From a virus, in the IMG/VR virus record IMGVR_UViG_3300022925_000107, positions 1 through 31,201 of that record: a stretch of DNA of 31,201 nucleotides; one strand, 5' to 3'. The notes beneath the pieces were generated by a model. It was not told the origin of the DNA. It worked only from the letters and a program-made list of their open reading frames with translations, and searched no databases. Below are positions 1 to 31,201 of the stretch, in pieces (positions within the stretch are counted from its first letter, which is position 1; the number at the start of each line of letters is the position of its first letter). Both the position numbers and the translations under genes were made by a program.

Positions 1-217
1 ACTTGCTTGGCTTTTGTGTATCGCACTTGTGTCTTGCTCTAAAAGATTTGCGTCTTGCTGGGTTAGACTTTTTAATCTTCATGTTAGGGTCACCAAAGCG
101 TATTAGTTTTTCAACTCCCCCTTCACACGCCTTGACGACAAACTTTTTGGAACCGCCTGTTGTTCTTCTAGGTTTATTACAAGCCATTCTCTTCTTGTCT
201 ACTGGTTTATTTGCCAT
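1..217 (-). CDS. Conserved viral protein with RARHxCD motif, 3' end missing
   Basis: The first 72 codons of a leftward gene run off the left edge; the stop is not in the window. The product starts MANKPVDKKRMACNK and contains RFGDPNMKIKKSNPARRKSF followed by RARHKCDT. I recognise this Arg/Lys-rich FGDPxMxIxKxNPxRRKxFRARHxCDT block as a widespread small-protein family of marine phages and large DNA viruses; its function is unknown to me. The Cys and His in RARHxCD could bind metal. The start lies one base after the stop of the 219-704 gene, with GGAA just upstream, so the two are translationally linked and belong to the replication operon. Confidence 0.75.
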   Translation of the reverse strand, partial: MANKPVDKKRMACNKPRRTTGGSKKFVVKACEGGVEKLIRFGDPNMKIKKSNPARRKSFRARHKCDTQKPSK

Positions 218-218
218 A

Positions 219-704
219 TTACATTCCAAGTTTTTTGTTTAGTTTAACAAAATCATAACCTTGTTTCAAGAAGTATTCTCTTATGACATACTTGGTAGCA
301 GGTGACACTACTCTTTTGTTAAAGATAGTTTTCATGTAGTGAGTACATGCTTCTAGTCCTCTGTGTTCTGCACTATTCCACATACCTGCATAGTCTGTTC
401 TGTTGTCTGGTTTGTAAGCTATCTGCTTCTGTGTGTTATCTCTGTTGTGATGTTTCCTTAACTCTGCAAGGAACTCAGGAATAGTAGGTGGTCTAGTCTG
501 TCCATTATCTATCCATTCCTCTTCAACTTTCAATACAAATCGTAATGCGTTCTCAGGTAATCTACCTAAGTCCTCTGCAAATCTTTGTATTAATTCAACC
601 TTGTCTAGTGATGACTTAACAAAGTATCCGTAATGCATGATTGACCATTGTGCTATGTCAGTAGCAATTAAACTTAAATCTATTTTCTCGTTTGCTTGGT
701 ACAT
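219..704 (-). CDS. Putative replication protein P-like helicase loader
   Basis: 161 aa, soluble and mostly helical. The segment with FVLKVEEEWIDNG, then TRPPTIPEFLAEL (about residues 55-85), resembles the 'PPS/TxPEF' block of lambda P-like replication proteins that load the replicative helicase at the origin. The gene sits directly after an O-like initiator gene (708-1382), in the same O-then-P order as in lambda, with three bases between stop and start. The start is supported by AGGA upstream. The C-terminal part (ATKYVIREYFLKQGYDFV) has no motif I can name. Family membership is inferred from one motif and gene order. It could instead be another replication accessory protein. Confidence 0.55.
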   Translation of the reverse strand: MYQANEKIDLSLIATDIAQWSIMHYGYFVKSSLDKVELIQRFAEDLGRLPENALRFVLKVEEEWIDNGQTRPPTIPEFLAELRKHHNRDNTQKQIAYKPDNRTDYAGMWNSAEHRGLEACTHYMKTIFNKRVVSPATKYVIREYFLKQGYDFVKLNKKLGM

Positions 705-707
705 AAT

Positions 708-1382
708 TTATCCTATTTGTTTATTGATGTTAATAACTTTGGCTTCTTGTAACTTCTGTCTTATCTCTGCAAATGATAAGTCTTGTGTTGGTTCTTTGAT
801 GTGTCTACCTGTGTATTTATATTCAGGGTCTATGCTAATCCATGATTGTTGCAGATAGAAATCACATGCCTCTTCAAAAGAAATCTTCCAATGAGTTGCA
901 TATCTTTCTAGGTTTGCTAGTAGACCGCTCAACATTCTGTTTGTCTTAATAGGTTTCTTAAGCATCTTTCTATGTGCTAGTAACTCAGTAATAATATCTT
1001 TATCGTATTCGTTATACTTTTTTAAATCTAAAGTATTAGTATTTAAAGTATTTGTAGTAAGAGTATTAGTAAGAGTAGGCTCGTTACGAACTCGTAACGA
1101 ACTCGTACCGAACAACTCATCATCAGATAATGTTTCTTTATTATCTTGCAGTACAGAATTATTCTTCTTTGCTAACTCTCCCCCGAGTTTTACAAACTGT
1201 TGTTCTGTTAATTCTATTGTTCTAGATACTGTGTTTCTTTTCTCATCATAACCAAAGAATAAATGTAACTTGTAAGTTACTCTTGTATTGTTATGTGTAA
1301 CTGTAGATAGTAGTGAACCACCTGAGTATTTCTCTACTTCCATATCAGTATGATTGATAATGATATTATCTATGATGCTCAT
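708..1382 (-). CDS. Putative O-like replication initiator
   Basis: 224 aa. The N-terminal part (1-75) is of unknown fold. The middle (about 85-120) is a low-complexity Thr/Asn/Leu linker (TLTNTLTTNTLNTNT). The C-terminal half has KKPIKTNRMLSGLLANLE and FEEACDFYLQQSWISIDPEY, matching the 'KPIKTxRAL...AIExSIxxGWxGLxP' pattern near the C-terminus of many phage replication initiators. As in lambda O, the linker is encoded by direct DNA repeats (1030-1112), which could be the origin. A strong GAGGAG ribosome site precedes the start, downstream of a GGCGGG hairpin. The P-like gene follows. Function is inferred from the C-terminal motif, internal repeats and position. Confidence 0.6.
   Translation of the reverse strand: MSIIDNIIINHTDMEVEKYSGGSLLSTVTHNNTRVTYKLHLFFGYDEKRNTVSRTIELTEQQFVKLGGELAKKNNSVLQDNKETLSDDELFGTSSLRVRNEPTLTNTLTTNTLNTNTLDLKKYNEYDKDIITELLAHRKMLKKPIKTNRMLSGLLANLERYATHWKISFEEACDFYLQQSWISIDPEYKYTGRHIKEPTQDLSFAEIRQKLQEAKVININKQIG
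1030..1112. repeat. Intragenic direct repeats, candidate origin iterons
   Basis: Three adjoining 11-bp units, CTCGTTACGAA (1080-1090), CTCGTAACGAA (1091-1101) and CTCGTACCGAA (1102-1112), differ at one central position. Eleven is not a multiple of three, so the encoded residues differ between units and the conservation is at DNA level. Just before them (1030-1079) lies an AT-rich array of AAAGTATTAGT/AAGAGTATTAGT-like units. Iterons beside an AT-rich stretch inside an initiator gene is the layout of lambda ori in gene O. Origin function is inference. Confidence 0.6.
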
Positions 1383-1424
1383 ATAATCTCCTCTATATTT
1401 GGTATGGCGGGAATCTCACCCGCC
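1383..1424 (-). promoter_or_regulatory. Hairpin plus ACCAAA leader before the O-like gene
   Basis: On the transcribed strand a 6-bp GGCGGG/CCCGCC hairpin with a 7-nt loop (1406-1424) is followed by ATACCAAATATAGAGGAG and the start at 1382. No T-run follows the hairpin, so it does not look like a terminator. The same hairpin-then-ACCAAA-then-AGGAG arrangement occurs before the genes starting near 4496 and 6823. Confidence 0.55.
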
Positions 1425-1428
1425 TATA

Positions 1429-1701
1429 TTAGAATGGTATATTATCTTCAAACTCTTTGACTTCCCCCGCACCATTTTCTACATAAGTTTTTTGTTGTTC
1501 TGGTTGCTTCTCTTTTTTATCACCAATAGATATGCTAATCCATTTTGTGCCTTTCTCACTTGTTCTAGTCCATGCACTTAACCAATGCTCAACACCATTG
1601 ATGTTAATGCTTCCTGTTAAGTTAGGATACTTAGGGTTTTGTTTTAACTTCTCAGGGTCTGTAACAAATAGTTTGCCTGTGTTTGTATTATCGTATTCCA
1701 T
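1429..1701 (-). CDS. Small single-stranded DNA-binding protein with SSB tail
   Basis: 90 aa. The N-terminal block NTGKLFVTDPEKLKQNPKYP then GSININGVEHWLSAW and TKWISISIGDK fits the NTGxLFxNxxKxxxxPDxxGSINV pattern of small phage SSB-like/DUF736-type OB-fold proteins. The last residues, EFEDNIPF, copy the acidic DDDIPF tip that bacterial SSB uses to dock recombination and replication partners. It probably coats ssDNA for the annealing protein encoded at 2054-2662 and for the O/P-like pair downstream. AAGGAG precedes the start. The fold is inferred; the C-terminal tip is plain to see. Confidence 0.75.
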   Translation of the reverse strand: MEYDNTNTGKLFVTDPEKLKQNPKYPNLTGSININGVEHWLSAWTRTSEKGTKWISISIGDKKEKQPEQQKTYVENGAGEVKEFEDNIPF

Positions 1702-1841
1702 TGCATACTCCTTATTAATTAATAGCGGTTACTTAGGGCAACCAATCCCGCTTGTTCTCTTTACCTAACGAGGAAGTAAGGATACAAAAATGAGCATTTT
1801 ATAGATGACTCCCCCGAATAGCATCGGTAAGCGATACCCCG

Positions 1842-2057
1842 CTAATTCTCTAGTTTATAATTGGCAACACTACAACTCTCACCAAATTGCTTTTGCACCT
1901 TCATTCGTTCAGTAACTATATTATAACCAACCTTTCTTAGTCTGTGTATAACAGCTGACAATCTATAGATACCTAATAACTGCCACGCTCTTAACGGGTC
2001 AATTGTATTGTACATTTGTAAATGTTTTAAAAGTCTTTCGTCTTGTGTTTCGCTCAT
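1842..2057 (-). CDS. Small HTH/winged-helix DNA-binding protein
   Basis: 71 aa covering a single domain: LLKHLQMYNTIDPLRAWQLL, GIYRLSAVIHRLRKVGYNIV, then a wing-like TERMKV...VANYKL. This is the common phage helix-turn-helix family (HTH_39 type) in which 'GIxRLSAxIHxLRKxG' is the recognition helix. It starts within the stop of the Sak3 gene (ATGA overlap, 2054-2057), so it is co-translated with recombination genes. It may regulate the early operon or act in replication; the target is unknown. A 140-nt gap without a supported gene follows on its 3' side. Confidence 0.75.
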   Translation of the reverse strand: MSETQDERLLKHLQMYNTIDPLRAWQLLGIYRLSAVIHRLRKVGYNIVTERMKVQKQFGESCSVANYKLEN

Positions 2058-2662
2058 GACTTACTCCTTTGTTTCATCTTCTGTCTAAACGCTTTTAACT
2101 CTGCACTTTGTTGTTCACCAATAAACTTAATGACAGAATTACTATGCTTAATTGTTTTTATTTCTTCTGCTAATTCATCATATCCGTATTCGTCTTGGTC
2201 ATTTGCTACCTTTTCAAAAGCATTGTGATACTTTGTCTGTAGCAATTCTCTTTCTTCTTTCTCTGCTTCTGACTCTGACTTCGGCAATGACTCACCACGA
2301 TAGATATACAAACCTAGTCCATGTCTAGCAAAGGCTTTAGTAATTGACCTTTGTATTGTATCGTTGACTTGTCTTGAGTCTATATTACCTAGTGGTATTG
2401 CTCTGTTTCTATTGTCCATGATAGGTAAGTATTCAATGTGTTCAACTCCATTGATAGTAACGCCTGTCTTTACCCATGCTGTTCTACCATCATGATGATA
2501 ATTCCAACCATCTGCATTCTCATAGACTGTGCTTGATACATCATCAAACTCTTGCTTAACCATTCTCCATGCATCTGACCATGATAGATATGAGTAACTA
2601 CCTTTCTTATCAACATAATCATTTACATTAATCGCATCTAATTTTTTAAATACTTCGCTCAT
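2054..2662 (-). CDS. Sak3-type single-strand annealing protein (DUF1071)
   Basis: 202 aa. The N-terminal core reads FKKLDAINVNDYVDKKGSYS then YLSWSDAWRMVKQEF, followed by VKTGVTINGVEHIEYLPIMD and a helix with VNDTIQRSITKAFARHGLGL. This 'YLSWaxAwxxvK...eYLPvMD...rxltKaiAxhGLGLyiy' signature is the DUF1071/Sak3 family of phage recombinases, which anneal complementary ssDNA. The Lys/Glu-rich C-terminus (140-202) is likely a flexible helical tail. It overlaps the upstream gene by 17 nt and the downstream HTH gene by 4 nt, and has a good AGGAG site. It would work with the SSB-like protein encoded two genes on. Confidence 0.85.
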   Translation of the reverse strand: MSEVFKKLDAINVNDYVDKKGSYSYLSWSDAWRMVKQEFDDVSSTVYENADGWNYHHDGRTAWVKTGVTINGVEHIEYLPIMDNRNRAIPLGNIDSRQVNDTIQRSITKAFARHGLGLYIYRGESLPKSESEAEKEERELLQTKYHNAFEKVANDQDEYGYDELAEEIKTIKHSNSVIKFIGEQQSAELKAFRQKMKQRSKS

Positions 2663-2831
2663 GTCTTTCTCCTTTATTGTCTAGTGCTATCTTCAATGAC
2701 TGTTCGTCATGTTCTTGTTGATACTCATCTGACTCCATGATTTTATTTACAGCATCAACAAATTCTTTATGCATTTTCATGTCATAGTTTCTTGCAGTTT
2801 GTAATGCAATCGTTTGAAATAAACTGTTCAT
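2646..2831 (-). CDS. Hypothetical small protein
   Basis: 61 aa if translation starts at MNSLFQTIALQ (2831), which is preceded by GAGGAG at good distance and overlaps the stop of the upstream gene as ATGA. An in-frame start 21 nt earlier has less support. The product is charged and helical (QTARNYDMKMHKEFVDAVNK, then Glu/Gln-rich), with no motif I recognise. The 3' end runs 17 nt into the Sak3 gene. Confidence 0.65.
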   Translation of the reverse strand: MNSLFQTIALQTARNYDMKMHKEFVDAVNKIMESDEYQQEHDEQSLKIALDNKGERHERSI

Positions 2832-2998
2832 TCTTCTTTCTCCTCTTTCCACTTTCGTATTAAAAATAATTTATTAACACGCCAATAAGTTTTTAGTGTT
2901 TTAAACTTACATGGTATTCGATACCATTTACATTCTTCTTTGTGTGCCATGTACATCTCATTAACATAGGCACGAAACGGACTACTCTTTGACATCAT
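2828..2998 (-). CDS. Hypothetical basic small protein (56 aa)
   Basis: A short gene starting MMSKSSPFRAYVNEMYMAH. The product has two Cys (ECKWYRIPCKFK), is rich in aromatic and basic residues, and ends in WKEEKEE. GAGG lies just upstream of the start, the start overlaps the end of the 2982-3119 gene, and the stop forms an ATGA overlap with the start at 2831. These junctions are the main evidence that it is real. The compact WYRIPC..FKT..YWRV pattern could be a small nucleic-acid-binding fold, but I do not recognise it. Confidence 0.6.
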   Translation of the reverse strand: MMSKSSPFRAYVNEMYMAHKEECKWYRIPCKFKTLKTYWRVNKLFLIRKWKEEKEE

Positions 2999-3119
2999 TA
3001 ACCTCATACCATAAGTTATGGTTGTCTGCTGTATCTCCGTATTTATCTACAAATTCTTTTAAGTCCATCTCTTTAGCATCTTCTTGCATGGCTAAAAAAT
3101 AATTACTCATTACGCTCAT
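2982..3119 (-). CDS. Hypothetical acidic small protein (45 aa)
   Basis: Starts MSVMSNYFLAMQEDAKEMDL and continues KEFVDKYGDTADNHNLWYEV. The start makes an ATGA overlap with the stop of the upstream gene (3116-3119) and the 3' end overlaps the next gene, so it fits the packed operon. There is a GAGAAG ribosome site. An alternative start at the second Met (four codons in) is possible. No family recognised. Confidence 0.6.
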   Translation of the reverse strand: MSVMSNYFLAMQEDAKEMDLKEFVDKYGDTADNHNLWYEVNDVKE

Positions 3120-3319
3120 TCTTCTCTCTCCTCTTTTTCTAATTCAAGTGCATCTGATATTCTGCATAGTGCTTTATCCATTGCACCGCTTTCGGTATAT
3201 GCTGTAACACTAAACAACTCAACTCTATCTTCACCTGTTGCAAACCTCCAGTAGATTTTCCAAACATGTTCGTTGTGTTGTTCTGCGTACAGTCTGTTAT
3301 AAAACTTTTCTTTATTCAT
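3116..3319 (-). CDS. Hypothetical protein (67 aa)
   Basis: The ATG at 3319 (MNKEKFYNRLYAEQ) lies in an ATGAATAA overlap with the upstream stop; the reading frame extends further back only through a TTG, which I discount. The middle (VWKIYWRFATGEDRVELFSV) looks like beta strands, followed by a helix with acidic end EKEEREE. Function unknown. It lies between two other small acidic genes in the leftward operon. Confidence 0.7.
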   Translation of the reverse strand: MNKEKFYNRLYAEQHNEHVWKIYWRFATGEDRVELFSVTAYTESGAMDKALCRISDALELEKEEREE

Positions 3320-3542
3320 CTTCTGCTTCGGAATAGAATACAATTTCAATGTCCGCTCCTAGTTTAGATTGTAAAAACCAAGACCATTCTTTTGATTGGT
3401 TGCCAAGTCCTTCAATAACTCTTTCTCTTAATGTTTCTAAATCATCTTCTGATATAGGAACTCTGACAATATCTTCTGGTCTATCATCTCCATTAAATTC
3501 TGGATGTCTGATATAGTTAATGTCGTCTGTTCTGCTTTCCAT
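3312..3542 (-). CDS. Hypothetical acidic protein (76 aa)
   Basis: Begins MESRTDDINYIRHPEFNGDD and contains VRVPISEDDLETLRERVIEG, a helix typical of small phage regulatory or inhibitor proteins but not diagnostic. Strongly acidic at both ends (…SEAEDE). It is preceded by an AAAGGAG site inside a TACCAAAATAAA leader of the family shared by seven early genes, and by a TATAAT box. It may therefore head an internal transcription unit that contains the recombination and replication genes. Confidence 0.7.
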   Translation of the reverse strand: MESRTDDINYIRHPEFNGDDRPEDIVRVPISEDDLETLRERVIEGLGNQSKEWSWFLQSKLGADIEIVFYSEAEDE

Positions 3543-3578
3543 TTTGTTCTCCTTTTTTATTTTGGTAGTTTAATTATA
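3543..3578 (-). promoter_or_regulatory. Possible internal leftward promoter with ACCAAAA leader
   Basis: On the minus strand a perfect TATAAT (3573-3578) lies before TACCAAAATAAAAAAGGAG and the 3542 start. The candidate -35 (TTCTAC or CTACAC) is poor, so this is weaker than the promoters near 4800, 6330 and 7100. The distance from TATAAT to the leader box matches those promoters, which supports it. Confidence 0.45.
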
Positions 3579-3581
3579 CAC

Positions 3582-3698
3582 CTAATCTATATCGTGTGTA
3601 GAATTTATTTTATTATTTTCTTCAACTATCTTAAAAAATTCCCAAGTAATCCATAGTACAAATATAGCTAGGAACAATTCCCAAAATGTAATTTGCAT
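3582..3698 (-). CDS. Tiny single-pass membrane protein (38 aa)
   Basis: Starts MQITFWELFLAIFVLWITWE and ends FFKIVEENNKINSTHDID. It has one hydrophobic helix (about residues 4-22) followed by a hydrophilic tail, so the C-terminus is probably cytoplasmic. AGGAG sits six bases upstream, at the end of the 3708-3917 gene. Being too short for ordinary gene calling, it rests on the ribosome site, the clean membrane helix and its fit in the operon. Superinfection exclusion or host membrane interference are possibilities, not shown. Confidence 0.6.
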   Translation of the reverse strand: MQITFWELFLAIFVLWITWEFFKIVEENNKINSTHDID

Positions 3699-3707
3699 GT
3701 CATTCTC

Positions 3708-3917
3708 CTAATGTAAATATTCCATCAAACATTCATAGACAAAACTACTATCTTCATTTAATTCGTCTATCTCTTCGTCTGTTAATTCTCTGTCATAGAG
3801 TGTTGCATAAGTTATGTACGCATCACAATAATCTGGATAGTCTGTGTGGTCTATCCCGTCAAACTCTATGTCAGTTATTTCTTTCTTGTCTGCTTCTGTT
3901 AATAATTTGCGTGTCAT
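3708..3917 (-). CDS. Conserved phage protein of unknown function (69 aa)
   Basis: Very acidic. The pattern FDGIDHTDYPDYCDAYI, then DRELTDEEIDELNEDSSFVY and ECLMEYLH, is one I recognise as a small protein present in many unrelated phages and plasmids; its role is unknown. I place the start at MTRKLL (3917) because GGAG is at the right distance and the codon makes an ATGA overlap with the 24-aa membrane gene upstream. An in-frame ATG at 3929 lacks a ribosome site. Confidence 0.75.
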   Translation of the reverse strand: MTRKLLTEADKKEITDIEFDGIDHTDYPDYCDAYITYATLYDRELTDEEIDELNEDSSFVYECLMEYLH

Positions 3918-3988
3918 CTTGTACTCCATGCTAACCAGAATATTGCTAATGTAATCATGCCCATAAAAAATAAATGTAACTCAAACAT
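3914..3988 (-). CDS. Tiny membrane peptide (24 aa)
   Basis: MFELHLFFMGMITLAIFWLA followed by WSTR: a single hydrophobic helix with a basic end. It starts in a TAATG overlap with the zinc-ribbon gene stop, behind a very strong GAGGAGGAG, and its stop forms an ATGA overlap with the 3917 start. Coupling at both ends argues that it is translated. It may also serve to couple translation of its neighbours. No known family. Confidence 0.55.
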   Translation of the reverse strand: MFELHLFFMGMITLAIFWLAWSTR

Positions 3989-4251
3989 TACTCCTCCTCG
4001 TCACCTTGATAATCATCTTCATCTAATCCCGTATAGTCAAACTCAGCAGTACAACTATGACAATAAGCATAAGGTCTACAAGCATTCATTTCTGCAATCT
4101 CAATTAAATCTTCAACAGAAGTAATCTTCATAACGCCTGCTCTAATAGTATATGTGCCATCTTTAAGTTGAGGTCTAACATCAAACTTAACTCCATCTGC
4201 TACTGGTACTAACTCTATATCTGTATCACCACAATGCGGACAACATTTCAT
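3988..4251 (-). CDS. Zinc-ribbon protein (restriction-alleviation-like)
   Basis: 87 aa with CPHCG at residues 4-8 and CHSC near residue 66, a pair of CxxC knuckles expected to bind one zinc. Between them is a beta-rich insert (GTYTIRAGVMKI) and an acidic helix (SVEDLIEIAEMNACRPYAYC). The C-terminus is very acidic (DEDDYQGDEEE). The 'CPxCGxxxI.l......YAxCxxCxA' order resembles Lar-like and other small phage zinc ribbons, but with a long insert. The exact job is unknown. Confidence 0.65.
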   Translation of the reverse strand: MKCCPHCGDTDIELVPVADGVKFDVRPQLKDGTYTIRAGVMKITSVEDLIEIAEMNACRPYAYCHSCTAEFDYTGLDEDDYQGDEEE

Positions 4252-4253
4252 AT

Positions 4254-4496
4254 TTATTTCTCCTGTTTATATTTTTTATATGCTTGATAAACTGAGGTTG
4301 AACTTGCTTCAATACCTTTATGTAATAAAATCCAATCAGCTATTTCTTTATAAGTGAAATTTTTATTGTCGTGCAATTCAATAATTGTAGGTGCTAATAA
4401 ACTCCACTTACTTATTCTTTGTTTTACTTCTTCTTCTTTTGCCATTTCTAATAGCTCATTAAAACTAGCAATGATTGATTCTGTTGATTGTTTCAT
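4254..4496 (-). CDS. Putative HTH regulatory protein
   Basis: 80 aa from MKQSTESIIASF (82 aa if the ATG at 4502 is used; that start lies too close to AGGAG, so I prefer 4496). The C-terminal half, ELHDNKNFTYKEIADWILL then ASSTSVYQAYKKYKQEK, reads as a helix-turn-helix: a helix opened by TYKEIADWI and a recognition helix with SSTSVYQAYKK. The N-terminal 40 residues are helical and could dimerise. As the second gene of the leftward operon it is a candidate binder of the nearby repeats at 4839-4882; that link is inference. Confidence 0.6.
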   Translation of the reverse strand: MKQSTESIIASFNELLEMAKEEEVKQRISKWSLLAPTIIELHDNKNFTYKEIADWILLHKGIEASSTSVYQAYKKYKQEK

Positions 4497-4502
4497 ATTC
4501 AT

Positions 4503-4543
4503 TTCTCCTATTTGTTTTTGGTCGGTGGGTTTTTAAACCCACC
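4503..4543 (-). promoter_or_regulatory. Hairpin plus ACCAAAA leader before the HTH gene
   Basis: The transcribed strand folds into an 8-bp stem GGTGGGTT/AACCCACC (4524-4543) with a 4-nt loop, then GACCAAAAACAAATAGGAG and the start. The absence of a U-run makes a simple terminator unlikely. The box matches the leader of the upstream gene (4766-4791) over CCAAAAACAAATAGGAG. Confidence 0.6.
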
Positions 4544-4561
4544 TTATTAGTTACACTCTTA

Positions 4562-4765
4562 TTAAAATCCAAAACTTGCTAGTCTTACTTTGTGTTTGTA
4601 AACATATTCAATTGCTTCAATCAATTCATCTTTTTCTAGTTTGGTATAGACTCCTTGTTTGTACCCTAGTTTGTATTTGTTTACTAACTCATCTCTTTTT
4701 TCTTGTGTCATTATTGTATGTGTCACAAATTTATCTTCGTATTTTGGGTAATAATGTTTTGTCAT
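4562..4765 (-). CDS. Hypothetical protein, first gene of leftward operon
   Basis: 67 aa, starts MTKHYYPKYEDKFVTHTIMT. It is basic and rich in Tyr/Lys, with an amphipathic helix KDELIEAIEYVYKHKVRL near the end. It follows a consensus promoter (4796-4824) and an AATAGGAG site, so it should be among the first and most strongly expressed early products. Such first-position small basic proteins often act on the host, but nothing in the sequence shows a target. Confidence 0.7.
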   Translation of the reverse strand: MTKHYYPKYEDKFVTHTIMTQEKRDELVNKYKLGYKQGVYTKLEKDELIEAIEYVYKHKVRLASFGF

Positions 4766-4824
4766 TTATATCTCCTATTTGTTTTTGGTATGCTCAGTAT
4801 ATCATAAGTAAATAAGAATGTCAA
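4766..4824 (-). promoter_or_regulatory. Strong leftward early promoter and leader
   Basis: On the minus strand TTGACA (4819-4824), a 17-bp spacer and TATACT (4796-4801) form a near-perfect sigma-70-type promoter. The leader ATACCAAAAACAAATAGGAG leads to the start at 4765. It should drive the long operon toward the left edge using host RNA polymerase. Confidence 0.85.
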
Positions 4825-4838
4825 CTATTTTTTTTAGC

Positions 4839-4882
4839 GTCCATTGACTGTCCATTTACTGTCCATTTACTGTCTATTGTTT
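4839..4882. repeat. Four 11-bp direct repeats between divergent promoters
   Basis: Units GTCCATTGACT (4839-4849), GTCCATTTACT (4850-4860), GTCCATTTACT (4861-4871) and GTCTATTGTTT (4872-4882) follow each other without gaps. The 11-bp step places each unit on the same DNA face. The position, 15 bp behind the leftward -35 and 43 bp before the rightward -35, suggests an operator array for a regulator, or iterons. AT-rich DNA (4895-4922) follows. Confidence 0.75.
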
Positions 4883-4924
4883 CACGATCCGTTTTATGTT
4901 ATTAAATTTTTTTTTAAAAAAGTA

Positions 4925-4952
4925 TTGACAAAGTAAATAATAGGTGTATAAT
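4925..4952 (+). promoter_or_regulatory. Strong rightward promoter before the tRNA-like gene
   Basis: TTGACA (4925-4930), a 16-bp spacer and TATAAT (4947-4952) are both perfect consensus boxes. Transcription would start near 4959 and run into the tRNA-like gene at 4991. No protein gene on this strand follows before 7734, so the product is expected to be RNA only. Confidence 0.8.
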
Positions 4953-4990
4953 AGTATCTAACTAAATAAGAAAAGGATAGTATTTATTTG

Positions 4991-5181
4991 GAAAGAGTCG
5001 TCTAAAAGTATATATGTAATATGTTAGGTTTTAGCGGACTGCTCTATTTAGCGATAGAGTGCAGAAAGATATATACAACCGACCTTGTAAATCGCAAACA
5101 TTCTAGACTAGGTTGTGTGTTGGGTAGGTAAGACTCCAAGTTTTCATCTTGGCAATGTGAGTTAAAGTCCCACCTCTTTCC
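4991..5181 (+). tRNA. tRNA-Glu(UUC)-like gene with a 119-nt D-loop insertion
   Basis: Cloverleaf parts: acceptor GAAAGAG (4991-4997) pairs with CTCTTTC (5174-5180); T8, C9; D-stem GTCT (5000-5003) pairs with AGAC (5131-5134); anticodon stem CCAAG/CTTGG (5136-5140, 5148-5152) around TTTTCAT, giving anticodon TTC; variable CAAT; T-stem GTGAG/CCCAC with one A-C mismatch and loop TTAAAGT. Removing 5008-5126 leaves D-loop AAAAGGTA, with A14, G18G19 and A21 in place, and a 72-nt tRNA. Oddities: the T-loop lacks C56, CCA is not encoded, and the insertion must be removed for a normal tRNA. It could be a decayed or split gene, or an attachment-site remnant. Confidence 0.65.
5008..5126 (+). ncRNA. Foldable insertion inside the tRNA D-loop
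   Basis: About 119 nt with its own structure: GTATATAT (5008-5015) pairs with ATATATAC (5069-5076); inside it CTG plus CTCTAT (5039-5047) pairs with ATAGAG and CAG (5054-5064) around a 6-nt loop; and ACAACC (5075-5080) can pair with GGTTGT (5111-5116), in competition with the first stem by two bases. It is too short for a usual group I intron, I see no P7-type core in the right order, and no ORF lies in it. An unusual intron or a structural insertion are both possible. Confidence 0.45.
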
Positions 5182-5282
5182 CAAATAAGTATTACCTTTT
5201 AATTTGCATGACATGAATAACATTAAATTCAAAAAGTCACAGGGATTTTTTTTAAAATAAAAATTCTCCCTACAAAATTTTT
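5182..5282. other. AT-rich spacer after the tRNA-like gene
   Basis: No gene seen. It holds an imperfect hairpin (AGGGA at 5241-5245 with TCCCT at 5267-5271, plus a T-run and A-run in the arms) that could slow or end transcription of the tRNA-like RNA, though it is not a clear terminator. Confidence 0.3.
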
Positions 5283-5381
5283 GCTTTGCCCTGTCGGTCA
5301 AAGCGGTTGGAAAGGTAATCCCTGCGGGATTGGTTTTGCTGACACAAGGTCAGCGGGAAAGGTATCAGCAAGAAGCTGATA
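5283..5381. repeat. Hairpin cluster A (CCTGTCGG/AAAGGTA family)
   Basis: Four perfect short hairpins in a row: GCTTTG/CAAAGC (5283-5304, loop with CCTGTCGG), AATCCC/GGGATT (5317-5331, CCTGCGGG across the loop), GCTGAC/GTCAGC (5338-5354) and TATCAGC/GCTGATA (5363-5381). They are joined by GGTTGGAAAGGTA and GGGAAAGGTA linkers and preceded by AAAATTTTT. The same plan recurs in clusters B and C. Stems differ while loops and linkers are kept, which fits a structural family rather than simple duplication. Confidence 0.7.
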
Positions 5382-5397
5382 GAATTGGGTGCGAAAA

Positions 5398-5420
5398 TCG
5401 GGAAGCGTTTAACTTCCCGA
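5398..5420 (-). terminator. Leftward terminator after the ArdC-like gene
   Basis: An 8-bp perfect stem TCGGGAAG/CTTCCCGA with a 7-nt loop lies a few bases past the stop of the 5426-6283 gene. On the minus strand it is followed by a short T-run (ATTTTCG), consistent with a Rho-independent terminator. Confidence 0.6.
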
Positions 5421-5425
5421 GAATC

Positions 5426-6283
5426 TTATGCAACTTTTTTCAATTGCTCTTGGCACTTGATGAGATAGTCAAACGCTCTGCCACTTTGTGCTGATGCTTT
5501 AAAGATTAGATTATTATCATTCTCTAATGCTTCCAACCAGTTATTCAAATACTTCGCATGATTTTCTAGTGGTTTCTTTTCAACGCCTAAATGAACTGAA
5601 AGAAATGTGCTTCCAATCTCTGCAACTAATTCCTCAAAAGCGTATTCGGTTTTGTTGGTTGATTGTTTTCTGTCGCATCTGGTTTCGTGCTTTGTCCAAT
5701 GTGTTAATTCATGTAAAAGAGTTGCGTAATAATTTTGCTCTGCTGTTGCTCCGTCAACATCTAGAAAAGATTTTTTGTTTGGCATGTTTATATAATCCAT
5801 GCTTGGAAAATAATAAGCTGAGTTTTCGTTGTGTTGAATCGTTGCCCCAGTATTCCAAACAAACTGCTCAACATTTTTAAAGTCCTCAAACGCTCTGCCG
5901 TTCTCTTCTGGTTGTTGATAATCCTCTAACTGTTCCTCATTAAATACTGCGTAAGTTTTTAGCATTGGGATTTTTTTATCTTCGCCACCCTCTTCATTTT
6001 CTTTGACCAAAGTTTTATAGAAAATAATTTGCGTTGCCTTTGACCCTTTGCGAACTTGTCTGCCTTGCTCAGTCCATTGTTTGTATGTTGCCCACTTGTC
6101 TGAACTTGCACCGCTCATCATTAGCAAGATTGGATTAATACCCTGATAGTAATTTTTAGTTACTGCATTTTTTGGAAATCCTGCGTTGCCACCTGCCCAC
6201 GATTTAATCCAGTCCTTGCCATTGTCTTTCATTAAGTCAATGATTTGATTTGTTACTTGCTTTTTAAATTCTTGTGCTTTCAT
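5426..6283 (-). CDS. ArdC-like antirestriction protein with zincin motif
   Basis: 285 aa from MKAQEFKKQVTNQIIDLM. The N-terminal domain (1-130) has WIKSWAGGNAGFPKNAVTKN, YYQGINPILLMM and WATYKQWTEQGRQVRKGSKA, the DUF1738/ArdC ssDNA-binding signature. The C-terminal domain has HELTHW (about 193-198) and EELVAEIGSTFL, giving the HExxH plus downstream Glu of a gluzincin-type metallopeptidase. ArdC proteins protect incoming DNA from host restriction. I start at 6283 because the -10 box of its promoter lies inside the longer reading frame and AGAGG precedes this ATG. It is a single-gene unit between hairpin clusters A and B. Confidence 0.85.
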   Translation of the reverse strand: MKAQEFKKQVTNQIIDLMKDNGKDWIKSWAGGNAGFPKNAVTKNYYQGINPILLMMSGASSDKWATYKQWTEQGRQVRKGSKATQIIFYKTLVKENEEGGEDKKIPMLKTYAVFNEEQLEDYQQPEENGRAFEDFKNVEQFVWNTGATIQHNENSAYYFPSMDYINMPNKKSFLDVDGATAEQNYYATLLHELTHWTKHETRCDRKQSTNKTEYAFEELVAEIGSTFLSVHLGVEKKPLENHAKYLNNWLEALENDNNLIFKASAQSGRAFDYLIKCQEQLKKVA

Positions 6284-6343
6284 TTGTATACCTCTTTGTT
6301 GTTTTGGTATGTTTATTATATACCAAGTAAATATAAAATGCAA
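6284..6343 (-). promoter_or_regulatory. Leftward promoter and leader of the ArdC-like gene
   Basis: Minus strand: TTGCAT (6338-6343), a 17-bp spacer, TATAAT (6315-6320), then ATACCAAAACAACAAAGAGG and the start at 6283. The leader box belongs to the family described for seven early genes. Confidence 0.75.
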
Positions 6344-6364
6344 GTCTTTGCTAAAAAAAATTTG

Positions 6365-6505
6365 GCATTTTCCCCTGCTGGAAAAATGCGGATAAAGGTA
6401 TCCTGTCGGATGAGATGCAAACTAAAGTTTGCGGGAAAGGTCTTGCCGTTGGCAAGGTTGTCGCAGGGATGAACCCTGCTGGAATTATCAGCAAAAAGAT
6501 GCTGA
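6365..6505. repeat. Hairpin cluster B (CCTGTCGG/AAAGGTA family)
   Basis: Six consecutive hairpins: GCATTTT/AAAATGC (6365-6389, CCTGCTGG in loop), ATCC/GGAT (6400-6411, CCTGTCGG), GCAAAC/GTTTGC (6417-6432), CTTGCC/GGCAAG (6442-6456), GCAGGG/CCCTGC (6463-6479, flanked by CCTGCTGG) and TCAGCA/TGCTGA (6488-6505). Linkers GATAAAGGTA and GGGAAAGGT match cluster A. An A-run plus TTT precedes it, as in A and C. It fills the gap between the ArdC-like promoter and the 3' end of the 6560-6823 gene. Confidence 0.7.
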
Positions 6506-6515
6506 GTTTTTTTTT
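6488..6515 (+). terminator. Rightward terminator at the end of cluster B
   Basis: Stem TCAGCA/TGCTGA (6488-6505) is followed by G and nine T residues (6507-6515), a good Rho-independent signal on the plus strand. No rightward gene ends here, so it would stop RNA coming from the tRNA promoter, antisense to the ArdC-like gene, or RNA made from cluster B itself. Confidence 0.6.
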
Positions 6516-6517
6516 GG

Positions 6518-6547
6518 AAAAAAGGTTGGCGGGAATTTCAACCCGCC
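6518..6547 (-). terminator. Leftward terminator of the 6560-7061 operon
   Basis: On the minus strand a GGCGGG/CCCGCC stem with an 8-nt loop (6528-6547) is followed by AACC and six T residues (6518-6523). It lies 13 bp past the stop of the 6560-6823 gene and faces the rightward terminator at 6488-6515. Confidence 0.7.
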
Positions 6548-6559
6548 GAGAGATAAACT

Positions 6560-6823
6560 TTATTCTTCTACAATTCCACTAATGATTTCTACACTATCTT
6601 TTTCAAAAATAAATTCCATCATTTCTAAAACTGTTGCATAGTGTCTAATGGCGTATGGATAATTGTAGACTTTAATTTCAAAATTATTACTGCTGTAATT
6701 CTCTTCAAAACGAACACCGCCCATTTCATTAATTAGATTTCTAAGACTAAGAATTTTATTTCTCATTTTTTCTGTGTTCTTTTTTGGTAACTCAAATAAG
6801 TATTTTGTAGTAGTTGTTTTCAT
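6560..6823 (-). CDS. Hypothetical protein (87 aa)
   Basis: Starts MKTTTTKYLFELPKKNTEKM. It has a helix (RNKILSLRNLINEMGGVRF), a strand-rich middle (NFEIKVYNYPYAIRHYATVL) and an acidic end (EKDSVEIISGIVEE). Alternating alpha/beta suggests a small folded domain, but no family is recognised. It is the second gene of a two-gene unit starting at 7061, with its own hairpin/ACCAAAA leader and an AATAGGAG site, and ends before a clear terminator. Confidence 0.65.
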   Translation of the reverse strand: MKTTTTKYLFELPKKNTEKMRNKILSLRNLINEMGGVRFEENYSSNNFEIKVYNYPYAIRHYATVLEMMEFIFEKDSVEIISGIVEE

Positions 6824-6872
6824 TTTTGTATCTCCTATTTTTTTTGGTTTTGGTTTGGGGGATTTCTCCCCC
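6824..6872 (-). promoter_or_regulatory. Hairpin plus ACCAAAA leader before the 6823 start
   Basis: The transcribed strand has stem GGGGGA/TCCCCC closed by a GAAA loop (6857-6872), then AAACCAAAACC, an A-run and AATAGGAG before the ATG. The GNRA-type loop and lack of a U-run suggest an RNA control or stability element rather than a terminator. Confidence 0.55.
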
Positions 6873-6878
6873 GTTAAA

Positions 6879-7061
6879 TTATTTGGTATTAATTTCTAAT
6901 TGCTCTAAACAATTGTATGCTTGGTTGAGTAGGTCGTTTGCTTCTTCTAATCTTCCTGCCATTAACATCATTTGCATAAAGTCTAATTTTCCTCTAGTAG
7001 TTTTAACTAATTTGTGATTAGTCATTTCTTCTACTTTATATGTTGCTTTTGTTTCTACCAT
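6879..7061 (-). CDS. Hypothetical protein (60 aa)
   Basis: Begins MVETKATYKVEEMTNHKLVK and continues TTRGKLDFMQMMLMAGRLEE, then ANDLLNQAYNCLEQLEINTK. It is entirely helical in character, with a hydrophobic face in the C-terminal half, and probably forms a helical hairpin or dimer. It is the first gene after a perfect consensus promoter (7094-7121) and an AAAAGGAG site, so strong early expression is likely. No family recognised. Confidence 0.65.
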   Translation of the reverse strand: MVETKATYKVEEMTNHKLVKTTRGKLDFMQMMLMAGRLEEANDLLNQAYNCLEQLEINTK

Positions 7062-7121
7062 TTTTATCTCCTTTTTTGTTTTGGTATGTGTATATTATAT
7101 CAAATGTATATACTTTGTCAA
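7062..7121 (-). promoter_or_regulatory. Perfect leftward promoter and leader
   Basis: Minus strand: TTGACA (7116-7121), a 16-bp spacer, TATAAT (7094-7099), then ATACCAAAACAAAAAAGGAG and the start at 7061. Both boxes match consensus exactly. Confidence 0.85.
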
Positions 7122-7140
7122 CACTTTATTATAATAAAAA

Positions 7141-7170
7141 AATCGATAGTAAACTAATCAACAATCGATT
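7141..7170. repeat. Inverted repeat with paired ATCGAT palindromes
   Basis: AATCGAT (7141-7147) and ATCGATT (7164-7170) form a 7-bp inverted repeat. The two ATCGAT palindromes are 22 bp apart, two helical turns. They lie 20 bp behind the -35 of the perfect leftward promoter, where an activator or repressor could bind. Function is inferred. Confidence 0.4.
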
Positions 7171-7204
7171 AATTCTATAATTGTTTAATAGTAAAAAAAT
7201 TTTT

Positions 7205-7370
7205 CCTCGCTCCCTGTCGGTCACTCGGTTGGAAGAAAGGATTCGCTGTTCGCTCACCAAGTGGTTTGCCTGTCGGCAAAAAGGTATCTTCCCTGTCGGT
7301 CAGATGTTGTCGACCCACCTGCGTGGTTGTGTGTCCTTGTTGGTTTGGGTTGTGAATCCTGCTGACATTC
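7205..7370. repeat. Hairpin cluster C (CCTGTCGG/AAAGGTA family)
   Basis: Contains three CCTGTCGG copies (7213-7220, 7269-7276, 7292-7299). The clearest hairpins are TTTGCC/GGCAAA (7265-7280) and ATCT/AGAT around CCTGTCGG (7287-7304), joined by AAAAAGGTA. The opening segment CCCTGTCGGTCA...CGGTTGGAA..AAAGG matches the start of cluster A closely. Looser CCTGCGTGG and CCTGCTGAC loops (7318-7370) extend it. It is preceded by an A-run and TTTTT and lies between the leftward promoter and the 11-bp repeats at 7379. Frames open across it encode no credible protein. Confidence 0.65.
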
Positions 7371-7378
7371 ATTTACAG

Positions 7379-7422
7379 TTCGTAACGAAGTCGTAACGCA
7401 GAGTACAACGCTTCGTAACTAG
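7379..7422. repeat. Intergenic 11-bp repeats matching those in the O-like gene
   Basis: At exact 11-bp steps: TTCGTAACGAA (7379-7389), GTCGTAACGCA (7390-7400), degenerate GAGTACAACGC (7401-7411) and TTCGTAACTAG (7412-7422). The first copy differs from CTCGTAACGAA at 1091-1101 by one base. Same unit, same period, same strand sense as the intragenic array, so the same protein probably binds both. It could be an origin or packaging (cosB/pac-like) site; the sequence does not decide. Confidence 0.6.
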
Positions 7423-7698
7423 AGGTTGTTTCCTACCAACTACCCGTTAAACTGATGGTCATTGGGTACCGAGGGGGGACCCACAAACGCAGTTGGGTTA
7501 TTGTGTATATACTATCCCTAGCACATGAAACAGGATTTGGACTTGGTCGAGCCAAGCAGAGTGTACATCACTACAAGGCTCTTGTTGTTTTTGGAGAGTT
7601 TCCGCACTCGAAGCTGAAGTAGTTAACAACCAGTTTGGAAAGATTCGATTTTAGCTGATGAATTGAATTCCGTCAAACTCTAATATTAAATATAAGAT
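7423..7698. other. Noncoding spacer with GC-rich block, possible packaging site
   Basis: No supported gene; a 30-codon frame from 7525 lacks a ribosome site. The stretch is richer in GC than its surroundings. It includes GGGTACCGAGGGGGGACCC (7464-7482), whose GGGT/ACCC ends can pair around a run of six G, and a CTTGG/CCAAG hairpin (about 7541-7555). Lying just before TerS and 42 bp after the 11-bp array, it is a reasonable place for the cleavage site used in packaging. This is positional inference only. Confidence 0.35.
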
Positions 7699-7727
7699 TT
7701 GTTATTTGTTTGTTTATTGTGTATATT
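7699..7727 (+). promoter_or_regulatory. Possible late promoter before TerS
   Basis: TTGTTA (7699-7704), a 17-bp spacer and TATATT (7722-7727), followed by ACG. The same TATATTACG occurs at 9431-9439 before the portal gene. Transcription would begin about at the TerS ATG, implying a leaderless message; alternatively the true promoter lies further upstream. Confidence 0.4.
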
Positions 7728-7733
7728 ACGACT

Positions 7734-8156
7734 ATGCCTAAATACATAGACCCAAGAAAGAAAAAGAACCCAAGTGAAACTCGTGGTAATCCTGCACTTA
7801 AAAAAGGTGTAGTGTTAAACCCTAAGGGTAGACCAAAAGGTTCTTTAAATAAGTACACTTTACTTGCTCGTGAAATGATGACAGAGCAAGGTCCAAAGAT
7901 TGTAGAAAAAGTAATTGAGAAAGCTATGGATGGAGATGTTCATTGTTTGAAGATGTGTATGGATAGAATCTTACCTGTACAAAAAGCAATTGACCCGAAC
8001 AAAGCTAAACAACAATCTCAAGTAATTATTAATGTGGGTGCTAGTGATACTATCAAACAAAAGATTAAATCTGTAGATGCTGAAAGATTAATAGAGCCAG
8101 AAGAAAAAGATGATGATGAGTTAATCATTGAAGTATCTGAGTCAGTAAATGGCTGA
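7734..8156 (+). CDS. terS: Terminase small subunit
   Basis: 140 aa from MPKYIDPRKKKNPSETRGNP; contains LNPKGRPKGSLNKYTLLARE, the DUF5681-type motif of small terminases in many marine phages, then a helical middle (IVEKVIEKAMDGDVHCLKMC) and an acidic tail (EPEEKDDDELIIEVSE) that may contact TerL. It recognises phage DNA and feeds it to the large subunit. It overlaps terL by 8 nt. I start at 7734: the frame can be extended back only via TTG at 7710, inside a promoter-like sequence. No Shine-Dalgarno precedes either start. Confidence 0.8.
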   Translation: MPKYIDPRKKKNPSETRGNPALKKGVVLNPKGRPKGSLNKYTLLAREMMTEQGPKIVEKVIEKAMDGDVHCLKMCMDRILPVQKAIDPNKAKQQSQVIINVGASDTIKQKIKSVDAERLIEPEEKDDDELIIEVSESVNG

Positions 8157-9399
8157 ATTAAATGTTGACCTACATCCTGCACAGTTAAGTATATTTAACT
8201 CTGATGCTCGTTTTAAGATTGTAGCAGCAGGTAGAAGATTTGGTAAATCTAGATTAGCTGCATGGATATTGTTGATTAAGGCAATACAATCAGAAGAGAA
8301 AGATGTGTTCTATATTGGTCCTACTTTTCAACAATCCAAAGATATTATGTGGGGTATGCTTAAAGACTTGGGGCAAGACTTAATTGCACAAGCTCATGAG
8401 AATACTGCTGTATTGACTTTAATTAATGGTCGTAAGATATTCCTAAAAGGTTCTGATAGACCTGACACTCTTCGTGGTGTTGGTTTGTCGTATGTGGTGT
8501 TAGATGAGTATGCATCTATGAAACCTGTTGTGTGGGAGCAAATTATTCGACCTACTCTTGCTGATGTGCAAGGTGGTGCGTTATTTATTGGTACTCCTGC
8601 TGGTAAAAACCATTTCTATGATTTGTACAAAGATTCATTTAATGATGATGATTGGGAGGCGTGGCAGTTTAACTCAACTGACAATCCGTTTATTCCTGAA
8701 ACTGAAATAGAAGCTGCAAAAAAAACTATGTCGTCTATGTCGTTTAGACAAGAGTTTGAAGCATCGTTTGAAACATTTAGTGGTGGAATATTTGATGAAG
8801 AGTGGTTTGAATTTGGCGAAGAACCAGAAGAGGGCAATTTTGTAATTGCTGTAGACCCTGCTGGTTTTGAAGCTGTAGAAAAAGAAAGAAATTTAAAGCG
8901 TTCTAAATTAGATGAAACTGCAATTGCGATTGTTAAGATTTATCAAGATAAGTGGTGGGTGTACAAGATACTGCATGGTAGATGGCACATTAAAGAAACT
9001 GCAAAAAAAATACTAGATGCAGCAGTAGAGGTAGAAGCAACAAGTGTAGGTATTGAAACGGGTGCGTTAAGAAACGCAATATTACCTTACCTTGAAGATG
9101 AAATGAGAAGTAATGGCGAGTATGTATCAATACATGAGCTAAGACATGGTGGTAAGAAAAAGAATGACAGAATTGTCTGGGCGTTACAAGGAAGAATGGA
9201 ACATCGTCAAATATCTTTTAATGAAGATGAAGAGTGGAGAGAGTTTATATCGCAGATGGTAGACTTTCCAAATAGATTAGCACATGATGATATGCTTGAT
9301 GCACTAGCTTATATAGACCAAGTATCTATTGCTGATTTTGCACACTCGATTGAATTGGATGATGAGTGGGAACCAGTAGACGAAGTAGCGGGATATTAA
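8149..9399 (+). CDS. terL: Terminase large subunit (ATPase/nuclease)
   Basis: 416 aa, usual length. ATPase domain: Walker A AAGRRFGKS (26-34), Walker B YVVLDE (115-120) and a coupling motif near FIGTPAGKNHF (148-158). RNaseH-like nuclease domain: VIAVDPAG (about 233-240) gives the first catalytic Asp, GIETGA a second acidic residue, and HDDMLDALAY (near 387-396) the last Asp pair. It pumps DNA into the prohead and cuts it. It is translationally coupled to terS by overlap. All key residues are present, so it looks functional. Confidence 0.97.
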   Translation: MAELNVDLHPAQLSIFNSDARFKIVAAGRRFGKSRLAAWILLIKAIQSEEKDVFYIGPTFQQSKDIMWGMLKDLGQDLIAQAHENTAVLTLINGRKIFLKGSDRPDTLRGVGLSYVVLDEYASMKPVVWEQIIRPTLADVQGGALFIGTPAGKNHFYDLYKDSFNDDDWEAWQFNSTDNPFIPETEIEAAKKTMSSMSFRQEFEASFETFSGGIFDEEWFEFGEEPEEGNFVIAVDPAGFEAVEKERNLKRSKLDETAIAIVKIYQDKWWVYKILHGRWHIKETAKKILDAAVEVEATSVGIETGALRNAILPYLEDEMRSNGEYVSIHELRHGGKKKNDRIVWALQGRMEHRQISFNEDEEWREFISQMVDFPNRLAHDDMLDALAYIDQVSIADFAHSIELDDEWEPVDEVAGY

Positions 9400-9430
9400 C
9401 AAAAGAAGTAAACTATAATTTAATTTATGT

Positions 9431-9439
9431 TATATTACG
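9431..9439 (+). promoter_or_regulatory. TATATTACG box before the portal gene
   Basis: The 9-mer TATATTACG repeats the one at 7722-7730 before TerS. A TATAAT at 9414-9419 lies just upstream. No good -35 is visible, and the portal gene has no Shine-Dalgarno. It may be a late promoter element or a translation-related element. Confidence 0.3.
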
Positions 9440-9457
9440 CAAAAAACTATCCTAATT

Positions 9458-11416
9458 ATGGACCAAAATAAAGAATCACAATATCAAGCATTATCTGGTT
9501 GGTTAATGTACCGATTAGAGTCTTGGAGAAATCATAGAGATACTAATTACGAACAGAAATGGGATGAATACTACAGATTGTGGCGTGGTATTTGGTCAAG
9601 TGAAGATGTTGTTCGTTTATCTGAAAAGTCTAGAATCATATCTCCCGCATTACAACAAGCTGTAGAAGCTGCGGTTGCAGAATTAGAAGAAGCTACATTT
9701 GGTCGTGGTAAGTGGTTTGATTTACAAGATGATTATTTAGACCAACAAGATAGAGATGCAGAGTTTGTACGCAATTTATTACAAGAAGATTTAGAAAAAA
9801 CAGGTTGTAAAGACGCAATTAACGAAGTATTCCTTAATGGTGCTATTTATGGTACTGGTATTGCTAAGATTGTAGTAGAAGAAAGTATAGAAAGAGTACC
9901 AAGTCAAATGCCAATTGAAGGAACAATGGCATCTGAGCGTACTGTTAGTGAATTTATGGGCATTGATGTTAAAGTTGAGCCTATTTCACCTAAAGAATTT
10001 ATCATGGACCCGTCTGCAAACTCTATTGAAGATGCATTAGGGGTAGCACATGAGGTTATTAAACCTAGATACCATGTAATTGAAGGTATTAAAGCTGGAA
10101 TTTACAGAGATGTACCGCTAGATGGCGACTACAACATTAATGATTTTGGATTTGACGAAGAAATGCATCAAGCAGATGAGTCTGATTCCGTAAAAATTAC
10201 AGAATATTGGGGTCTTGTACCAAAACGCTTCCTAAAAGCTAAGGCTGACAAGGATGATTTTGAATATGACTCTAAAGATGAGATGGTTGAAGCTGTTGTT
10301 ACAGTAGTAAACGATGCATATATCCTAAGAGCAGAAGAAAATGCGTTTATGATGAAAGATAGACCATTTATTGCTTACCAACATGACATAGTACCCAACA
10401 AATTCTGGGGGCGTGGTATATGTGAGAAGGGATACAATGTACAAAAAGCACTAGATACGGAAATGAGAGCAAGAATTGACTCTCTTGCACTAACAACTAC
10501 ACCTATGATGGCTGCTGATGCAACTAAATTGCCACGAGGTGTGAAGTTTGAGGTTAGACCTGGAAAAACTGTACTAACAAATGGCGACCCTCGTACTGCA
10601 TTGTTCCCATTAAACATGGGTCAGACAGATACAGCTACATTTACGCAAGTAAACGCACTAAATCAGATGGTACAGATGGCGACTGGTTCTGCAGACATGC
10701 AAGTTGCAGACAGAGCTACATCTTCTGGTATGTCAATGGCACTTGCAGCAAGTATTAAACGCCAAAAGCGTACATTAATGAATTTCCAAAACACATTCTT
10801 GATTCCTATGATTAATAAATCATTACATCGTAAGATTCAGTTTGATGTAAACAGATACCCAGTAGTAGATGTTAAGTTTATTCCATATTCAAGTATGGGG
10901 ATTATGGCAAAAGAACTAGAAATGCAGCAAATGGTACAGATGATGCAATCAATGCCTAAAGATTCACCTGCATTTAACATCTTATTGATGACTATGTTCC
11001 AAAACTCTACTATTCATAACAGAGATGCGATAGTAAATAGACTATCACAAGCATTGAATCCGACTCCAGAGCAACAACAAATGCAACAGATGGGTATTCA
11101 AATGCAAATGCAAAAAGCACAAGCTGAGATTCAGAAGATACAAGCTGAGGCAGCAGAAGAAAATGCTAAAGCACAACTTCACATGGCAGAAGCACAAAGA
11201 ACTGTACCAGATGAAGCAGATGCACAGAAGCATGTTCTTGATATGGAGCAAAAACGAATACAAATTGCTAAAGCAAAAGCAGATATAGCAAACAAGATGT
11301 CAGAAACTGATAGAAATATTCCAGAAACTGAGCATCTTAAATCTGAAACTGCACTTAATTTAGCAACTGCGGCTGAAAAAGCACAAAAAGTTAACTTAGG
11401 AACTAACATACAGTAA
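9458..11416 (+). CDS. Portal protein (head-tail connector)
   Basis: 652 aa. The N-terminal part (YRLESWRNHRDTNYEQKWDE, YYRLWRGIWSS) and the IYGTGIAKIVVEE / PISPKEFIMDPSA / HDIVPNKFWGRGICEKGYN blocks are typical of podovirus portal proteins, which form the dodecameric ring for packaging and tail attachment. The last 130 residues are Gln/Ala-rich (QQQMQQMGIQMQMQKAQAEI) and predicted coiled coil, matching the barrel/helical extension of long portals. It follows terL and precedes scaffold and capsid genes in standard order. No ribosome site is visible before the ATG. Confidence 0.9.
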   Translation: MDQNKESQYQALSGWLMYRLESWRNHRDTNYEQKWDEYYRLWRGIWSSEDVVRLSEKSRIISPALQQAVEAAVAELEEATFGRGKWFDLQDDYLDQQDRDAEFVRNLLQEDLEKTGCKDAINEVFLNGAIYGTGIAKIVVEESIERVPSQMPIEGTMASERTVSEFMGIDVKVEPISPKEFIMDPSANSIEDALGVAHEVIKPRYHVIEGIKAGIYRDVPLDGDYNINDFGFDEEMHQADESDSVKITEYWGLVPKRFLKAKADKDDFEYDSKDEMVEAVVTVVNDAYILRAEENAFMMKDRPFIAYQHDIVPNKFWGRGICEKGYNVQKALDTEMRARIDSLALTTTPMMAADATKLPRGVKFEVRPGKTVLTNGDPRTALFPLNMGQTDTATFTQVNALNQMVQMATGSADMQVADRATSSGMSMALAASIKRQKRTLMNFQNTFLIPMINKSLHRKIQFDVNRYPVVDVKFIPYSSMGIMAKELEMQQMVQMMQSMPKDSPAFNILLMTMFQNSTIHNRDAIVNRLSQALNPTPEQQQMQQMGIQMQMQKAQAEIQKIQAEAAEENAKAQLHMAEAQRTVPDEADAQKHVLDMEQKRIQIAKAKADIANKMSETDRNIPETEHLKSETALNLATAAEKAQKVNLGTNIQ

Positions 11417-11655
11417 TGCCAAAGACAGATGAAGAGTTTTTTAGAGATAGACAAGACCTGTTTATGTCAGAAGGCTGGATAGATTTAAAGGCAGAGCTGT
11501 TAAATATTGAGAAAAGTGTTAAAGATATTAGCACTATTCAAAACGAAAATGACCTTTATCACGCTAAGGGTCAGTTGCAAATACTAGGTTTGTTATTAAG
11601 TCTAGAAGAAGCAACAAAATTGGCGATGGAACAAGCGGAAACGCCCCCATCTTAA
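11416..11655 (+). CDS. Small helical protein between portal and scaffold
   Basis: 79 aa, MPKTDEEFFRDRQDLFMSEG...; helical and acidic, with a central coiled-coil-like segment (ELLNIEKSVKDISTIQNEND). It starts in a TAATG overlap with the portal stop. Small proteins at this site are common in podoviruses and are presumed to help head assembly. The sequence alone does not show a function. Confidence 0.7.
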   Translation: MPKTDEEFFRDRQDLFMSEGWIDLKAELLNIEKSVKDISTIQNENDLYHAKGQLQILGLLLSLEEATKLAMEQAETPPS

Positions 11656-11700
11656 TAATAATGACCTACAACCCACAATGATGGACAGGAGAAAAACATT

Positions 11701-12552
11701 ATGACTATAGTAGTAAATGACACAGAGTTAAATGATGCGTCTATAACAGAAAGCACAGAGTCTGTAGCTGAAGATACAGTTGAAACTGTAGAAGCTACAT
11801 CAGAAGAATTAGTAGAAAGTACACCTACTGAAGAAACTGCGGTTGAAGCTGAACCGACAAGTGAGATTCCTGGCAAGTATGCAGATAAATCATTTGAGGA
11901 AGTGGTTGCTATGCATCAAGAAGTTGAAAAGTTAAAGAGTCGTCAAGCCAATGAACTTGGTGAGATGAGAGCTTTACTTAAACAAGTACTTGAATCACAG
12001 CAACAAACAAATACTGCACAAGCAGTAGAAGAACCAGAGTACGATTTTAGTGAAGCATTTTATGATGACCCACAAGAAGCTATTAATAAAGCAATTGCTA
12101 ATCATCCTGAAATACAACAAGCTAAACAAGTACAGATACAAGCAAAACAGGCAGCAAGTGTTCAAAAACTTGAATCTATGCATCCAGACTTTAGAGAAGT
12201 TGTCGCTAGTGATGGCTTTAATAAATGGTTGGAAGATAATCCAGGTATGAAATACACTTATGATACTGCTGATGCTAACTATGACCCAGTACTAGGAGCT
12301 AATGTTCTTTCAATGTACAAGCAAACCAATATGATGGATGCCACAAAGAAAGCACAAGAGAAACAAGACAAGGCTAGACAAAAAGCTTTGAAGCAAACTA
12401 GCTCTGAAACTAGGTCTGCTGGTGATTCTACTGCTGGGAAAAAAATATATCGCAGTCAAGATTTAATTGAACTGCGTCAAAGAGACCCAGAAAAGTATGC
12501 GGCATATTCGGAAGATATATACCAAGCGTACCAAGAGGGTCGTGTAAGGTAA
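11701..12552 (+). CDS. Capsid scaffolding protein
   Basis: 283 aa, very acidic N-terminus (Glu/Thr/Ser/Val-rich to about residue 58), then a helical coiled-coil core (VVAMHQEVEKLKSRQANELG), a QQ-rich region and a basic C-terminal part (AQEKQDKARQKALKQ...). Composition, length and position directly upstream of the major capsid gene are those of a phage scaffold, whose basic C-terminal segment binds the coat protein. AGGAG precedes the ATG. No protease motif is seen. Confidence 0.8.
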   Translation: MTIVVNDTELNDASITESTESVAEDTVETVEATSEELVESTPTEETAVEAEPTSEIPGKYADKSFEEVVAMHQEVEKLKSRQANELGEMRALLKQVLESQQQTNTAQAVEEPEYDFSEAFYDDPQEAINKAIANHPEIQQAKQVQIQAKQAASVQKLESMHPDFREVVASDGFNKWLEDNPGMKYTYDTADANYDPVLGANVLSMYKQTNMMDATKKAQEKQDKARQKALKQTSSETRSAGDSTAGKKIYRSQDLIELRQRDPEKYAAYSEDIYQAYQEGRVR

Positions 12553-12568
12553 ACAATAGGAGAATATT

Positions 12569-13507
12569 ATGCCATTAGGTACAAATAATACTACTGCTGC
12601 GGTTGCCAATAATTTTATTCCTCAGCTATGGTCTGATGAGGTTATTGGTGCATACAAAGCTAATTTGGTTGTTGCTAACTTAGTAACAAAACTTAACCAC
12701 AAAGGTAAAAAAGGTGATGCAATTAACATCCCTAAACCTGCTAGAGGTTCAGCTTCTGAAAAACAAGCAAATACTCAAGTAACTCTTTCAGCTGCTACTA
12801 ATGAAGTAGTAACTGTTAGCATTAACAAGCACTATGAATATTCAAAGCTAATTGAAGATATTGCTGAAGTACAAGCTCTAGCTTCTATGAGAAAATTCTA
12901 CACAGACGATGCTGGATACGCTCTTGCTACACAAGTAGATGATGACTTATTTGCATTAGCAGAAGGTTTTCAAGGCGGTACAGTAGGTGGTACTGGTGCA
13001 GCTTCTTTTGAAAATGCTGTAATCGGTGGCGATGGTTCTACTGCTTATACTGGTAACTCATCTAACTCTACAGACATCACAGATGCTGGTATCCGTAGAA
13101 TGATTCTTACTCTTGATGATGCAGATGTCCCTATGGATGGTCGTTCTTTAGTACTTCCTCCAGTTGCTGCTAATGATATGCTAGGTATCGCTAGATTTAC
13201 TGAGCAACAATTCATTGGTAATGGCGATGCAATTAAGAATGGTAAGATTGGTCAAGTATATGGTGTTGATGTTTATGTAACATCTAACTGTCCTACAATT
13301 GCTTCAACTGATACAACTCCTGTTTCTAACAGAGTTGGTATGATTATTCACTCAGACGCTTTAATATTTGCTGAGCAAGTTGGTGTTAGAACTCAAACTC
13401 AGTACAAGCAAGAGTACTTAGGTGACCTATTTACTGCTGACACTATTTATGGTGTTAAAGAACTTCGTGATAACGCTGGTGTAGCGTTTGTTGTTCCAGC
13501 TGCTTAA
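12569..13507 (+). CDS. Major capsid protein
   Basis: 312 aa. N-terminal NFIPQLWSDEVIGAYKANLV then LNHKGKKGDAINIPKPARGS and INKHYEYSKLIEDIAEVQAL are recognisable from HK97-fold coat proteins of marine podoviruses. The centre has DAGIRRMILTLDDADVPMDG, SLVLPPVAANDMLG; the end has YLGDLFTADTIYGVKELRDN. The codons look well adapted (many GCT/GGT). A strong AGGAG site precedes it and a terminator hairpin follows at 13524, fitting the most abundant virion protein. Confidence 0.9.
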   Translation: MPLGTNNTTAAVANNFIPQLWSDEVIGAYKANLVVANLVTKLNHKGKKGDAINIPKPARGSASEKQANTQVTLSAATNEVVTVSINKHYEYSKLIEDIAEVQALASMRKFYTDDAGYALATQVDDDLFALAEGFQGGTVGGTGAASFENAVIGGDGSTAYTGNSSNSTDITDAGIRRMILTLDDADVPMDGRSLVLPPVAANDMLGIARFTEQQFIGNGDAIKNGKIGQVYGVDVYVTSNCPTIASTDTTPVSNRVGMIIHSDALIFAEQVGVRTQTQYKQEYLGDLFTADTIYGVKELRDNAGVAFVVPAA

Positions 13508-13523
13508 TAGTTGACATACAAAG

Positions 13524-13546
13524 CCCTCTCTTAACCGAGAGGGTTT
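13524..13546 (+). terminator. Terminator/attenuator after the capsid gene
   Basis: Perfect 7-bp stem CCCTCTC/GAGAGGG (13524-13530, 13537-13543) with a 6-nt loop and a short TTTC tail, 17 bp past the capsid stop. The short U-run suggests partial termination, which would give extra capsid message relative to downstream genes. Confidence 0.7.
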
Positions 13547-13569
13547 CAATATGTTAATTAGGAGGTAAT

Positions 13570-13821
13570 ATGCCAATATATGAATATCATTGCATTAATA
13601 ATCATAGCAGTGACCATGTATCTTCTTTTGATGACAGAACACAACCGCAGGTCTGTTCAGAGTGCGGTAAACCAGCAAACTATAAACAAACATTTTGTAC
13701 TAATGTACAATACGGAATTACATCGTCTGGTAAATCTTGGAACACAACACATGAGTTACGAGATAGATGGAACAAAAGAGAAAACAAAAGACACAATACA
13801 GTAGGTAAAAGTTATGCATGA
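13570..13821 (+). CDS. FmdB-like zinc-ribbon protein
   Basis: 83 aa beginning MPIYEYHCINNHSSDHVSSF and VCSECGKPA: the start and spacing of the FmdB/CxxC zinc-ribbon family ('PxYeYxCxxCg...CxxCg'). The first knuckle is degenerate (C-x3-H/N instead of CxxC), while the second, CSECG, is intact. The C-terminus (DRWNKRENKRHNTVGKSY) is basic. It has a strong AGGAGG site. Its role in the virion operon is unknown; members appear beside capsid genes in several marine phages. Confidence 0.75.
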   Translation: MPIYEYHCINNHSSDHVSSFDDRTQPQVCSECGKPANYKQTFCTNVQYGITSSGKSWNTTHELRDRWNKRENKRHNTVGKSYA

Positions 13822-14383
13822 CATATTTGATAACACTACAGATAGTTTAGATATAGAAAGAGTCAAAGATAAAATTCGTCAAATTTGGCAAACCATACTT
13901 ATGCAAGAGTATGAGTCTGAATACGGACACATGAAAGATGACGATGATGACTATAAAAGCATAGATGAATATTGTGCTGAAAACGCATTGTATTTTCCTG
14001 GAGATGACAAACCAGAAAATGAAACATCCAGTATTGTTAAGATGCTAGAAGAAATGTTTGACCCTAAAGAAGATTTACAGTCAGTACAATCAGATGGTAA
14101 AGCACCTACTTATGGCGGTACACAATTAAAATCAAACAATGAAAAAGGTAATGTAGAAACTACTACATACGAGTACACACATACTAAAACAAGTACACCT
14201 TCAGATTCAAGAAGTAAAGCAAATTCAAGCGTTTATGAACATCATAGTGGTAATATAGCACCTAGAAAAGATAGTGCAGTTAAAAGACAATACAAGCCTA
14301 TGATAGATAAAATTGTTGAAGAACTGTTAGAATTAGATAAAAGACAAGCTGTTGGTAGAAGAAAACAATTATTTAGATTATGA
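13814..14383 (+). CDS. Hypothetical protein in the structural operon (189 aa)
   Basis: Overlaps the zinc-ribbon gene by 8 nt. Three parts: an acidic helical N-terminus (IERVKDKIRQIWQTILMQEY, then a run of Asp), a Ser/Thr/Asn-rich linker (about 90-145) and a basic helical C-terminus (YKPMIDKIVEELLELDKRQA, GRRKQLFRL). The linker suggests two small domains joined flexibly. No family recognised. It may be a virion-associated or assembly protein from its location. Confidence 0.65.
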   Translation: MHDIFDNTTDSLDIERVKDKIRQIWQTILMQEYESEYGHMKDDDDDYKSIDEYCAENALYFPGDDKPENETSSIVKMLEEMFDPKEDLQSVQSDGKAPTYGGTQLKSNNEKGNVETTTYEYTHTKTSTPSDSRSKANSSVYEHHSGNIAPRKDSAVKRQYKPMIDKIVEELLELDKRQAVGRRKQLFRL

Positions 14384-14589
14384 AAATAGGCAGAAAGTTT
14401 CCACCAGTAAAACCAGCTCATTGGAGATTAAGAAAATCTAGAGCTAAATATCTTAACTTTAGACAATATAATTCTGAAAATTTACCAGAATATTCTGGAC
14501 CTTATGAGATTGAGTTAGAACAGAGTACAGAAACCAGTCCAATATATTTATATAATGAGCAAAACAACGCCTACATTATTACGGAGTAA
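14380..14589 (+). CDS. Hypothetical basic protein (69 aa)
   Basis: ATGA overlap with the previous gene. N-terminus strongly basic with aromatics (MKIGRKFPPVKPAHWRLRKS, RAKYLNFRQY), C-terminus acidic and beta-like (PYEIELEQSTETSPIYLYNE). No known family; possibly a small virion or adaptor protein. Confidence 0.6.
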   Translation: MKIGRKFPPVKPAHWRLRKSRAKYLNFRQYNSENLPEYSGPYEIELEQSTETSPIYLYNEQNNAYIITE

Positions 14590-14592
14590 AAC

Positions 14593-16107
14593 ATGGCAAC
14601 GACTAAAGTATCCGAATTAACAGAATTAACAAGTGCAGCAGATAACGATTTATTTTTAGTTGCTGATGTATCTACTAATCAAAGTAAAAAGATTACTAAA
14701 GCAAACTTAGGTATATCTGATGAAAACTTTACTTCTGCACTTAAAACAAAACTAGATGGCATTGAAGCAAGTGCTACAGCAGACCAGACTGGTGCAGAAA
14801 TTAAAACTGCATACGAAGGTGAAGCAGATACAAACGCATTTACAGATGCAGAGCAAACTAAATTATCTGGTATTGAAGCAAATGCAGATGTAACTGACAC
14901 AGCAAATGTTGTTGCATCTTTGACAGCTGGTACTAATATTACAATTGCTGGTGATGGTACTATTTCAGCAACAGATACAGATACTGGAATATTAAATGTT
15001 GTAGAAGATACAACTCCACAACTAGGTGGCGACTTAGACACCAACGGCAACGCCATTACAGGAAGTACAGTAGCTATTAACAGCTCAAATGGTGAGTTTA
15101 TGATTTCTGCTACAGAAAATGGTCCAGTAGCATTGCGTTATGATAACAATTTAAAATTATCAACAAAGTCAGACGGCGTAAACATCACAGGTGAACTAGA
15201 GGCTGATAGCCTAGACATTGATGGTGATGGTGATATTACTGGCAACTTAACGCTAGGCGGAAATTTAAATCTTGGCGACAACGACAAAGCACAGTTCGGT
15301 GCAAGTCAAGACCTACAGATTTATCACGATGGGTCGAATAGTTTTATTGATGATGCAGGTACTGGTACACTAAATATCCAATCAAACGGAACACAAATAA
15401 ACCTTCAAAAGGTTGATGGTACTAAAATGATTGAAGCCATTAACAATGGCAATGTTGTTTTGTACTCCAATGGTGTTGAAAGAATACGCACAAATGGCAC
15501 AGGCATTGACGTAACAGGTGAGATTACTGCTGATGGTATTGCATTAGGTGATAGTGAAAAAGCAACTTTTGGTGCTAGTGATGACCTACAGATTTATCAT
15601 AGTGGTAGCGACAGTCTTATTCGTGACGAAGGTACTGGCAACTTTATTATTAGTACAAACGGAACGGCTATAAATGTTATGGGTGCATCTAATTCTGAGT
15701 ACATGGCTCAGTTTGTACAAAATGAAGATGTAAGACTTTACTACGACAACTCCCAAAAATTCAACACAACCTCTACAGGCATTGAGGTAACAGGCACAGT
15801 AACTACAGACACAGCTAGAAGTGCAGATGTCGTAGATAATGATGGTTCTTTTGATTTAGATGCAGGTACTAACTTTACTTGCACACCTACTGGTAACATT
15901 ACTTTAACTTTTACTAACATTCCAGATGGTCAGTCTGGCACTATAGTATTAGTTAATACTGGTGGACATACAATAAGTGCAGCATCAACAACTAAAGTAA
16001 TGGGTGCAGATATGCTAACTACAATTACTACAGCAGGAACTTATGTGATCGGATATATATCAGATGGTACAAATGTTCGTGTTTATAACTCATTGGCTCA
16101 ACAGTAA
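14593..16107 (+). CDS. Tail fibre / structural protein with repeated 'QIYHDGSN' modules
   Basis: 504 aa. The N-terminus has ATTKVSELTELTSAADNDLF, the usual opening of marine phage fibres, followed by repeated triple-helix-like units (TKLDGIEASATADQTGAEIK, then TKLSGIEANADVTDTA). The centre has two copies of a fibre module with FGASQDLQIYHDGSNSFIDD and FGASDDLQIYHSGSDSLIRD (about 100 residues apart). The end is a beta-rich tip (TLTFTNIPDGQSGTIVLVNT). It is likely trimeric and virion-exposed. GGAG precedes the ATG, and a TAATG overlap couples it to the next fibre gene. Confidence 0.8.
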   Translation: MATTKVSELTELTSAADNDLFLVADVSTNQSKKITKANLGISDENFTSALKTKLDGIEASATADQTGAEIKTAYEGEADTNAFTDAEQTKLSGIEANADVTDTANVVASLTAGTNITIAGDGTISATDTDTGILNVVEDTTPQLGGDLDTNGNAITGSTVAINSSNGEFMISATENGPVALRYDNNLKLSTKSDGVNITGELEADSLDIDGDGDITGNLTLGGNLNLGDNDKAQFGASQDLQIYHDGSNSFIDDAGTGTLNIQSNGTQINLQKVDGTKMIEAINNGNVVLYSNGVERIRTNGTGIDVTGEITADGIALGDSEKATFGASDDLQIYHSGSDSLIRDEGTGNFIISTNGTAINVMGASNSEYMAQFVQNEDVRLYYDNSQKFNTTSTGIEVTGTVTTDTARSADVVDNDGSFDLDAGTNFTCTPTGNITLTFTNIPDGQSGTIVLVNTGGHTISAASTTKVMGADMLTTITTAGTYVIGYISDGTNVRVYNSLAQQ

Positions 16108-19100
16108 TGGCATTAATTAACTCAGATGTAATTCCTGCATCAGCAACTGCATACAAGATAGAACAATCTCTTAGATTTAATAGACCTGATAATGCTTATC
16201 TAAGAAGGACACCTTCTAGTGCAGGAAACCAAAGAACTTGGACTTGGAGTGCTTGGGTTAAACGTGGAGATATTAGTACATCGCACATGTTGTTTGAGTC
16301 TAGACCGCCAATCGCTGATAATGACAGAACATTTATTATTTTGCATTCAAATACATCTGTTAACTTAGAAGTCACAGATATTTCAAATGGCAGTCACACT
16401 TGGGATTTAAGAACGACTCAAGTATTTCGTGACCCATCTGCGTGGTATCACATTGTTGTTCAACACGACACGACTCAAGCAACAAGTTCAGACAGAATTA
16501 AAATTTATGTGAATGGAGAACGTGTCACAGCGTTTAATACTGCAACTTATCCTTCTCAAAATTATCAGTCTGACGTAAATGCCTCTTTGCCACATACCAT
16601 TGGTGACTCTGCAACACAATATTCTGCAAACTTTGACGGATACCTAACAGAAGTAAACTTTATTGATGGACAAGCACTAGACCCTACAAACTTCGGTGAA
16701 ACTGGAACATACGGAGAATGGAAACCTATTGAATATACTGGTACTTATGGTACTAATGGTTTCTATCTACCATTTAAGCAAGACTATCAAGTAGAAGGAT
16801 TTAGTACAACTTTATATACTGGTACTGGAACTACACAATATATTGGCGGTGTAGGTTTTCAGCCTAATTTAGTATGGATGAAGAAACGCTCAACGGGTAC
16901 TGCACGTTCACACAGAATAGTTGACTCTGTAAGAACAGCGGCAAGGTATCTTGCTTCTGATAATACAAACTCTGAAGATAACACATCAGGTTCTTTTGTA
17001 GATTTTGAAAACGACGGCTTTACTGTTGGTACAACATCTGATGCGTTTAATGGTTCAGGCAGCCCTTACGTCGCTTGGTGCTGGGATATGGGTGATTTTG
17101 AAAACTCAGAATTACTTACTAACGGAGATTTTTCAACTGGAAGTACATCTGGTTGGACAACAGAATTAGGTACATATAATGTAGTTACATATAATGGTAA
17201 CTATGTATTAGACCCTGCAACAAATGGTGATAGTTATTTCACACAAGAAGTTTCAGTAACAGCAGGAACAGATTATATAGTTAGAGCAAATATTCCTAAT
17301 TATTCAAGTGGTAATGTTTGGTTGTATGTATATGACTCAGACTATACAGACTACAATACCAGGGGAACATATTTAGGTGGAGGTGCACAAACAAATAATA
17401 ATTCTTACCATATTGCGGTAACACCATCTGGTTCAACAATGACTATTATGGTATCTACCAATGGTACGCAAGATTGGTATATGGATAACATATCTGTTAG
17501 ACAAGCAAATGAAGATGGTTCAATATCTTCTTTAGTACATTCTAATCCTACTTATGGTCAGAGTATAGTTTCTTATACGGGTACTGGTTCTAGTGGTACT
17601 GTTGGACACGGATTATCACAAGCACCTGAGATGGTTATTGTTAGACCTAGAACAGCCGCTACACATTGGAGAGTATGGCATACTGGATTATCTGGCGGTA
17701 ATTACTTTATGCAATTAAATTTAACTAACGCTGAAGCAAATGGTGAACCAATATTTTCTAGTGCTCCTACATCATCTGTAATTAATCCTGGCAGTGATTT
17801 GTATAATTCAAACGATTTTATTGCCTACTGTTTTCACTCAGTAACTGGTTATTCAAAGTTTGGTAGTTACACGGGTACAGGTGCATCTGGTAACTCAATA
17901 ACTACTGGGTTTAGACCCGCTTTTTTAATGGTAAAGCGAACTGACTCAGCACAAGATTGGCAAATAGTTGATAGCACAAGAAATCCAATAAATCCTGTTA
18001 CAAAAAGATTAGAACCTAATAATCCTGATGCGGAAGTTAATGACACTTCTTACAATAATTGTGACTTTACAGATACAGGGTTTACTTGGAAAGCTGATGG
18101 TGGAAATACAAATGCCTCTGGTGGTACTTACATCTATATGGCATTTGCCGATACTAGAGAGTTTGCTTATTGGTTAGACCAATCTGGTAACAACAATGAC
18201 TGGGAATCAAACAATTTAACTGAATCAGATATATCAGTAGATAGTCCTACGAATAACTTTGCTACTTGGAATGCACTAAGTTCAAACTCTACAGATACTT
18301 TAAGCGAAGGTAATTGTTATGTAAGATGTACTAACTCTCCTTCTGATGGTACTGATGCAACATTTCATATACCTTCATCTGGTAAATGGTATTACGAAAT
18401 ATATTTTGCAGATTCGTCAGAAGCATCAGCATCTTTAGGTTCTAAAATTGGTATTGTAAAAGAACCTTGGAGTGCTTTAGGTAACTCTGGTGGTGGTTCT
18501 GCTAATGCTTATGGATATTATTATATTGGTGATGGCAGAAAAGAAAATAGTGGTACAAAATCTTCTTATGGTAGTTCTTTTACTGAAGGCGACATTATAG
18601 GTGTCGCTGTAGATACTACATCAAATGATATTACTTTTTATAAAAACGGAACAAGCCAAGGTTCTGCATATACTATTGCTAATGGTTCTTATACTATAAA
18701 TGTATTTAACTCAGATGGTGGTACAAGTAATTATGACTTTGTAATAAACGCAGGACAAGACTCATCATTCGCAGGTAACAAAACTGCACAAGGTAATACA
18801 GATGGTAATAACATTGGTGATTTCTATTACACACCTCCTAGTGGGTATCTAGCATTATGTACTGCTAATCTACCAGACCCTGCAGTTATTCCTAGTGAGA
18901 ACTTTTATACTAAGTTATATACTGGTAATGGTTCAACTAAGAATGCTAGTGGTATTGGATTCCAGCCTGACTTTGTATGGATTAAATGTCGCTCTGTAAC
19001 ACACGACCACATGTTAATGGATGCAGTAAGAGGTGCTACTAAAAACTTATATTCTAATGGTACTGATTCAGAAGGTACTATTGGTTTACAATCTTTTGAT

Positions 19101-19886
19101 AGCGACGGGTTCACAACCCAAAGTAATGTTAAATTGTCTGATAATGGTCAAACTTATGTCGCTTGGAACTGGAAAGCAAATGGTTCTGGAGTATCAAACA
19201 CAAATGGTTCAATAACCTCTACTGTTAGTGCTAACCAAGATGCAGGATTTAGTATTGTTAGTTATACAGGTACTGGAAGTAGTGCTACAGTAGGACACGG
19301 ACTGAGTTCAGCACCTGAGATGATTATTGTTAAGAATCGTGATGATGGAACACGAGCTTGGGCTGTGTATTCAGAATCAGTAGGAAATACTGGGGCGTTG
19401 TTTCTCAACGATACATCTGCCGTTGTTACGCTTTCTGCTTATTGGAATAATACTTCACCAACATCTACTACTTTTGCATTAAGTAACGCTTCACTTAATA
19501 ACGGCTCTGGAGATAGCCACATAGCCTACTGCTTCCATAGTGTAGATGGTTTTAGTAAAGTAGGTTCATATACTGGTAATGGTTCTACTGATGGTCCTTT
19601 TGTGTACACTGGGTTTAGACCTGCGTTTGTGATGGTTAAGAGAACAAACTCGGCACGTAACTGGCAGATATTAGATAATAAGAGAGATGTAGATAATCCT
19701 GTAACAAATCACCTACACCCTAATTTAAATAATGCAGAGGCTAACGCTGGTGCTTCTGGTTGGTATGATTCGCTATCTAATGGATTTAAAAATAGGGCAA
19801 CATACAATGAAATGAATAATTCAGGCGACACATACCTCTACATAGCATTTGCAGAGAACCCATTTAAATATACTAACGCAAGATAA
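16107..19886 (+). CDS. Giant adhesion/tail protein: LamG, SPRY and duplicated modules
   Basis: 1259 aa. Residues ~20-190: concanavalin A/LamG-like domain (TWTWSAWVKRGDIS, YHIVVQHDTT, KIYVNGERV, FDGYLTEVNFIDG). ~230-330: module 1 (GFQPNLVWMKKRS ... YVAWCWDMG). ~338-465: carbohydrate-binding-like domain (LLTNGDFSTGSTSGWTTELG ... WYMDNISVRQ). ~484-690: module 2 (SIVSYTGTGSSGTVGHGLSQ ... TGFRPAFLMVKRT). ~716-905: SPRY-like domain (KWYYEIYF, VDTTSNDITFYKNG). Then second copies of module 1 (~931-1024) and module 2 (~1048-1259). Probably the main host-surface binding protein. TAATG start. Confidence 0.8.
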   Translation: MALINSDVIPASATAYKIEQSLRFNRPDNAYLRRTPSSAGNQRTWTWSAWVKRGDISTSHMLFESRPPIADNDRTFIILHSNTSVNLEVTDISNGSHTWDLRTTQVFRDPSAWYHIVVQHDTTQATSSDRIKIYVNGERVTAFNTATYPSQNYQSDVNASLPHTIGDSATQYSANFDGYLTEVNFIDGQALDPTNFGETGTYGEWKPIEYTGTYGTNGFYLPFKQDYQVEGFSTTLYTGTGTTQYIGGVGFQPNLVWMKKRSTGTARSHRIVDSVRTAARYLASDNTNSEDNTSGSFVDFENDGFTVGTTSDAFNGSGSPYVAWCWDMGDFENSELLTNGDFSTGSTSGWTTELGTYNVVTYNGNYVLDPATNGDSYFTQEVSVTAGTDYIVRANIPNYSSGNVWLYVYDSDYTDYNTRGTYLGGGAQTNNNSYHIAVTPSGSTMTIMVSTNGTQDWYMDNISVRQANEDGSISSLVHSNPTYGQSIVSYTGTGSSGTVGHGLSQAPEMVIVRPRTAATHWRVWHTGLSGGNYFMQLNLTNAEANGEPIFSSAPTSSVINPGSDLYNSNDFIAYCFHSVTGYSKFGSYTGTGASGNSITTGFRPAFLMVKRTDSAQDWQIVDSTRNPINPVTKRLEPNNPDAEVNDTSYNNCDFTDTGFTWKADGGNTNASGGTYIYMAFADTREFAYWLDQSGNNNDWESNNLTESDISVDSPTNNFATWNALSSNSTDTLSEGNCYVRCTNSPSDGTDATFHIPSSGKWYYEIYFADSSEASASLGSKIGIVKEPWSALGNSGGGSANAYGYYYIGDGRKENSGTKSSYGSSFTEGDIIGVAVDTTSNDITFYKNGTSQGSAYTIANGSYTINVFNSDGGTSNYDFVINAGQDSSFAGNKTAQGNTDGNNIGDFYYTPPSGYLALCTANLPDPAVIPSENFYTKLYTGNGSTKNASGIGFQPDFVWIKCRSVTHDHMLMDAVRGATKNLYSNGTDSEGTIGLQSFDSDGFTTQSNVKLSDNGQTYVAWNWKANGSGVSNTNGSITSTVSANQDAGFSIVSYTGTGSSATVGHGLSSAPEMIIVKNRDDGTRAWAVYSESVGNTGALFLNDTSAVVTLSAYWNNTSPTSTTFALSNASLNNGSGDSHIAYCFHSVDGFSKVGSYTGNGSTDGPFVYTGFRPAFVMVKRTNSARNWQILDNKRDVDNPVTNHLHPNLNNAEANAGASGWYDSLSNGFKNRATYNEMNNSGDTYLYIAFAENPFKYTNAR

Positions 19887-19897
19887 CGGAGAATAAT

Positions 19898-20470
19898 ATG
19901 TGGCAATATAATGGCGAAGTAATAAAGACAGCAAAGGAAATGGTCATTAATGATGTCCGTTATCCTAAACAAATATTTAAAGATGCAGACCTACTAGCAG
20001 AGTTGGGTATTACATCTTATACACCAGAGGCAGTAGCAGACCAAAGATACTATTGGAATACTACAGACAATCCTAAAGATGTTGCTGAACTTAAAAAGAA
20101 TATGGTGTCTAAGGTCAAAGCACAAGTTGGTGCTAGACTATCACAAACAGATTGGATGGTAGTAAGAGCAACAGAAGGTGGCACAGCAGTACCTAGTGAT
20201 GTAGCAACATACAGAACTGCAATTAGAACAGAAGGCAATACTAAAGAAACTGAGATTAATGCACTAACAACCATTGATGATGTTATTGCTTATGAGAATG
20301 CTAGTTACACAGAAGTTAGAAAAGTAAAACATACTGCTGATGATGGTACTGAAACTTATGGTCCTGAAACAGAATCATTTACTAGAAGCATAGATAAGTG
20401 TATGCACTTTAATGCAACAGACCCATTAGCAGACACAGACCCAGCATTTGTATCATTAACGGAAGATTAA
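19898..20470 (+). CDS. Putative tail fibre assembly chaperone
   Basis: 190 aa. The middle, VGARLSQTDWMVVRATEGGT then VATYRTAIRTEGNTKETEIN, follows the 'RLaxTDWxvxR...p..V..YR.alR' signature of fibre assembly proteins (DUF4376-like). The N-terminus (MWQYNGEVIKTAKEMVINDV, RYPKQIFKDAD) is the common opening in marine phages. It is placed straight after two fibre genes, which supports a role in folding or attaching them. GGAG precedes the ATG. Confidence 0.7.
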   Translation: MWQYNGEVIKTAKEMVINDVRYPKQIFKDADLLAELGITSYTPEAVADQRYYWNTTDNPKDVAELKKNMVSKVKAQVGARLSQTDWMVVRATEGGTAVPSDVATYRTAIRTEGNTKETEINALTTIDDVIAYENASYTEVRKVKHTADDGTETYGPETESFTRSIDKCMHFNATDPLADTDPAFVSLTED

Positions 20471-20471
20471 T

Positions 20472-20567
20472 ATGCCAATACTTAGACATCCTTTAAATGG
20501 AAGATTGATTAAAAACAATATTTGGAATAGAATAAAGGTAGCTATATTAAAGTTGTTTGACAAATGA
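20472..20567 (+). CDS. Very small basic protein (31 aa)
   Basis: MPILRHPLNGRLIKNNIWNR then IKVAILKLFDK: a short basic, amphipathic peptide. The start lies one base after the chaperone stop with GGAAG upstream, and the stop overlaps the next start as ATGA. Linkage on both sides is the main support. An amphipathic, membrane-active role would suit the lysis neighbourhood, but is not shown. Confidence 0.55.
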   Translation: MPILRHPLNGRLIKNNIWNRIKVAILKLFDK

Positions 20568-20989
20568 TGACAATAATTACAAATATTCTTCCTATAGTCA
20601 TGGGTTATCTCATGAAGTTGTTTGCTTTAAATCAACAAGCAAAACAAGATGAACATAAAATGCAAATGGAAGCTCTTACAGCAAGAGCATCTCAAATAGA
20701 TAAAGCAAGAGAACAAGCTAACAAAGAATCACCAATGGCAGCAATGAATCGTAGGATTATTATTCTTACGATTTTGGCACTAATCATTTTTACACAAGTT
20801 GCTCCTGTATTTATGGATGTTGCTACAGTAATACCAGTAGTAGAAAAGTCATCTGGCTTTCTTGGTTTTGGTGGTGGTGAAACAACTACATTTGTTCCTG
20901 TAGAAGGTCTAGTTAAATACGAAGAAATATTTAAGTGGGCATCTATGATTATAGAGTTTTACTTTGGAGCTCAATTAGCTAAGAGATAA
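20564..20989 (+). CDS. Holin-like membrane protein
   Basis: 141 aa. N-terminal hydrophobic segment (IITNILPIVMGYLMKLFAL), then a charged helix (QDEHKMQMEALTARASQIDK), a second membrane helix (RIIILTILALIIFTQVAPVF) and a hydrophobic C-terminal stretch (EIFKWASMIIEFYFGAQLAK). Layout and the GFLGFGGG segment resemble 3-TM holins of the gene-transfer-agent release type. It opens a five-gene membrane/secreted cluster probably used in lysis. It ends in a TAATG overlap. Confidence 0.6.
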   Translation: MMTIITNILPIVMGYLMKLFALNQQAKQDEHKMQMEALTARASQIDKAREQANKESPMAAMNRRIIILTILALIIFTQVAPVFMDVATVIPVVEKSSGFLGFGGGETTTFVPVEGLVKYEEIFKWASMIIEFYFGAQLAKR

Positions 20990-21744
20990 TGACTAAGATT
21001 AGTGAAAAAGTAGAACAACTTGAAAAAGATGTTGTCAAGATAAACACACGACTAGATGAAAAATTTACTGGTATTGATGGTCGTTTAAAAGGTATAGACA
21101 TACAATTAGAAAATTTAAATACAAAATTTACAACATTGCTTTACACACTTCTAGGTGGTGTCATAATGATTGCTGGTTTAGTGTTAAGTGGCAATGCAAA
21201 AGCAGCCGATACCAATATTACAACAACCACTACTTCTACATCTACAAATACTAATAACACAACTTCTAGTTCTACAATGGACTACAAAAATCAACCAGTA
21301 CAAAGAGCTGCTGCACCTAATGTAACTGTTACTAATAATGATGTATGTGTAGCAGGTGTATCTGGTGGTGCTCAGGGTAATGCTATTGGCATATCATTTG
21401 GTGCTACAGTAACCGACCCAAATTGTGAAAGAATTAAACTAGCAAGAGAGTTACGCAATGCAAATATGAAAGTAGCATCAGTAGCAATCTTATGCCAAGA
21501 CCCTAGAGTATTTCAAGCAATGATTGATTCTGGTACACCTTGTCCGTTTAAAGGTTTAATTGGTGACCAAGCAAGAGATATGTGGAACAAATATCCAGAG
21601 TTAAGAGCTGACTATGCAGATTATCTTAAAAAAATAGACATACTTGTTACTGCTGGTTATATGGATAAAGATGGCAATATGTTAGAGAAAGCAAATGCGG
21701 AAACTGATAGCAAGTTTAAGTCTAGTTCTGACAACTGGAATTAA
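20989..21744 (+). CDS. Membrane-anchored protein with Cys-containing outer domain
   Basis: 251 aa. Coiled-coil N-terminus (1-42, EKVEQLEKDVVKINTRLDEK), one membrane helix (TLLYTLLGGVIMIAGLVLSG, about 46-65), a Thr/Ser/Asn-rich spacer (76-100) and a globular C-terminal domain with Cys in NDVCVAGVSGGAQGNAIGIS, DPNCERIKLARELR, AILCQDPRVFQ and GTPCPFKG. I recognise this last domain from many marine phages but know no function. Four Cys suggest disulphides outside the cytoplasm. A role in lysis or in the virion is possible. Confidence 0.6.
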   Translation: MTKISEKVEQLEKDVVKINTRLDEKFTGIDGRLKGIDIQLENLNTKFTTLLYTLLGGVIMIAGLVLSGNAKAADTNITTTTTSTSTNTNNTTSSSTMDYKNQPVQRAAAPNVTVTNNDVCVAGVSGGAQGNAIGISFGATVTDPNCERIKLARELRNANMKVASVAILCQDPRVFQAMIDSGTPCPFKGLIGDQARDMWNKYPELRADYADYLKKIDILVTAGYMDKDGNMLEKANAETDSKFKSSSDNWN

Positions 21745-22828
21745 CGCTCTTACGAGTGATAATCTAGTACAAGACCCTTATGTTGAGTTTTTGGATAGCA
21801 CTTACGATTATCCAAATATTCATAATCATGGCACTTGGCAACAAGACCCCTACATCTATACTGGCAATATTAATTACGAACATTCTGCTGTGGCAGAGTA
21901 CGACATTAATCTTGACACACTAAAGTTTGAAATAACTCAAGCAAACTATGGGTACACTTACAAATCATATTCAACTGGTGAAGGTGCTATTGCAATTGCA
22001 TTGATTGATGCTGATGGCAATATGGTTGATGATGCCGTACACGAGTTTGACATTACAACTGTTAATGAGTGGATTGATGTAGATAAGATTTACAATGACA
22101 TGGACAATCTTAGTCAAGCAAAAGAGTTATGGTTAGGTGTTGGTGGTATATCTGATAGTGGTGGTACAGATGACATAATGATTACTGACATCTATTTGAC
22201 TTATGAATATCAAGAAATACCATTAGACATTATTACAGACACAAGCATTAGTCTTGCTCTTGATGATAGTGTTTATACAAAACTACCAGAAGTGTCTTAT
22301 GACTTTCCAGCAGAAATGCCATCTACACCAGAACCAGAAGTTACACAACCTACACAAACACAAGCACCTGCACCAACTCCAACACCTACGCCTGTAGCTG
22401 CACCTACTCCTACTCCAGTATCTACACCTACTACTACACTTAAATCAACACTTAAACCAGTTGCTAAAACAACAACTGCAAAAACAACAACCAAGAAGGA
22501 GAGCAAAAGTGCATCTAAAACAGAAACAAGAAAGGAATCAAGAAGTGAGGGAGTCGCTCAAGCTATTGAAACAACATCCCTTGTTGCTACTGCTGTCGGT
22601 GTTAATAACTTCTCTAACCCTGCTGAGTTTTTTAGCAATACTGGAATGGACTTTGAATCATATACTGGCGTTGACTTAGTAGAATTAATTGAATTAGAGG
22701 AAGCTGCGTTTTATGACGAACCAGATTTTTATGAGCAAGAGATTGCATTAAATGATAATATTCAACTCAATAATATAGATTTTTATAAGGAAAACAATTG
22801 GTATGGAAGCAATACTAAATTTTATTAA
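21695..22828 (+). CDS. Putative secreted protein with Pro/Thr linker
   Basis: 377 aa. Signal peptide-like start: MRKLIASLSLVLTTGINALT, with a likely cut after NA. A beta-rich domain follows (25-185; GYTYKSYSTGEGAIAIALID), then acidic strands, a Pro/Thr linker (about 205-250; TPTPTPVAAPTPTPVSTPTT), a Lys/Ser/Thr stretch, and an acidic C-terminal part. It overlaps the previous gene by 50 nt in another frame, which is unusual here. Export suggests action at the cell envelope, such as outer-membrane disruption or exclusion. No family is recognised. Confidence 0.6.
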   Translation: MRKLIASLSLVLTTGINALTSDNLVQDPYVEFLDSTYDYPNIHNHGTWQQDPYIYTGNINYEHSAVAEYDINLDTLKFEITQANYGYTYKSYSTGEGAIAIALIDADGNMVDDAVHEFDITTVNEWIDVDKIYNDMDNLSQAKELWLGVGGISDSGGTDDIMITDIYLTYEYQEIPLDIITDTSISLALDDSVYTKLPEVSYDFPAEMPSTPEPEVTQPTQTQAPAPTPTPTPVAAPTPTPVSTPTTTLKSTLKPVAKTTTAKTTTKKESKSASKTETRKESRSEGVAQAIETTSLVATAVGVNNFSNPAEFFSNTGMDFESYTGVDLVELIELEEAAFYDEPDFYEQEIALNDNIQLNNIDFYKENNWYGSNTKFY

Positions 22829-23219
22829 AGAAGCATTAGCTGGTAAAAAAATGTCTGCACAATGGATTGTTACTATTGTTGTAGCAGTATCTGGTCTTAT
22901 TTGGGCAGGTATGGTAGTTTATCAAGAGTATCTAAATATGCTTGATGATGTTGCAGAAGTTAAAACATTAGCACACGAAAAAACACCAGAATATGATGAT
23001 GCACCTATGAGTGGTCGAGTAACTGCAAACTCAGATGCAATTATTAAACTACAAGAACGACCTAATTTGACTAATCAAGTTAAAACTAACTCTGAGTCTA
23101 TTGTTGGCATGAAAGAAAAAATAAATGCTCTAGATTCTAAAATATCAAATCTTATGAGAGATATTGAAAAAGCAGAAAACAAGATTGATAATAGAAACTC
23201 TAACCCATTAGCAATGTAA
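22803..23219 (+). CDS. Membrane-anchored coiled-coil protein, spanin- or holin-like
   Basis: 138 aa. One membrane helix (QWIVTIVVAVSGLIWAGMVV, about 20-40) after a short N-terminal helix, then a long coiled coil with KINALDSKISNLMRDIEKAE near the end. A type II membrane protein with a periplasmic coiled coil recalls i-spanins such as Rz. It overlaps the secreted-protein gene by 26 nt and ends in a TAATG overlap. The spanin role is inferred from topology and context only. Confidence 0.55.
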   Translation: MEAILNFIKEALAGKKMSAQWIVTIVVAVSGLIWAGMVVYQEYLNMLDDVAEVKTLAHEKTPEYDDAPMSGRVTANSDAIIKLQERPNLTNQVKTNSESIVGMKEKINALDSKISNLMRDIEKAENKIDNRNSNPLAM

Positions 23220-23515
23220 TGGATAAAGAAATAGAAATAAAAAAGATTGAAGAAGAATCTATGGAAAACTCATGGAAAGATGAGTTTATTGTTATGGTGT
23301 TTTCACTACCTGTGGTTGTTAATTTTGTCACACCTTTGTTTAGTGAAATGACAATGAAAGAAGCTTGGACTAATTTAGCAGAAGCACCAGAATGGTACAC
23401 AACAATACTAACTGTTTTGGTTTTAGTTATATTTGGTATGCGTAACTTAGTTTACAAACTAGCAGATAAGTTATTTAGCAACGATAGTGGGAGTAAATGT
23501 AAAAAATGCCAGTAA
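23219..23515 (+). CDS. Two-helix membrane protein, holin candidate
   Basis: 98 aa. Acidic N-terminus, then two hydrophobic helices: FIVMVFSLPVVVNFVTPLF and WYTTILTVLVLVIFGMRNLV, with the EAPEWY loop between them, and a basic Cys-containing tail (SKCKKCQ). The 'WKDEFIvxxFSxPvxxxF...aPEWYxxixxxxxxxxFGxR' pattern is one I know from membrane proteins in lysis regions of many phages. Being small with two helices and a charged tail, it fits a class II holin. Confidence 0.65.
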   Translation: MDKEIEIKKIEEESMENSWKDEFIVMVFSLPVVVNFVTPLFSEMTMKEAWTNLAEAPEWYTTILTVLVLVIFGMRNLVYKLADKLFSNDSGSKCKKCQ

Positions 23516-23649
23516 TTAAATGTGCAAACGGAAATTATAGAATTGGTAGTGGTAAATGTATTTACACAACAAAAGCAAAAGCTACATCTGCATATAAAGC
23601 ATATTTAGCTAAACAAGGTATGAAAGAAAGAAGGCAGAGAAGGTCTTGA
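23506..23649 (+). CDS. Conserved small Cys protein (47 aa)
   Basis: MPVIKCANGNYRIGSGKCIY then TTKAKATSAYKAYLAKQG and a basic end KERRQRRS. The CxNGxYRIGxGKCxYxTKxKAxxAYxAYL pattern is a small conserved phage family found near lysis or structural genes; its function is unknown. The two Cys (6 and 18) may form a knuckle with other residues. It overlaps the previous gene by 10 nt, with GGGAG some 12 bases upstream of the start. A TATAAT (23659-23664) in a TATATTATAAT context lies just downstream. Confidence 0.7.
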   Translation: MPVIKCANGNYRIGSGKCIYTTKAKATSAYKAYLAKQGMKERRQRRS

Positions 23650-23684
23650 TTTTTATATTATAATGTGCTAAATCGGAGAATAGC

Positions 23685-24377
23685 ATGACTTACAGAGAAT
23701 TAATTAACGAAGTATTAATCAGATTAAGGGAAGCAACTATTCCTACTGATTGGTCTGGAAATATTAATGATAGTGCAACTGTATCAGATTACCAAAAGTT
23801 AATTGGTTCTTTGATTAATGATTCTAAAAGAAATATTGAAACATATCATGATTGGTTAGTATTAAGAACGCCAGTTAGTGTTACTACAGTTAATGGTACA
23901 AGAAGTTACTCATTATCTTCTGGTCAAGAAATAAAAGTATTAGATGTGGTTAATAGAACAACTGGTCGTAGATTGCAACAAGCATCTAAACAATATATGA
24001 ATGACCATATATATCCTACAGAAACAGATGGTGAGCCACTTTACTATGCATTTAATGGTGTAGATTCTAGTAATAATTTAAAAGTAGATTTTGAACCTAA
24101 ACCAAATACAGCAGATACAATTACTTTTGATGTTGTAAAGTATCAAGACACATTAACAACTGCATCAACAGAATTATCTATACCAGCACAACCAGTTATA
24201 TTAGGTGCGTGGGCTAGAGCAATTGCTGAACGAGGTGAAGATGGTGGTTTACAAGAAGGTATTGCAGCAGATGAATTTAAAGAAGCATTAAGACAAGCTA
24301 TTATTATTGATGGTGGTAATACTCAATTTGAATCTGATTTTTTTGTAACAGAAACACACAGAAATTGGAATGGCTAA
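23685..24377 (+). CDS. Tail tubular protein A / head-tail adaptor-like
   Basis: 230 aa. MTYRELINEVLIRLREATIP, then a helix with SLINDSKRNIETYHDWLVLR, a beta part (NGTRSYSLSSGQEIKVLDVV) and a C-terminal helical part (PVILGAWARAIAERGEDGGL, DEFKEALRQAI). This order fits the adaptor (tail tube A, T7 gp11-like) of marine podoviruses, which joins portal to nozzle. GGAG site; 8-nt overlap with the nozzle gene, as usual for this pair. Confidence 0.75.
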   Translation: MTYRELINEVLIRLREATIPTDWSGNINDSATVSDYQKLIGSLINDSKRNIETYHDWLVLRTPVSVTTVNGTRSYSLSSGQEIKVLDVVNRTTGRRLQQASKQYMNDHIYPTETDGEPLYYAFNGVDSSNNLKVDFEPKPNTADTITFDVVKYQDTLTTASTELSIPAQPVILGAWARAIAERGEDGGLQEGIAADEFKEALRQAIIIDGGNTQFESDFFVTETHRNWNG

Positions 24378-25977
24378 ACAAATACAATTTAAGTCATTAG
24401 ATAATATTGGTCTTAACGGATTAAACACTCAATCAAATCCAGCGTCATTAGACGCTTCTTTTTTAACTAAAGCAGAAAACATAGTTATTAGAGAATCTGG
24501 TCGTATATCTTTTCGTAAGGGATTAAAACAAAAAATACTTGCAAATACTTATGGTTCAGGCTCAACAGCATTGCCTATAGGTTCATTGGTTGAATTTCAA
24601 AATGGTTCTACTTATGAATATTTTGCTGGAATAGGCACACAAGTTTATAAAATAGACTTTACAACACCAGACGCATCATATACAAGTACTGGATTAACTG
24701 GCATTACTGGTGATGATTGGCAATTTATTAAGTTTAATGAAAATTTATACGCTGTTCAAGGTGGTCATGCACCGCTTGAATATAACAAAACTGCTGGTAC
24801 ATGGGATTTATTAGAAAACAATTCTGCATTTAGTGGTAATAGTTCTTGGACTACATTTGACCCATCATGTGCATTGGGGTTTTATGGTCGTGTATGGGCT
24901 GGAGGTATTACGGAAAATGACAATGTAGTATGGTATTCAGATTTATTACTTGCACATAAGTGGGGTACATCTGGTGCTGGTTATTTAGATTTAAAAACAG
25001 TATGGGGTCAAGATACTATTGTGGGTATTGCACCTTTTTATGGAAAGATTGTATTTTTTGGTGAAAATAATATTGCTATTTACAATAATCCTACAGACCC
25101 AAAAGCTAATGATTTTATATTAGACGAAGTAATACGAGGTGTTGGTTGTGTATCTAGAGATTCGATTGTAAATGTTGGTGATGATTTATTATTTCTATCA
25201 AAAACAGGATTAAGGTCACTTTACAGAACATCTCAAAAAGACAAAGTACCATTACAAGATTTATCAAGAAACATAACAGATACTATTATTCGTTTAATTG
25301 ATAATACAAATAATGTTAAAGGTGTATATGTAGAAAACGAAGGTATTTATTTACTATCTTTTGTTGATTTAAATGTCACTTATGTATTTGACTTAAAACA
25401 TAAAGTCCCGTCTGATTTTGGTTCTGTTCCTAGAATAACTAAATGGACCTTTAACTCAAACAGAGAGCCAACTTCTTTAATTTATACAAATGGATTTGAT
25501 TTATTAATTGGTCAAAAGAAAGGTTCTATTTGTGAATATGAAGGATACTACGATACTGAATATGTAAGTGGTGGCTCATCTAATAATTTTTCATATACTG
25601 GAACATTAAAAACAATATGGGTTGATTTAGGTGAAGGTGTTATTGCATCTTTACTTAAAGAAATGAAAGCAGTTATTGAAGGTGGACAAGGTGCAACTGT
25701 ATCAGTTAAATGGTACACAGACTATAGTACACAAGCAGCTAGTACACAAACATTTCAATTAAATCCAGTACCTAGTGGAACAAACTTTTTGTGGGGTTCT
25801 AGTACAGCATTGTATGGTGCTGCTAAATACGCTCCATATTACTCTTTAAAAGAATACAATATACCACTATCAAGAAGTGCTAAAACATTAGCGATAGAAA
25901 TGATTGGTGTGACAGCAGGATATGTAGCATCATTACAAGACATGAGTTTATTGTATAAACAAGGGAAAATACGATGA
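24370..25977 (+). CDS. Tail tubular protein B / nozzle-like protein
   Basis: 535 aa. The opening QIQFKSLDNIGLNGLNTQSN, PASLDASFLTKAENIVIRES, GRISFRKGLKQ is characteristic of podovirus nozzle/stabilisation proteins ('G...tqsnp..L...f...a.N..i...G.i..R.G.'). The rest is beta-rich with WYSDLLLAHKWG and FFGENNIAIY, suggesting the propeller of the tail nozzle. It forms the hexameric end of the short tail. ATGA overlap with the next gene. Confidence 0.8.
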   Translation: MAKQIQFKSLDNIGLNGLNTQSNPASLDASFLTKAENIVIRESGRISFRKGLKQKILANTYGSGSTALPIGSLVEFQNGSTYEYFAGIGTQVYKIDFTTPDASYTSTGLTGITGDDWQFIKFNENLYAVQGGHAPLEYNKTAGTWDLLENNSAFSGNSSWTTFDPSCALGFYGRVWAGGITENDNVVWYSDLLLAHKWGTSGAGYLDLKTVWGQDTIVGIAPFYGKIVFFGENNIAIYNNPTDPKANDFILDEVIRGVGCVSRDSIVNVGDDLLFLSKTGLRSLYRTSQKDKVPLQDLSRNITDTIIRLIDNTNNVKGVYVENEGIYLLSFVDLNVTYVFDLKHKVPSDFGSVPRITKWTFNSNREPTSLIYTNGFDLLIGQKKGSICEYEGYYDTEYVSGGSSNNFSYTGTLKTIWVDLGEGVIASLLKEMKAVIEGGQGATVSVKWYTDYSTQAASTQTFQLNPVPSGTNFLWGSSTALYGAAKYAPYYSLKEYNIPLSRSAKTLAIEMIGVTAGYVASLQDMSLLYKQGKIR

Positions 25978-26360
25978 GTGATTACAATAGAAGGTCAAGT
26001 TATTGGCAAGGCAAAGATAGTTTATCTGACTCAGACCCAGAAAAAATTATATCTGGTGATGACTTTGATGATGAATTTGAATTAATTGAAACTGCTGTAA
26101 ATACAAAAGCAGATGTAAATGGAGATGCTGCTGAATCTTTTAGTGCTTCTACAGCAACTACTGGTACAAATACTACACAAGTAGCAACAACTGCTTTTGT
26201 AGGTACTGCAATTACAAATGCAGCAGGTACAGGGCTTACACATAATAGTGGAGCATTAGATATATCATCAACATCTAATGGTTATGGAACTAGAACAGTA
26301 TCAACTTCTGCACCTAGTGGTGGAAGTGATGGAGATATTTGGTATAAAGTGAGTAGTTAA
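25974..26360 (+). CDS. Short tail fibre-like protein
   Basis: 128 aa. The start YNRRSSYWQGKDSLSDSDPE then DDFDDEFELIETAVNTKADV is the common tail-binding N-terminus of marine podovirus fibres. The middle TTGTNTTQVATTAFVGTAIT is the 'TQVATTAFV' element of fibre shafts; the end (SAPSGGSDGDIWYKVS) is a typical short tip. It probably attaches to the nozzle encoded upstream, with the next gene perhaps adding another receptor-binding part. TAATG junction. Confidence 0.75.
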   Translation: MSDYNRRSSYWQGKDSLSDSDPEKIISGDDFDDEFELIETAVNTKADVNGDAAESFSASTATTGTNTTQVATTAFVGTAITNAAGTGLTHNSGALDISSTSNGYGTRTVSTSAPSGGSDGDIWYKVSS

Positions 26361-27145
26361 TGCCGAGTTATATTAAAGACAGCGGTTCTTGGAAACAACT
26401 TCAAGAAATATATATTAAAGATGGAGGCAGCTGGAAAAGCTGTCTTGATGTATATGTAAAAGACGCTGGTACTTGGAAATCTGTTTTATATGAAGCAGGT
26501 TCACAAGATATAACTTCTGCTGGAACAACATCTTTTACAGTTCCTGCTGGTGTTCAAACATTAACTTATACTATTTATGGAGCAGGTGGTGGTTCTGGTG
26601 CTTGTAATAATAATGGTGATGCTTGGGTAGGTTCAGGTGGTGGTGCAGGTGGTAAAGCAACTGGAACAATATCTACAACTCCTGGTGAAACATTAACTAT
26701 GGTAGTTGGACTTAGAGGTTATGGTGCATCATATAGATTTAATTCTAATTATTCATACAATCCAAACAACTCTACATTAGGTACTGGTTTATCTGGTGAA
26801 GATACAATAATTAAAAGAGGTGCTACTGCATTAGTTACAGCAACTGGTGGTGGATATGGTTGTCAAATTTGTTATGGTGGTGCTGGTGGTACTCCTGGTG
26901 TTACAGGAACAGAACATCCAGATGGTCAAAGCTCTGGTTTAGGTAATGGTGGTAGAGGTCCTCATCCAGACCTGTATCTTGGATATGGTTATGTAGGTGC
27001 TATTACTGGCGGAACAAATGGTTCTGGTACACCTCCTAGCGGAAACTCAAGCAATAGAGGTTCTGGATATGGTAATGGTGGTGGACAGCCTGGACTAGGT
27101 GTAGGTATTGATGGACAAGACGGAGCAATTCTTTTAGAATGGTAA
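26360..27145 (+). CDS. Gly-rich fibre/adhesin with three tandem 14-residue repeats
   Basis: 261 aa. Residues 4-45 are three repeats: YIKDSGSWKQLQEI, YIKDGGSWKSCLDV and YVKDAGTWKSVLYE. A beta-domain follows (TSFTVPAGVQTLTYTIYGAG), then a Gly/Ser/Asn-rich C-terminal half (GSGGGAGGKATG, GGGYGCQICYGGAGGTPG). Gly-rich tips of this kind in phage fibres can build polyglycine sheets that recognise receptors. It follows the short fibre gene by TAATG overlap and is likely a receptor-binding protein. Confidence 0.7.
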   Translation: MPSYIKDSGSWKQLQEIYIKDGGSWKSCLDVYVKDAGTWKSVLYEAGSQDITSAGTTSFTVPAGVQTLTYTIYGAGGGSGACNNNGDAWVGSGGGAGGKATGTISTTPGETLTMVVGLRGYGASYRFNSNYSYNPNNSTLGTGLSGEDTIIKRGATALVTATGGGYGCQICYGGAGGTPGVTGTEHPDGQSSGLGNGGRGPHPDLYLGYGYVGAITGGTNGSGTPPSGNSSNRGSGYGNGGGQPGLGVGIDGQDGAILLEW

Positions 27146-27162
27146 GAAATTAGGAGCATATT

Positions 27163-28038
27163 ATGGGATTATTTAGCGGAATAGCAGGAAAAGTACTAGG
27201 AACTGCAGTAGGTAGTGCTTTTGGTATGCCACAACTAGGCGGAATGATTGGTGGTGCTGTACTTGGCGGTGGTGGTAGTAGTGGCGGTGGTTCTGCTGGT
27301 GCTGTTGGTCAAGCAACAACAGGTGCCGTAAAAGATGCTTATCAATATGCTATGCCTTGGGATGTTACTGGAGCTTATGGTGGTTTAAATTTTGATACTG
27401 AATCACGCACAGTTGAACAATCTTTATCCCCAGAATATCAAGCTGTTTATGATAGATTAATGGGTAGAGCTGGTACTTATTCCCCTATTATTGAAAAATA
27501 TACTCAAGACCCAGTTGCTGCTGCAATGGGTTTATCAAAAGAAAGAAGTGCATTAAGGGAACCACAAAGAAGATTAAAACGAGAAGCTTTAGAAGCAAGA
27601 TTATTTGAACAAGGTAGATTAGGTTCTACTGGTGGTGCTGGACAACAAGAAGCATTAGAAGAATCATTTGCTACACAAGACTTATTAGATGAACAAACAG
27701 CATTAAAAGATATACTAAACATAGGACAACAATATCGTACTTATGAAAGTGGTGATATAAGTGCTGGAACTAAAATTGCTGGTTTGCCTATGGAATATTC
27801 TAGTTTAGCTACTGCTGGTAAAGTAACTCCTAATCCTGCATTAGCTGGATTACAAGCCTATGGAACAGCATTACCACAAGTTTCATCTAACTTAGCATCA
27901 CAACAACAAACAAATGCTAAAGTTGATTTATATAATCAATTGGCTAATAAAGCACAGCCTTATGTAACAGATTTTGTTGGTGGCTTATTTAACTCATCTG
28001 GTATTCCAGCTGATGATTACAATTACTTTGGGTATTAA
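27163..28038 (+). CDS. Internal virion / ejection protein 1
   Basis: 291 aa. The N-terminus is Gly/Ala-rich with glycine-zipper character (MGLFSGIAGKVLGTAVGSAF, GMPQLGGMIGGAVLGGGG), suited to inserting in membranes. The body is helical (LREPQRRLKREALEARLFEQ; FATQDLLDEQTALKDILNIG). The location after the tail genes and before two more internal-protein genes is that of DNA-ejection proteins in short-tailed phages. AGGAG site. Assignment rests on composition and position. Confidence 0.65.
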   Translation: MGLFSGIAGKVLGTAVGSAFGMPQLGGMIGGAVLGGGGSSGGGSAGAVGQATTGAVKDAYQYAMPWDVTGAYGGLNFDTESRTVEQSLSPEYQAVYDRLMGRAGTYSPIIEKYTQDPVAAAMGLSKERSALREPQRRLKREALEARLFEQGRLGSTGGAGQQEALEESFATQDLLDEQTALKDILNIGQQYRTYESGDISAGTKIAGLPMEYSSLATAGKVTPNPALAGLQAYGTALPQVSSNLASQQQTNAKVDLYNQLANKAQPYVTDFVGGLFNSSGIPADDYNYFGY

Positions 28039-28040
28039 TT

Positions 28041-28748
28041 ATGAGTATTTATGATTTAGGAAAAACTGCAATTGGAGCTGATGTACAGGCAGCAACTACT
28101 GATGCGGATAATTTAAGGATGATGTTTGGAATGACTCCAACTGACCCAACACGAATTAGACAAAGAGCTTTAGCAGCATTAGACTCAGAGTTTGGTTCTG
28201 CACCAAAAAATGTTAATACATATTCACAAATGGCTGCAAGAAGTGTTGAGTTAGGCGATAGAGAACTAGCCAAAACATTTCAAGATTTAGCCTCAAGTAG
28301 TGCAACTACAACTAAAAACATGGCTGAAGCTATTAAACCAAGTAAATTTCAACTAGATGCTGTAGCAAATAGATTTAAAAGTATTTATGGAACAGGTGAC
28401 ATTGGTCAACAGTTTGGTAAGATTGCATTGGGTAATGAAAATTTTGATTTAGCTTCAGAGGGAACTAAAGATTTCTTTACAAGTACACTTAAAAACGAAG
28501 CACAAGGTTTTTCTAATTGGTTAGGTAGTATGGGATTATCTAAATCAGATATGCAACAAATACTTACTAATGCAGAAACATTTGATAATTATTTAGGTTT
28601 GTATGCACAGAGTGGTGGTGCTACTTCTCAAGGTATTGCTGATTTAATTAAAGCAAGTACAGTACCTCAAAGCTCTACTCTAATTAAAAGTAAAGCACCT
28701 CAACAACCTGAAAAGGAAGATGAAGGATTCTTTGATTGGTTATTTTAA
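28041..28748 (+). CDS. Internal virion / ejection protein 2
   Basis: 235 aa, helical, Ala/Ser/Gln-rich: MSIYDLGKTAIGADVQAATT, IRQRALAALDSEFGSAPKNV, SVELGDRELAKTFQDLASSS. It ends EDEGFFDWLF. It starts two bases after the previous stop and has no strong ribosome site. Position between two presumed ejection proteins suggests it is packaged in the head and expelled with the DNA. No specific motif. Confidence 0.6.
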   Translation: MSIYDLGKTAIGADVQAATTDADNLRMMFGMTPTDPTRIRQRALAALDSEFGSAPKNVNTYSQMAARSVELGDRELAKTFQDLASSSATTTKNMAEAIKPSKFQLDAVANRFKSIYGTGDIGQQFGKIALGNENFDLASEGTKDFFTSTLKNEAQGFSNWLGSMGLSKSDMQQILTNAETFDNYLGLYAQSGGATSQGIADLIKASTVPQSSTLIKSKAPQQPEKEDEGFFDWLF

Positions 28749-28751
28749 AAT

Positions 28752-31201
28752 ATGGGCGTAGAATTTGTAGAAGGTGTTGGTTATTTAGCGTTTGACGATA
28801 ACAAAAGTCCTGAGCAAGTTGCCGCTGAAAAACAGTACTGGCAGCAAACAACTCCACAACCTAGAGAAGAAGGCGTTATTGCTAGTCCTGTAGCAGGATT
28901 TAGCGATGTTGATTCAATTATATGGAACGCCTTTGAAGATAAATTTCTTCTTACTGATGATGAAGAAAAACGCAAATGGTTTAAATATAACATGGAGCAG
29001 TTTGGTAGTAGCATTGGTTACACAGACTCTATTGCATTAGAAAACTACTACTCTACATTAGAAAAATCTCAACCTCTTACTGAGGAAGAAAAAGAATCTC
29101 GTGCTGCAAACAACGCAACTATGCGTGAGTTTGAAAATGATATGTACGATGCTTATGATAATAAGAATCAAGATATAACAGAAGTACAAAAGAAATACGG
29201 ATATACGCCAGATGATGTTGATGTTATAGATGGCATCATTGAAATGGCTAAAAATCCAGGATACACACTAGGTGCATTAGCTGGAATGGTTGTAAAAGAC
29301 CCAGAGTTATTATTAGTTAGTTATCTTCGCATTCCTGGAATGATAGAAAAAGGCACACAGGCTGCACTTAAAGCTCAAAAAATGGCAAAACTTGCCAAGA
29401 ATGTAAAGCCTCAATACATAAAACGATTTGAAAGCATCTTAGGTCGTGGTCTAGAGGGTGCTACTTATGGTGCTGCATACGAAGGATTGCATGACTTAAC
29501 ATTTAAAGGTTACCTTGATGGTGATAATGTTCGTAAAGGTGCTGCAATGGGTGGTTTGCTAGGTACATTCTTTGGTGCAGTAAACAAGACTGGTTATGAA
29601 ACTGGTCCAAGTGTTATACAAAAGATGCTTAGCAAAAAAGCAGAATCTGATTTATCCAAAGGTCAAGGTCCAGTAAGAATGAAATATGGTGATACCATAG
29701 AAAATCTTAGAACATTTGAACCTGTTAAGAAACCTACAACCAAAGCACCAGAAACTCCTAAGGGTGGAGAAAGTTTTGGCAAGACATTTGATGATAGTGT
29801 TGCATTACCTAAAGGTTTAGACCATACAAAACGATATAACTTTTGGGAAAATAAAGTTATTGAAAACACCAAAAAGATTCGTGAAGAACAAATGATTCAG
29901 TCAAACACAGGATTAGGTGTAGCAGTAGAAACTCAAAAAGTTCTTGAAGAAAGTATTAAAAAAGCAATGGCTAAAGGTGCTGACAATCTTCAAAACAAAA
30001 ACAAAGGTATGAGTCGTGAAGAAGCACTTGGTTTATCTGCTAGAAACATAGCAAAAGAAAGATTTGAAAACCCTCAATCTAAAATATTTGAAACTGAAAA
30101 AGCTAACTATCAAAACAACTGGAGTAAATTCTCTCAAGAACTCGAAAAAGGTAGAGGCAAACAAGCAAGAATCAAAGGTGAAGAAACTGAAGCACCTGCA
30201 AGTTATGAAACTGTATTTAGAGAAGAAGCATTAACACCTCCAACTAGAGCAACTGGTATGCAAATAGGTAAAGCTGCTGCAATTGGAGCTGTAGGTGGTG
30301 CTGTTTTATTTGAAGATGACCCGTTTATTGGTGCAATGCTAGGAGCATTGGCATTAGGTGGTGGTAGAGCAGTATTAAAAAGTCAAAACATTAATGCATT
30401 AAAACTTAAAAAGAAATCATACGATGTATTTGCTGATGCTAAAAAAGGTAGAGATATTATGGAAGCTGAAGGAGCTTCATTAGTAAAAGCAATTAAACGA
30501 GAGTTCCCAGACAAAGAAAGCAGAAGAGATTTTGTGTTATTGCTAGAGAAAAAACCTAAAGATAAACAACTAGCAAAAGAATATGACCAAGCTAAAACAA
30601 GAATAACGCCAGACCAAAAAGAACTTGTTGATGTTTGGAGAAAGTTACTTAAAAAGATGAAAAGCAAAGCCATTAGGCGTAATATTTTTGATGAAGGTGT
30701 TGCTGAAACTTATGTAACGCATATATTTAAAGATAAGATTACACAAGGTCAATTTAAAGATGCAGTTGCATTAGTAACTGAACAACTTAGTCGTAAGTCT
30801 GGTTACGGAAACCAAAGAAAACTTGAAGGTACAGTATTAGAACTAGCTAAAAAATACAATATAGAAACAGACCCTATAGAAATATTAGGTGCTTACATGA
30901 AGTCGATGGGTAAAGCTATTATGGGTGCTGAAATTGTGGGCGTGTTAAAGAAAACTGGCATAGCTTATGGTGATAATCAAACAATGGGTTTAATTGTTCC
31001 TAAAACAGAAAAAGCTACTATTGAAATGGCTAGAAGAAATGGATATAGAGAAGCATCACATCCAGCATTAAGAGATACACTAATACATCCGCTAGTTAAG
31101 AAGTCATTAGAAGATATATTTAAGATTGAAACTGGCAATGTAGCATTTGCAGACAAGATTTTAAACTTTAACAATATGTTGAAGCGTCTTGCGGTTACAT
31201 T
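28752..31201 (+). CDS. Large internal virion / ejection protein, 3' end missing
   Basis: Open from MGVEFVEGVGYLAFDDNKSP to the right edge (816 codons, no stop). Mostly helical and charged. Hydrophobic Gly/Ala segments occur at about 165-195 (NPGYTLGALAGMVVKDPELL), 235-275 (GATYGAAYEGLHD) and 500-535 (IGKAAAIGAVGGAVLF, GAMLGALALGGG), consistent with parts that cross the host membranes during DNA ejection. It has the size and position of the largest inner-core protein of podoviruses. No lysozyme motif is evident in the visible part. Short frames on the opposite strand here are not genes. Confidence 0.75.
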   Translation, partial: MGVEFVEGVGYLAFDDNKSPEQVAAEKQYWQQTTPQPREEGVIASPVAGFSDVDSIIWNAFEDKFLLTDDEEKRKWFKYNMEQFGSSIGYTDSIALENYYSTLEKSQPLTEEEKESRAANNATMREFENDMYDAYDNKNQDITEVQKKYGYTPDDVDVIDGIIEMAKNPGYTLGALAGMVVKDPELLLVSYLRIPGMIEKGTQAALKAQKMAKLAKNVKPQYIKRFESILGRGLEGATYGAAYEGLHDLTFKGYLDGDNVRKGAAMGGLLGTFFGAVNKTGYETGPSVIQKMLSKKAESDLSKGQGPVRMKYGDTIENLRTFEPVKKPTTKAPETPKGGESFGKTFDDSVALPKGLDHTKRYNFWENKVIENTKKIREEQMIQSNTGLGVAVETQKVLEESIKKAMAKGADNLQNKNKGMSREEALGLSARNIAKERFENPQSKIFETEKANYQNNWSKFSQELEKGRGKQARIKGEETEAPASYETVFREEALTPPTRATGMQIGKAAAIGAVGGAVLFEDDPFIGAMLGALALGGGRAVLKSQNINALKLKKKSYDVFADAKKGRDIMEAEGASLVKAIKREFPDKESRRDFVLLLEKKPKDKQLAKEYDQAKTRITPDQKELVDVWRKLLKKMKSKAIRRNIFDEGVAETYVTHIFKDKITQGQFKDAVALVTEQLSRKSGYGNQRKLEGTVLELAKKYNIETDPIEILGAYMKSMGKAIMGAEIVGVLKKTGIAYGDNQTMGLIVPKTEKATIEMARRNGYREASHPALRDTLIHPLVKKSLEDIFKIETGNVAFADKILNFNNMLKRLAVT

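Follow-up and report, generated by a model that had tools for sequence, protein, structure and literature searches.

We find that positions 4991-5181 (+ strand) of a phage genome record hold the two halves of one tRNA-Glu(UUC) gene, which complement each other far beyond chance and are separated in the D-loop by 119 nt. The window (the whole stretch of DNA that was analysed) is a linear virus record of 31,201 nt, whose genes for capsid, terminase, and portal proteins have matches among phage families and whose portal protein has its closest relatives mostly among HMO-2011-like marine podoviruses. On balance, and with about as much doubt as belief, we read the locus as a transcribed, unspliced, and probably decaying relic that no longer works as a tRNA gene. 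Bacterial tRNA genes are described as uniform, their sole interruptions being group I and group II introns, mainly at position 37/38 (PMC4033280). A D-loop interruption of more than 100 nt is a rare form of tRNA gene, and one that escapes standard tRNA finders. Splicing would make it a new class of intron; without splicing, it illustrates the decay of phage tRNA genes or their reuse as RNA scaffolds. The parts of the locus are as follows.

4991..5007, + strand: 5' half of tRNA-Glu, with acceptor GAAAGAG, T8 C9, D stem GTCT, and A14-A17.
5008..5126, + strand: D-loop insert of 119 nt, between positions 17 and 18, its junction ambiguous by one G.
5127..5181, + strand: 3' half of tRNA-Glu, starting with G18G19 and D stem AGAC (GGTA-AGAC, 5127-5134).
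Within 5127..5181, + strand: anticodon arm CCAAG-TTTTCAT-CTTGG (UUC), then a 4-nt variable loop.
Within 5127..5181, + strand: T arm GTGAG-TTAAAGT-CCCAC and acceptor CTCTTTC, then C73 with no encoded CCA.
4991-4997/5174-5180, + strand: acceptor stem, 7/7 pairs.
5000-5003/5131-5134, + strand: D stem, 4/4 pairs.
5136-5140/5148-5152, + strand: anticodon stem, 5/5 pairs.
5157-5161/5169-5173, + strand: T stem, 4/5 pairs, with an A52-C62 mismatch.

An earlier note on this DNA had described both cloverleaf halves, with perfect acceptor, D, and anticodon stems and 119 nt between A17 and G18G19; its coordinates and letters are correct, apart from the one-G ambiguity of the junction, and to its description we add the T-stem mismatch and an A at position 56. 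Altogether 20 of the 21 stem pairs are intact, and the features of a tRNA-Glu are kept (UUC anticodon, U11-A24, 4-nt variable loop). Leaving out 5008-5126 does restore a standard D-loop, of 8 nt, and the cloverleaf is then the minimum-free-energy fold of the joined sequence. A tRNA search with and without the insert gives the same answer: ARAGORN calls no tRNA gene in the intact window and a 73-nt tRNA-Glu(ttc) in the joined sequence. The 3' half calls for a 14-nt pattern in its 5' partner; this pattern is present once in the 31-kb window, at 4991, and not at all in 4 Mb of simulated first-order Markov sequence. Furthermore, a cloverleaf scan allowing a D-loop gap of up to ~800 nt, run over both strands of 2.5 Mb of fetched loci, returns this locus only.

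The Rfam tRNA model scores 26.4 bits at 5111-5181, around the 3' half (gathering score 29). This alignment runs end to end along the tRNA, as would be expected if two tandem tRNA-Glu copies had stood here, the first keeping its 5' half and the second its 3' half, with worn tRNA and spacer as the insert; tandem and truncated tRNA-Glu copies are known in other viral contigs (L170, L177). However, the 5' half that the second copy would have had pairs at no more than 4/7 acceptor positions, and the 3' half of the first copy leaves no recognisable trace in the insert, making this the least probable of the readings that we weighed.

The split locus is found unchanged in two more IMG/VR contigs (3300018416_000239 and 3300022929_000455), which rules out an assembly error. 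Both are 99.88-99.94% identical to the window, with 9 and 18 differing sites over ~15 kb, and thus belong to the same phage population and add no evolutionary depth. The comparison of the locus across related phages that the earlier note had suggested therefore yields identity within one population, and neither a divergent homologue nor a compensatory change was found in the scanned viral contigs and genomes. The same anticodon arm, sought in viral contigs and genomes, occurs in this population only, with no occurrence in the species-level genome collection. The insert itself has only short chance matches in the window, the fetched loci, and the phage records, the best of them (in L013) lying inside a coding frame. 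No relative was found for a minus-strand frame at 5044-5301, and our search of the literature on D-loop inserts in phage tRNAs found none.

The insert had been described as structured, a claim that does not hold beyond chance: together with its flanks it folds no better than shuffled sequence (z = +0.23), the whole locus is close to its shuffles (z = -0.87), and the stems that had been named can form but are matched by shuffles that fold equally well. We also find no favourable effect of the real insert, relative to shuffled inserts, on the pairing probabilities of the cloverleaf. The check for group I and group II motifs with Rfam covariance models was negative: no group I, group II, or other family matches the insert over the whole window at gathering thresholds, and at E<=5 over 4850-5350 there is nothing but the tRNA match below threshold and a match to an miRNA that is due to chance.

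These results bear on the possibility that the D-loop of this phage tRNA holds a small intron of a new type, or a spacer that is spliced out, with the 119 nt either splicing themselves or being removed by some nuclease and ligase. The exact geometry of the halves, with the 8-nt D-loop and minimum-free-energy cloverleaf of the joined sequence, is what such an intron would leave. Yet there is no U before the 5' junction, and 119 nt are too short for a group I core and fall below the length of any known group I intron. Group I introns likewise interrupt bacterial tRNA genes (cyanobacterial tRNA-Leu, proteobacterial tRNA-Ile/Arg), but they exceed ~200 nt and have P3-P8 cores, in contrast to an insert without an Rfam match. 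Their main site is also 37/38 in the anticodon loop, rather than the D-loop, and the earlier statement that known bacterial tRNA introns lie mainly in the anticodon arm agrees with the literature, in which the introns described so far belong to group I or II (PMC4033280). Archaeal tRNA introns at noncanonical positions are also small and can lie in the D-arm; these require a bulge-helix-bulge motif and the archaeal endonuclease, whereas no such motif is apparent by eye at the insert junctions, and the promoter and gene content here are bacterial. With no significant fold and no divergent homologue showing compensatory change, we consider splicing very improbable.

The product of splicing would in any case be an unusual tRNA. 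Position 56 of the joined sequence is A, and it is C in all 174 distinct tRNAs found by ARAGORN in the fetched loci. Among 30 viral tRNA-Glu(UUC), C56 and an intact 52-62 pair are present in every one (A-C here), and C73, the base of the joined tRNA, is present in one. Both sets of counts are somewhat biased by ARAGORN's preference for C56-type T-loops, although the program accepted the joined sequence with A56. In the tRNA elbow, C56 is paired with G19, and RNase P, RNase Z, the CCA enzyme, and the ribosome all make contact with this elbow (PMC4810234). This conserved elbow, with its paired T stem, is replaced here by A56 and A52-C62; together with C73 and the lack of an encoded CCA, they speak against a tRNA that could serve in translation, even after splicing.

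Upstream of the locus, the promoter reported at 4925-4952 is indeed a perfect one, and a leader follows it.

4925..4952, + strand: sigma-70-type promoter, TTGACA-16-TATAAT, 12/12 consensus.
4953..4990, + strand: 5' leader with Shine-Dalgarno-like AAGGA.
TTG at 4988, + strand: micro-ORF of 5 codons, LERVV, then a stop.

A similar promoter and leader stand ahead of protein genes in L033 (an ArdC-like gene) and in Lactobacillus phage Lbab1, where the leaders, AAGGA included, precede start codons, and the 5' tRNA half starts roughly where a start codon would be expected behind such a leader. From its sequence, the promoter is probably active and would transcribe the locus. Repeated promoter-plus-leader units also lie on the - strand ahead of early genes, at window 4775-4816, 6294-6335, and 7071-7112.

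A perfect promoter ahead of an intact acceptor stem and anticodon arm is also what one would expect of a tRNA-like RNA that stays unspliced and has a function, its ends and anticodon arm serving as a stable scaffold or decoy and the 119 nt as an extra domain. The targets of a decoy might be tRNA-binding factors or anticodon nucleases, and the architecture of such an RNA could be likened to that of tmRNA, with the insert in the D-loop. The tmRNA likewise has tRNA-like ends around an inserted RNA domain, but there the domain replaces the anticodon arm and encodes a tag, whereas here the anticodon arm is intact and there is no tag frame; neither ARAGORN nor Rfam calls a tmRNA over the window. The position of the insert, at a site where the D-loop tolerates additional RNA, fits this reading, as do other phage tRNA-Glu genes bearing D-loop hairpins. 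Against it, the insert is unstructured relative to shuffles and without a homologue, and C56 of the elbow is gone, while the hairpin-bearing tRNAs keep TTC. We regard an unspliced functional RNA as unlikely, though second in our ranking.

The hairpin-bearing genes came from scans for similar loci. Among 2.9 million viral contigs, a tRNA-Glu with a D-loop insert of ~84-144 nt occurs in this population only; the other matches of that scan are ordinary, often tandem tRNAs, plus one tRNA-Glu with a 25-nt D-loop (L184). A scan for shorter inserts returned five contigs with a tRNA-Glu(UUC) carrying, after position 20, a hairpin of ~15 nt, with inserts of 15-18 nt. The marine phage genes of this five-contig set, and L184, are located as follows.

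L190, 4426-4514, - strand: tRNA-Glu(UUC) with D-loop hairpin.
L193, 386-474: the same.
L196, ~4832-4920: the same.
L204, ~867-955, - strand: the same.
L208, 8954-9042, - strand: the same.
L184, ~10300-10390, - strand: tRNA-Glu(UUC) with a 25-nt D-loop and a 15-nt hairpin, GAGGT-TAATT-ACCTC, beside an ordinary tRNA-Glu copy.

Like the split gene, all of these are phage tRNA-Glu(UUC) genes with a D-loop insert, and they establish that phage tRNA-Glu D-loops can carry extra hairpins. Unlike the 119-nt insert, with which they share no sequence kinship, their hairpins of 15-18 nt follow G18G19 and stay within the range of the tRNA model (36-39 bits in 4/5, above the gathering score), and C56 (TTC) is kept. 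In the anticodon stem, the five also have two conserved T-T mismatches. Covariation among their hairpins is thinly supported, by one compensatory double change in three distinct rows, a level reached by 165/500 shuffles.

The 78 loci of phages with the same terminase yielded no tRNA, so that the tRNA-Glu gene appears as a sporadic acquisition. Four temperate relatives with this terminase have, as their sole tRNA-model matches, sub-threshold 3' ends of host tRNAs beside tyrosine integrases. These lie ~3-5 kb upstream of the terminase, at the map position that the split locus has in the window, and are probably attP sites.

L039, 800-864: attP-like site.
L084, 782-836: attP-like site.
L042, record 14477-14540: attP-like site.
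L023, 5710-5769: attP-like site.

At the attP-like sites there are also near-threshold matches to Rfam HPnc0260 (L220 1377-1536, L221 695-835, L222 669-809), at 44-50 bits (gathering 59). The best-aligned part of these matches is the antisense of a tRNA T-arm, and the HPnc0260 family may thus include such tRNA fragments.

The similar map position raises the possibility that the locus is a remnant of the integration module of a temperate relative, with a 3' half that began as the host tRNA 3' end copied in an attP and was later rearranged. An attP, however, requires the 3' part alone, beside an integrase and without a matching 5' half, and the 3' half in the window has a perfect 5' match upstream of it. 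The 31-kb record, which may be incomplete, has no integrase (PF00589), and the anticodon arm of the 3' half is absent from the species-level genome collection. In addition, with A56 and no CCA, the 3' half would be unable to restore a host tRNA. The matching 5' half and the lack of an integrase mean that an attP alone does not explain the locus, and we hold this origin to be improbable.

The relic is thus the best supported of these explanations, followed in order by the functional unspliced RNA, the integration remnant, the intron, and the tandem copies. Of the three readings offered in the earlier note (intron, scaffold, or relic), the relic fits best and the split geometry on which they were based stands, while the intron has gained no positive evidence. 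In the scenario that we favour, 119 nt would have entered the D-loop of a sporadically acquired tRNA-Glu(UUC) gene, and an early-type sigma-70 promoter would transcribe the interrupted gene. The insert would stay in the RNA, as nothing would remove it; the RNA would have no present use, and the gene is probably decaying. Consistent with a relic, the joined halves are recognised as tRNA-Glu(ttc), yet the insert has neither a significant fold nor an Rfam match; C56 and one T-stem pair are lost and position 73 is C; and the gene is sporadic among terminase relatives, with an insert of this size class confined to one population. Some observations sit less easily with it: 20/21 stem pairs and the Glu features are much for a relic to retain in a phage whose genome is compact, the promoter matches the consensus perfectly, and the insert follows position 17, among the few D-loop sites sterically tolerant of extra RNA. 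With no divergent homologues to compare, decay itself is not demonstrable from the sequence.

The neighbouring noncoding DNA has features of its own. In the stretch from the tRNA-like locus to where the ArdC-like gene has its 3' end, window 5230-5430 contains 4-5 GC-richer hairpins, an array far more stable than its shuffles (z = -5.8 on the - strand, -3.4 on the + strand), for which we found no significant Rfam match and no relative outside the population. A 12-13-base repeat, CCCTGTCGGTCA, occurs at window 5288-5300, 7211-7223, and 7290-7302, its copies sitting in two long noncoding stretches, 5181-5425 and 7062-7709.
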